A DNA stretch of 42,671 nucleotides from a virus. Below are positions 1 to 42,671 of this stretch, in pieces. Below the pieces are notes generated by a model, which was not told where the DNA came from, did not search any database, and was given only the letters and a program-made list of their open reading frames with translations. A program made the position numbers and the translations under genes. The DNA lies in IMG/VR virus record IMGVR_UViG_3300034198_011656, positions 1-42,671 of that record; one strand, written 5' to 3'. Numbering within the stretch: position 1 is the stretch's first letter; every line of letters begins with the position of its first letter.

Positions 1-90
1 GCACATGTTGTCAATGACTATCCCCATATCCAATTAATTCAAATTCACGATAATACCTGTGTCGTGGATGGTAAAGTGTTTCAGGTATAA
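1..90 (+). CDS. 3' end of an unidentified gene
   Basis: The first 29 codons of the window form an open frame that ends in TAA at 88-90 and has no internal stop. The N-terminus lies outside the window. The fragment is rich in His, Asp and Val and shows no recognisable domain. A Shine-Dalgarno sequence for the next gene (GGAG at 91-94) follows immediately, as expected at the end of a gene in a tightly packed operon. Too little is present to assign a function. Confidence 0.55.
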   Translation, partial: AHVVNDYPHIQLIQIHDNTCVVDGKVFQV

Positions 91-99
91 GGAGAAAAA

Positions 100-417
100 A
101 TGACACTAACAGATACACAGATTCAGTCTGCAACTCTTGCAGGTTTAGGTCTTTTTGTTACTCTAGCAACATCTTTTTTGAAGAATATTAATGCTTCAAG
201 AAAGTCAAAGCATACAATTACAGTAGTGCTTAGCGCTTTGACGGCTGTTGTTAGTTCATACTTCCAGAAGAATGGAACTTTGGACCTAGAAGATATGCTC
301 AAGCACTCAGCATATCTATATGCAATCTCACAAATGTTGTATGTTTATGGTCTAAAGAATACTCAGGTAAATGCTTGGTTGACAAGCCTGAATGTTCTCC
401 CTTCAAAGAAGGGCTAA
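100..417 (+). CDS. Small membrane protein, possible holin
   Basis: A 105-residue protein with hydrophobic stretches at about residues 13-27, 40-55 and 68-83, separated by short basic segments, and a basic C-terminus ending SKKG. It therefore looks like a small integral membrane protein. Size and topology fit a phage holin, but it is not next to a lysin here; the M15 endolysin is 21 kb away, so the holin role is only a possibility. The start is supported by a GGAG ribosome site six bases upstream of the ATG. No family was recognised. Confidence 0.7.
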   Translation: MTLTDTQIQSATLAGLGLFVTLATSFLKNINASRKSKHTITVVLSALTAVVSSYFQKNGTLDLEDMLKHSAYLYAISQMLYVYGLKNTQVNAWLTSLNVLPSKKG

Positions 418-441
418 TAAGAGGGGATAGTCTCAGTACGC

Positions 442-957
442 ATGGCAAAGAATAAAAATGCAAAAAGACAGGAAAAGTTTACATACTTTTATCTTAATAA
501 TATTTTGCATAAAGTCTTGCGTAAAAAGAGATCAGAAGATTTACTGATAGCTTGGGACTTTCCAAATGGAAAGCGCGTTGCTTATATATTGTCTGATGTT
601 CAGAGAAATAAACAACGCGCTTATTCCATTCCAGAAGTTGCTAAATTTTTAAATAGGCATCCAGAAACTATCAAGAGGCATATGAGAAAGGGAGAAATAA
701 AAATCCCACAGTTCTCATATACATTTGACGATAATAAAAGACTGTTAAAATATTTCTTTAGTGAAAATGATGTGAAAGAATTGCATGATTTTTTCAAAAC
801 AGTTCACAGGGGCAGACCAAGAATAGACGGAGATATTACCCCATCAAATATTCCAAGTCCTGCAGAACTAGAAGCTATGATGAGAAATGAAAAGATTTTG
901 TATGTAAAAAATGAAGGCGGAGAGTTTGTTCCAGTTTGGAAACAACCAGAATGGTAG
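442..957 (+). CDS. Helix-turn-helix DNA-binding protein
   Basis: A 171-residue basic protein. Residues about 61-85 (YSIPEVAKFLNRHPETIKRH followed by MRKGEI) match the pattern of MerR/excisionase-type helix-turn-helix domains, in which a short helix after 'EVA' and a recognition helix after 'HPETIKRH' contact DNA. The flanks show no other known domain. It stands ahead of the replication genes and could be a regulator or an origin/excision-type factor, but nothing in the sequence says which. A GAGGGG stretch lies about 18 bases before the ATG, farther than usual, so the start is only moderately supported. Confidence 0.75.
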   Translation: MAKNKNAKRQEKFTYFYLNNILHKVLRKKRSEDLLIAWDFPNGKRVAYILSDVQRNKQRAYSIPEVAKFLNRHPETIKRHMRKGEIKIPQFSYTFDDNKRLLKYFFSENDVKELHDFFKTVHRGRPRIDGDITPSNIPSPAELEAMMRNEKILYVKNEGGEFVPVWKQPEW

Positions 958-962
958 GATAA

Positions 963-1175
963 ATGGCTAAGAATAATCTTGAAAAAGAAAAATTGTTTGA
1001 AATGTCCGTTTCTATGCTGCAAGATATTTATGATATTGCAAAGATGAAGCAGGATACTGAAACAATGACAGCGGTATCTGATAGAATATGTTTGTTGTAT
1101 GAAAAACAAGTAGACATAGAACTAGAAAGAAAGTCCCCAACGGGATTCAGAATAGAAACGGATGAAGATGAGTGA
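963..1175 (+). CDS. Small acidic helical protein
   Basis: A 70-residue protein, mostly charged and predicted to be helical, with an acidic tail (ETDEDE). No motif was recognised. It starts five bases after the preceding stop and its own stop lies inside the first codons of the next gene (14-base overlap), so it is probably co-translated in the early operon. Function unknown. Confidence 0.6.
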   Translation: MAKNNLEKEKLFEMSVSMLQDIYDIAKMKQDTETMTAVSDRICLLYEKQVDIELERKSPTGFRIETDEDE

Positions 1176-1392
1176 GCTTAAATCTAAAGAATTAAAACCG
1201 ACAATTGTCAAGGTTGATTTGCAGTATGTACGCAACCTTGGAAACTTTGAAAGCATTCGTGTTGCCATTGGCGTTGAAGACCATGTGCGAGCAGATGAAA
1301 CTGTAAATCAGGCAACCGATAGAGTTTATAAGTTTGTAGAAGATAAACTTGTTGAAAAGATGGGCGAGATTGAGAAAGAACTCAAGTCGTGA
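1162..1392 (+). CDS. Conserved small phage protein
   Basis: A 76-residue protein with an N-terminal strand-rich half (VDLQYVRNLGNFESIRVAIG) and a helical C-terminal half. The 'NLGNFES-RV-IGVED-VR' pattern is familiar to me from small proteins next to phage replication genes, but no biochemical role is known. Two starts are possible, ATG at 1162 or 1168. Both overlap the preceding gene, and the stop overlaps the next gene by four bases (GTGA). Confidence 0.6.
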   Translation: MKMSELKSKELKPTIVKVDLQYVRNLGNFESIRVAIGVEDHVRADETVNQATDRVYKFVEDKLVEKMGEIEKELKS

Positions 1393-1499
1393 CTTGCGAT
1401 CATCTATGGAAAGTGCTAGAATGGAAAGTGAACAAGGAAACCTTTGATTTCCAGCCAAACTATATTTGTATGAAATGTGATACCACTAGAGAAGAGTAA
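1389..1499 (+). CDS. 36-residue zinc-ribbon microprotein
   Basis: A short gene with a GTG start that overlaps the stop of the upstream gene by four bases. The product carries C-D-H-L-W near its N-terminus and Y-I-C-M-K-C near its C-terminus. These Cys/His pairs are spaced for one zinc ion, a pattern seen in many phage zinc-ribbon microproteins. The frame is open for 36 codons, ends in TAA and is followed two bases later by the next ATG. The function is unknown; a nucleic-acid or protein docking role is usual for such ribbons but is inference here. Confidence 0.6.
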   Translation: MTCDHLWKVLEWKVNKETFDFQPNYICMKCDTTREE

Positions 1500-1501
1500 A
1501 A

Positions 1502-1825
1502 ATGACGAAAGATGATGCAAGTAAGGCTTACACTTTAGTAAGCCTTTATCTATCTTTGTACAAAGAAAAGTATAATAAATCTATAGTTCTTAACAAGCAT
1601 AAAGAAAAATGGGCAATGGCAGATGTGATTGATAGTGTCGGATTTGACCGCGCCAAGGAACTTTTGATATACTACTTCAAAACCTCACGGACAAATCACG
1701 CCCTTCAATGGTTTGTTTACAATTTTGAAAGACTTGATGCTAACCTCACAGCTTCAGTCGAAGACGAGCTAAAGCGTAAGAAGATTAGGGAAATGACTAA
1801 GAAGATGGTGGAAGAGAATGAATAA
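1502..1825 (+). CDS. Basic helical protein upstream of helicase
   Basis: A 107-residue, Lys-rich and probably all-helical protein with no recognised domain. Its last eight bases overlap the helicase start, so the two are likely translationally coupled. Because it is small, basic and fixed directly before dnaB, a helicase-loader or primosome-accessory role is a reasonable hypothesis. There is no sequence signature (no AAA+ ATPase motifs) to prove it. Confidence 0.6.
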   Translation: MTKDDASKAYTLVSLYLSLYKEKYNKSIVLNKHKEKWAMADVIDSVGFDRAKELLIYYFKTSRTNHALQWFVYNFERLDANLTASVEDELKRKKIREMTKKMVEENE

Positions 1826-3038
1826 TGAAGCGGCACTGATTTCCTCTGTATGTAAAAACAAAGATATTGCTACTGTTATGGCAGACGATGTAGATTCCAT
1901 CTTTACAACACACAGGGATGTCTGGGAGGGACTGAAGTCGTATTACCACAAATTTAGGTCAATTCCCGATGTCTCCATTCTTGTGGAGAAGTTTAATGAT
2001 TTTGATCCAGTGGATACAAAAGCTGAAACTGGATATTACCTTGAGCAATTAAAGAATGAATATCTAACCTCAAAGATTAGAGGTCTGCTTCTCAATGCTG
2101 GCTCCAGTTTAAAGGGTCATGCTGCATCCAAGGTTATTGCTGATATGCAAAAAGAACTTAATGGTCTAAGCAGAATGACAAATAATGTGCGCGACCTTGA
2201 CTTGACTGATTTTGAGTTAGCAGAAAAACATTTTGATGCAGTAAAAAGCCGCTCTGATGCTATGGGTGGAAGTCCGGGAATTATGACTGGGTTTAAAGCT
2301 ATTGATTATGCTTACCCCACAGGCATGGCTCCGGGTCACCTTATCGTTATGATTGGTTGGGCTGGTCGTGGAAAGACTTGGATGAGTTCCTATCTTGCCT
2401 GTAAAGCATGGGAACAAGGATTCAAGCCTATGATTATCTCTCTTGAGATGACCCCTGAGAATATGCGTGACCGTATCTACACCATGCTTGGAAGTGGTTT
2501 ATTTAGAGCCTCAGATTTCTCTAGAGGCGCTATTAATATTGACACATTTGATTCATGGGCCAAGGATAAATTCAAGGATAAGAATAGCTTTATTCTTGTT
2601 TCTAACGAAGGTACAGGAGAAGTAACTCCTCAAACAGTGCAAGCAAAGATTGACCAGCACAAACCAGATTTGGTTATTCTTGATTATCACCAGTTGTTCA
2701 ATGACAGCAAGAAGTCAAACTCTGAAGTTGAGCGTAACCGTAATATCTCTCGTGAGTTCAAGCTGCTTGCTGTTCGCAATAATATTCCAATTATTGATAT
2801 TACTGCTGCTACAATGGATGATATCTCAGATCAAGATGCACCACCACTTCTTTCCCAAGTCGCATGGTCAAAGGCAATTGAATATGATGCAGACATGGCT
2901 ATGGCAGTTCATCGCAATCCAGACTCAAATATTATTGAGGTGGTATCACGAAAGAACCGTCACGGCTCCGAGTTTGCATTTTATCTTGACTGGGACATCA
3001 ATCGTGGTATTGTAAATGAAATTTATGATGTCGGATAA
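1818..3038 (+). CDS. dnaB: DnaB-type replicative DNA helicase
   Basis: A 406-residue RecA-fold helicase that would unwind the phage replication fork as a hexamer. An N-terminal helical domain (about 1-125) is followed by the motor domain with Walker A GWAGRGKT at residues 180-187, a catalytic Glu after the ISLE strand, Walker B DLVILDY, and the later motif in which IPIID-ITAAT and WSKAIEYDAD sense nucleotide and DNA. It is somewhat shorter than bacterial DnaB (about 470 residues), as is usual in phages. A small basic protein lies upstream and a DnaG-type primase follows, giving a complete primosome. Confidence 0.93.
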   Translation: MNNEAALISSVCKNKDIATVMADDVDSIFTTHRDVWEGLKSYYHKFRSIPDVSILVEKFNDFDPVDTKAETGYYLEQLKNEYLTSKIRGLLLNAGSSLKGHAASKVIADMQKELNGLSRMTNNVRDLDLTDFELAEKHFDAVKSRSDAMGGSPGIMTGFKAIDYAYPTGMAPGHLIVMIGWAGRGKTWMSSYLACKAWEQGFKPMIISLEMTPENMRDRIYTMLGSGLFRASDFSRGAINIDTFDSWAKDKFKDKNSFILVSNEGTGEVTPQTVQAKIDQHKPDLVILDYHQLFNDSKKSNSEVERNRNISREFKLLAVRNNIPIIDITAATMDDISDQDAPPLLSQVAWSKAIEYDADMAMAVHRNPDSNIIEVVSRKNRHGSEFAFYLDWDINRGIVNEIYDVG

Positions 3039-3072
3039 TTCCGAAAAATCCGTGTAAATTGATATAATTTAC
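3039..3072 (+). promoter_or_regulatory. Leaderless promoter with inverted repeat
   Basis: TATAAT at 3063-3068 lies nine bases before the ATG at 3078, and there is no Shine-Dalgarno sequence between them. Transcription would therefore start at or next to the start codon. A weak -35 candidate (TTCCGA, 3039-3044) sits 18 bases upstream. The -10 is embedded in an inverted repeat, GTAAATT at 3054-3060 and AATTTAC at 3066-3072, which could be an operator. Confidence 0.5.
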
Positions 3073-3077
3073 GCAAG

Positions 3078-3353
3078 ATGCGTAAAAATATACACAATTT
3101 TACAATGTCTGGAATTATCAAAGATGATTCTCTTATAATTAAATCAAGAGAACATTATGAGAGAACTTTAGTCCAGCAGATGAGAGACGGCGGCTATGTC
3201 CCCGTACTTGACATGCTGCCACAATTTAATCTAAAATATGTAGAGCGAACAGGACACTTTGCTTTTATACTTACAATGTTCGGCATTTTTATCGGCAAAA
3301 AGAAAGCCCAGACTACCGAAGGCTTCTCTGGTCAAGAATTTATTTCTAGATAG
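3078..3353 (+). CDS. Small protein of unknown function
   Basis: A 91-residue protein with no recognised family. A hydrophobic patch (FAFILTMFGIFIG, about residues 62-74) could be a membrane-associated helix or a buried core strand. It appears to be read from a leaderless transcript (TATAAT nine bases upstream) and ends seven bases before the primase start. It is probably co-expressed with the primase, but its role is unknown. Confidence 0.55.
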   Translation: MRKNIHNFTMSGIIKDDSLIIKSREHYERTLVQQMRDGGYVPVLDMLPQFNLKYVERTGHFAFILTMFGIFIGKKKAQTTEGFSGQEFISR

Positions 3354-3360
3354 GAAAACA

Positions 3361-4320
3361 GTGAACGAGAAATACACAAAGTCAGACATACGATCAATTT
3401 TAAACGCTCTTAAAATTCAAGTGGAGGCAGAAACATCAAAAGATTTTTTATGCCTTTGCCCATTTCATAATAACAAAAATACCCCGTCTTTTGAGGTAAA
3501 CTATTACACAGGTTTGTTTTTATGCTTCAATCCATCTTGTGACGAAAGAGGCAGCCTCAACGCACTTATTGCAAAGATAACGGGTAAAAACGAATTTGAA
3601 GCCCTTAGATTCATTTACAGCACGATTGGCAAAAAGTCTCATGATATTGAGCAAGAGCTTGAAGATTTAATGCAAGAAGAAAAACCATTGCCAACCTTTT
3701 CTTCAGAAAAAATAATAGAGATGTGCAAGGCTCTTTCATCAAATACAAGAGCGTGGGAGTACTTGGTCTCAAGAGGCATTAATATTCAAACTCAAATAGA
3801 CTTCCAAATGGGATATTCCGAAAAGCAAGATATGGTTGTAGTTCCTCTTAAAATGCCGGACGGACAATGTGTTGGAATCATTGGCAGAGCCATTGAAGGT
3901 AAAGATTTTAAAAACAGCAAGAATCTTCCAAGAAATAAAACTTTATTTAATTTGCACAATGCTAAAAAACATGGAGGAAAGATTATTGTCTGCGAATCAT
4001 CATTTGATGCTATTCGGATTCACCAAGCTGGTTTTCCCAATGTTGTTGCCACGCTGGGCGGACATATTTCAAAAGAAAATATTCAAAATTTAAATAAATA
4101 TGCATCTTCAATTGTTATTATGACTGACTCAGATGATGCGGGCAGAAAACTTGGACAGGATATTGCCAGTAAACTTTCTCACAAAGAAATCTTGTGGGGG
4201 TCGTATGAGTATGGTATGATATACCCACACGATGCAAAAGACGCAGGTGATATGACGGATGATGAAATTCGTCAGTGCATTAACAATGCAATTCATCACT
4301 ACGAATATGCAATAGTATAA
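3361..4320 (+). CDS. DnaG-type primase with zinc finger and TOPRIM
   Basis: A 319-residue primase that would lay RNA primers for the phage fork. The N-terminal zinc-binding domain shows C-P-F-H, then a distal C-x4-C (CFNPSC). The TOPRIM catalytic core shows the acidic Glu (IIVCESSFDAI), the GG of VVATLGGH and the metal-binding D-x-D (MTDSDDAGR). It lacks a long C-terminal helicase-interaction domain. The frame is open 102 bases further upstream, but GTG at 3361 is preferred: it has an AGGA site a few bases before it and does not overlap the neighbour. Confidence 0.9.
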   Translation: MNEKYTKSDIRSILNALKIQVEAETSKDFLCLCPFHNNKNTPSFEVNYYTGLFLCFNPSCDERGSLNALIAKITGKNEFEALRFIYSTIGKKSHDIEQELEDLMQEEKPLPTFSSEKIIEMCKALSSNTRAWEYLVSRGINIQTQIDFQMGYSEKQDMVVVPLKMPDGQCVGIIGRAIEGKDFKNSKNLPRNKTLFNLHNAKKHGGKIIVCESSFDAIRIHQAGFPNVVATLGGHISKENIQNLNKYASSIVIMTDSDDAGRKLGQDIASKLSHKEILWGSYEYGMIYPHDAKDAGDMTDDEIRQCINNAIHHYEYAIV

Positions 4321-4362
4321 ACAAAGGGCATAATACAGCCCCATACACTAAGGAGATATAAT

Positions 4363-5025
4363 ATGGGTATCGTTAAAGGTTTAACCCAAATGAACAAGGC
4401 ACTGGACAAGCCTACAATTTCGTCAGCAGACGGTCCAAAAGGTCGCTGGCTAAAGCTAAATGATGGTCAAAGCGTTAAGATTCGCTTTCTTCAGGAACTT
4501 GATCCTGATTCAGAAAACTACAACCCCAAGCTAGGCGTAGGTTTTATCGCCATTGAGCACACCAATCCAAAAGATTACCGCCGAAAGGCTCTTTGCAGCA
4601 TTGACGACCAAGGTCGTTGCTATGGCTGTGAGATGCATCGCCGTGATCCTAAGGCTGGGTGGAAGGGTCGTAGCCGACTTTACATCAATGTTTTGGTTGA
4701 TGATGGCAATGAAGAGCCATATGTTGCTATTTTCTCTCAGGGTGCTGGACCCAAGTCCGCAACCCCAGAGGTAATTCAATATGCCGGAGAGACGGGCAGC
4801 ATTACAAATGTAGTCTGGCGCTTGAAGCGTACAGGCGAAAAGACAGATACTAATTACAGTATCATCCCTCTTCCAGCAGCAAATGCAGAACCTATTGACC
4901 CAAGTCTTGAGCTTCATGAGCTTGAGAAGGTGGCAGTAAGAGATGTTCCATATGCTGAGCAGGAAGCATTCTACAAGGGTGAAGGTTCAGAAGAATCCGA
5001 CACTTCATCGTCTGTTGAGTGGTAA
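4363..5025 (+). CDS. Single-stranded DNA-binding protein
   Basis: A 220-residue protein resembling phage gp32-type ssDNA-binding proteins. A central OB-like core carries a Cys cluster (C-S-I-D-D-Q-G-R-C-Y-G-C-E-M-H) that probably binds zinc. The C-terminal tail is acidic and flexible and ends in E-W, the type of tail through which SSBs recruit partners. A strong AAGGAG site precedes the ATG. It sits between the primase and the polymerase region, as expected for a replisome component. Assignment rests on domain layout and context rather than a diagnostic catalytic motif. Confidence 0.8.
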   Translation: MGIVKGLTQMNKALDKPTISSADGPKGRWLKLNDGQSVKIRFLQELDPDSENYNPKLGVGFIAIEHTNPKDYRRKALCSIDDQGRCYGCEMHRRDPKAGWKGRSRLYINVLVDDGNEEPYVAIFSQGAGPKSATPEVIQYAGETGSITNVVWRLKRTGEKTDTNYSIIPLPAANAEPIDPSLELHELEKVAVRDVPYAEQEAFYKGEGSEESDTSSSVEW

Positions 5026-5068
5026 TTGACAAAGATGGTGGTGTGGTGGTAGTATGAGTACTACCACC
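5026..5068 (+). promoter_or_regulatory. Promoter with hairpin over its -10 box
   Basis: TTGACA at 5026-5031 is followed after 18 bases by TAGTAT at 5050-5055. A perfect 10-bp inverted repeat, GGTGGTAGTA at 5045-5054 and TACTACCACC at 5059-5068 with a four-base loop, overlaps the -10. The repeat could be an operator, or the RNA hairpin could end or protect the upstream ssb transcript. There is no strong T-run after it, so it is not a classic terminator. The next gene starts at 5091. Confidence 0.5.
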
Positions 5069-5090
5069 CACTACTATTTAGGGAGACAAT

Positions 5091-5636
5091 ATGCAAACAT
5101 TTATAACACATGTAGATTTTAATATTTCAGCTAGTCATTTAGATAACAAGCGTCTAAACAAACAATTGCTTGAAGGTCGTCAGATTCTTGATGTCCTTGC
5201 TACTCGCAGAACAGTTGGCGGTTGGGTAAATCATCCAGCTGTCCGTATGTGGCATGGCTATGAGCGTATATTTTACAAATATCTTGTTGCGATTAAAGAT
5301 GAGTGCGTTAAGCGTGGCATCTCTACTGAAAAGAATTGGCAGGCAATTGAAGAGCTAATGCGTAAGGGTAAGTATAATTTTAGTCCCAATGAAATCAACC
5401 CTTGGTGGTTGACAGACCCTAGTATGGCTGTTCGTATTACACAGTCACATCGCGCCAACTTGTACAAGAAAGATCCTGAATACTATTATGATTTTGCAAT
5501 CAACGCAAAACTATTTGACGAAATGCGTCATCGTGTAGTATGCTGTGACAAATGCAATTACTGCTGGCCTTCACATGTTGCCAAGCAGAATCAAGAAAAA
5601 GAATTGAACGCTTGGCTATCTAGGCCACTACCATAA
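5091..5636 (+). CDS. Pyrimidine dimer DNA glycosylase-like protein
   Basis: A 181-residue protein resembling the pyrimidine-dimer excision family (Pyr_excise, T4 endonuclease V-type), which removes UV photoproducts. The family pattern is visible: an N-terminal strand, then LDNKRLNKQLLEGRQIL, GWVNHPAVRMWHGYE and SHRANLYKKDPEYY. A C-terminal C-x2-C (CCDKC) and a further Cys may bind zinc and are not part of the minimal family core. UV repair is plausible for a phage in sunlit water. The start has a GGGAG site eight bases upstream. Confidence 0.75.
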   Translation: MQTFITHVDFNISASHLDNKRLNKQLLEGRQILDVLATRRTVGGWVNHPAVRMWHGYERIFYKYLVAIKDECVKRGISTEKNWQAIEELMRKGKYNFSPNEINPWWLTDPSMAVRITQSHRANLYKKDPEYYYDFAINAKLFDEMRHRVVCCDKCNYCWPSHVAKQNQEKELNAWLSRPLP

Positions 5637-5645
5637 GGAGATAAA

Positions 5646-6125
5646 GTGAAAAAAATTATTGCAAGTGTTATTGCTCTAGCCGGAGGACTTCTTTTGACAT
5701 CTCCAGCAATTGCAGATGAAACACCATCTCCAATTGCTTGTGCAGTTGATAGCGATGGACATTCAACTTGTGAAGATGTTCCAGTAGTTGATGCAACAGA
5801 TACTTCAATTAATGAAACATTAATTCCTATTGATGCACCAGTCTGCACAGATGATATCTCGGCATGTCAGCGTGGACAAATTATGTATGACAAGAATATT
5901 TCTCAAACTGCTATTCATGCAGAAGATACGCATCAGCATGAGACTTGGTGGGATATTTTTACAGACCCAAATCATATTGCCGCAGAACTGGGCTGGACTA
6001 TTATTCAAGATTTTGTAGTGCTTTGGCTATTATATGGAGTTGTATTTAAGAAATGTATTTTGCCAAAGTTAACAAATAAGATTCACGCAGAAATTGACAA
6101 GGAGCATGGTATTGAGCATGAATGA
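5646..6125 (+). CDS. Secreted or membrane-anchored protein of unknown function
   Basis: A 159-residue protein with a GTG start behind a strong AAGGAG. It has a clear Sec signal peptide (basic MKKI, hydrophobic core, then SPAIAD as a cleavage site). An acidic, Cys-containing extracellular segment (about residues 24-105) is followed by a transmembrane helix (about 118-138, FVVLWLLYGVVF) and a short charged tail. It would be anchored in the host membrane with most of the protein outside. No family was recognised. It sits inside the replication operon, overlapping the polymerase start by eight bases. Confidence 0.65.
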   Translation: MKKIIASVIALAGGLLLTSPAIADETPSPIACAVDSDGHSTCEDVPVVDATDTSINETLIPIDAPVCTDDISACQRGQIMYDKNISQTAIHAEDTHQHETWWDIFTDPNHIAAELGWTIIQDFVVLWLLYGVVFKKCILPKLTNKIHAEIDKEHGIEHE

Positions 6126-9100
6126 TTTAGTACATTTGCATGTTCACAGTCATTACAGCCTCATGGATGGGCTCTGCTCACCACATGAGTTGATGCAGGC
6201 TGCAAAAAATCTAGGTCATACTGCTCTTGCTATTACAGATCATGGAACATTGTCAAGTCACCGCGATATGCAAAAGGCAGGGCGGGAACTAGGCGTGAAG
6301 CCAATCCTTGGTCTAGAAGCATATATCTCAGAAACAGATAGATTCGATAAGCGTGACATCAAGAATCGTGACGATAACACGCAGGTATACAATCATATTA
6401 TTCTGCTTGCCAAGAACCAGATTGGTCTTAAGAACTTGCAAACAATGTCTGAGATTGCTTGGACAGAAGGTTTTTATCGCAAGCCTAGAATTGATATGGA
6501 ATTGCTTACCGAATATGGCGAAGGCATTATTGTATTGTCCGGCTGTTTGAATGGTCTTATCTCAAAAGCTATTGAGCGTGGGGATATGGAGAAGGCTGAA
6601 AGCATTGCCAAGTGGTTCAAAGATAGATTTGGTGATGATTTCTATATTGAAGTACAGCCTCATAACCCGATTGAAATTAATAAACCCTTGCTTGATATTG
6701 CGGATAAATTAAATATCAAGCCTGTGACCACTTCAGACTGCCATTTTGCCACATCTAGCCAGAGGGCTCTTGAAGAGATATTGCTTATTCTTTCCACCAA
6801 ACCTAATGTCAATCGTGAATACAATTATGAAAACACAAAGAAAATGACAATGTTTGAGCGATTGAACTCTATTTATCCTGATAGACCGATTAGTTTTCAA
6901 GACATTGATGTATATCTTCAAAACCGTTCGGAAGCTCAGGAATGGTATAATAATTCAGGAATTAGTAGAACGGACATTTACGACAATACTCTTGAGATTG
7001 CTGATAAGATTGAAGAGTATGAGTATTATGAAAACCTTTCACTCCTTCCAGTTCCTAAGAAAAGTGCAATTGTCCAGCTAGAAGAAATGTGCAATGCAAA
7101 GCTTTCTGAAATGGGATTGTCTAGTAAAATCTACAACACAAGATTGATGGAAGAGCTAGAAGTTATCCGCAATAAAGATTTTGCATCATACTTTCTCATT
7201 GTTGCCGATATGGTAAATTGGGCAAAAGAAAATGACATTTTGGTGGGACCGGGAAGAGGTTCCGCTGCTGGTTCACTAGTCTGCTACTTGTTAGGAATTA
7301 CGAATGTTGATCCGATTGAATATGATTTGTTGTTCTTCCGATTTATTAATCCAGATCGGAACGATTTCCCAGATATTGACACAGACTTTATGGACCGTAG
7401 GCGTGGTGAAGTAAAGGAATATTTGCGTAAGAAGTTCAAGAATGTTGCATCTATTTCTACATTCCAATATTTTAAGGATAAGGGGGTGGTGCGAGATGTC
7501 GCAAGAGTATTTTCAGTACCACTTGCAGAGGTTGACAAAACGCTTAAAAATATTGAGAGTTTTGAGGACTTTGAGAACAGCCCGAACACCTTGGATTTCA
7601 GAAACAAATACCCGGAGGTATTGGAATTTGCTACGCAATTGCGTGGAAGAATTCGCGGTGTTGGTATGCATGCAGCTGGTGTTGTTGTTTCTAAAGAGCC
7701 TATCAGCAATTTCGCCCCGATTGAAACGCGCAATGACACGAGCGATAGTGTTTCTGGTCGTGTTCCTGTGGTTGCTTATGATATGGACAATTGTGCTGAA
7801 CTCGGTTTAATTAAACTTGATGCCCTAGGCTTGAAAACTCTTTCTGTAATTTATGACACATTAAAATCTATAGAAAAGCGTACAGGCAAAACAATAGATT
7901 TAGATAAAATCAAATTTAATGATAAGGCTATCTTTGAAGATTTGAGTGCGGGATTTACCAAGGGGGTTTTCCAAGCAGAAGCAACTCCATATACAAATCT
8001 TCTTGTTAAAATGGGAGTAGACAGCTTTGAAGATTTAGTTGCATCAAACGCACTTGTTCGTCCCGGAGCCATGAATACTGTAGGTAAGTCATATGTTGAT
8101 CGCAAAAAAGGCAAAGAAGACATTACATTTGTTCATGAAATCATGAAGCCTTTTACATCTAGAACATATGGTGTTATTATTTACCAAGAGCAGGTCATGC
8201 AAGCTTGTGTACATCTAGGCGGTATGTCTTGGTCTGAAGCCGATAAGGTTCGTAAGATTATCGGTAAAAAGAAGGATGCCAAGGAGTTTGATGAGTTCAG
8301 AGATAAGTTCATTGAGGGAGCTTCCGCTCATATTACGAAGAAAGCTGCTGAACATCTTTGGCATGATTTTGAGGCTCACGCTGGCTATTCCTTTAATCGT
8401 AGTCATGCTGTTGCTTATTCCATGCTTAGTTATTATTGCTCTTATTTTAAACATTACTTTCCGATTGATTTCGTATTTGGTCTACTCAAAAATGAAAAAG
8501 ATAAAGATACTAGAACCGAATATTTATTAGAGGCAAAGCGTCTAGGCATTAAGGTTTTGCTTCCACATGTTAATGAGTCTGATCTTGATTTTAGTGTCAA
8601 GGGAGACTCAATCAGATTTGGACTAAACAACATTAAATATATTTCAGATAATATTGCTAGCAAATTAATTGCACAAGGTCCCTATAAGAGTTATGCACAT
8701 TTATTGGAAGTAGCCAAGGCTAAGGGCAGCGGAATCAATTCTAGGGCTATTCAAGCGTTGAACGCAATTGGAGCAGCAGCATTTGACGATAATCCCAGAA
8801 CAGGGAACGAGTCAGATAATCTTTATGAATACTTGAGTATTCCAAAGTTTGACACTAGAGGTATAACTCCATATTTGAGAGCCCAAGTAAACCCATTGAG
8901 TGACTTCCTGGAAACTGGATGCTTTGTTCTTATGGCTATGGTCAAATCAATTAAAAAAGGAAAGGGCTGGTCACGAGTAGAACTCGTTGACGACACTGGA
9001 ACAGTCGGCATTTTCCATGACGAAAACACAAAAATTGAATCAAACAATATGTATATGTTCTTAGTAGGAGACAATAGAATCCATAAGTATGTTACAATTG

Positions 9101-9390
9101 ACGATGTAGTAAACAAAAAAGATGATCCATTTGTCAACTGGCTGTACAGTCTTGGCGAAAAGGATAAACAATATAATGAAAAGCTGGTTGTTGATTTTAC
9201 TAATTATAAAACCAAGCAAGGCAAGATGATGGCGCATGTTATTCTGTCTAATGCAGACAAAGAACTAGAGCGACTTATAGTATTTCCCAAGACTTACACA
9301 TTAGCACTTGGGAAAATGAAGCCCGGAACTTGGTGCAAACCAACAATAAGCAAATTAGATGATGGAACAGTATTTATCAAGGAGGTATGA
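6118..9390 (+). CDS. dnaE: C-family DNA polymerase III alpha (DnaE-type)
   Basis: A 1090-residue replicative DNA polymerase. The N-terminal PHP domain has H8-x-H10, D17, TDHGT, the Glu of GLEAY, the His of HIILLAKN, the Cys of LSGC and the D-x-H of TSDCH, so all the usual metal ligands look present. The catalytic palm has GPGRGSAAG, the two Asps of PDIDTDF and the third Asp of KLDALGLK. A helix-hairpin-helix region and a C-terminal OB fold (about 930-1010) follow. The frame is open to 6094, but ATG 6118 matches the usual start of the PHP domain. No separate epsilon exonuclease gene is visible in this window. Confidence 0.95.
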   Translation: MNDLVHLHVHSHYSLMDGLCSPHELMQAAKNLGHTALAITDHGTLSSHRDMQKAGRELGVKPILGLEAYISETDRFDKRDIKNRDDNTQVYNHIILLAKNQIGLKNLQTMSEIAWTEGFYRKPRIDMELLTEYGEGIIVLSGCLNGLISKAIERGDMEKAESIAKWFKDRFGDDFYIEVQPHNPIEINKPLLDIADKLNIKPVTTSDCHFATSSQRALEEILLILSTKPNVNREYNYENTKKMTMFERLNSIYPDRPISFQDIDVYLQNRSEAQEWYNNSGISRTDIYDNTLEIADKIEEYEYYENLSLLPVPKKSAIVQLEEMCNAKLSEMGLSSKIYNTRLMEELEVIRNKDFASYFLIVADMVNWAKENDILVGPGRGSAAGSLVCYLLGITNVDPIEYDLLFFRFINPDRNDFPDIDTDFMDRRRGEVKEYLRKKFKNVASISTFQYFKDKGVVRDVARVFSVPLAEVDKTLKNIESFEDFENSPNTLDFRNKYPEVLEFATQLRGRIRGVGMHAAGVVVSKEPISNFAPIETRNDTSDSVSGRVPVVAYDMDNCAELGLIKLDALGLKTLSVIYDTLKSIEKRTGKTIDLDKIKFNDKAIFEDLSAGFTKGVFQAEATPYTNLLVKMGVDSFEDLVASNALVRPGAMNTVGKSYVDRKKGKEDITFVHEIMKPFTSRTYGVIIYQEQVMQACVHLGGMSWSEADKVRKIIGKKKDAKEFDEFRDKFIEGASAHITKKAAEHLWHDFEAHAGYSFNRSHAVAYSMLSYYCSYFKHYFPIDFVFGLLKNEKDKDTRTEYLLEAKRLGIKVLLPHVNESDLDFSVKGDSIRFGLNNIKYISDNIASKLIAQGPYKSYAHLLEVAKAKGSGINSRAIQALNAIGAAAFDDNPRTGNESDNLYEYLSIPKFDTRGITPYLRAQVNPLSDFLETGCFVLMAMVKSIKKGKGWSRVELVDDTGTVGIFHDENTKIESNNMYMFLVGDNRIHKYVTIDDVVNKKDDPFVNWLYSLGEKDKQYNEKLVVDFTNYKTKQGKMMAHVILSNADKELERLIVFPKTYTLALGKMKPGTWCKPTISKLDDGTVFIKEV

Positions 9391-9611
9391 TGTCATCAGA
9401 AGATCAAGGAATTGATTTAACAATTGAGCAAATTCTTGCTGCAATTCTAAAAACAGTCGGTAGGGTAGTAATTACCAAAGAGACATTTCTTGCTGACTAC
9501 ACAAATGCAAATATTAGATTTCAAGAGCTTAGTGAAAACACAGTTGCTATTGAACTAACCACTTTGGAGGAAACAGATGATTCTGGAACGACTAGCACAG
9601 TTGATGCATGA
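9390..9611 (+). CDS. Small acidic protein of unknown function
   Basis: A 73-residue acidic protein. An ATG at 9387 overlaps the polymerase stop and a second ATG at 9390 is better spaced from the GGAGG at 9381-9385, so the second is preferred. No domain was recognised. Its 3' end overlaps the next gene by 35 bases in another frame, so the two are likely translationally coupled. Confidence 0.55.
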   Translation: MSSEDQGIDLTIEQILAAILKTVGRVVITKETFLADYTNANIRFQELSENTVAIELTTLEETDDSGTTSTVDA

Positions 9612-9897
9612 TACCGCGAAGGAAAAAGGTTTCTGGGATGGTGAATATAACTACGATAAGGTTGGCAACAAGTTAGCGCTTGTTCACTCTGAAGTTACAG
9701 AGGTACTTGAAGCAATTAGAAAAGACAAAGGTCAGCTTGCAGTAGTAGAAGAAATGGCTGATGTAATTATTCGACTACTTGATATTTATCAAGCCATGAA
9801 AGAGCATGGAGACATTTCAATATCTATTGAAAAAGTTTTGAAGGAAAAGATGGAAAAAAATAAAAAGCGCGACAAGCTTCACGGCAATAAGTTTTAG
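9577..9897 (+). CDS. MazG-like nucleotide pyrophosphohydrolase
   Basis: A 106-residue all-alpha NTP pyrophosphohydrolase. The family metal-binding pattern is visible as E39-x2-E42 in SEVTEVLEA and E59-x2-D62 in EEMADVIIR. Such enzymes hydrolyse (d)NTPs to the monophosphate and pyrophosphate. In phages they are thought to shape nucleotide pools or remove non-canonical nucleotides. It starts inside the preceding gene behind a GGAGG site and precedes recA. Confidence 0.85.
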   Translation: MILERLAQLMHDTAKEKGFWDGEYNYDKVGNKLALVHSEVTEVLEAIRKDKGQLAVVEEMADVIIRLLDIYQAMKEHGDISISIEKVLKEKMEKNKKRDKLHGNKF

Positions 9898-9904
9898 GAG
9901 ATAA

Positions 9905-10903
9905 ATGTTACCCGAAGATATTTTAGCTAAGCTTGACCCCAAAACTAGACAAAGGGTTCAGCTTGCAACAGAAGTTGAAGTAGAAAAACAAAAGACTCCA
10001 AGCATTGGTTTGAATATTGCCCTAAAAGGCGGATTCGGTTTTGGTCGCCAGATTCTTATTTGGGGGAACAAGTCAGCAGGTAAGTCATCATTCTGTTTGC
10101 AAATGATTGCTGAGGCTCAAAAGAATGGAAAGACTTGCGCGTGGATTGATGCTGAAGCATCATATTCTGCTGAATGGGCGGAAAAATTGGGTGTTGATTC
10201 ATCTAAACTTATTTATTCTTCAGCAAAAACCATTAATGATATGGTTGATGTTGCAGTCCAATTAATGGATGCACAAGTAGATGTTATTGTTGTAGACTCT
10301 ATTTCGGCACTACTTCCTGCTATCTATTTTGAGAAAGACGGCGAGGAGCTGAAGAACTTACAAGACACCAAGCAGATTGGTGCAGAAGCAAAGGATATGA
10401 CGCATGCAGTTAAAATGCTCAATTACGCAAACAAGAAAACTCTACTTGTTCTTATCTCACAACAACGAAACCAGTTTGGAAGCATGCATGCTTCCCACAT
10501 ACCCACTGGTGGAATGGCAGTCAAATTCTTCTCGTCCACTGTTATTAAGCTATGGTCCTCAGAGGCTGAGGCTAACGCTATTAAGAGTGGTGTTGCAGTT
10601 GGCGACAAGATTATTGAACAAAAAGTCGGGCGACCAGTCAATTGGATTGTTGATTACAACAAGCTCGGACCTCCCAATCTTTCAGGTCAATACGACTTCT
10701 ACTATCAAGGGGAAGCAGTTGGAGTGGATACAGTAGGAGAAGTCCTAGATGTTTCAGAAATGATGGGTATTGTTCAGCGAGGCGGTTCGTGGTACACAAT
10801 TGAAGAAGAAAGATTGCAAGGTCGTGTAAAAGCTGTTGACTATTTGCGAGACAATCCAAAAATTGTAGAATCTCTCAAGGAAAAAATTTATGGGAAAGTA
10901 TAG
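9905..10903 (+). CDS. recA: RecA-family recombinase
   Basis: A 332-residue strand-exchange ATPase for phage DNA recombination and repair. Walker A is GNKSAGKS at residues 54-61, the catalytic-Glu region is WIDAEASYS, and Walker B is VDVIVVDSISALLP. The ISQQRNQFG segment matches the RecA loop-1 region, and the KFFSST/IKLW stretch follows it. It is close in length to bacterial RecA (about 350) but lacks the extended acidic C-terminus. An AGGAG site precedes the ATG. With the Cas4-like nuclease and RuvC-like protein downstream it forms a recombination module. Confidence 0.93.
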   Translation: MLPEDILAKLDPKTRQRVQLATEVEVEKQKTPSIGLNIALKGGFGFGRQILIWGNKSAGKSSFCLQMIAEAQKNGKTCAWIDAEASYSAEWAEKLGVDSSKLIYSSAKTINDMVDVAVQLMDAQVDVIVVDSISALLPAIYFEKDGEELKNLQDTKQIGAEAKDMTHAVKMLNYANKKTLLVLISQQRNQFGSMHASHIPTGGMAVKFFSSTVIKLWSSEAEANAIKSGVAVGDKIIEQKVGRPVNWIVDYNKLGPPNLSGQYDFYYQGEAVGVDTVGEVLDVSEMMGIVQRGGSWYTIEEERLQGRVKAVDYLRDNPKIVESLKEKIYGKV

Positions 10904-11075
10904 TGATTTTATCAAGCCGTTAAAACCAAAAGGACAATTGCCAAAAATGATTGGTGTTTACGGATGCCAGTCTTGCAGTGCTGAGGTTGATCATGCATGG
11001 TTTGATGAGTTTAAGGGCAGACTTTTTTGGTTTTGCCCAGAAGGACACGAATCGGAGATTAAGGTAAATGTCTGA
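10890..11075 (+). CDS. Zinc-ribbon microprotein
   Basis: A 61-residue protein with C-x2-C (GCQSC) and, about 21 residues later, C-x3-H (FCPEGH), a plausible single zinc site. It overlaps the end of recA by 14 bases and the next gene by eight, so it is part of the same operon. Function unknown; a small adaptor for the recombination or replication machinery is possible but unproven. Confidence 0.6.
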   Translation: MGKYSDFIKPLKPKGQLPKMIGVYGCQSCSAEVDHAWFDEFKGRLFWFCPEGHESEIKVNV

Positions 11076-11379
11076 AAGGTCAGAGGCTAAAAGGGACGGG
11101 GCTAAACAGCAAAAAAATTCAGGTAGAGGCAAGTTTTTAAAAGGAGATGCCACTTGGAAAAACTTTGTTGTAGATTACAAAGAATATGAAAATTCTATAT
11201 CTGTTTCCCCTTCTATCTGGGCTAAAATATGTACAGATACTTTCAAGGTTGATAGAAACAAACATCCAGTATTAAAATTAATACTAGGAAGTAAAAATAA
11301 AACAAGACTCGCAGTGATAGAATGGTCTCTGCTAGAAGAATTAATAGAATGCTGGGAGGAAAAGCATGGAGGACTTTAA
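11068..11379 (+). CDS. Conserved protein of unknown function
   Basis: A 103-residue protein with a basic, disordered-looking N-terminus (about 1-27) and a compact C-terminal part. The C-terminal part contains SPSIWAKICTDTF, HPVLKLILG and RLAVIEWSLLEELIE, a strand/helix alternation consistent with a folded domain. No family name can be given. It overlaps neighbours on both sides, which supports translation as part of the operon. Confidence 0.6.
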   Translation: MSERSEAKRDGAKQQKNSGRGKFLKGDATWKNFVVDYKEYENSISVSPSIWAKICTDTFKVDRNKHPVLKLILGSKNKTRLAVIEWSLLEELIECWEEKHGGL

Positions 11380-11545
11380 CTGGGAAGATTTTTATAAATG
11401 GCATCAGTATGGCGTAAAAATGGGCTGGGTCACACAAGGCTTTTGCTCCACTCATGATGCTGATCCATACATGACGGAAGAAGAAATGAAAGAGTGGGAT
11501 GAAGGCGGTGATCCTTGTTGTCCAGTGATCAAAGTTCTATTCTAG
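11366..11545 (+). CDS. 59-residue Cys-containing phage microprotein
   Basis: An ATG overlapping the end of the preceding gene opens a 59-codon frame ending in TAG at 11543. The product has GWVTQGFC-STHDADPYMTEE, then W-D-E-G-G-D-P-C-C-P-V. This arrangement recurs in small proteins of actinobacteriophages, to my recollection. The His/Asp and Cys residues could bind a metal. A GGGAGGA stretch a few bases upstream serves as ribosome site. Function unknown. Confidence 0.6.
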   Translation: MEDFNWEDFYKWHQYGVKMGWVTQGFCSTHDADPYMTEEEMKEWDEGGDPCCPVIKVLF

Positions 11546-11850
11546 AATCTATAAGCAAAGTTACCGAATTCAATGATATAAATGAGTTCATGAATGATCC
11601 AGATCTTGACACAGCACTAGAACTTATGATAAAATTGATCGCTAAACCTGATGTTCCGGCAGCAAAAGCTCCAGAATTGATTGTTAAATTGCAATCTTTA
11701 AGCGCTAAATTTTCAATGTTGGCGCGATACTATACCACCTTTGAAAAAGGTGGGGACGCAGCAAAAAGAAAGAATGTCTATTACACTGCTTCAGATTCAA
11801 TAGATAAGCTTGTAGATGCTGTTAAATATTCAGCGAAATTTGGTGTATAA
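11515..11850 (+). CDS. Helical protein of unknown function
   Basis: A 111-residue, largely helical protein beginning at a TTG (11515 or 11518) that overlaps the preceding gene by about 30 bases. The pattern ESISKVTEFNDINEFMNDPD and KFSMLARYYTTFEKG resembles a family of small phage proteins of unknown role found near recombination nucleases. An alternative start is ATG 11590, which would remove the conserved-looking N-terminus, so the upstream TTG is preferred. It ends at 11850, directly before the nuclease. Confidence 0.6.
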   Translation: MLSSDQSSILESISKVTEFNDINEFMNDPDLDTALELMIKLIAKPDVPAAKAPELIVKLQSLSAKFSMLARYYTTFEKGGDAAKRKNVYYTASDSIDKLVDAVKYSAKFGV

Positions 11851-11851
11851 A

Positions 11852-12631
11852 TTGGGAAGAAAAATAATCGGAAATCTTAAATTCAAGAAGGCAGATGAAG
11901 GAACTTTTGACGCTAATGAATTTGCATCACTATTAGAAAAAGTGTATGAGGGTGACGGCAATCAAAGTGGATTTAAGAAGAAAACAACATTTAGCCCTAG
12001 CACAGTAGGGTATGGTCACGGCAATTGTCCAAGGTATTGGTTTATTGCTTTTGAGGGTGCAGAGTTTGAAGAAAAATTTGATGCTATGGCAAGAGCCAAT
12101 ATGGAAAATGGAAAGATGGCACATGACCGTATTCAAGCAAAAATGCAGCTCACTGGCAAGGTGAAGTTTCTTGAAGAAGAAGTAAAGAATGAAGACCCAC
12201 CAATTAGGGGATTCATTGACTTAGGACTTGATTGGGACGGCAACGAGATTATCGGTGAGATTAAAACAGCCAAGGAAGAAGTTTATGCTCACAAGCAATC
12301 TAGCATGAAGCCATCTCCCAATCATTTGCTTCAAATTCTTACATATATGAAAATCCGTAAAGCAGAGCAAGGTTTTATGTTTTATGAGAACAAGAATGAT
12401 CAAAGCTTTTTAATTATTCCAGTCAATATGAATAAAACAAATGAAGAGCTGATTAATTATGTATTTGATTGGATGCGAGAAGTAAGAAAAGTTTGGGAAG
12501 ATAAAACACTTCCAAACAGACCATTCACAAAGTCTGCATCAGCATGCACTTATTGCCCAATAAAAAAGACTTGCTGGAAGCAACTTGGCGATGGGGAGAT
12601 TGAAATTCAAGCTTTGGTGACACCGAAATGA
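11852..12631 (+). CDS. Cas4/RecB-like PD-(D/E)XK nuclease with Fe-S cluster
   Basis: A protein of about 260 residues with a RecB-type nuclease fold. With the TTG at 11852 as start, a His lies in the MAHDR helix, D123 is in GFIDLG, and E136-x-K138 is in GEIKTA, which together form the PD-(D/E)XK active site. C59 (NCPRYW) plus C232-x2-C235 and C241 (CTYCPIKKTC) match the four-Cys 4Fe-4S pattern of Cas4/AddB-type nucleases. There is no CRISPR array or other cas gene here, so DNA end processing for recombination is more likely than adaptation. In-frame starts at 11816 and 11843 remain possible; no ribosome site decides. Confidence 0.82.
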   Translation: MGRKIIGNLKFKKADEGTFDANEFASLLEKVYEGDGNQSGFKKKTTFSPSTVGYGHGNCPRYWFIAFEGAEFEEKFDAMARANMENGKMAHDRIQAKMQLTGKVKFLEEEVKNEDPPIRGFIDLGLDWDGNEIIGEIKTAKEEVYAHKQSSMKPSPNHLLQILTYMKIRKAEQGFMFYENKNDQSFLIIPVNMNKTNEELINYVFDWMREVRKVWEDKTLPNRPFTKSASACTYCPIKKTCWKQLGDGEIEIQALVTPK

Positions 12632-12918
12632 TGATTTGTGAATATGAGGATTGCGGCAATAAGTTCAAGCCCAAGACACATAATCAAAAATATTGCTCTG
12701 ACGAATGTTGTAGAACCGCAACTAATTTAAAGATTAAAGAAAAGTATTATAAGAATAAAGCTAGGCTTCGCGGTGAAACTAGATATTGTAAAAATAAAGG
12801 TTGTGAAGAAAGACTGAGCAGATATAACGAATCAGATTTCTGCACAATTTGTGATGCTAAGGCAGTGGGTAAAGAAAAAAGACTCCTGCTAGAAATGCTT
12901 AAAAATGTCAATATCTGA
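12628..12918 (+). CDS. Double zinc-finger protein
   Basis: A 96-residue, Lys-rich protein with two Cys clusters. The first is C-x4-C, followed by YCSDECC; the second has YCKNKGC, then FCTICD. Between them is a basic helix (KIKEKYYKNKARL). This suggests two small zinc modules and nucleic-acid binding. It overlaps the nuclease stop by four bases (ATGA) and the resolvase start by 14 bases, so it is in the same operon. No specific family can be named. Confidence 0.65.
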   Translation: MMICEYEDCGNKFKPKTHNQKYCSDECCRTATNLKIKEKYYKNKARLRGETRYCKNKGCEERLSRYNESDFCTICDAKAVGKEKRLLLEMLKNVNI

Positions 12919-13474
12919 TTTAAAAAAGAAAAAGTCCAATAGAATTCTGGGTGTAGATGCTAGTACAAACAGCATAGCTTTTTGTGTTATTGATAATAAA
13001 AAAGTTATTTCCTATGGTGAAATAAACTTTGAGGGTGAAAATATTTATAAAAGGATACTGGATGCAAAACGAAAAATGGCAGCACTTAGCAATGGTGGTT
13101 TTCTTTCTGTGGATTTTGTCGCGCTGGAAGCAGCTGTAAGTGTAAAAAGCGTACATACGGGAATCAAAATGGCTTATGTTTTTGGTGCTATAATGGGAGA
13201 AATACTAGACGACCACATAGAAGTTGTTGAGGTACATCCAATCACTTGGCAGTCTTTCATTGGAAATAAGAATTTTACAAAAGCGCAAAAAGAAGATATC
13301 AAAAAGCAGTATCCCGAAAAAACAGAGAATTGGTACAAAGCTAAAGTGCGGGAGATAAGAAAAGGAATCACAAATGAGTTTGCTAAAAAGCATGGTGTTA
13401 CTACTAGCTCCGATAATGTTTCTGACGCTTTTGGCATCGCTTGGTATGCTTCTCACGAGATAGCGGGTAGATAA
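12905..13474 (+). CDS. RuvC-like Holliday junction resolvase
   Basis: A 189-residue RNase H-fold nuclease of the RuvC type. The four-carboxylate active site is visible: D18 in ILGVDAS, E75 in VALEAAV, and D170/D174 in SSDNVSDAFGIAW. It probably resolves branched DNA during replication and packaging. It follows a Cas4-like nuclease and RecA, a common phage recombination set. It is about the length of bacterial RuvC (about 170) with a short Lys-rich N-terminal extension. Confidence 0.85.
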   Translation: MSISDLKKKKSNRILGVDASTNSIAFCVIDNKKVISYGEINFEGENIYKRILDAKRKMAALSNGGFLSVDFVALEAAVSVKSVHTGIKMAYVFGAIMGEILDDHIEVVEVHPITWQSFIGNKNFTKAQKEDIKKQYPEKTENWYKAKVREIRKGITNEFAKKHGVTTSSDNVSDAFGIAWYASHEIAGR

Positions 13475-13620
13475 TGAAGGTTTATGAATCTAAAACATGG
13501 TTGTATGACAGATATGTCGTAAGAAAAATGAATATTGTTGAAATAGCTAAAGAAGCTGGATGCAGCCACATGACAATACAAAGATATCTAGAGAAGTTCG
13601 GACTAATCAGAAAGAGATAA
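13474..13620 (+). CDS. 48-residue helix-turn-helix microprotein
   Basis: The ATG shares one base with the stop of the RuvC-like gene (TAATG), and the frame runs 48 codons to TAA at 13618. The product contains WLYDRYVVRKMNIVEIAKEA, then GCSHMTIQRYLEKFG. This is the classic shape of a resolvase/Hin-type helix-turn-helix and nearly the whole protein. It could be a DNA-binding regulator or a remnant of a larger recombinase. The small size and coupling favour a real gene. Confidence 0.65.
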   Translation: MKVYESKTWLYDRYVVRKMNIVEIAKEAGCSHMTIQRYLEKFGLIRKR

Positions 13621-13621
13621 A

Positions 13622-14377
13622 ATGGCTAAGTACTACGACATCAACACTGCTATGAAAAGTTTTGGGGACAATGAGATCCCTATTATTATTCCAACATTCA
13701 ATCAAATAACATATGCAAAGCATATGGTTGACCAACTAACAGCGTTGGGTATTGATAATTTTGTCATTTCAGATAACAATTCAACTTATCCTCCCATGCT
13801 GGAATGGCTAGACAAAGTTTCAGAAAAATCAAGAGTGATCCACCTTGGCTACAATCTAGGACCAAGAGTTTACTCTGAAATTTTTGAAGTTCTTGCAATG
13901 ATGCCCGACTGGTTTATTGTTACAGACCCGGACTTGATTTTCAATAAAAACTTGCCAAGTACTTTTATTGACGATATGATAGAAGCTTGTTCATACTATC
14001 AGTTCCCCAAAATTGGTTTTGCAATGGAGATATTCAATGAAGAGGCATCAAGCAAATTCTTCAACAAGGAACTAGTACACCACTGGGAGTCAAGATATTG
14101 GATGAACCAAATTGGAGCTATGAGGGATGGAAGTCCTATTTACTCTGCTGCAATTGATACTACTTTTGCATTGCACAATACAGGAATTTTAAATGATGAA
14201 GTCATGAGAGCAGGCGGAACTACAATGGTTAGATCAGCCAGAATTGCCGGAAACTATGCCTGCGAACACATGGGCTGGTGGCAAAATCAACCCATGACTG
14301 AAGATGAGTTTGAATATTACAAAAGCGTCCAGACATGGGCTAGCACTGAGAATGAAAAGAAAAGGATGGGATTGTGA
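13622..14377 (+). CDS. GT-A glycosyltransferase
   Basis: A 251-residue protein with a nucleotide-sugar-binding GT-A fold: IPIIIPTFNQ at the N-terminus, VISDNNSTYPPM, then the metal-binding D-x-D in VTDPDLIF. The pattern resembles family 2-like transferases. Donor and acceptor cannot be read from the sequence. It is coupled by a four-base overlap to a second glycosyltransferase, and an RmlB-like dehydratase follows, so the three may act together to decorate a surface or virion component. Confidence 0.8.
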   Translation: MAKYYDINTAMKSFGDNEIPIIIPTFNQITYAKHMVDQLTALGIDNFVISDNNSTYPPMLEWLDKVSEKSRVIHLGYNLGPRVYSEIFEVLAMMPDWFIVTDPDLIFNKNLPSTFIDDMIEACSYYQFPKIGFAMEIFNEEASSKFFNKELVHHWESRYWMNQIGAMRDGSPIYSAAIDTTFALHNTGILNDEVMRAGGTTMVRSARIAGNYACEHMGWWQNQPMTEDEFEYYKSVQTWASTENEKKRMGL

Positions 14378-14979
14378 AAAGACCTAAATTTTCTATTATT
14401 GCAGTGGACTATGAGTTTCATGTCCCACGCGATGGAATGAGAAGGGGTTTGCAATCTCTTACAGATCAAACATTCAAAGATTATGAATTAATCATTTGTC
14501 ACGATGGTCCAAAGGCTATTCCATACGAGCAAGAAATTGATTTTGAAGCAATGGGTCTTGACCCAATAATTATCAATACTGACGAAAGAATGCAAGACTG
14601 GGGTCATTGGTCAAGAGACAAAGCTATGCGTATGGCTACAGGTCAATACTTTTTCCAGTTTAATATTGACAATTTTATGTATCCTGACTGCTTAGAAAAG
14701 TTGTCAGAGCATATTGATAGAATGTCAGCCCTAGTTACAATTTTTCATATCAAGCATTTCAAAGTGCCGTGGTTCCCTTGGGCGACAGAAAGATTTACTG
14801 GAACCCCTCCAATTGCAAGGTACATTGATGCTATGCAATTAGTTGCTCACCGCAGAGTGTGGGAAGAAATGGGATATTGGTATGATAAGTCATTTTGTGG
14901 TGATGGATTCATTTATGAGGAAATCTGTAAAAGATACCCTTGGACTGAATTGCCAGAATTGCTAGGAGAAAATTATTAA
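14374..14979 (+). CDS. GT2-family glycosyltransferase
   Basis: A 201-residue GT-A protein with a GTG start that overlaps the preceding gene by four bases. SIIAVDYEF, GLQSLTDQTFKDYELIICHDG and the DKAMRMATGQYFFQFNIDN segment are the nucleotide-binding and metal-binding elements of GT2 enzymes. The canonical D-x-D is replaced by N-I-D-N, so metal binding may be altered. It is short for the family (usually 240 or more), and the C-terminal acceptor part is small. Confidence 0.78.
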   Translation: MKRPKFSIIAVDYEFHVPRDGMRRGLQSLTDQTFKDYELIICHDGPKAIPYEQEIDFEAMGLDPIIINTDERMQDWGHWSRDKAMRMATGQYFFQFNIDNFMYPDCLEKLSEHIDRMSALVTIFHIKHFKVPWFPWATERFTGTPPIARYIDAMQLVAHRRVWEEMGYWYDKSFCGDGFIYEEICKRYPWTELPELLGENY

Positions 14980-15015
14980 TATGATATTATTAGGCATCAA
15001 GAGAATGGAGAAGTA

Positions 15016-16026
15016 ATGAAAAGAGTATTATTGACAGGAGCTTCAGGATTTGTCGGAAGCCATGTATTGAGACACATTATTGTAAACACAGATTGGTATG
15101 TTGTATGCCCTACAACATTCACCCACAAAGGACTTCAGGACAGAATTCGCGTTGTCCTAGATGATATTCCAGATGCATACAAACGAGTCAAGGTAATTCG
15201 TTGTGATTTCACATCACCAATTTCACCTATTACCGCGCACGAGTTCGGCAAGATTGATTATGTAATCAATGTCGCAAGTGAATCCCATGTTGATCGAAGC
15301 ATTGAGTATCCTGCTCCTTTCATCATTAACAATGTTTCTCTTATTTGCCACTTGTTGGACTGGGCTAGAATTGCTCAGCCAGAGAAGTTTTTGCAGGTAT
15401 CAACCGATGAGGTCTATGGTCCTGCCCCAGCTGGATATGCACACCAAGAGTGGGTAGACCAGCATTTCCCAAGCAATCCATATTCTGCTAGCAAAGCAGC
15501 CCAAGAGGATATTTGTTTCTCCTACTGGCGCACATATGGAATTCCTATGGCTATCACTAACACAATGAATATCATTGGTGAGACTCAAGACCCAGAGAAG
15601 TTTATGCCAATGACAATCAAGCGTGTACTAAGCGGAGAAAAGATGTCTATTCACGCTTCCCCAACTGGTGAAGTTGGTAGCCGCTTTTACCTTCACGCAA
15701 GAAACCAAGCAGATGGTCTTTTGCATGTCCTAAGCCAGTCCTTCCGTCCTTACGGAGAAGTTGATACCCCAGAGCGTTTCCACATTGTCGGTGAACGCGA
15801 GGTAAATAACTTGGAGATGGCACAGATGATTGCTGCCGCTGTAGGCAAGCCATTAAATTATGAATTAGTTGATTTCCACTCTTCTCGTCCCGGTCACGAT
15901 TTGCGTTATGCTCTTGACGGAAAGAAGATGGCGGAGTCTGGTTGGAGCCTTCCAATCCCTCTAGAAGAATCTATTAATAGAACAGTTAAGTGGACACTTG
16001 ACCACCCAGAGTGGCTAAACATCTAA
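15016..16026 (+). CDS. dTDP-glucose 4,6-dehydratase-like epimerase/dehydratase
   Basis: A 336-residue extended short-chain dehydrogenase with a Rossmann NAD-binding motif (TGASGFVGSH), the RmlB-like stretch ASESHVDRSI, the catalytic STDEVYG and the Y-x3-K of YSASKAAQ. The family converts nucleoside-diphosphate sugars to 4-keto-6-deoxy intermediates. RmlB is the closest fit, but related UDP-sugar enzymes share these motifs, so the substrate is not certain. No rmlA, rmlC or rmlD gene is visible nearby, so the product must feed another enzyme or a host pathway. A GGAG site precedes the ATG. Confidence 0.82.
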   Translation: MKRVLLTGASGFVGSHVLRHIIVNTDWYVVCPTTFTHKGLQDRIRVVLDDIPDAYKRVKVIRCDFTSPISPITAHEFGKIDYVINVASESHVDRSIEYPAPFIINNVSLICHLLDWARIAQPEKFLQVSTDEVYGPAPAGYAHQEWVDQHFPSNPYSASKAAQEDICFSYWRTYGIPMAITNTMNIIGETQDPEKFMPMTIKRVLSGEKMSIHASPTGEVGSRFYLHARNQADGLLHVLSQSFRPYGEVDTPERFHIVGEREVNNLEMAQMIAAAVGKPLNYELVDFHSSRPGHDLRYALDGKKMAESGWSLPIPLEESINRTVKWTLDHPEWLNI

Positions 16027-16035
16027 AGGAGAGAA

Positions 16036-17082
16036 ATGCAGCTATATAAGCAAAACGAACAGCTTTGTTTTGATGATATTTTGTTGGTCCCACAAGCATC
16101 TGAAGTAGTCTCAAGAAAAGACATACACTTGGGTATGCAGATTGGATATGGCAAGTACGAGATTGATCTTCCATTTCCAGTAATTTCTGCACCAATGGAC
16201 ACAGTATGTGAGTCGGATATGGCATTAGAGATCGCAAAATTTGGCGGGCTTGGAATTATCCATAGATATCTTGATATCGAAAGACAGAGAGATGAGGTAT
16301 TCAAGGTAGCCAAAGAAGGTTTTCTAGTTGGAGCAGCAGTTTCTATCAAGGATGCAGAAGGCAACCAAGACGATATTTATAAATTGGTAAATGCTGGTGC
16401 AGGGGTAATTCTTCTTGATGTTGCAAATGGTCACAGTGTTTATGCTATTGACGCTGTTAGAAAAATAAAGCAAAAGTTTAAAATACATGTCATGGCTGGA
16501 AATGTTTCTACATGGGATGGATTTTTAAGTCTATCAATTGCTGGAGCAGACTCTATTCGCGTTGGAATTGGTGGAGGCTCTTGCTGCACAACCAGAATTG
16601 TTACTGGTCACGGAATGCCCACCTTGGCTTCCATTATGGATGTAAAAGAAATGCTTGACAGAATGGATGTTCCAACATCAATTATTGCAGACGGCGGAAT
16701 CAGAAATACTGGAGACATGATTAAATCATTCGCAGCTGGTGCAGATGCAGTAATGGTAGGTTCCATGCTTGCTGGACATGAAGAGTCCCCCGGACAAAAA
16801 GAATATACTGAAAATGGAACCTTTAAAACATTTCGTGGAATGGCAAGTGAAGATGCACAGATTGATTGGCGCGGAGAAGTTTCTGTTGCTGAAGGCATTT
16901 CAACAAAAATTAATTATAAGGGTGAAGTCATAAATACCCTGAAAGAAATTAAGGGTGGTCTGTCAAGTGGTTGTTCTTATTCAGGAGTAACAAATCTTAA
17001 TGATTTGCCATATAATTCACAGTACATCAAGGTTTCTACAATGAGCAATAAGGAGAGTCACCCACATGGGAAAAATGCCTAA
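16036..17082 (+). CDS. IMP dehydrogenase/GMP reductase family enzyme
   Basis: A 348-residue TIM-barrel enzyme of guanine nucleotide metabolism. The substrate-cysteine loop is GGSCCTTR with C184 in the catalytic place, preceded by the phosphate-binding VGIGGG and followed by [12 protein letters not shown]. It lacks the CBS domain pair of most IMP dehydrogenases. FRGMASED and [12 protein letters not shown] resemble GMP reductase, whereas VAEGI resembles IMP dehydrogenase. Reaction direction (IMP to XMP, or GMP to IMP) is therefore undecided. Guanine supply would matter here because the 28.8-31.9 kb genes use GDP-sugars. Confidence 0.88.
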
Positions 17083-17431
17083 TATAAATATTGAAAGTCA
17101 TATGATGAATATTAATAGAAATATGCCAGTTGCTCCATCAGGAGAGGCAATCTTTGAAAGATGTATGCGATTGGCTGATGAACTTATTTCTAAAAATGTT
17201 TCATATGGAGATTCAGCGCTAAATCCTCGTCCAATTTTTTCCAAAGGCGGGCATAATGAAAGTCTTGCATCACGAATTGATGATAAGTTAAATCGTATTG
17301 CAAACAATCAGTCATATCCCGGAGACAATGACCTTGACGATTTGCTAGGTTATCTGGTATTATATAGCATCTATAGAGAGCGTGAGCAAGAAAAGGCATA
17401 TGCTAAACTTGCTAGGGACAGGGAGATTTGA
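17066..17431 (+). CDS. Nucleotide-modification-associated domain 1 (Nmad1/DUF1599)-like protein
   Basis: A 121-residue protein with the Nmad1-type pattern KNVSYGDSALNP, IFSKGG, SLASRIDDKLNRI and DLLGYLVLYS. The family occurs in phages, often alongside enzymes that make or salvage modified nucleotides, but its reaction is not established. It overlaps the GMP reductase/IMP dehydrogenase gene by 17 bases behind an AAGGAG, suggesting shared expression and a link to purine handling. Residues 1-25 look disordered and are probably not part of the fold. Confidence 0.72.
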   Translation: MGKMPNINIESHMMNINRNMPVAPSGEAIFERCMRLADELISKNVSYGDSALNPRPIFSKGGHNESLASRIDDKLNRIANNQSYPGDNDLDDLLGYLVLYSIYREREQEKAYAKLARDREI

Positions 17432-17598
17432 TGCCAACTTATACTTTTTCTTGCATGAATTGCGACAAAATAATTGAAAAAATTGTCAAGATGGAAGATA
17501 GAGATAACCAAAAATGCGATGAATGTGGTTATGATTTAGTTAGAGCCATTGACCGTCCCGGTCTAGTATGGGCTCCCACAGCAGGAGGATACAGGTGA
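17431..17598 (+). CDS. FmdB-type zinc ribbon
   Basis: A 55-residue protein whose ATG overlaps the preceding stop. It begins MPTYTFSCMNCDK with C-x2-C and has a second C-x2-C in KCDECGYDLVR, the layout of FmdB/Zn-ribbon_8 regulators. The C-terminal WAPTAGGYR tail recurs in phage versions, to my recollection. It probably binds one zinc. Function in phages is unknown. Confidence 0.72.
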   Translation: MPTYTFSCMNCDKIIEKIVKMEDRDNQKCDECGYDLVRAIDRPGLVWAPTAGGYR

Positions 17599-17602
17599 TT
17601 AA

Positions 17603-17890
17603 ATGGTTAAGAGAAAGCCGAAAAGGAAAGAACTTACTCCTTACTGGTATAACCCTCATATTTCTGTTTTTTACGAGTTGGAGTTTGGTAAAAAACTTCT
17701 TGTTCCGGGGACTAGATTTAAAGTTCGTGGATCTAGAGGAGTCTTCATCTTCCACAAATTAGTTCATCATTCTAAGCTTGACAAGACTTGGATAGATTGC
17801 ATGGATGACAATAGTGGTGAGTACAGATCTTTTTATGTTGAAAAAATTAAAGCGGTTGTTCCGCCAAAAAGGAGTATGAAAGATAAATGA
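17603..17890 (+). CDS. Small strand-rich conserved phage protein
   Basis: A 95-residue basic protein, mostly strand by pattern: GTRFKVRGSRGVFIF and KTWIDCMDDNSGEYRSFYVEKIK. This resembles a family of small proteins found before terminase genes in actinobacteriophages, which I can name only as DUF7246-like and with low certainty. The fold could be an SH3-like barrel. It overlaps the terminase small subunit start by four bases. Confidence 0.6.
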   Translation: MVKRKPKRKELTPYWYNPHISVFYELEFGKKLLVPGTRFKVRGSRGVFIFHKLVHHSKLDKTWIDCMDDNSGEYRSFYVEKIKAVVPPKRSMKDK

Positions 17891-18408
17891 GTGAACTTGA
17901 AATTGCTGACAATTTTGACAGAATGAATAAAGTTGTTTCTGAGATGCTTAAAGGAAACTCGCCGTCAGCTATTGCAAAGCAACTTGAAATTCCAAGGGCT
18001 CAAGTATTATCTTTGATTGACGAATGGAAAACAATTGTCCATACTGACAATAGAATTCAAGACCGCGCAAAAGAAGCTTTGAGTGCTGCAGACCAGCATT
18101 ATGCAATGATTATAAATCAGGCATGGGATACTGTTGAAGAAGCGGGAGTAAATGGTCAACTTAACATCAAAGCTCAAGCATTGAAGCTTATTGCCGATGT
18201 TGAAGGTAAAAGAATTGATATGTTGCAAAAGGCGGGACTCCTAGAGAATACTGATTTAGGCAATCAAGTTATTGAAGCAGAAAGAAAACAGAAAATTCTT
18301 ATTGATATCTTGAAAGATGTCTCTGGTCGTTGTAACACTTGTAAAACAGAAGTTGCAAAACGCATATCAGAAATTACAGGTAGGGTAGAGGCGATCATAA
18401 TTGATTGA
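17887..18408 (+). CDS. Terminase small subunit-like DNA-binding protein
   Basis: A 173-residue protein with an N-terminal helix-turn-helix (NSPSAIAKQLEIPRAQVLSLID, described in two parts: the scaffold helix up to residue about 37 and the recognition helix up to about 46) and a long helical C-terminal part. A C-x2-C (RCNTCK) lies near the end. The position directly before, and overlapping by eight bases, the terminase large subunit makes a small-terminase role in recognising phage DNA ends likely. No catalytic motif is expected in this family. Confidence 0.72.
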   Translation: MSELEIADNFDRMNKVVSEMLKGNSPSAIAKQLEIPRAQVLSLIDEWKTIVHTDNRIQDRAKEALSAADQHYAMIINQAWDTVEEAGVNGQLNIKAQALKLIADVEGKRIDMLQKAGLLENTDLGNQVIEAERKQKILIDILKDVSGRCNTCKTEVAKRISEITGRVEAIIID

Positions 18409-20227
18409 TTTCAACGAGTTTCTTGATGTTCTTGAAGATGATGAGTTTGAAGAAAAGCCCGTTGCAATTGAAGAGTTTGTGACATCCAAGGACTTTCTGG
18501 GACTCCCTCCACTTTCAGAAAATCAATACACGATGATTCGTGCAATGACACAAGTTTACAAGCGAGAAACATTGGAGAAACTTTACGGTAAAGAAGAAGG
18601 ATTAAAAAGATATAAGCAAACTTGCAATGAAGTTATTTTCCAGCTAGGGAAAGGTTCTGGTAAGGACTATACATCAACAATTGCTTGCGCCTATGTTGTT
18701 TATTTATTGCTATGCCTAAAAGATCCAGCTAGATATTATGGAAAGCCGTCAGGCGATGCTATTGATATTATCAATATTGCTATTAACGCTGAGCAGGCTA
18801 AGCGAGTTTTCTTCAAGGGATTTTTGACAAGAGTTAAAAACTGCCCTTGGTTCCAAGGTAGATATGATGATAAAGTTGCAAGTGTTGAATTTGAAAAAGC
18901 CGTGACAGTACATTCAGGACACTCGCAAAGAGAATCTTGGGAGGGATACAATGTTATTGTTGTTGTCCTTGACGAAATTTCAGGATTTGAACTTGAATCA
19001 ACAACTGGACACGAACAGGCTAAAACAGCAGATGCAATCTATAAAATGTATAGAGGTTCTGTTGCATCCAGATTTCCAGACTTTGGTAAATTAATTCTTC
19101 TTTCATTCCCCCGATTTAAAAATGATTATATTCAGCAGAAATACAATGAAGCGATTGCAGAAAAAGAAACAATTGTAAGATCGCATGCATTTAAAATTGA
19201 CCCAGATTTGCCAGATGATATTGAAGAGAATAAATTCACAATTGAATGGGAAGAAGACCATATTGTCTCTTATGCTGTTCCTAGGGTATTTGCTTTGAAA
19301 AGACCAACTTGGGAAATTAACCCTACAAGAAAAATTGAAGATTTCACAATTGATTTTTACAAAGACCCTATTGATGCATTATCCAGATTTGCCTGTATGC
19401 CACCAGATGCCGTAGATGCATTTTTCAAGTCAAAAGAAAAAATTGATAGAGCTTTTGTCACAAATAATGGCGTTGATAACAATGGAAGATTTGAAGATTG
19501 GTTCATGCCAGATCCAGACAAAACATACTTTGTGCATGTTGACTTAGCTCAAAAGCATGACCATTGTGCAGTTGCTCTTGCCCATGTGGATAAATGGACT
19601 ATTTTAAAAGTGGGCGGTCAAATGAGAGATGCTGCCCCAGAAGTAGTGATAGATGCAGTCAGATGGTGGACTCCAACATCTACTAAAAGTGTTGACTTCC
19701 AAGATGTTAAAGATTATATTCTAAGCCTTAGATCACGCGGATTCAACATTAAAACAGTAACATTTGACAGATGGAATTCTCATGATTTAATGTCACAATT
19801 AAATGCGTATGGAATGAAGGCTGAGATTTTATCTGTGGCTAAAAAGCATTATGATGACATGGCATTGGTCGTGACTGAAGAAAGATTGAAGGGTCCCAAT
19901 GTTAAACTTTTGATTGATGAGCTTTTACAATTAAGAATCATCAAGGACAAAGTTGACCACCCAAGAAAGGGTTCCAAGGACTTGTCAGATGCTGTCTGTG
20001 GGGCAATATATAATGCTGTCAGTTTGACCCCTAGGGGTGATTCTGAAATAACCATTAAGGACTATTACAATGTTGCAGATGTTGAAGAAGAAGAACCTCG
20101 TCAAAATCTGAGCGTAACAAGAATTCCGGGTGGCAAAGAAATGCCTGCAAGCATTAGAGATTATTTAAGTTCTGAAGCTGTCAAATCTGAAGAGCAAAGG
20201 TTCCTTGACAACTTCCAGATCATATGA
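18401..20227 (+). CDS. Terminase large subunit
   Basis: A 608-residue DNA-packaging motor. The N-terminal ATPase has Walker A QLGKGSGKD (residues 81-89) and Walker B VIVVVLDE (185-192). The C-terminal RNase H-like nuclease has D381 in HVDLAQKHD, D456 in TFDRWN and D530 in KDLSDAV. It starts with TTG behind an AGAGG site and overlaps the small subunit by eight bases. A long C-terminal tail (about 545-608) carries no recognisable domain. The portal and capsid genes that normally follow are not in this window. Confidence 0.92.
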   Translation: MIDFNEFLDVLEDDEFEEKPVAIEEFVTSKDFLGLPPLSENQYTMIRAMTQVYKRETLEKLYGKEEGLKRYKQTCNEVIFQLGKGSGKDYTSTIACAYVVYLLLCLKDPARYYGKPSGDAIDIINIAINAEQAKRVFFKGFLTRVKNCPWFQGRYDDKVASVEFEKAVTVHSGHSQRESWEGYNVIVVVLDEISGFELESTTGHEQAKTADAIYKMYRGSVASRFPDFGKLILLSFPRFKNDYIQQKYNEAIAEKETIVRSHAFKIDPDLPDDIEENKFTIEWEEDHIVSYAVPRVFALKRPTWEINPTRKIEDFTIDFYKDPIDALSRFACMPPDAVDAFFKSKEKIDRAFVTNNGVDNNGRFEDWFMPDPDKTYFVHVDLAQKHDHCAVALAHVDKWTILKVGGQMRDAAPEVVIDAVRWWTPTSTKSVDFQDVKDYILSLRSRGFNIKTVTFDRWNSHDLMSQLNAYGMKAEILSVAKKHYDDMALVVTEERLKGPNVKLLIDELLQLRIIKDKVDHPRKGSKDLSDAVCGAIYNAVSLTPRGDSEITIKDYYNVADVEEEEPRQNLSVTRIPGGKEMPASIRDYLSSEAVKSEEQRFLDNFQII

Positions 20228-20299
20228 GTATAATATACTTATAACCAAAAAATGTGAATTGGTATGTGCAAACTGTCACAGAATAAGAACACATACTCG

Positions 20300-20374
20300 C
20301 GGGCGTGGGTGAGCTGGTTGACCACTGCAGGCTTATATCCTGCCATTTGATGGGTTCGATTCCCATACGCCCGA
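20300..20374 (+). tRNA. tRNA-Ile(UAU)
   Basis: A 75-nt cloverleaf: acceptor CGGGCGT/ACGCCCG with discriminator A, anticodon stem GCAGG/CCTGC around the loop CTTATAT, and T-arm ATGGG-TTCGATT-CCCAT. The anticodon TAT (20334-20336) reads AUA. Position 8 is G rather than T and the D-stem is only three pairs, so the D-arm is atypical. CCA is not encoded. A TATAAT at 20230-20235 could serve as its promoter. Confidence 0.8.
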
Positions 20375-20376
20375 CT

Positions 20377-20494
20377 GAGTGATAGGTGGCGCATCTTAGG
20401 ATGGAATAGTTACCCAATCCAACGGCAGAGTCCAAGTGAGAGATAGTTCTCCGACCCATTTGATGCAGGACTCGACAAGCCCCACCTATCACTC
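20377..20494 (+). ncRNA. Predicted pseudoknotted structured RNA of unknown class
   Basis: A 118-nt element closed by a perfect 13-bp stem (GAGTGATAGGTGG at 20377-20389 with 20482-20494). Inside are a hairpin (20399-20404 with 20414-20420, one bulged A), a second hairpin GAGA/TCTC (20438-20441 with 20448-20451), and two crossing helices: GCATC 20391-20395 with GATGC 20462-20466, and GAGTCC 20428-20433 with GGACTC 20468-20473. The crossing helices abut with one base between their 3' strands, as in an H-type pseudoknot. It starts three bases after tRNA-Ile and ends 31 bases before the HNH gene. No coding frame fits it, and I do not recognise it as a known RNA family. Confidence 0.6.
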
Positions 20495-20525
20495 TCCAAT
20501 ATGATAAAATATGCCAGAGGTAAAT

Positions 20526-21023
20526 ATGAAGACTATAACGAAGCAAGAGATTATAGAGATTCTTAGGAGTCGTGATGGCGACTCCTGTTTTATTTGCAAG
20601 GGATTGTTTGTTGATGAGCCACCGACAATCGACCACTGGATACCCAAAGCTCATGGCGGTAAAGATGACATTGATAACTTGAGAATTACTCATCGCAAAT
20701 GCAATACTGAAAAAGCAGATAGAATACCCAACGAGGATGGATCGCTTCCTGAAAAAAATATAACTAGGGTTCAACGATACAGGCTAAAAAAAGAAAATAA
20801 AAAAAAACTCAAAGATCTAATATGCTTCATCTGCGAAAACGGCAGAAAGCTAGGAGAATATGAGGCTTGCAATGTTTGCGGTTCTGAGGCGGGACCCAAA
20901 CATTCTCCACATTATTTAAAAAAGCCTTCTCCTTTATGTGACCATAATTTAAATTGGTGCTGGGCATGTTCAATTGGAATTGTAGAAAGGAAATCAGCGT
21001 TAGCAAATTTGATAACGGGCTGA
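20526..21023 (+). CDS. HNH endonuclease
   Basis: A protein of about 165 residues with an HNH nuclease core: C-F-I-C, then the catalytic TIDHWIPKAHGG, NLRITHRKCN and the closing KAD. The C-terminal half holds further Cys pairs (CFIC, CNVC, CWAC) that probably bind zinc. It may be a free-standing homing-type nuclease or an HNH partner of the terminase; the latter is known in several phages. The frame is open from ATG 20511, but ATG 20526 has an AGAGG site at 20516-20520 and is preferred. A TATGAT at 20500-20505 is a possible -10. Confidence 0.85.
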   Translation: MKTITKQEIIEILRSRDGDSCFICKGLFVDEPPTIDHWIPKAHGGKDDIDNLRITHRKCNTEKADRIPNEDGSLPEKNITRVQRYRLKKENKKKLKDLICFICENGRKLGEYEACNVCGSEAGPKHSPHYLKKPSPLCDHNLNWCWACSIGIVERKSALANLITG

Positions 21024-21036
21024 TATAATAGAGACC

Positions 21037-21360
21037 ATGACGCATCACAATTTATCTTTAAGATTATATGGAGAAGAAAAGGCATATTACATTGCCTTAA
21101 AATCTGTTGTTTCAAAATATGGAAAGTTTAACGATAATGTCGGTGTTTGGGTCGGTTATGAATCTGCAGAGAAGAATAAAGAATTAGCAAAAATTGGAGT
21201 TAAATGCTCCAATTGTGCTTTTTATTTAGGTAATGGTCAATGTGAAATTGTTGAGAGTACAATTATTGAAGATGAGGGTAAATGCAGACTTGCCGCAATT
21301 CCTGATAATTTAGTAAGCAAAACAATGAATAAGTTTTGGGGTGGTCATTTTGCCGTATGA
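21037..21360 (+). CDS. Cys-rich protein with C-terminal WGGHF motif
   Basis: A 107-residue protein. The central part has C-S-N-C, G-Q-C, G-K-C and A-I-P-D, a four-Cys arrangement similar to small Fe-S or zinc proteins found near phage structural genes. The last residues are FWGGHFAV, a motif that recurs in two other proteins of this window. TATAAT at 21024-21029 lies seven bases before the ATG with no ribosome site, so it is likely translated from a leaderless mRNA. Function unknown. Confidence 0.65.
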   Translation: MTHHNLSLRLYGEEKAYYIALKSVVSKYGKFNDNVGVWVGYESAEKNKELAKIGVKCSNCAFYLGNGQCEIVESTIIEDEGKCRLAAIPDNLVSKTMNKFWGGHFAV

Positions 21361-21874
21361 AATCAAGCAAGATGTAGAAGGTTGTTCAGGATATGCAGTG
21401 GTATTAAAAACAACTGGTAAAATAGTTGGATGCCACAAAACAAAAGAAGATGCAACAAAGCATCTGGTAGCATTAAAAATTAATGTTGAAGACAAGGAGG
21501 AAATGGAAAAAATGCAATTTGGTCATGGGTCCAAAGTACCCTTTAAAATTGAATTTAGTGTTCCCGATTGTCAAAACGGCTGGGCGGTTTTAAAAGAAAA
21601 CAATGGTCAAGTCGTTGGTTGTTATACAAGTGAAGAAGAAGCTAAGAAAGCAGTTGAAGCATTAGTTGTCCAAGTAGAAGGCTACGAAGAAAAAGGACAA
21701 GAAGAAGAGAAAGTTCCTCCAACATCAATATGGAATGGTTCATTCGCTCCTGTTTTCGGAACAAAAGATCAAGATGCTAGATTTGTATCCACATATAATA
21801 CTCCTCCACAAAAGGATGGAAAACCCTCTGCTGGATATGGAAATAGATCAGGTTATGGTTACAGTAATCAATAA
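21341..21874 (+). CDS. Protein with duplicated small domain and WNGSF motif
   Basis: A 177-residue protein beginning at GTG 21341 and overlapping its neighbour by 20 bases. Two copies of one motif are visible: CSGYAVVLKTTGKIVGCHKT with DATKHLVAL, and NGWAVLKENNGQVVGCYTS with EAKKAVEAL, at about residues 15-47 and 78-112. Each looks like a small strand-strand-helix unit. After an acidic linker comes SIWNGSFAPVFG, then a Gly/Tyr-rich, probably disordered tail. The small repeat also occurs in phage head-region proteins as far as I recall. Role unknown. Confidence 0.65.
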   Translation: MVILPYEIKQDVEGCSGYAVVLKTTGKIVGCHKTKEDATKHLVALKINVEDKEEMEKMQFGHGSKVPFKIEFSVPDCQNGWAVLKENNGQVVGCYTSEEEAKKAVEALVVQVEGYEEKGQEEEKVPPTSIWNGSFAPVFGTKDQDARFVSTYNTPPQKDGKPSAGYGNRSGYGYSNQ

Positions 21875-21903
21875 TTTGATTAAAATATAAGGAGAAATAA
21901 AAA

Positions 21904-22617
21904 ATGACAGACACATCAATCAATGGTTGGGAAGTTATTACTTCGCGTTCAGACAAGCGTTTGAAGATGAAGATTGTTCCCGGCTCTAATGTAAAGCTAA
22001 CAATGCGGGCAGAGGTTCTTCCTCTATTCCTCGCTTTGGCAGCAGACTTCCACAAAGAAGTAGCACCACTACGCAATGGTGAATGTGGAGCCTATGCTTT
22101 TAGAAAAGCAAGACAGGCTGCCTCTTATTCAGACCACAGCTCTGGAACAGCAGTTGACCTCAACTGGGGTCACGAAGGAGCAATGGGTCCAAATGGTGGT
22201 ATGAAGTTCATGAACGATGCTCAGGTTAAGGCATGTGCTGAAATCCGCAATCGCTACAAGATTGTTATTTGGGGTGGTGACAAGGCAAGGGGTGGAGATT
22301 ACAAGAGCCCCGGTTCTTGGGATCCAATGCACTATGCACTTAAGCCCGGAGTAACAGTTGCAGATATCAACAAGGTTCTTGCAGAACTTGGCATTGATGC
22401 TAATGGCGTTCGTAAGGGCGCAGGTACAAAGAAGCCCGGTCTAGTTGCTAAAATTACAGCACCTAAGCCAGCTCCTGTTGTAAAGCCAGCATATGAAGCA
22501 CCAGCTGAAAAGCCAGCAACCAAGCCCGCTGCAGTTAAGCCAAAGGTTCCTGCCGCAAAGCCAGCCGCAAAGCCAGCCGCTAAACCTGCTGCAAAACCCG
22601 CTAAGCCTACTAAGTAG
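21904..22617 (+). CDS. M15-family peptidase endolysin (D-Ala-D-Ala carboxypeptidase type)
   Basis: A 237-residue lysin. The N-terminal M15/VanY domain has the zinc motif S-x-H-x2-G-x-A-x-D in SDHSSGTAVDL (H78, D85) and the second motif WDPMHYA (D140, H143). It would cut peptide cross-links or stem peptides of host peptidoglycan. The C-terminal 70 residues are Ala/Lys/Pro-rich and nearly repetitive (AKPA units), likely a flexible linker or cell-wall-binding tail. There is no signal peptide, so it needs a holin; two small membrane proteins lie 2 kb downstream. AAGGAG precedes the ATG. Confidence 0.88.
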   Translation: MTDTSINGWEVITSRSDKRLKMKIVPGSNVKLTMRAEVLPLFLALAADFHKEVAPLRNGECGAYAFRKARQAASYSDHSSGTAVDLNWGHEGAMGPNGGMKFMNDAQVKACAEIRNRYKIVIWGGDKARGGDYKSPGSWDPMHYALKPGVTVADINKVLAELGIDANGVRKGAGTKKPGLVAKITAPKPAPVVKPAYEAPAEKPATKPAAVKPKVPAAKPAAKPAAKPAAKPAKPTK

Positions 22618-22627
22618 GCTAGCACCC

Positions 22628-22698
22628 GCGACTGTTGCATAATGGTAGTGCCTCTGCCTTCCAAGCAGATAGTGCCAGTTCGATTCTGGTCAGTCGCT
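22628..22698 (+). tRNA. tRNA-Gly(UCC)
   Basis: A 71-nt cloverleaf: acceptor GCGACTG/CAGTCGC with discriminator T, a short D-arm, anticodon stem TCTGC/GCAGA around CTTCCAA (anticodon TCC at 22660-22662, reading GGA) and a T-arm with TTCGATT. CCA is not encoded. It starts ten bases after the endolysin stop and could be processed from the same transcript. Confidence 0.88.
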
Positions 22699-22716
22699 CT
22701 AAATCCTTCTCCGTGA

Positions 22717-22745
22717 TATAATTAATCTAGCAAACATTTTTGCTA
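22717..22745 (+). promoter_or_regulatory. Promoter with TAGCAAA inverted repeat
   Basis: TATAAT at 22717-22722 is followed by an inverted repeat, TAGCAAA (22728-22734) and TTTGCTA (22739-22745) with four bases between, then an AGGAG site and the ATG at 22758. The repeat would lie at the start of the mRNA or act as an operator. The same half-sites occur at 36397-36412, which argues that they are recognised by a protein. Confidence 0.5.
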
Positions 22746-22757
22746 TAGGAGAAAGGC

Positions 22758-24536
22758 ATGTTTAAAAAAATATCAAGGGTTTTGCCAATAGGCATCATGC
22801 TATTAGCAAGCCTTTTTTCCTTTTCTCCTGCTAAATCAGAACCAATAAATGGTCTTAATGTAGAAGTTTACACAATTAACAGCATGGGTGGGGCATATGA
22901 CGCTAAGCCCCGTCAAGACTGGCAATTATGCAGCACTGGATGGACATATTCTCCAAATATTGAGGCTAATTGGGGTGGTGGCATTGTTGCCAACTGCCGT
23001 GGGGATTTTGTCGCTATCCACTATTCGGGCTGGATCCATTACCCGGGGCCTGAAGATGGCGCAACTGTTGTGAGCTTTGACAACATCTCCGATGACGGCT
23101 TCACATTGGACATCGAGGGCCAAAGAGTCATCAACGACTGGAACTTGCACGGGTGTACAGGCAGAAGCGGTTTTTTCGTATTTGAAAACAACACTTGGTA
23201 CCCGCTGGACGCGTGGTTCTTCGAGTGGGGTGGTGGAGCATGCAACACGCTGTACTGGACTGTAGGCAATAATCGCACTGTAGTACCGTCATCTGCCTAC
23301 TCTACTAACAAAGCCGACCCCACAGTGCGATGCTGGGATGGCGCGATGGTCTATGACCAAAAAGAATGCTCAGAAGAGCCACAGATACCCTGTTGGAATG
23401 GAACAGTTGTTCACTATCAAGACGAGTGTCCTATCCAACCATATTTAAATGCGCCAAAAAATCTGCAAGTTAATGTAAAAAATGGGAATGTTTATCTAAA
23501 GTGGGATGCGCCTGATCCTAGTGATACGACTACTGTTGAGCACTATGCTGTGATGTTTAGTACCTCAACAATAAATGGTTGGGGGATATCAGTCTCTGAT
23601 CTTGAGGCTGTGCTTGACCAGTCTATGTTCATGAGCACAGGTGGTTTAGACCAATTATACAGTTTTATGATTAGGTCTGACAACGATAGTTCTGGGATCT
23701 ACTCGGCATACTCTGACCCCGTACAAGTTTTTATTGATGCACCGCATGTAACATGCTGGAATGGTGATGTTGTTTATGAACAAAGTTTTTGTTCTCCTGA
23801 ACCAAAACCGGAAGTTGAATGCTGGGACGGTTCAATGGTATTTGTAAGTGATGAGTGTCCCGTAGAACCAACGCCAAGCCCCACACCAACAGAGCCAACT
23901 GAAACACCAACGCCAACAACAACAGAGTCAACACCAGAACCTACTAATTCTGACAACCAAACTCAGAGTCCTGAGCCAACAATTTCTCCATCTGAGACTG
24001 TAGCTCCGCCCTCTGACGGTCCTTCTCCCAGCCCCTCAACGGTTGACCCTGAGCCTTCTTTCTCAGAATCTCCGACCACGCAGCCAACATTAATTGCTCC
24101 AACTGAAACACCTTCTCCTTCCGAATCTGTGACAAACATCACACCGGATGTTCTTCCTAATGATACCACAGAAGAAAAAGTAAATGAATTAATACAAAAT
24201 TTGCAACCCGGAGAAGCTGTTTCTGCAGAAGCATTTGCTGAATCAGGACTTGACTATGAAAATTTGCCACCAGACACTCCCGTTGAATTGCCAAATGGTG
24301 TTGTTCTTACTGCTGAAATAGCAGATGCTATTGAGATTTTTGAAAGTCCCGCTGAAATATTGAATACAGTTTTTAAAAATCCGGGAAAAGCATTGAAAGC
24401 CTTGGGCAATGTTGGTGCAGATTTGCCTCCAAAGAAAAGAAAAAAAGCGCAACAAGCCGTATTCCCAATGATTATTGTTGGACAAATTGCTGCATCAACA
24501 ACAATGACTTTAATGCAAAGGAGGGTTGGTAGATGA
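22758..24536 (+). CDS. Secreted modular PA14/FN3 surface protein
   Basis: A 592-residue exported protein with a signal peptide (about 1-27). A PA14-like, probably sugar-binding, domain spans about residues 28-180 and includes VVSFDNISDDGFTLDIEGQ. Four copies of a short Cys repeat, C-W-[DN]-G-x-[MV]-V-x5-[EF]-C, begin at nt 23331, 23391, 23754 and 23820, with a fibronectin-III-like domain between copies two and three. A Pro/Thr/Ser-rich stalk of about 110 residues and a C-terminal part with one hydrophobic helix follow. It could be displayed on the host cell or be a virion adhesin. The PA14 part is visibly richer in G and C than its neighbours. Confidence 0.72.
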   Translation: MFKKISRVLPIGIMLLASLFSFSPAKSEPINGLNVEVYTINSMGGAYDAKPRQDWQLCSTGWTYSPNIEANWGGGIVANCRGDFVAIHYSGWIHYPGPEDGATVVSFDNISDDGFTLDIEGQRVINDWNLHGCTGRSGFFVFENNTWYPLDAWFFEWGGGACNTLYWTVGNNRTVVPSSAYSTNKADPTVRCWDGAMVYDQKECSEEPQIPCWNGTVVHYQDECPIQPYLNAPKNLQVNVKNGNVYLKWDAPDPSDTTTVEHYAVMFSTSTINGWGISVSDLEAVLDQSMFMSTGGLDQLYSFMIRSDNDSSGIYSAYSDPVQVFIDAPHVTCWNGDVVYEQSFCSPEPKPEVECWDGSMVFVSDECPVEPTPSPTPTEPTETPTPTTTESTPEPTNSDNQTQSPEPTISPSETVAPPSDGPSPSPSTVDPEPSFSESPTTQPTLIAPTETPSPSESVTNITPDVLPNDTTEEKVNELIQNLQPGEAVSAEAFAESGLDYENLPPDTPVELPNGVVLTAEIADAIEIFESPAEILNTVFKNPGKALKALGNVGADLPPKKRKKAQQAVFPMIIVGQIAASTTMTLMQRRVGR

Positions 24537-24736
24537 TAAAGAAATTCTTCAAATGGGTTAAAGATATGTGGGTTGAAACACTAAATCAAACCTTTACCCT
24601 TCTTGGATTTTTTACTGCTTGGGTCTTGCTAGAAGGAAGCGCAAGAACAGTAATAGGTTATTCAGTCTTAATTGCATTAGCTATTTGGCTGATTAGTTTA
24701 CGAGTAAGGGAGGGAAAAGATGATGGAGAAAATTAA
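24533..24736 (+). CDS. Small two-helix membrane protein, holin candidate
   Basis: A 67-residue protein with hydrophobic helices at about 19-34 and 40-56 and a charged C-terminus. It overlaps the secreted protein by four bases and the next membrane protein by 17. Two consecutive small membrane proteins downstream of an endolysin gene are typical of a holin pair or a holin and antiholin. No family motif identifies which is which. Confidence 0.6.
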   Translation: MIKKFFKWVKDMWVETLNQTFTLLGFFTAWVLLEGSARTVIGYSVLIALAIWLISLRVREGKDDGEN

Positions 24737-24959
24737 AAGTTTCTTGCTAAGAATTCTCGCCACATTCGTTGCAACAGCACTAGGTCTTGTTGGAGCAGGA
24801 GCAATCGCTGGAGTTGACACAATAAAATCAGCAATAGTTGCCGGAATTGCGGGAGTTGCAACAGTTCTAGAAGAACTTGCAAGAACATACATGCAAAAAG
24901 GAAAGCTCACAGATAGAGATATTGAGAGAGCATTCGACAAAGTAGACGAAGAAAATTGA
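24720..24959 (+). CDS. Small membrane protein, holin candidate
   Basis: A 79-residue protein with a first hydrophobic helix (about 8-30, Ala/Gly-rich), a second (about 37-52) and a charged cytoplasmic-looking tail (KGKLTDRDIERAFDKVDEEN as the end). Length and topology fit class II holins, which form lesions in the membrane and release the endolysin. Starts at ATG 24720 and 24723 are both possible. Confidence 0.65.
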   Translation: MMEKIKSFLLRILATFVATALGLVGAGAIAGVDTIKSAIVAGIAGVATVLEELARTYMQKGKLTDRDIERAFDKVDEEN

Positions 24960-24962
24960 TGC

Positions 24963-25014
24963 TATAATAGGATGAGGGGCGGGAGTGAAAACATTCTGCA
25001 TTCCCGCCCTCATC
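24963..25014 (+). promoter_or_regulatory. -10 box followed by a long GC-rich hairpin
   Basis: TATAAT at 24963-24968 is followed at once by a strong stem: GATGAGG 24971-24977 with CCTCATC 25008-25014, one bulged G, then GCGGGAGTG 24979-24987 with 24999-25007, and an 11-base loop. No T-run follows, so it is not a standard terminator. It would form at the extreme 5' end of an mRNA for the gene at 25028, or stabilise the 3' end of the holin mRNA. No -35 match was found at normal spacing. Confidence 0.45.
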
Positions 25015-25027
25015 TAAAGGAGAGAAA

Positions 25028-25159
25028 ATGGGAAAACATCACGATAAAATTGAAAAAGCATTAGAAATCAGAATTAAAAATACACCAAGCGGATCTGGAT
25101 ACAATAAACCGGGAAGCATGAATAAAAACAAAACTGGTTATGCAAAGAGAAGAAAATAA
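25028..25159 (+). CDS. 43-residue basic microprotein
   Basis: A 43-codon frame with AAAGGAG about six bases before the ATG, ending in TAA. The product is strongly basic (many Lys/Arg, pI clearly high), with a likely helix (residues 3-18) and a Gly/Ser/Asn-rich tail ending in KRRK. Such composition suggests nucleic-acid binding. No family was recognised. Confidence 0.55.
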   Translation: MGKHHDKIEKALEIRIKNTPSGSGYNKPGSMNKNKTGYAKRRK

Positions 25160-25174
25160 GGTATAATATTTTCT

Positions 25175-25624
25175 ATGAGTGAACTAGCTACTAGATTAAA
25201 GACATTGCAGGCAAATGTATTCCAGATGTATGCACAGGCACATGGATACCACTGGAATGTAGAAGGAATGTTGTTCAAAGAATTACACGCCTTTTTCTTA
25301 GAGATTTACGAAGATGTTTTTGGTGCAATTGACCCCATTTCAGAGAATCTAAGAAAGCTAGACGACACAGCACCATTTGGTGCAAAGAATTGGCTACAGA
25401 ATGCCACAGTTTACATTAATGACAATGAAGTTCTAAGCCCAGTAGAGATGTTGAATGCTCTTGCATCAACAAATGAATCAATTATTGCCGAATTGAAAAT
25501 TATCTTCAAGGTTGCAGATGCAGCAGATGAGCAGGGAATTGCAAACTTTATTGCAGAGCGAATTGACCAGCATCAGTTCTGGCGTTGGCAAATTAAATCA
25601 ACCCTTAAAAAAGTCGTAATCTGA
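25175..25624 (+). CDS. Dps-like ferritin
   Basis: A 149-residue ferritin-fold protein of the Dps type. The residues that form the inter-subunit ferroxidase site of Dps are present with exact family spacing: H26, H38 (12 apart), D53 (15 apart) and E57 (4 apart), in YHWNVEG, ELHAFFLEIYEDVF and IDPISENL. Dps proteins oxidise and store iron and protect DNA from peroxide. The protein is close to normal length. TATAAT at 25162-25167, seven bases before the ATG with no ribosome site, suggests a leaderless mRNA. Confidence 0.88.
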   Translation: MSELATRLKTLQANVFQMYAQAHGYHWNVEGMLFKELHAFFLEIYEDVFGAIDPISENLRKLDDTAPFGAKNWLQNATVYINDNEVLSPVEMLNALASTNESIIAELKIIFKVADAADEQGIANFIAERIDQHQFWRWQIKSTLKKVVI

Positions 25625-25625
25625 C

Positions 25626-25653
25626 TTGACAAACCAATAATCAATACTATATT
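25626..25653 (+). promoter_or_regulatory. Promoter for first tRNA array
   Basis: TTGACA at 25626-25631 is followed after 16 bases by TATATT (25648-25653), with a TATAAT at 25653-25658 as an overlapping alternative. It lies just after the Dps stop and about 12 bases before the first tRNA of the array, as expected for a stable-RNA promoter. Confidence 0.55.
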
Positions 25654-25664
25654 ATAATCTTTAT

Positions 25665-25738
25665 GCCCTCGTAGCTCAGTGGATTAGAGCAATAGGTTTC
25701 TACCCTACAGGTCGGGAGTTCGAATCTCTCCGGGGGTA
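25665..25738 (+). tRNA. tRNA-Arg(UCU)
   Basis: A 74-nt cloverleaf: acceptor GCCCTCG/CGGGGGT (two wobble pairs) with discriminator A, D-stem GCTC/GAGC, anticodon loop TTTCTAC with anticodon TCT at 25699-25701 reading AGA, and T-loop TTCGAAT. The first anticodon-stem pair (A-C) is mismatched. CCA is not encoded. Confidence 0.85.
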
Positions 25739-25739
25739 C

Positions 25740-25811
25740 TGGCAATTGGTGAAACGGTTATCACATATCTCTGATAAGGATATATTACAAGTTCGATTCT
25801 TGTATTGCCAA
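25740..25811 (+). tRNA. tRNA-Ile(GAU)
   Basis: A 72-nt cloverleaf: acceptor TGGCAAT/ATTGCCA with discriminator A, anticodon stem TATCT/GGATA around CTGATAA (anticodon GAT at 25773-25775, reading AUC/AUU), and T-arm ACAAG-TTCGATT-CTTGT. The window encodes a second Ile tRNA with anticodon UAU, so all three Ile codons are covered. Confidence 0.85.
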
Positions 25812-25816
25812 CCAAT

Positions 25817-25888
25817 TCTCCCTTAGCTCAACGGCAGAGCAGAGAGCTGTTAACTCTAAGGTTGTTGGTTCGAATCCAGCAGGGAGAG
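25817..25888 (+). tRNA. tRNA-Asn(GUU)
   Basis: A 72-nt cloverleaf: acceptor TCTCCCT/AGGGAGA with discriminator G, D-stem GCTC/GAGC, anticodon loop CTGTTAA (GTT at 25849-25851) and T-arm with TTCGAAT. The outer anticodon-stem pair (G-A) is mismatched. CCA is not encoded. Confidence 0.87.
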
Positions 25889-25934
25889 CTTGGTTAATTT
25901 AATATGAATTGTTCTCCAACACTTATCTAAATCA

Positions 25935-25940
25935 TATAAT
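25935..25940 (+). promoter_or_regulatory. -10 box of the pstS-like operon
   Basis: TATAAT lies in the 109-base gap between tRNA-Asn and the pstS-like gene. No good -35 is present at normal spacing. GTTCTCC at 25911-25917, two bases different in type from the actinobacterial PhoP box unit GTTCACC, lies upstream, but its expected direct-repeat partner is poor, so phosphate control is only a suggestion. A strong GGAGG precedes the ATG at 25998, and a weak hairpin (GATAG/CTATC) lies before it. Confidence 0.45.
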
Positions 25941-25997
25941 TTCTATAGAAGTATTCCCCACACACTGATAGACTAATGCAACTATCTAGGAGGATAT

Positions 25998-27281
25998 ATG
26001 AAAAAGAAGATTTTTGCCGTTGCAGCAATCATTGCAACATTTATTTCAATTCCCGCGATTGCATCTATTAACAATGCAACGCTTGATGGAAAACCAACAA
26101 TTCTTACAACAGTGGGTTCCGATACAACATACCCACTTTCACTAGGATTATCAAAGATTTATAACGAATTGCCGGGATGCAAGACAACAGTCTACACAGG
26201 TCAGGCACTAGCAACATATGGAAACTGCACTAATGAAATCAATGGTGAAGTTGTTCCAAACGCAGAAGATCCAAACCCACAGCACGATTTTGTTGTTGAC
26301 CAATACCCAATTGGTTCAGGTTCTGGAGCAAAACTAGTTCTTGACTCAGTTATTGCAAACTCATATGGATTAAATGCCGATATTGGAAGATCATCATCAG
26401 TTCCACCAAATGTTCTAAATGCAATTGCTTTTGCAAAAGAAGGTCTTTCGTGGTTCCACTTTACTAAAGTTAATGGTACAACCACAAAGCATGCGGCGAT
26501 TACTAATTTAACACCAGTCCAACTTGCAAACATTTATTCTGGTAATATTACAACATGGAATGAACTTGCACCAACAGACAAGATTTTAGGAAACATGAAG
26601 TCTTATAAGTCTGGAACAAAAACAATTGTAGCGGGAATTAATAATGGAAACCCTGCTACAAATTGTCAGGACAAGTGGGTTTCCTGCACTCCAATTGTTG
26701 TTTATTCAGCACAAGATGGAAGCGGTACAAGAAAAGCTTGGGATGAGTTTATGCGAGTTGGAATGACTGCATATACTTTATCAACAAATGTCAAGAAGAT
26801 TTTTGAAAATGACGCATCTCCAATTATTCAAAATGGTGATGCAACAAATGCAATCTTTTATTTCTCTACAGCAAGATATGCATATAGAAATAATATTTCT
26901 TTGAAGACTGGAAATAACAAAGGTTATGTATTTGGAAACACAGTTGGAAATTCAGTAAACCTGAAAAATTATGCAGACGCAATAGGCAATGTAAATGGAA
27001 CTGCGCCAAGCATTACTAATATTAAAATTGCATCTTTTCCGTTTAGCAGAAACATGTTCATGTCAACTAAGAAAACTCCATCGGCTTCCGTAAAGAACTA
27101 CATCAGATTTATTTGTTCAGCAGATATGGATACACTTAAAGACTCGTATGGAACATCAATCAAGTCATTGATTGATTCAGCTATTCAGTCTGAAGGATTC
27201 ATTAGATTTGACAAGTCAATTGATCAAAATCTTGACGGAGAAGTTTACTCTGGATACTGCAAGACAACGCTTGCTAAATGA
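25998..27281 (+). CDS. pstS: PstS-like phosphate-binding protein
   Basis: A 427-residue secreted substrate-binding protein. The signal peptide (MKKK, hydrophobic core, AIASI) has no lipobox cysteine, unlike cellular Gram-positive PstS lipoproteins. Family signatures are GSDTTYPL near the mature N-terminus, YPIGSGSGAK, the IGRSSS loop, NLTPVQLANIYSGNITTWNE and AQDGSGTRKAWDEF, which contribute the phosphate-coordinating Ser, Asp and Arg. Phosphate capture for the host's Pst transporter during infection is the likely role, as in marine phages. It is coupled by a four-base overlap to a sortase-fold membrane protein that could hold it at the cell surface. Confidence 0.9.
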   Translation: MKKKIFAVAAIIATFISIPAIASINNATLDGKPTILTTVGSDTTYPLSLGLSKIYNELPGCKTTVYTGQALATYGNCTNEINGEVVPNAEDPNPQHDFVVDQYPIGSGSGAKLVLDSVIANSYGLNADIGRSSSVPPNVLNAIAFAKEGLSWFHFTKVNGTTTKHAAITNLTPVQLANIYSGNITTWNELAPTDKILGNMKSYKSGTKTIVAGINNGNPATNCQDKWVSCTPIVVYSAQDGSGTRKAWDEFMRVGMTAYTLSTNVKKIFENDASPIIQNGDATNAIFYFSTARYAYRNNISLKTGNNKGYVFGNTVGNSVNLKNYADAIGNVNGTAPSITNIKIASFPFSRNMFMSTKKTPSASVKNYIRFICSADMDTLKDSYGTSIKSLIDSAIQSEGFIRFDKSIDQNLDGEVYSGYCKTTLAK

Positions 27282-28078
27282 TAAAAAAACAAATACTAAA
27301 ATATCTAGCATATTTAGTAATAGCATTTGTAACATTTGAATTATCAATCTCGTATGTATTTTATATGAGAGGTCAGGTTGCAGGAGCTGTAAATCTTTAT
27401 CATAAATTTCAAAAGGCAAATGGGGCGATAGGTTTAACCGACCTGTCGCCCCTGCCTAATGAACCCTTTGCTGTAGGAGACTCCATTGCACTAATTAAAA
27501 TTCCCGCAATACAATCAGAGCAAATAGTTTTTGAAGGATCTCAAGCAGCGATCACTCAAAAAGGCATTGGTCATATGTCTGGAAGCGCCGGGATAGCAGA
27601 AAGAGGAATGTCCGTTTTAGTAGGAAGAAGAACAAGTTGGGGAGCCCCATTTGCTTATTTGCCAAAATTAAAAGTTGGAGATAAAATATCAACAACAACT
27701 GTGGCTGGAACAATGGATTATAAAGTTGTAAAGCTTAATGCAACATTTGAAGATTTAAATATTAAGTATAATAAATCAATGCTCGCATTAATGACTAGCA
27801 GTAACCCCATACTTGGATTGGGTAGCTATATAGTTTTAGCGGAAGCACAGAAAAATCCATATCCGCCTACTCCACAAAATAGAAAAGATGATGGAGTTGA
27901 CTATAATTTGTTTTTTGTAGTATACTTGCTGTTAATAATTACAATCTTGTTTTTTTATAAACAATTTGTAAATCAATTTGATAAAATAATTGCATATTCA
28001 ATAATTTCTCCTACGCTAATATTTTTATTTATATTGTTTGCAAAAGAACTTGACAAGCTCATGTCAACTACGCTATAA
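27278..28078 (+). CDS. Sortase-fold membrane protein lacking catalytic residues
   Basis: A 266-residue protein with an N-terminal membrane helix (about 8-29), a class E-like sortase domain (about 66-190) and two C-terminal membrane helices (about 210-230 and 238-258). The fold is recognisable from IALIKIPAI, GIGHMSGS, RTSWGAPFAYLPKLKVGDKI and LALMTS. The catalytic His of the usual GHRT is R117 (VGRRT). The Cys of the usual TC is S174 (MTSSNP), and the usual Arg of R-L-I-V-x-A-E is S183 (SYIVLAEA). It is therefore unlikely to be a transpeptidase. Co-translation with the pstS-like gene suggests an anchoring or docking role; this is inference. Confidence 0.82.
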   Translation: MIKKQILKYLAYLVIAFVTFELSISYVFYMRGQVAGAVNLYHKFQKANGAIGLTDLSPLPNEPFAVGDSIALIKIPAIQSEQIVFEGSQAAITQKGIGHMSGSAGIAERGMSVLVGRRTSWGAPFAYLPKLKVGDKISTTTVAGTMDYKVVKLNATFEDLNIKYNKSMLALMTSSNPILGLGSYIVLAEAQKNPYPPTPQNRKDDGVDYNLFFVVYLLLIITILFFYKQFVNQFDKIIAYSIISPTLIFLFILFAKELDKLMSTTL

Positions 28079-28089
28079 TAATTAGCGTA
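28050..28089 (+). promoter_or_regulatory. Promoter with inverted repeat for second tRNA array
   Basis: TTGACA (28050-28055) and TATAAT (28074-28079) with an 18-base spacer form a near-perfect housekeeping promoter. The -10 lies within an inverted repeat, TACGCTA 28069-28075 and TAGCGTA 28083-28089 with seven bases between. The first tRNA starts at 28093. The repeat may be an operator that controls the tRNA array. Confidence 0.6.
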
Positions 28090-28092
28090 TAA

Positions 28093-28164
28093 GGCTTCAT
28101 CGTCTATCGGTTAGGATATGAGATTTTCACTCTCATGGACAGGGTTCGACTCCCTGTGGAGCTG
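28093..28164 (+). tRNA. tRNA-Glu(UUC)
   Basis: A 72-nt cloverleaf: acceptor GGCTTCA/TGGAGCT with two wobble pairs and discriminator G, anticodon stem TGAGA/TCTCA around TTTTCAC (TTC at 28126-28128), and T-arm CAGGG-TTCGACT-CCCTG. It is the first gene after a strong promoter. CCA is not encoded. Confidence 0.88.
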
Positions 28165-28391
28165 CAACAATAGGGTCGCTCCTTATTGGAGAATGGCTGA
28201 ATAATCGGTGCAGGAAACTTAGCCGATAAAGCAGGCACATGGGAAAGATAACCCCTGAAATGGCAAATGCTAATCGGGGGGATTGTGAAGGTACACAAGA
28301 ATTCCTAGGTAAACCAACCAGTGTGTCGTCTGGGAACTAACAGATCCAATGTTTCCTTCCTAGTGTGGGTGGAATCCCACTTCTCACTCTT
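28165..28391 (+). other. Unexplained 227-nt structured stretch inside tRNA array
   Basis: No gene or tRNA fits here. Several helices can be drawn: an 8-bp hairpin 28168-28175 with 28181-28188; TTGTG/CACAA at about 28283-28298; TCTG/CAGA near 28330; and a nested hairpin at 28362-28388 (AGTG..GTGGG/CCCAC..CACT). CCGAT at 28223-28227 can pair with ATCGG at 28204-28208 or at 28273-28277, so the structures are mutually exclusive. There is no T-arm consensus, so it is not a long-variable-arm tRNA. It may be a structured RNA processed with the tRNAs, or a decayed tRNA gene block. Confidence 0.4.
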
Positions 28392-28465
28392 GTCGGGGTG
28401 GAGCAGTTAGGTAGCTCGTGAGTCTCATAAACTCAAGGTCATGGGTTCAAATCCCATCCCCGCCA
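28392..28465 (+). tRNA. tRNA-Met(CAU), initiator-like body
   Basis: A 74-nt cloverleaf with anticodon CAT in the loop CTCATAA and T-arm ATGGG-TTCAAAT-CCCAT. The D-arm (TGGAGCAGTTAGGTAGCTCG) resembles bacterial initiator tRNA. The hallmark three G-C pairs of the initiator anticodon stem are absent (TGAGT/ACTCA), and the acceptor has a mismatch at 2-71 (T-C) instead of 1-72. It may be an elongator Met tRNA derived from an initiator, or an unusual initiator. CCA is not encoded. Confidence 0.78.
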
Positions 28466-28466
28466 C

Positions 28467-28538
28467 GCCTCCTTAGCTCAGGGGTAGAGCAACGCACTTG
28501 TAATGCGTAGGTCTGGGGTTCAAATCCCTAAGGGGGCT
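28467..28538 (+). tRNA. tRNA-Thr(UGU)
   Basis: A 72-nt cloverleaf: acceptor GCCTCCT/AGGGGGC with discriminator T, D-stem GCTC/GAGC, anticodon stem ACGCA/TGCGT around CTTGTAA (TGT at 28499-28501, reading ACA), and T-loop TTCAAAT. It starts two bases after tRNA-Met. CCA is not encoded. Confidence 0.9.
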
Positions 28539-28554
28539 CTTATGAAAGGATAAA

Positions 28555-28788
28555 ATGATTAACCAGTATTGGTCATGGGCGCTGTCAATTGTCGGCGCTT
28601 TTGGCATGTATCTAACAGGTAAAAAAGATTGGCGGGGTTGGGTAGTAGTCCTAGTCAATGAAGTAGTATGGTTTACATATGCAATAGTCACCAAACAATA
28701 TGGATTCTTTGTCGGATGTTTCTTTTATGGAATCGTGGGAACAAAAAATCTGATACAATGGCTCAAAGATCACAAGAAAAGAGTTTAA
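28555..28788 (+). CDS. Small three-helix membrane protein
   Basis: A 77-residue membrane protein with hydrophobic segments at about 4-20, 27-45 and 48-66 and a basic tail. Trp-rich helices and a [19 protein letters not shown] start are reminiscent of truncated PnuC-like or phage-specific small membrane proteins; no family is certain. It has AAAGGA before its ATG and ends two bases before the gmd gene, so it may be expressed with the sugar island. Confidence 0.6.
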
Positions 28789-28789
28789 T

Positions 28790-29803
28790 ATGAAAAAAGC
28801 TTTGATTACAGGAATCACGGGTCAAGATGGTTCCTATTTGGCAGAATTGTTATTGGAAAAGGGTTATGAGGTTCATGGTATCAAGCGCAGAACCTCTTTG
28901 ATTAATACAGATAGAATTGACGATATTTTTGAAGAGAATGAAAACTTTTATTTGCATTATGGCGATTTGACGGACTCAACAAATCTTATTAGGCTGATTG
29001 GTGAAATTCAACCAGATGAAATTTACAACCTTGGCGCACAGAGCCATGTTGCCGTTTCATTTGAGACTCCGGAATACACAGCAAATAGTGATGCAATAGG
29101 AGTTCTAAGAATGCTTGAGGCTATCCGAATTCTTAAGATGGAAGATAAGGTTAGATTCTATCAAGCATCTACATCTGAAATGTTTGGTCTTGTTCAAGAG
29201 ATTCCACAAACAGAAAAGACTCCTTTCTATCCAAGGTCTCCATATGGGGTGGCAAAGCTTTACGGACACTGGATTACAAAGAATTACCGCGAAGCCTATG
29301 ACATGTATGCTTGCAGTGGAATTCTATTCAATCACGAATCTCCAAAGCGTGGAGAGACATTCGTTACCCAGAAAGTTGTAATGGGCTTGAGAGATATTGC
29401 TAATGGCAAGCAGGACTGTTTGTATCTAGGAAATCTTAATGCCTTACGCGATTGGGGACACGCAAAAGATTTTGTTCGTGCTATGTGGCTTATGCTTCAG
29501 CAAGAAAAGCCGGAAGACTTTGTTATTGCAACAGGCAAGCAGTATTCCGTTAGGGAGTTTGTAAATGCTTGCGCTCCATACTTCGGCATGAAGATCTTTT
29601 GGGAGGGCTCAGGCTTGCAGGAAAAGGGCATTGACCTGAATACAAATAAGGTTGTTGTACGAGTTGACCCTAAGTATTTCCGACCCGCAGAAGTAGAAAC
29701 ACTCCTTGGCGATTCTTCCTATGCTAAAGAAAAACTTGGATGGGAGCCAGAGATTTCATTTGACGAACTAGTAAAGGATATGTGTCTTAATGGAATTAAC
29801 TAG
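28790..29803 (+). CDS. gmd: GDP-mannose 4,6-dehydratase
   Basis: A 337-residue extended short-chain dehydrogenase that converts GDP-D-mannose to GDP-4-keto-6-deoxy-D-mannose. Diagnostic elements are the nucleotide-binding [13 protein letters not shown], the RRTS that contacts the cofactor, the catalytic STSEMFG, Y-x3-K in YGVAKLYG, and [17 protein letters not shown], which is specific to Gmd. It is slightly shorter than bacterial Gmd (about 345-370). The next gene overlaps it by 14 bases and takes its product. Confidence 0.93.
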
Positions 29804-30731
29804 TAAAATTTATGTGGCAGGTCATCGTGGACTTGTCGGATCATCAATAATGCGTAAGCTAAAAGAAGCTGGGTACACAAATGTATTCGGTTCAGATAGA
29901 AAGAATTTAGACTTGCGCGATCAGCGAGCCGTTGAAGCATTCTTCAACGCTAATAAGCCGGACTATGTATTTTTTGCAGCAGCAAAAGTCGGGGGAATTA
30001 GTTTTAATAAAGCTGCCCCTGCCGATTTTATTTATGACAATCTTCAAATCCAGAACAATGTCATTAGCTCTGCACATAAGCACGGAGTAAAAAAGTTGTT
30101 GTTCTTAGGTTCAGCTTGCATTTATCCGAAGGTGACTCCACAACCAATCAAGGAAGAGTATCTTCTTTCGGATTATCTTGAGCCTACTAATGAAGGCTAT
30201 GCGCTCGCTAAGATTGCAGGATTGAAAATGTGTCAGATGTACAAGCAGCAATATGGATTTAATGCCATCTCCTTGATGCCTGCAAACTTATACGGACCCA
30301 ATGATAATTTTGACATTGAGAAATGCCATGTTATTCCAGCTATGATTAATAAGTTTATCTCTGCAAAAAACAATAACATTGATGAAGTTGTATTGTTCGG
30401 AGATGGAACTCCAACTCGTGAGTTTTTGCATGTAGATGATTTGGCAGATGCTTGTTTGTTCTTGATGAACAATTATGATGAAACTGAACATATCAATGTC
30501 GGATCTTCTGAGGAATATACAATTAAAGATTTGGCTGATATTGTCGCCAAAGCTACAGGATACTCTGGTAAAATTATCTGGGATACAACAAAGCCGAATG
30601 GCACTCCAAGGCGCAAGTTGGACAACTCAAGAATAAATGCCCTTGGGTGGAAGTCTAAGATTAGCCTAGAGGCGGGATTAAAGGAAACAGTAGAATGGTA
30701 TTTGAACACTGGAGGGCAGCGTAATGTCTAG
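29790..30731 (+). CDS. GDP-L-fucose/GDP-L-colitose synthase (epimerase-reductase)
   Basis: A 313-residue short-chain dehydrogenase of the GMER/WcaG family. It has [10 protein letters not shown] for [12 protein letters not shown], the catalytic SACIYP, Y-x3-K in YALAKIAG, and [14 protein letters not shown]. It epimerises at C3 and C5 and reduces at C4. Fcl makes GDP-L-fucose; its close relative ColC makes GDP-L-colitose from the 3-deoxy intermediate. Because the next gene is ColD-like, colitose is as likely as fucose. Overlaps gmd by 14 bases and the next gene by eight. Confidence 0.88.
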
Positions 30732-31884
30732 TTGGAAACTTATGAAGAATACAATAACGCCTTTTGATAGAATCAAAATGGCTTATTTCGCATTATCAAC
30801 TAAGCAATTTACCAACGGCCCTAAGGTTCGTGAGTTTGAAAAGAAGTGGAATCAATGGCTTGGATCGCATTATTCACTTTATGTCTCGTCTGGTAGCACA
30901 GCAAATTTTTTGCTTGTTGCAGCAATCAAAGAAAAGTATAATCTCAAGGATGGCGACAAGGTTTTGTTGCCTGCCTGCACATGGGTTACCAATGTCGGTC
31001 CAATCATTCAGCTAGGTCTTGAGCCAGTTTTTTGTGACATCAATCTTGAAGATTACAGCTTTGATTACAAAGCGTTGGACTATGTAAAAAAACAACATCC
31101 AGATATTAAGATGGTGTTTGTCACCCACCTTTTGGGATTCCCTGCGGATACTTCGCAAATTAAAGCTATTTTCCCGGAAGCAATCATTATTGATGATGTT
31201 TGCGAATCACACGGAGCAAGAGACTTTTATGATAAAGTTGGCGCTAATAGTTTAGGTGCTACATTCAGTTTTTATTTTGGTCACCACATGACAACAATTG
31301 AGGGCGGTATGGTCTCAACGAATGACCGCGAACTCTATGATCTTATGAAGATGAAGAGAAGTCATGGATTAGCCAGAGAGTCAGTTAATTTTGATGAGTA
31401 TGCCGCAAAGTATCCACATATCCAAAGGTCTTTCTTGTTTATTACTGATGGATATAACTTTAGAAATCACGAAATTTGTGCTGTTTTAGGTCTTTCACAA
31501 TTAAAGCGCCTGAACAGAATGATTAAGAAGCGGTACAGAAACTATATTGATTTCCGAAACATCATCAATAGGTATCCGCATTTATTCCACAATGCAGCAG
31601 TAAACCCTCGCAATAGTAGTTTCTGTTTCCCAATTATTTGCAAGGACAAAAATACAAGAGATTCGCTGATGCGTGAGTTTGATAAACATAAGATTGAATA
31701 CAGACCGATTGTAAGTGGCAATCTTCTAAGTCATCCATTCCTTCAGGATTACAAAATTTGCAGCCAGAAGGAATTGAACAATGTGGACTTGTTGAATGAA
31801 TACGGTGTCTATCTTGGCAACAGCCACTTTGTTGGTCGGAAGGAAATGAAAAAGCTTGCAAAGATTGTTGAGGGCATAGCTTGA
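30724..31884 (+). CDS. colD: ColD-like GDP-4-keto-6-deoxy-D-mannose 3-dehydratase
   Basis: A 386-residue fold-type I PLP enzyme of the DegT/AHBA family. The usual Schiff-base lysine is replaced by histidines at 187-188 in FSFYFGHHMTTIEGG, the hallmark of ColD, which removes the C3 hydroxyl rather than transaminating. Other ColD-like features are VSSGSTAN for the PLP phosphate, IDDVCESHGA and the long RPIVSGNLL..NNVDLLNEYGVYLGN stretch (described in pieces). With Gmd and the preceding reductase it completes GDP-L-colitose synthesis. An ordinary aminotransferase is excluded if the histidine is real. Confidence 0.85.
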   Translation: MSSWKLMKNTITPFDRIKMAYFALSTKQFTNGPKVREFEKKWNQWLGSHYSLYVSSGSTANFLLVAAIKEKYNLKDGDKVLLPACTWVTNVGPIIQLGLEPVFCDINLEDYSFDYKALDYVKKQHPDIKMVFVTHLLGFPADTSQIKAIFPEAIIIDDVCESHGARDFYDKVGANSLGATFSFYFGHHMTTIEGGMVSTNDRELYDLMKMKRSHGLARESVNFDEYAAKYPHIQRSFLFITDGYNFRNHEICAVLGLSQLKRLNRMIKKRYRNYIDFRNIINRYPHLFHNAAVNPRNSSFCFPIICKDKNTRDSLMREFDKHKIEYRPIVSGNLLSHPFLQDYKICSQKELNNVDLLNEYGVYLGNSHFVGRKEMKKLAKIVEGIA

Positions 31885-32651
31885 TAACAACATACATAAC
31901 ATGTTGGAACAGAGTTTTAGCTGATGTTGCAGCCAAGGAGAAAGAGTTTGTTATAAACAAACTTCCCTACTTTGTTATCAACTCTGCAACCGAACAACCA
32001 AAACACTGGATTAATATTGGCGATCAGGCTTGGTGCTATCGGCAATTGTTTGAAACATTTAAGCATGCAAGAAACATTGATTCAGAATACATATCAGTAC
32101 TATTTGGCGACATCTATGCGCCAGAAGGTAGCAATATAATTGATTATGTAAAAGAAACTTCTGAAAAAATTAAAACTCTTCCAGATTGTTTTGTTTACAC
32201 AACATCATTTACGCATGATGGTTGGAGTTATCCCCAACTTATTTTAAAACATCACGATGAAGAAATTGCATATGTTTGTGGCACTGATACTTTATACATG
32301 ACATTGCATAAAAATGTGTATAATTTCTGTGCAGATTTCTTAGATTATTTTGACAAAAAACATGGCATAGACAATTTCTTTAGCGGCTGGGCAGTTGATG
32401 TAGTCTGTTCCTTATATTCTATTTACAATAGAAAAAATGTATTCCGAAATAAAAAATCAATTCTAGTTCACTATGAAAACAGTGGCTATAATGTTGACAG
32501 GGCATACTCAGAAATGGAATTAATAATAACTGAGGCAATCAACTATATGTCAGAAAATTTAGGGTACAATAAAGACGCTCTGAACATACTGAAAAATATG
32601 ATTATGGAGCAAAGATCTTATGCGGGATACAATTATTATAATTTTTACTAA
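31881..32651 (+). CDS. Putative GT-A glycosyltransferase or sugar-island protein
   Basis: A 256-residue protein starting at TTG 31881, overlapping colD by four bases. It opens with TTYITCWNRVLADVA, a strand-loop-helix as in nucleotide-sugar transferases, and has VLFGDIYAPEG and IAYVCGTDTLYMTLHK, where D-x-D-like acidic pairs could bind metal. I cannot match it to a named family; context in a glycosyltransferase island gives the call. Confidence 0.55.
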   Translation: MITTYITCWNRVLADVAAKEKEFVINKLPYFVINSATEQPKHWINIGDQAWCYRQLFETFKHARNIDSEYISVLFGDIYAPEGSNIIDYVKETSEKIKTLPDCFVYTTSFTHDGWSYPQLILKHHDEEIAYVCGTDTLYMTLHKNVYNFCADFLDYFDKKHGIDNFFSGWAVDVVCSLYSIYNRKNVFRNKKSILVHYENSGYNVDRAYSEMELIITEAINYMSENLGYNKDALNILKNMIMEQRSYAGYNYYNFY

Positions 32652-32661
32652 TGGAGATTTT

Positions 32662-33471
32662 ATGAAAAATTTTAAGTCATTCTACATCATTCCGATTCAT
32701 AATAAAGAAATAATGATTAAAAATGTTTTAGATGGTATTTCAAATTCTCACGATTATTCTACTGGCGCACCTATAGTTATTTGTATACTTGATGGATGTA
32801 CTGATAATTCAGAAAAAATAATCAGAAATCATCAACTTGAAACAAATATTATTTATGAAAATGATGTTCACGAAATTAAATCTTTAAACAAAGGGCTAAT
32901 GTTTATTCGAAATAATCTTTCCCCATTACCCAATGATCTTATTTTTATGATTCAAGATGATGTAATTCTTGATGAAAAAAACATTAATGATAAATTTGCA
33001 AATTTGTTTGAAGCTTTCCCCCAATTAGGCTATGTATCAATGCGAATGGGAATGAATGTAAGTAGTGATGGCAGTCAGCTTTTAGAAAATAATTTGATAG
33101 AATCAGAGTTCGGCGCATGGGACCAGCTAGGTTGGAATGCACATACAAGCATTAAACATAATAATATTATTTTTTGCGAAGTAGTTGTCAGAAGTCCCAC
33201 TTGTATGATGTGGAAGAGATTTGAAGAAGTGGGTTTTTTTGATGAGAATCTTGCTCCAGCTGGATTTGATTGTCATGATATGAGCATTAGGTTGAACAAG
33301 CTTGGCTATCAAAATGCTTTATATACAATGAAATATATTTCAGATGTCACTTGGGGGACAATGCGCCAACCTGAGCATAAAGAAAAAGATCATTATATTC
33401 ATGCAATATATGACAGAAATAGGAATTATTTAGCGCAAAAGCATAGGGGCTATTTTAATGAAAAATTTTAA
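32662..33471 (+). CDS. GT2-family glycosyltransferase
   Basis: A 269-residue GT-A enzyme: YIIPIHNKEIMIKNVLDGI, VICILDGCTDNSEKII for the nucleotide, then the metal motif IQDDVI. A later W-D-Q-L-G-W and AGFDCHDMSIRL segment lines the acceptor side. The frame is open from 32620, but ATG 32662 has a GGAG site and follows the previous stop. The donor sugar is unknown. Noticeably AT-rich. Confidence 0.8.
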   Translation: MKNFKSFYIIPIHNKEIMIKNVLDGISNSHDYSTGAPIVICILDGCTDNSEKIIRNHQLETNIIYENDVHEIKSLNKGLMFIRNNLSPLPNDLIFMIQDDVILDEKNINDKFANLFEAFPQLGYVSMRMGMNVSSDGSQLLENNLIESEFGAWDQLGWNAHTSIKHNNIIFCEVVVRSPTCMMWKRFEEVGFFDENLAPAGFDCHDMSIRLNKLGYQNALYTMKYISDVTWGTMRQPEHKEKDHYIHAIYDRNRNYLAQKHRGYFNEKF

Positions 33472-34285
33472 TGTTTATGGTGGTGTCGGGAAAGTTCCTA
33501 CTGGGACCTATATTGATCATACCCATGAATCTCCAAAATACAATAGTTACCCGTTTATTAAAAATATTAAATGGGTATTTGATGGTTTAGCGCAAGATAA
33601 TTTTTACATAGATGAAGAACTTGTGACTGCTTTTCAACATGGCCCGAGCATCAAAAAATATGGCTGGCTGCTAGAAAGCAAAGTGGTAATCCCCCAAGTC
33701 TATGAGCATTTTCTTGAGAACATTGATGTTTATATGAATGTTTATGAGCTAGTTTTCACCAGCGACAGATCTATTTATCTAATGCACGATAGAATTAAGT
33801 TTGTTCCAGCCAACACGCTTTGGGTCAAAGATTTGAATATTTACAATAAAACAAAATTGCTTTCTATGATTTGCTCAAATAATCAGCTTACTGAAGGACA
33901 TAGAGATAGATTGCAATGGGTTAATAAATTGACCGGGGTGGCTGACATTTATGGTAGAGGCATAAATCCAATCTCAAGAAAAGAAGATGGCTTGATAGAT
34001 TATATGTTTTCAGTTGCTATTGAAAACTCATCCTATGCTTCTTATTTTACAGAGAAGATTTTAGATTGCTTTGCGACTGGCACTATTCCTATTTATAAGG
34101 GGTCGCCAGACATAGGTAATTTCTTTAATAAAGAGGGAATTATAATTCTTGATGATAATTTTGATTTCTCTACATTAAACAATGATTTGTACTATTCTAA
34201 AATGGATGCCATCAAAGATAATTTTGAAAGAGTCAAGGAATACATAGTTCTTGAAAATTATATTTATGATAGGTACTTAAAATGA
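33458..34285 (+). CDS. GT10-like fucosyl/colitosyltransferase, copy 1
   Basis: A 275-residue protein whose C-terminal half has the GDP-fucose-binding signature of family 10: YMFSVAIENSSYASYFTEKI followed by LDCFATGTIPIYKGSPDIGNFF. GT10 enzymes move L-fucose from GDP-L-fucose, usually in alpha-1,3 or alpha-1,4 linkage; related enzymes accept GDP-colitose. A paralogous gene follows directly, and donor-synthesis genes lie 3 kb upstream. Overlaps its neighbours by 14 and 4 bases. Confidence 0.82.
   Translation: MKNFNVYGGVGKVPTGTYIDHTHESPKYNSYPFIKNIKWVFDGLAQDNFYIDEELVTAFQHGPSIKKYGWLLESKVVIPQVYEHFLENIDVYMNVYELVFTSDRSIYLMHDRIKFVPANTLWVKDLNIYNKTKLLSMICSNNQLTEGHRDRLQWVNKLTGVADIYGRGINPISRKEDGLIDYMFSVAIENSSYASYFTEKILDCFATGTIPIYKGSPDIGNFFNKEGIIILDDNFDFSTLNNDLYYSKMDAIKDNFERVKEYIVLENYIYDRYLK
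34184..34242 (+). repeat. 59-bp direct repeat, copy 1
   Basis: This stretch in the 3' part of the first GT10-like gene is identical to 34969-35027 in the second. Upstream in both genes another shared run (ATTCTTGATGATAATTTTGA) is present, whereas the rest of the two genes has diverged. Recent local gene conversion is likely. Confidence 0.85.
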
Positions 34286-35076
34286 AAATAGAGATTAATG
34301 TATTTGGTGGAGATGCCAGTACCGTAGATCCTTATAAAGATGCAAAGCCGATAAGCTGGAAATATGATTTTTCATCAAGTAATAATTTATATATAAATCA
34401 ACACATCTCTGAAGTATTTTTTGATTTGTCAAGTAATAAAAAATACGCATGGATTAATGAATCTAAATCAATTATTCCAAATGTCTATGATGATCTTTAT
34501 AAAAATATTGATCAATATTATTTATTATTCGATGGTATTCTTACGCACACTAAAGATTTATATCAAAAAATGGAAAAAGCTAAATTTGTACCCGCCTCAC
34601 AGATCTGGGTATCTAATTTAAAAATTTACAAAAAGGACAAATTAATTTCAATGATTACATCAAACAAATTAATGTGTGAGGGGCATAAAATTAGAATGAA
34701 ATGGGCTGATTATTTTATTGATAAGGTTGATATGTATGGAATAGGGTTTAATCCTATAGAAAAAAAAGAAGAAGGTCTTGACAGATATATGTTTTCTGTT
34801 GCAATAGAAAATGCTTGTTACGAATCTTATTTCACAGAAAAAATTTTAGATTGTTTTGCAACAGGAACCATTCCTGTTTATCTAGGAACTCCAGACATAG
34901 GGGATTTCTTCAATCTTGATGGAATAATAATTCTTGATGATAATTTTGATATAATGTCAATAACACCTGATTTGTACTATTCTAAAATGGATGCCATCAA
35001 AGATAATTTTGAAAGAGTCAAGGAATATATTTTTGTTGAAAATCATATCGCAAAACAGATTGGTGAATTAACATGA
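34282..35076 (+). CDS. GT10-like fucosyl/colitosyltransferase, copy 2
   Basis: A 264-residue paralogue of the preceding gene. The same donor-binding stretch is present as RYMFSVAIENACYESYFTEK then ILDCFATGTIPVYLGTPDIG, followed by DFFNLDGIIILDDNFD. The N-terminal acceptor half is only weakly similar, suggesting a different acceptor or linkage with the same donor. It overlaps copy 1 and the methyltransferase by four bases each. Confidence 0.82.
   Translation: MKIEINVFGGDASTVDPYKDAKPISWKYDFSSSNNLYINQHISEVFFDLSSNKKYAWINESKSIIPNVYDDLYKNIDQYYLLFDGILTHTKDLYQKMEKAKFVPASQIWVSNLKIYKKDKLISMITSNKLMCEGHKIRMKWADYFIDKVDMYGIGFNPIEKKEEGLDRYMFSVAIENACYESYFTEKILDCFATGTIPVYLGTPDIGDFFNLDGIIILDDNFDIMSITPDLYYSKMDAIKDNFERVKEYIFVENHIAKQIGELT
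34969..35027 (+). repeat. 59-bp direct repeat, copy 2
   Basis: Identical to 34184-34242 in the preceding paralogue; encodes DLYYSKMDAIKDNFERVKEY near the C-terminus. Perfect identity over 59 bases contrasts with the diverged remainder of the genes. Confidence 0.85.
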
Positions 35077-35744
35077 AAAAAGATTTTATAGATTTAGAAA
35101 AATTCAATAATTATTGTTTAAACAAAAAAACATATTCTCAGTTAAATCAAGATTTATTTGTATCTTACATGACTGAGAATAAGCGCGGTGGTTATTTTGT
35201 GGAGTTTGGAGCCACAGATGGTTTGGAGCTTAATAATACATATTCTTTAGAAAAAGAATACGGTTGGGATGGAATTCTTTGTGAGCCTAATTTTATTTAT
35301 CACAAAAATTTAATTAAAAATAGGTCATGTCATATTGATACCAGATGCGTTTACACTTCAACAGGCTCAATAATTAATTTTTTATTTTGCAGTGATCATC
35401 CTATGGCATCAACAATTAATTATTACAGAAATTGTGATGAACATGCAAATATTAGATACGGAACAGAGTATCCTATCACAACAGTATCTTTAAACGATTT
35501 ATTGGATCATTATTCAGCTCCAGAAGTTATAGATTACATGTCAATAGATACTGAAGGTTCGGAATTGGATATATTGTTAAGTTTTAATTTTTCAAGACAA
35601 ATAAATCTTGTTACTATTGAACACAACAATACCCCTAACCGTGATTTAATTAAACAATTAATGGAAGCAAATAATTTTGTAAGAGTTTTTGAGCAAATAG
35701 CAAAGTGGGACGACTGGTATATAAATAGGAGTTTTCTTGATTAA
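35073..35744 (+). CDS. FkbM-family methyltransferase
   Basis: A 223-residue SAM-dependent methyltransferase. The FkbM pattern is clear: QLNQDLFVSYMTENKRGGYF, VEFGATDGLELNNTY for SAM, ILCEPNFIYH, VSLNDLLDHY and IDYMSIDTEGSELDILL. Members methylate sugar hydroxyls in surface glycans. In the island it probably caps or tailors the glycan made by its neighbours. Overlaps of four and eight bases with adjacent genes support co-expression. Confidence 0.85.
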   Translation: MKKDFIDLEKFNNYCLNKKTYSQLNQDLFVSYMTENKRGGYFVEFGATDGLELNNTYSLEKEYGWDGILCEPNFIYHKNLIKNRSCHIDTRCVYTSTGSIINFLFCSDHPMASTINYYRNCDEHANIRYGTEYPITTVSLNDLLDHYSAPEVIDYMSIDTEGSELDILLSFNFSRQINLVTIEHNNTPNRDLIKQLMEANNFVRVFEQIAKWDDWYINRSFLD

Positions 35745-36399
35745 AACACATTTAATAACATTTACAAGCAAATCGCATGTTTATAGAGAAGAAATTACAA
35801 ATCCAAAAATTTCAAAATATTTTGATTATATAAAAAACTATCGTGAGTCTGAATTGTCAAAGGATTTTATAGAAGAAAATTTTTCCATATTTAATGAAAA
35901 AAGAGGATTTGGATATTGGATATGGAAGCCTTGGATTATTATTGACTATTTAAACAATCATGTTCACAATGAAGATGATATTATCGTTTACATTGATGCC
36001 GGAGATACTTTAGATCACACTGTATTTCTTTCTGCAATTAAAAAACTAACAAAACAAAAAATTTATGCAATACATGGTCCACATGCTAATAAAGAATGGA
36101 CAAAAAGAGATTGTTTTTTACTTATGGGATGCGATGAAGAAAAATTTTATACAGACTTTCAAATTTATTCTAGCTTAATTGTTTTCAAGAAAAATGAATT
36201 TACTTTAAACTTTTTCAATGAATGGCAAAAGTATTGCTTAGATAGAAGAGCTATCACCGATGATCCAAATGTGCTTGGAAAAAATAATTTTCCAGAGTTC
36301 AAAGAGCATAGACACGATCAATCAATTTTTCATAACTTAATGATTAAATATGGCATTGAAACTGTAGAACTGAAAACCCCTCATGACTGGAGCGTATAG
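35737..36399 (+). CDS. Putative glycosyltransferase (GT-A-like)
   Basis: A 220-residue protein with a TTG start behind AGGAG. It has RGFGYWIWKPWIIIDYL, a D-x-D-like YIDAGDTLDH, and DQSIFHNLM near the end, a layout seen in capsular-type GT-A transferases with an initial 'YWxWKP' segment. Donor and acceptor are unknown. The gene is very AT-rich. It is the last gene before a promoter-like palindrome. Confidence 0.7.
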   Translation: MIKTHLITFTSKSHVYREEITNPKISKYFDYIKNYRESELSKDFIEENFSIFNEKRGFGYWIWKPWIIIDYLNNHVHNEDDIIVYIDAGDTLDHTVFLSAIKKLTKQKIYAIHGPHANKEWTKRDCFLLMGCDEEKFYTDFQIYSSLIVFKKNEFTLNFFNEWQKYCLDRRAITDDPNVLGKNNFPEFKEHRHDQSIFHNLMIKYGIETVELKTPHDWSV

Positions 36400-36416
36400 C
36401 AAATATTTGCTATAAT
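36397..36416 (+). promoter_or_regulatory. TAGCAAA palindrome overlapping a -10 box
   Basis: A perfect 16-bp palindrome, TAGCAAATATTTGCTA (36397-36412), overlaps TATAAT at 36411-36416, upstream of the GT11 gene at 36444. No -35 match at normal spacing. The same half-sites occur at 22728-22745, near another promoter. Confidence 0.5.
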
Positions 36417-36443
36417 TGCAACTTAAACAATAGAAAGAGAAAA

Positions 36444-37247
36444 ATGATAACTTTCAGCGAACTTGGAAACATGGGACATCTTGGCAATCAAATGTTCCAA
36501 TATGCTTCTTTGCGGGGAATAGCAAGCAATAATAATCTCGACTGGGCTATTCCATCACGACAGGAATTCGGATCAAGATATCCACTAAGAAGCAGCATCT
36601 ATGACTGTTTTGAGCTAGAATCACATACCGATAAAAACATCATTGTCTCTCAACCCACAGCAGTATTCCCTGAGAGGCATTATCATTTTGATGATTCTTT
36701 ATATAACAATTGTCCTGATGGAATTGACTTGAATGGTTATTTCCAAACTGAGAAGTACTTTGAGCACATCAAAGATTCAATCAAAAAGGATTTTACATTT
36801 AAAAAAGAGATTCGTGAAAGAGCAGAACCCCTGCTGGAAAATTTTGACAAAAAGAGCACTGTGATTGTTCATGTCAGAAGGACAGATTATGTCGGCAATG
36901 ATTTGCATCACTTCAATATTCCGCCATCTTATTATTCAGCAGTTCTGAATGGAATAAACTGGAAGAAAGATGTAATTTTTATTTCTGATGATATTGAATG
37001 GTGTAAACTACAGCCTGAGTTTTTAAACATTCCCAATGTTTCATTCTCAAGCGAAAGTCCATATGTCGATCTTTGCCTTATGACTATGTGCGGAACCGTA
37101 ATTATGGCTAACAGCTCGTTTAGTTGGTGGGGAGCTTGGTTGAATGAAAATAAAGACAAGACTATAATTGCACCATCGAAATGGTTTGGTCCAGCCTTAC
37201 AACACAGCACTAAAGATTTGATACCAAGCGATTGGTTTTTGGTTTAA
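36444..37247 (+). CDS. GT11 alpha-1,2-fucosyl/colitosyltransferase
   Basis: A 267-residue family 11 transferase. Motifs are GHLGNQMFQYASLRG at the N-terminus, the donor-binding VIVHVRRTDYVGN, and FSSESPYVDLCLMTMCG followed by ANSSFSWWGAWL. These enzymes use GDP-L-fucose in alpha-1,2 linkage, and bacterial relatives use GDP-colitose. With Gmd, the Fcl/ColC-type reductase and the ColD-like enzyme upstream, donor and transferase are encoded together. It has its own promoter-like element. Confidence 0.87.
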   Translation: MITFSELGNMGHLGNQMFQYASLRGIASNNNLDWAIPSRQEFGSRYPLRSSIYDCFELESHTDKNIIVSQPTAVFPERHYHFDDSLYNNCPDGIDLNGYFQTEKYFEHIKDSIKKDFTFKKEIRERAEPLLENFDKKSTVIVHVRRTDYVGNDLHHFNIPPSYYSAVLNGINWKKDVIFISDDIEWCKLQPEFLNIPNVSFSSESPYVDLCLMTMCGTVIMANSSFSWWGAWLNENKDKTIIAPSKWFGPALQHSTKDLIPSDWFLV

Positions 37248-37265
37248 TGATGAATAGGATTTTGA

Positions 37266-37889
37266 ATGATTAAGATTAATGATTATTTTGATTATGTCTA
37301 TTGCATGAATTTAGATAGCAGAATTGATAGATGGCGAGAAGTGATTCAGCAATTTAAAAATAATAAAATAATTGTCAATAGGTTTCGTGCTTTTGATGGT
37401 AAAACTATTTATAGAGGGCAAAAACCTATCCGCCCCGGAGAGTTTGGATGCTTGTTCACCCATTTAAGTATTCTTCTTGATGCTAAAGCTAACAACTATG
37501 ATAAAGTTTTGATTTTTGAAGATGATGTTGAGTTGCATCCAGAGTTTAATAATCTCGCATCAGAGTTTTTACAGGAAGTTCCGGACAATTGGGACATGCT
37601 CTACCTTGGCGCAAATACTGTTAGAAATAAAAGCGTGAATGTTTCAGCCAGAGTGAACCTAGCAAATAGTTTGCTTGGAGGGCATGCTTACGCAGTAAGG
37701 AACACAGTATATGATAAACTTATATACTTGCTTGAGAATGAACCTTATCCAGTTGATGAGACATACTCAAGAAACCATGTACTTATGAATACTTATTTAT
37801 GCAATCCAATCATTGCTTGGCAAAGAGAAGGTTGGTCAGACATAAATAAACAGCATGTCAACTATCAATTTTTAAAGGAGATGAGATGA
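37266..37889 (+). CDS. GT25-family glycosyltransferase
   Basis: A 207-residue enzyme of the LPS-type family 25: YVYCMNLDSRIDRW at the start, NRFRAFDGKTI, GEFGCLFTHLSILLDA, and the metal-binding KVLIFEDDVELH. The family commonly transfers galactose or glucose from UDP donors. It overlaps the next gene by four bases. The start has no strong ribosome site, and it follows the GT11 gene after a short gap. Confidence 0.85.
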   Translation: MIKINDYFDYVYCMNLDSRIDRWREVIQQFKNNKIIVNRFRAFDGKTIYRGQKPIRPGEFGCLFTHLSILLDAKANNYDKVLIFEDDVELHPEFNNLASEFLQEVPDNWDMLYLGANTVRNKSVNVSARVNLANSLLGGHAYAVRNTVYDKLIYLLENEPYPVDETYSRNHVLMNTYLCNPIIAWQREGWSDINKQHVNYQFLKEMR

Positions 37890-39031
37890 GGATAGGCTTT
37901 CTAAGCTCTGACTGGGCTGACTATATAACTTCAGCGCCCGGAGGATGCTGCTGGATTAGGGCTGTAAGCATTGCTGAAGCTATTAATAAAATTGATGGTT
38001 ATGAAGCGTTTTGCGGGGAATATGGATGGAGTGAAGAAGAAGGCTTTGTTATTGTACCCACAGTAGAAAGAGTTAAGTTTGGTAGCCATGCACCTGTTGA
38101 AAATTTTGACCACCATGTTGGAAATCTAGATGTTGTTGTTATGAAGCTTTGGATGTGGCATGAATATGAGTATTACATTAAAAGAGCACAAGAGCTAGGT
38201 CAAGTAATTATTATTGATATTGATGATTTCTTTAGCAATCTTCCACAATACAACATTGCATTTCACACCACTGATCCCAAGAAGAATGAAAAGTGGAATC
38301 GTGACCACATGCTTAAATCATACAAGTATGCAGACGGCTTGATCACCAGTACTCAATTTTTGTATGATTACTACAAAAAAGACAATCCAGAGACCTATCT
38401 TGTAAAAAACTCTGTAGACCCACAAAAGTTTTTGAAGAGAATGGATTTTGCAGGAAACAAGCCAAAGATCGGTTGGGTCGGCATTATGCTTTGGAGAAAA
38501 GATGATATTGAAATGCTGCAAGGTTGGCTAGGTCCATTCTTGGATAAGCATGACTTAAAATTTCATCACTCAGGAATGCTGATGGACAAGCCTAAAGATC
38601 TAGCCCATATTGCAAAGTTTGATCCAGAGCGCTTAGAAGAAATCACTGGAACCAATGTATGGAATTACTGCAACATTTTGATGCCCATTGATATTGGTAT
38701 AGTCCCTTTGACATCAAATAATTTTAATGAGGCTAAGAGCAGCCTTAAGGGTGTTGAATACGCCATGACTGGTATTCCTTTTGTTGCGGGTAATACCCAT
38801 GAATACAGGGTCATGGCAGAAGAAGGCATTGGTCGTGTTGCTAAGAAGCCTCATGACTGGATTAAGCATCTTGAGGCACTTGTTGACCCGGAAACTCGTA
38901 GAAATGAAGCAGAAAAGAATTATAAATTAGTCTTAGAAAAGTACAACTTGAACAACAGAGTGTACGAATGGATAGGCGTAATTGAGAAAATTTATGAAAA
39001 ATCTATGAAAGACGGGCGTGTCCGAAGTTGA
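37886..39031 (+). CDS. GT-B glycosyltransferase (GT4-like)
   Basis: A 381-residue GT-B protein. N-terminal Rossmann half begins IGFLSSDWADY with PGGCCWIRAVSIAEAI; the C-terminal half has KPKIGWVGIMLWRKDD, IDIGIVPLTSNNFNEAKSSL and GVEYAMTGIPFVAGNTHEY, the phosphate-binding end of GT4-type donors. The usual E-x7-E motif is recognisable as N-x-A-K...E-Y. Donor unknown. It ends the sugar island. Confidence 0.82.
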   Translation: MRIGFLSSDWADYITSAPGGCCWIRAVSIAEAINKIDGYEAFCGEYGWSEEEGFVIVPTVERVKFGSHAPVENFDHHVGNLDVVVMKLWMWHEYEYYIKRAQELGQVIIIDIDDFFSNLPQYNIAFHTTDPKKNEKWNRDHMLKSYKYADGLITSTQFLYDYYKKDNPETYLVKNSVDPQKFLKRMDFAGNKPKIGWVGIMLWRKDDIEMLQGWLGPFLDKHDLKFHHSGMLMDKPKDLAHIAKFDPERLEEITGTNVWNYCNILMPIDIGIVPLTSNNFNEAKSSLKGVEYAMTGIPFVAGNTHEYRVMAEEGIGRVAKKPHDWIKHLEALVDPETRRNEAEKNYKLVLEKYNLNNRVYEWIGVIEKIYEKSMKDGRVRS

Positions 39032-39057
39032 CAGCAACAAAGACTGTATGATACCAT
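39028..39057 (+). promoter_or_regulatory. Leaderless promoter of the transglycosylase gene
   Basis: TTGACA (39028-39033) and TACCAT (39052-39057) with an 18-base spacer, then the ATG at 39064 only six bases later and without a ribosome site. The promoter overlaps the end of the upstream glycosyltransferase gene. Confidence 0.5.
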
Positions 39058-39063
39058 TGACTA

Positions 39064-39570
39064 ATGACGCTATCAAGGAAAGCGTTTTGCTCCCTAATTG
39101 CGCCTCTTATGGCAATGTCCATAATGCTACCAGTTAGCCCAGCAAGCGCTGTACAAGAAACGACAAAGCAAGTAGTAAAAGTAGTAAAGCAAGAAAAGAA
39201 AAAGATAGTCAAGAAGAAAAAGAAAGAAATTAAAATTAAAAAAAGAGCTTCTCGCTCAACCATGCGTTCTGTTGCCAGAAGGTATGCAATTGTAACGATG
39301 AAAAAAAAATACAATTGGAGCTTGAAGCAATTCGGATGCCTTGACCACATTTGGGAAAATGAAAGTCATTGGCAATTTGATGCTAAGAACAGGCGTTCAG
39401 GTGCGCTTGGCATTCCTCAAGCATACCCCGGAAAAAAGATGAAGAGCGCTGGTAGAGATTACAAGACAAACTACAAGACTCAAATCAAATGGGGTTTGAA
39501 TTACATCAAGAAGAGATATGGTACTCCCTGCCAAGCTCATCACTTTAGAAAGAGGCATGGATACTACTAG
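39064..39570 (+). CDS. Secreted lytic transglycosylase-like protein
   Basis: A 168-residue exported protein with a signal peptide (cleavage near PASAVQE), a Lys-rich linker (about 33-62) and a C-terminal lysozyme-like domain: FGCLDHIWENESHWQFDAKN with the catalytic Glu in the WENESHW segment, GALGIPQAYPGKKM, and KWGLNYIKKRYGTPCQA. This is the transglycosylase type of Gram-positive phages. It could open peptidoglycan for DNA entry or act from outside. Its stop codon (39568-39570) shares a base with the tmRNA that follows. Confidence 0.85.
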   Translation: MTLSRKAFCSLIAPLMAMSIMLPVSPASAVQETTKQVVKVVKQEKKKIVKKKKKEIKIKKRASRSTMRSVARRYAIVTMKKKYNWSLKQFGCLDHIWENESHWQFDAKNRRSGALGIPQAYPGKKMKSAGRDYKTNYKTQIKWGLNYIKKRYGTPCQAHHFRKRHGYY

Positions 39571-39863
39571 GGGTAGATCGGTTTCGACATTCGTTTGGAG
39601 CAATCTACAGCAGCTCAAGTTGTGAAAACTTGTAAAACATCACAAAACAAATAATCGGCACATTTATTACCGAATCAGCACTGCGCAACAAGATTGCAGA
39701 ATTCGTAAGAGTTCCTGTAGCAGCGTAATCGCCGCGCCGTAACTCGCGTGGGAACAGAAGAGTTACACTAGCACTACCAAAGCAGTAAAAACAAATCAAT
39801 TATGGCTGTATAACTGTAATTAGGAAGGGCGATTGGACGCGGGTTCGATTCCCGCCTACTCCA
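39570..39863 (+). ncRNA. ssrA: tmRNA (transfer-messenger RNA)
   Basis: A 294-nt tmRNA. The tRNA-like ends pair as GGGGTAG (39570-39576) with CTACTCC (39856-39862), discriminator A. The 5' end has the conserved GATCGGTTTCGACA, and the 3' end has the T-arm GCGGG-TTCGATT-CCCGC. A tag frame opens at GGC 39657 after TAATC and ends at TAA 39726-39728. It encodes 23 residues beginning GTFITES and ending RVPVAA, which is longer than typical tags, and VPVAA replaces the usual ALAA. CCA is not encoded. Phage tmRNAs are rare and this one could rescue stalled ribosomes or change protein turnover in infected cells. Confidence 0.9.
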
Positions 39864-39874
39864 CAAGGTGTAAT

Positions 39875-40186
39875 ATGGAATTTGAAGAAGAGTTAAATGA
39901 ATTCATGAACCATTTGATAGAAAGTGGCGCAATGATTCTGCATGGAATGACTGAGAATGGAGAAGTCACATATAAATTTGACTTTGATGTTTTAAGACAA
40001 GTTTCTCCAGAATTTTATGATTTAATGATGGAAGACATAAATGAGTCAGTCCTAGAACTTTACAAAGATGGTTATGTTGACATGGAATATGATGAAGAAT
40101 TAAAAGCCAAGTTTAAAGTAAATGAAAAAGGCGAAGAGTTTTTAAATAAAATGAAAGAACAAGACAATCTATTCTGGGAGTGGTAA
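39875..40186 (+). CDS. Acidic protein of unknown function
   Basis: A 103-residue acidic protein with AAGGTG before the ATG at 39875. The frame continues 42 bases upstream into the tmRNA, but that start is not plausible. The C-terminal half (VLELYKDGYVDMEY, then FKVNEKGEEFL) looks like a winged-helix pattern. No family is known. It ends one base before the next ATG. Confidence 0.6.
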   Translation: MEFEEELNEFMNHLIESGAMILHGMTENGEVTYKFDFDVLRQVSPEFYDLMMEDINESVLELYKDGYVDMEYDEELKAKFKVNEKGEEFLNKMKEQDNLFWEW

Positions 40187-40187
40187 A

Positions 40188-40334
40188 ATGAATAATGCAG
40201 AGATGAGTTTCTTTATTGGACTTGCACTTGGAAACCTTGTTGGATTTTTCCTAAATGGATTATTTTCGGCAAACAAAATTGATGAATCTTGGCACAATGG
40301 ATTCAGGGCTGGTAGATATGGAAAAAACATCTAG
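40188..40334 (+). CDS. 48-residue single-pass membrane microprotein
   Basis: A frame from ATG 40188 to TAG 40332. One hydrophobic helix (about 7-26, FFIGLALGNLVGFFLNGLF) is followed by a soluble tail ending FRAGRYGKNI. Small proteins with this tail recur in phages, to my recollection. Too short for domain analysis. The coding potential is supported by good packing: it starts directly after the preceding gene. Confidence 0.55.
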   Translation: MNNAEMSFFIGLALGNLVGFFLNGLFSANKIDESWHNGFRAGRYGKNI

Positions 40335-40443
40335 TTTTATTTTCACCTCTTGCCTAGAAGGTGATCATTTATGTGTAAAAAAGTATCGGCAGGGTGACAT
40401 TTTGTATATCTGCTCTTGTCAGTGCCATGCCGTAAAATATTAA
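40318..40443 (+). CDS. 41-residue Cys-rich microprotein
   Basis: The frame is open from 40255, but ATG 40318, overlapping the preceding gene by 17 bases, is the likely start. Product has FTSC, HLC, and at the C-terminus YICSCQCHAVKY, giving five Cys and two His and a possible zinc site. No ribosome site is convincing, so it is a lower-confidence gene. Confidence 0.45.
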   Translation: MEKTSSFIFTSCLEGDHLCVKKYRQGDILYICSCQCHAVKY

Positions 40444-40457
40444 AATTGAGGTATAAT

Positions 40458-40613
40458 ATGATTAGATGCTGCTATTGCATGCAGGAAGAAGCAAAGTACG
40501 AAATTTCAGTTGAAACTAAAGTGGCTGGAGAAAATTACGACTTTGATGCAAAAGTTTGTCTTTCATGTATGCCGGTAAGCAGTTATTTGCTTAAGGAGTA
40601 CAAATGTCTGTAG
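40458..40613 (+). CDS. 51-residue zinc-ribbon microprotein
   Basis: ATG 40458 follows GAGG seven bases upstream and overlaps a TATAAT. Product has CCYC near the start and C-L-S-C-M near the end, with an intervening strand-rich segment (YEISVETKV, YDFDAKV), consistent with a four-Cys zinc ribbon. It overlaps the next gene by ten bases. Function unknown. Confidence 0.6.
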   Translation: MIRCCYCMQEEAKYEISVETKVAGENYDFDAKVCLSCMPVSSYLLKEYKCL

Positions 40614-40939
40614 AAGGTAAACCCTCAAATGGAATGAAGTCTGCCGCACAAAGAGCTTTAGCTTGGCATAAAGATGGTAAGCGCGGGGGAACAATAGTGG
40701 GATTAACCAGAGCAAATCAAATTGTTAATGGTGAAACACTCTCTGAAAGTACAATTAAAAGAATGTTTAGTTTTTTCAGTCGGCACGAAGTAGACAAAAG
40801 AGCGACTGGATTTAATTCAGGTGAAGAAGGCTATCCATCTCCCGGAAGAGTCGCATGGGATTTATGGGGTGGCGATGCAGGATTCGCTTGGTCAAGAAAG
40901 AAGGTGAAACAAATAAATGGAAACAAATCCACAAAATAA
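40604..40939 (+). CDS. Conserved phage protein with WDLWGGDAG motif
   Basis: A 111-residue basic protein with MKSAAQRALAWHKDGKRGGT, a middle RMFSFFSRHEVDKRATGF, and a C-terminal GYPSPGRVAWDLWGGDAGFAW. The pattern recurs in phage proteins near portal and protease genes, but a function has not been assigned to my knowledge. KEY overlaps: ten bases with the preceding gene, 23 with the next. Confidence 0.65.
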   Translation: MSVEGKPSNGMKSAAQRALAWHKDGKRGGTIVGLTRANQIVNGETLSESTIKRMFSFFSRHEVDKRATGFNSGEEGYPSPGRVAWDLWGGDAGFAWSRKKVKQINGNKSTK

Positions 40940-41192
40940 CATTACACCACAGCAGCCCGCAACTCCTGATAGAGTTACAGAGGCTACCAATGTTGATCCG
41001 ACTAATGCAGACGGCTTTGCACCCGGAGCTCGCGCTCTTTGGGACCCCGGTTTTCATTCAGTAGATCTCGGTGTTAATGAAGCAAAAGAAATGACAGGTT
41101 TCCCAAAGCTAGGTCAAAGTGAGAATGTCTCTATGACAGATGCACAGCCCGGTGGTGGTCCAACAGTCACAACTGAGGCAGGTCCTTACTGA
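40917..41192 (+). CDS. Low-complexity protein of unknown function
   Basis: A 91-residue protein rich in Pro, Gln, Thr, Gly and Ala, probably disordered for the first 30 residues and the last 25. A central LWDPGFHSVDLGVNEAKEM segment is the only part that looks folded. No family was recognised. It overlaps the preceding gene by 23 bases and ends just before the next start. Confidence 0.55.
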   Translation: METNPQNNITPQQPATPDRVTEATNVDPTNADGFAPGARALWDPGFHSVDLGVNEAKEMTGFPKLGQSENVSMTDAQPGGGPTVTTEAGPY

Positions 41193-41193
41193 C

Positions 41194-42228
41194 ATGATTG
41201 GGAACAGTAGTTCACAGCATAAAGAACCAGATGATTCCCATCTGGACTTTTATGTTCAACAAAATGATAAAAAGAAAGGTGGTGAAAAAACAATGGATAA
41301 CAACCAGCAAATGAGTACAGTAGTTCAGCCATCAGCCAATCCAAGCACAGGTTTTAGCGCAACAGCACCCGATCCAGATGGTCAGATTGCTTCACAGAAG
41401 TTTGAAGTACCAGTTTTGCAGAAAGCAATTGATGCTCTTGAAGAGGCAATGCAGACACTAGAGGACACATATCTAGAGAAGTCAGAGTTTCCTAATGCAA
41501 CTCGCCCAGACGCAAAGCCAGTAGTAGAAAGTGCAACTGAGCCTGACAGCAAAGATGCTTCAGAAATGGTCACAAAGAAGGCATGCACATGCCCAAATTG
41601 TACAGATGCAGATTGCGAAGGTGGCATGGCAAAGGTAGACGGAGAGCCAGATGTATCTCGTGCAGATTCTGTAGATACTTCAGGCAAAGTTGAGCCGGAA
41701 GGCAGCACGCCTAGCCCAATTGTAAAGGCTATTCAGAAAGCAAAGGATGCCCTAGATGCAGTCAATGCTGAACTAGTTGGAAAAGACAACTACGAGAACC
41801 AGAATCACTCTACAGAAGCCCCCACAAAGGAGGACACAGTAGAGATTGAGAAGGCAGCACAATGTTGTGACAATGCCTGTGGTCACTGCGAAGGACCCGG
41901 ATGCGGATGTTGCGATGAGTGCAAGGTTATGGAGAAGGCAGCAGATGCAGATGAAGACGATCTTGAAAAGAAGGAGTTTTCAGATGCCCGCCGCAAGCAA
42001 CTCGCCAGAGAAGGCAAGGCTATGCCAGATGGCTCCTACCCAATTGTTACCGAACAAGATCTAAAGAATGCAATTCGTTCTTGGGGTCGTGGCGGTGCAA
42101 AGCCAGCTGACAAGGCACACATTATTCGCAGAGCTAAGGCACTTGGCAAGTATGACTTGATTCCAGACGACTGGAAGAATGACATGCAAAAGTCTGTTTG
42201 GGGCGGATCTTTCTTCCCAGTTGACTAA
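41194..42228 (+). CDS. Cys-rich protein with DUF6582-like C-terminus and WGGSF motif
   Basis: A protein of about 344 residues from ATG 41194 (ATG 41293 with an AAGGTGG site is an alternative). The N-terminus is low-complexity. Two Cys clusters, CTCPNCTDADC and a longer one with CCDNACGHC then GCGCCDEC, likely bind zinc or iron-sulphur. The C-terminus has RRKQLAREGKAMPDGSYPI, DLKNAIRSWGRGG, HIIRRAKALG and IPDDW, a domain that in phages is fused to portal or protease-like proteins. It ends SVWGGSFFPVD, sharing a motif with two other proteins here. Confidence 0.68.
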   Translation: MIGNSSSQHKEPDDSHLDFYVQQNDKKKGGEKTMDNNQQMSTVVQPSANPSTGFSATAPDPDGQIASQKFEVPVLQKAIDALEEAMQTLEDTYLEKSEFPNATRPDAKPVVESATEPDSKDASEMVTKKACTCPNCTDADCEGGMAKVDGEPDVSRADSVDTSGKVEPEGSTPSPIVKAIQKAKDALDAVNAELVGKDNYENQNHSTEAPTKEDTVEIEKAAQCCDNACGHCEGPGCGCCDECKVMEKAADADEDDLEKKEFSDARRKQLAREGKAMPDGSYPIVTEQDLKNAIRSWGRGGAKPADKAHIIRRAKALGKYDLIPDDWKNDMQKSVWGGSFFPVD

Positions 42229-42251
42229 TTGAATTGAGAAAGTGAGATCTC

Positions 42252-42286
42252 ACACAGCAACGGTCTATGACCGTTGTTTGTGTTTT
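42252..42286 (+). terminator. Intrinsic terminator
   Basis: An 8-bp stem, CAACGGTC (42258-42265) and GACCGTTG (42269-42276), with a three-base loop. It is extended by ACACA 42252-42256 pairing with TGTGT at 42279-42283 and followed by TTTT. It lies 24 bases after the stop of the large Cys-rich gene. A 12-bp palindrome, GTGAGATCTCAC (42242-42253), overlaps its 5' flank. Confidence 0.7.
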
Positions 42287-42299
42287 AGGAGGAGGAAAA

Positions 42300-42671
42300 G
42301 TGAAAGTATTGGTAATAGGAAGCAAAAACTGGAGCAGTTATCCTGAAGTCATGAGAAACTTGACTGTAACAATTGAGGACATTAATTATTTTTATCCCGA
42401 TGAAAAGAGCATTACATTTATTCATACGGGTGCAAGAGGTGCTGAGAACATGGTTACAGAGTATGTAGGCAAAGTTGAGAAGTTTATGAAGCAAAAAGGA
42501 TTTTCAATCAAAGAAAAATTAGTCAGGCTTCCCAAGGGTGAGTTTGACTTGAATGCAAAGATAAACAGAGATTACGAAATGATGAACTCAGGAGTCAACA
42601 TTGCATTGATTTTTACGGATGGTACTTGCAAAAGGTCAGAGGCATGTGCTAAGATACTCAAAGAGCTAGAA
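42300..42671 (+). CDS. SLOG-domain (DUF2493/YspA-like) protein, 5' part
   Basis: A GTG start behind GGAGGA opens a frame that runs off the end of the window (124 codons seen). VLVIGSKNWSSYPEV at the start, FIHTGARGAENMV with the Gly-rich nucleotide loop, and NRDYEMMNSGVNIALIFTDG are the pattern of the cpYpsA-related SLOG family. These Rossmann-like domains bind nucleotides or nucleotide-derived ligands. The role in phages is unknown. Confidence 0.72.
   Translation, partial: MKVLVIGSKNWSSYPEVMRNLTVTIEDINYFYPDEKSITFIHTGARGAENMVTEYVGKVEKFMKQKGFSIKEKLVRLPKGEFDLNAKINRDYEMMNSGVNIALIFTDGTCKRSEACAKILKELE

Follow-up and report, generated by a model that had tools for sequence, protein, structure and literature searches.

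Pst systems are among the best-studied nutrient transporters. The phosphate loops of their binding protein, PstS, comprise T, GSGxG, S/D and RxxxSGT elements (motif according to PMC10987575, where the word sortase is absent), and host-derived phosphate-binding pstS genes are known in cyanophages and other phages (PMC10976474, PMC10987575). The class E sortases of Actinomycetota (PF04203, NF033747; PDB 5go5) display an N-terminal membrane helix and an extracytoplasmic domain, and share both traits, as well as their fold, with one of the phage proteins described below. A search limited to the open-access literature returned nothing relevant on a sortase linked with PstS or a pst operon, or on a pseudo-sortase.

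In this work, we analyzed the virus record IMGVR_UViG_3300034198_011656, of 42.7 kb and without end repeats, whose whole stretch of 42,671 nt is referred to as the window. Its DNA polymerase is 55-57% identical over 98% to those of Streptomyces phages Wakanda, Muntaha and BillNye, and the phage is therefore placed near this group; 59 loci related to this polymerase were identified in IMG/VR. Between tRNA genes, the window harbors a gene slot occupied by two genes, secPstS and psrt, with the following features:

25665..25889, + strand: tRNA-Arg, tRNA-Ile (25740-25814, like the one fused in the relict described below) and tRNA-Asn, left side of the slot
25998..27281, + strand: secPstS, secreted PstS-like substrate-binding protein of the GSDTT type, 427 aa, intact ORF (PF12849)
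25998..26063, + strand: Sec-type signal peptide of secPstS, about residues 1-22, by hydropathy
26388..26390, + strand: R131 of the GRSS motif of secPstS, invariant among the aligned secPstS relatives
26709..26732, + strand: AQDGSGTR motif of secPstS, residues 238-245, by alignment to 4gd5/4q8r
27278..27281, + strand: ATGA, stop/start overlap of secPstS and psrt (translational coupling)
27278..28078, + strand: psrt, Pst-linked pseudo-sortase, 266 aa, with three membrane helices and an extracytoplasmic sortase barrel
27281..27427, + strand: N-terminal helix of psrt, residues 2-50, including the first membrane span
27626..27628, + strand: R117 of psrt at the catalytic His position, in every alignment
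27797..27802, + strand: S174/S175 of psrt at the catalytic Cys position, by alignments
27824..27826, + strand: S183 of psrt at the catalytic Arg position, in every alignment
27911..28072, + strand: C-terminal membrane helix pair of psrt (212-233, 236-265)
28093..28165, + strand: tRNA-Glu, right side of the slot

Other genes of the window were recorded along with the pair. A ferritin/Dps-like protein (25175-25624), presumably involved in oxidative-stress protection, adjoins the slot on the left and is kept in the related loci L062 and L064. A sugar cluster at 28790-37247 encodes a GDP-mannose dehydratase, a second NAD-dependent epimerase (GDP-fucose synthase-like), a DegT aminotransferase and fucosyltransferases of families 10 and 11; its G+C content falls to 0.28 at 34-36 kb, which suggests a recent foreign origin. 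The phage also carries an IMP dehydrogenase/GMP reductase-family gene (16036-17082; PF00478, E 9e-99) and a 592-aa secreted, Ser/Thr/Pro-rich protein with a C-terminal hydrophobic segment and basic tail (22758-24536), of which the C-terminal part alone is kept in L064 (16395-17639), the N-terminal part being swapped. A tmRNA gene, that is, a phage-borne trans-translation RNA, was located at 39570-39866 (Rfam RF00023, 101 bits), with the unusual predicted tag GTFITESALRNKIAEFVRVPVAA; the relative L065 also carries a tmRNA gene (1155-1439).

The secPstS protein scores above the cut-off for PF12849 (E 1.7e-12, 48.1 bits; cut-off 27) and under the curated cut-off for TIGR02136 (54.4 against 206.6 bits). 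Its leader is hydrophobic at residues 4-23, and its first Cys occurs only at residue 61, so that no lipobox is present; the description of a secreted PstS-like protein lacking a lipobox, made in a first-pass annotation of this DNA, was therefore confirmed. The protein ends in CKTTLAK, without a membrane helix and without an LPxTG/LAxTG-type sorting signal, in agreement with the earlier view that the pair lacks a sortase substrate signal. Among the phosphate-loop elements, T, GSG and SGT are kept, and the Arg of the classical RxxxSGT loop is A238, a residue likewise replaced in the aligned host secPstS relatives. From its context, the ligand is likely phosphate, with the replacement of the classical loop Arg counting against a firmer assignment. 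R131 falls, by alignment, in the loop holding the ligand Asp of classical PstS, and is specific to the family.

The second gene starts within the first one, the four-base overlap noted previously being the ATGA at 27278-27281. Its product matches PF04203 (E 9.8e-14), and its best subfamily is the class E sortase NF033747 (E 1.6e-15), with 57.5 bits, under the curated cut-off of 160. An AlphaFold2 model built from 24 rows (mean pLDDT 86) displays a helix at residues 2-50, a sortase barrel, and two helices at 212-233 and 236-265, which upholds the earlier assignment of a three-helix protein with a class E-like sortase domain. In the PDB, Foldseek aligned this model with sortases, among them 4d70 (TMt 0.76) and the sortase E 5go5 (TMt 0.70). 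Among viral structures, Foldseek gave no match at E <= 0.001. The change of all three catalytic positions was also verified, with R117 and S183 found in every alignment and the Cys column corresponding to S174 when psrt is aligned with its closest relatives (S175 in two other alignments); the whole protein contains zero Cys.

Relatives of psrt were searched for in actinobacterial genomes using patterns made of the window psrt and the expected class E motif, where composed rows set the search patterns only; matches were verified against the window protein, and composed rows were kept out of all trees and counts. The best match, from an actinobacterial MAG (L066), is full-length (residues 6-266, E 9e-25), displays GRRT for GHRT and TTS for TTC, and is encoded in a pst operon with the order anchored pstS1, pseudo-sortase, pstC, pstA, pstB, pstS2. 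Its gene overlaps pstS1 by ATGA (starting 4 bp inside the pstS gene), and the operon also has a divergent secreted PstS of the GSDTT type of the window. One operon member (L193) was obtained with the sortase profile, and L213, L215/L226, L216, L218 and L219 by searching with the L066 anchored PstS. When a profile of eight members (A8) was applied to 375 genomes from a single actinobacterial class, the scores were largely two-humped: 51 genomes gave hits at E <= 1e-50, almost all full-length, and the rest of the matches were weaker, above 1e-37, and to the sortase domain. Among 392 genomes spread over the phylum, matches at E <= 1e-100 were found in eight. Sixty loci were fetched, followed by another fifteen belonging to the order of G560. 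Altogether, the profile searches of actinobacterial genomes, some of them incomplete, identified 76 relatives of psrt (77 members with the window), several of whose loci are near copies and all of which descend from one ancestor.

At the catalytic His column, 72 of the 77 members carry Arg and 5 carry Lys, with no His in any of them (R 57, K 5 in the first 62, window included). The Cys column of these first 62 members is occupied by Ala (42), Ser (14), Gly (3), Thr (2) or Val (1), and the fifteen later members display Arg at the His position in all cases, Ser or Ala at the Cys position, and the catalytic Arg in none. Thus, the expectation that homologues would always lose His and Cys held in 77/77; for the Arg it held in 76/77, since L066 alone keeps it. 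A control set (n=90) of ordinary sortases, which as a group keep the triad, comprised 79 relatives within class E and a further 11 sortases, non-Pst, that came with the same fetches. It showed His in 90/90, a count inflated by the selection of loci partly with a GHR-type pattern, whose [RH] choice did allow Arg; Cys was present in 84 of the 85 controls alignable there. The one without it is an acidimicrobiian class E-like sortase (L067:5674-7599) with His kept and with Cys and Arg replaced by Ser and Gln, respectively, situated outside a pst operon within the 9 kb seen, and is possibly a second, independent pseudo-sortase.

Genes pstC, pstA, pstB or membrane-anchored pstS were found in the fetched stretch of 75/76 member loci versus 0/90 control loci, an association tested only by the non-seed members because the eight seeds were found in pst operons; the sole member locus without pst genes (L271) ends at a contig end. 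The gene hence occurs with pst rather than away from pstS, as had been anticipated. In one of these operons, a 292-aa secreted protein ending in IPRTGG plus a membrane helix is encoded directly before the pseudo-sortase (L218:14139-15017), and this end may be a leftover sorting signal. A careful tree of 42 rows, built as all our trees with the catalytic columns included, placed the pseudo-sortase family and the active sortases on the two sides of a branch supported at 100/99, and grouped the window with L353 and L356 (100/99). The same split was recovered in a quick tree of 113 rows (SH-aLRT 99), in which L347-L361 were absent and the window, on a long branch, adjoined L309. An active-type sortase (L190) that scores in the range of the weakest members was separated from them on the basis of motif and context, and groups with the active sortases in the trees. 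The window psrt has the defining architecture of the family: a sortase domain that lacks His and Cys, flanked by three membrane helices in all. These results place the second gene in a family of pst-operon sortases that is monophyletic, derived from class E, catalytically dead and three-helix. The loss of catalysis is ancestral to the host family and, most simply, represents one event kept since, not 77 events; degeneration within the phage was discarded as its cause, given that every host relative shows it.

The pair as such was counted in the order of G560, represented by 119 genomes. Of these, 12 were matched by a secPstS profile, exactly the 12 with a window-type pseudo-sortase, and both genes were adjacent and on the same strand in 11 of them. 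The proposal that the pair is always adjacent was consequently supported in 11/12 host genomes, the twelfth (G812) being cut by a contig end 75 bases past its pseudo-sortase. In L356, which encodes the secPstS closest to that of the window (62% identity over 416 aa; 41% for L353), this gene directly adjoins the pseudo-sortase. The gene order in the host is pseudo-sortase then secPstS, whereas secPstS comes first in the phage. Neither a lipobox nor a C-terminal membrane helix is present in secPstS of the phage, L356 or L309; pstS1 and pstS2 of the same host operons have a C-terminal membrane helix, so that these operons hold two PstS types with such a helix and a third without it, none of them lipid-anchored. 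The absence of a lipobox is therefore normal in these operons, and the first-pass annotation erred in treating it as unusual; its suggestion of a phage-specific arrangement was also overturned, as the same pair is part of a widespread actinobacterial Pst operon. The PhoP-box repeat known from Streptomyces is G(G/T)TCAYYYR(G/C)G, and GTTCACCTAGG, located between the divergent pst units of the L309 operon, fits this consensus perfectly; none above chance was found upstream of the phage pstS. The hosts carrying the closest relatives are likely freshwater low-GC actinobacteria.

Within phages, no convincing match to secPstS or psrt was obtained in 50,697 phage records, and neither a PstS relative nor a sortase domain in 50 related phage contigs searched whole, many of them fragments. 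Single-protein pattern scans of viral contigs and genomes, as well as scans with alignments partly of typed expected-consensus sequences or with a host relative added, gave nothing with the few short peptides employed, a scope too narrow to prove absence. A plasmid search retrieved ordinary class C and D sortases only. The closest relative of secPstS being bacterial, and no phage relative having been found, the phage gene is best regarded as host-derived. The flanking phage genes and tRNAs of the window are syntenic with those of its relatives. In the closest phage relative (L050), whose polymerase is 94% identical to that of the window, a 58-codon frame after tRNA-Asn (L062:1501-1677) matches psrt residues 2-48 (38%, E 4.7e-5) and then runs into TTCGATTCTTGTATCGCCAACCA, the 3' end of tRNA-Ile. 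This frame is a truncated psrt relict at the same site as the window slot, produced most simply by recombination; the fusion of the psrt 5' end with the tRNA-Ile 3' end points to the tRNA genes of the slot as the place where it occurred. An assembly chimera or artefact was rejected as the source of the pair on account of the flank synteny and this relict. In L064 (polymerase 84%), an Hsp20-like gene occupies the slot, which together with the relict identifies it as a site of gene turnover. Related phages do without the pair, so its importance does not extend to every one of them.

Regarding function, the phage pair is a two-gene slice of a host Pst operon, probably taken from an actinobacterium, and we see an even chance that it acts as secPstS plus membrane dock. 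The pseudo-sortase would be an accessory subunit of Pst. Its former substrate groove, altered by the His to Arg and Cys to Ala/Ser changes, would hold PstS non-covalently, and its helices would keep PstS at the membrane, perhaps against PstCA, so that the unanchored binder would hand its ligand to the permease rather than being lost. By making an extra binding protein with its own dock, the phage could increase phosphate capture by the host PstCAB during infection, a gain paralleling the role proposed for cyanophage PstS. Docking is suggested by the gene context, the topology and the lost catalysis, and the His position is uniformly occupied by Arg or Lys, as if this pocket kept a function, e.g., binding an acidic tail or surface. 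For these features, we infer that a membrane dock for unanchored PstS beside PstCA is the most economical reading; against it, the PstS proteins of many operons are anchored and should have no need of a dock. A broader proposal, that a type of actinobacterial Pst has an obligatory extra subunit, a retired sortase presenting soluble binders to PstCA without lipid or covalent anchor, and that phages steal binder and dock, has somewhat less than an even chance.

The position of the pseudo-sortase gene, often directly before pstB (L259, L281, L287, L226), would also suit an integral membrane protein of the pst operon that regulates or gates the transporter, sensing PstS occupancy and controlling PstCA or Pho signalling with no anchoring needed; contact with PstC or PstA could be made by the additional pair of C-terminal membrane helices, and the phage copy would keep uptake on. 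We consider this unlikely, as the pseudo-sortase has no cytoplasmic signalling domain, its tight partner in the phage's host order is secPstS, and the phage pairs it with secPstS and not with transporter genes. This last choice likewise weighs against a retired sortase that recognizes the C-terminal tails of anchored PstS non-covalently, as chaperone or retention factor, since the secPstS taken along is tail-less. Anchored pstS1 does precede and overlap the pseudo-sortase gene in L066 and L309, the end of anchored PstS (membrane helix plus basic tail) resembles worn-out sorting signals, and the L218 neighbour still ends in IPRTGG and a helix; even so, we judge this explanation quite unlikely.

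Two further alternatives concern the phage alone. Phages often alter the host surface, and a pair that is surface-exposed and lies in a moron slot flanked by tRNA genes, in a phage that also carries fucose and glycosyltransferase genes, might serve a role other than uptake, such as the exclusion of other phages, with a surface receptor being masked or decoyed. Both proteins are, however, orthologues of a host nutrient-uptake module, and Pst parts are not known to be phage receptors in these hosts, which makes such a role improbable. The pair could instead be a transient, functionless passenger on its way out, considering its absence from the other relatives searched and the truncated relict in the closest one; two intact, translationally coupled frames with the family motifs GRRT, TSS and GSDTT kept render this very improbable.

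Membrane docking, the reading that we favor, would explain how Gram-positive cells keep lipid-free binding proteins at the transporter; the broader proposal, if true, would make this the first sortase family converted to a non-catalytic role in transport. In one actinobacterial class, about one in seven of the genomes sampled (51/375) has this conserved pseudo-enzyme in a pst operon. In comparison with class E sortases, with many of which found here, Acidimicrobiia included, psrt has the C-terminal helix pair in common, its His, Cys and Arg are replaced, it scores under the NF033747 cut-off, it has no LPxTG/LAxTG-type partner, and its family sits in pst operons (75/76 loci). With regard to PstSCAB (PF12849, TIGR02136), secPstS belongs to the same binding-protein superfamily, with the GSG and SGT loops, and the host relatives of the pair lie in pstC-pstA-pstB operons; unlike described Pst systems, the lipobox and the loop Arg are missing and an extra pseudo-sortase subunit is present. 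Streptomyces phages Wakanda, Muntaha and BillNye have a similar polymerase, but no convincing match to secPstS or psrt. A pseudo-sortase as a component of the actinobacterial pst operon, and a phage that captured it along with its partner, are apparently undescribed: whereas phage-borne pstS genes are already known (PMC10976474, PMC10987575), here an actinobacterial secPstS is accompanied by a dedicated pseudo-sortase partner, and the phage would have taken a binder-plus-dock module, not pstS alone.
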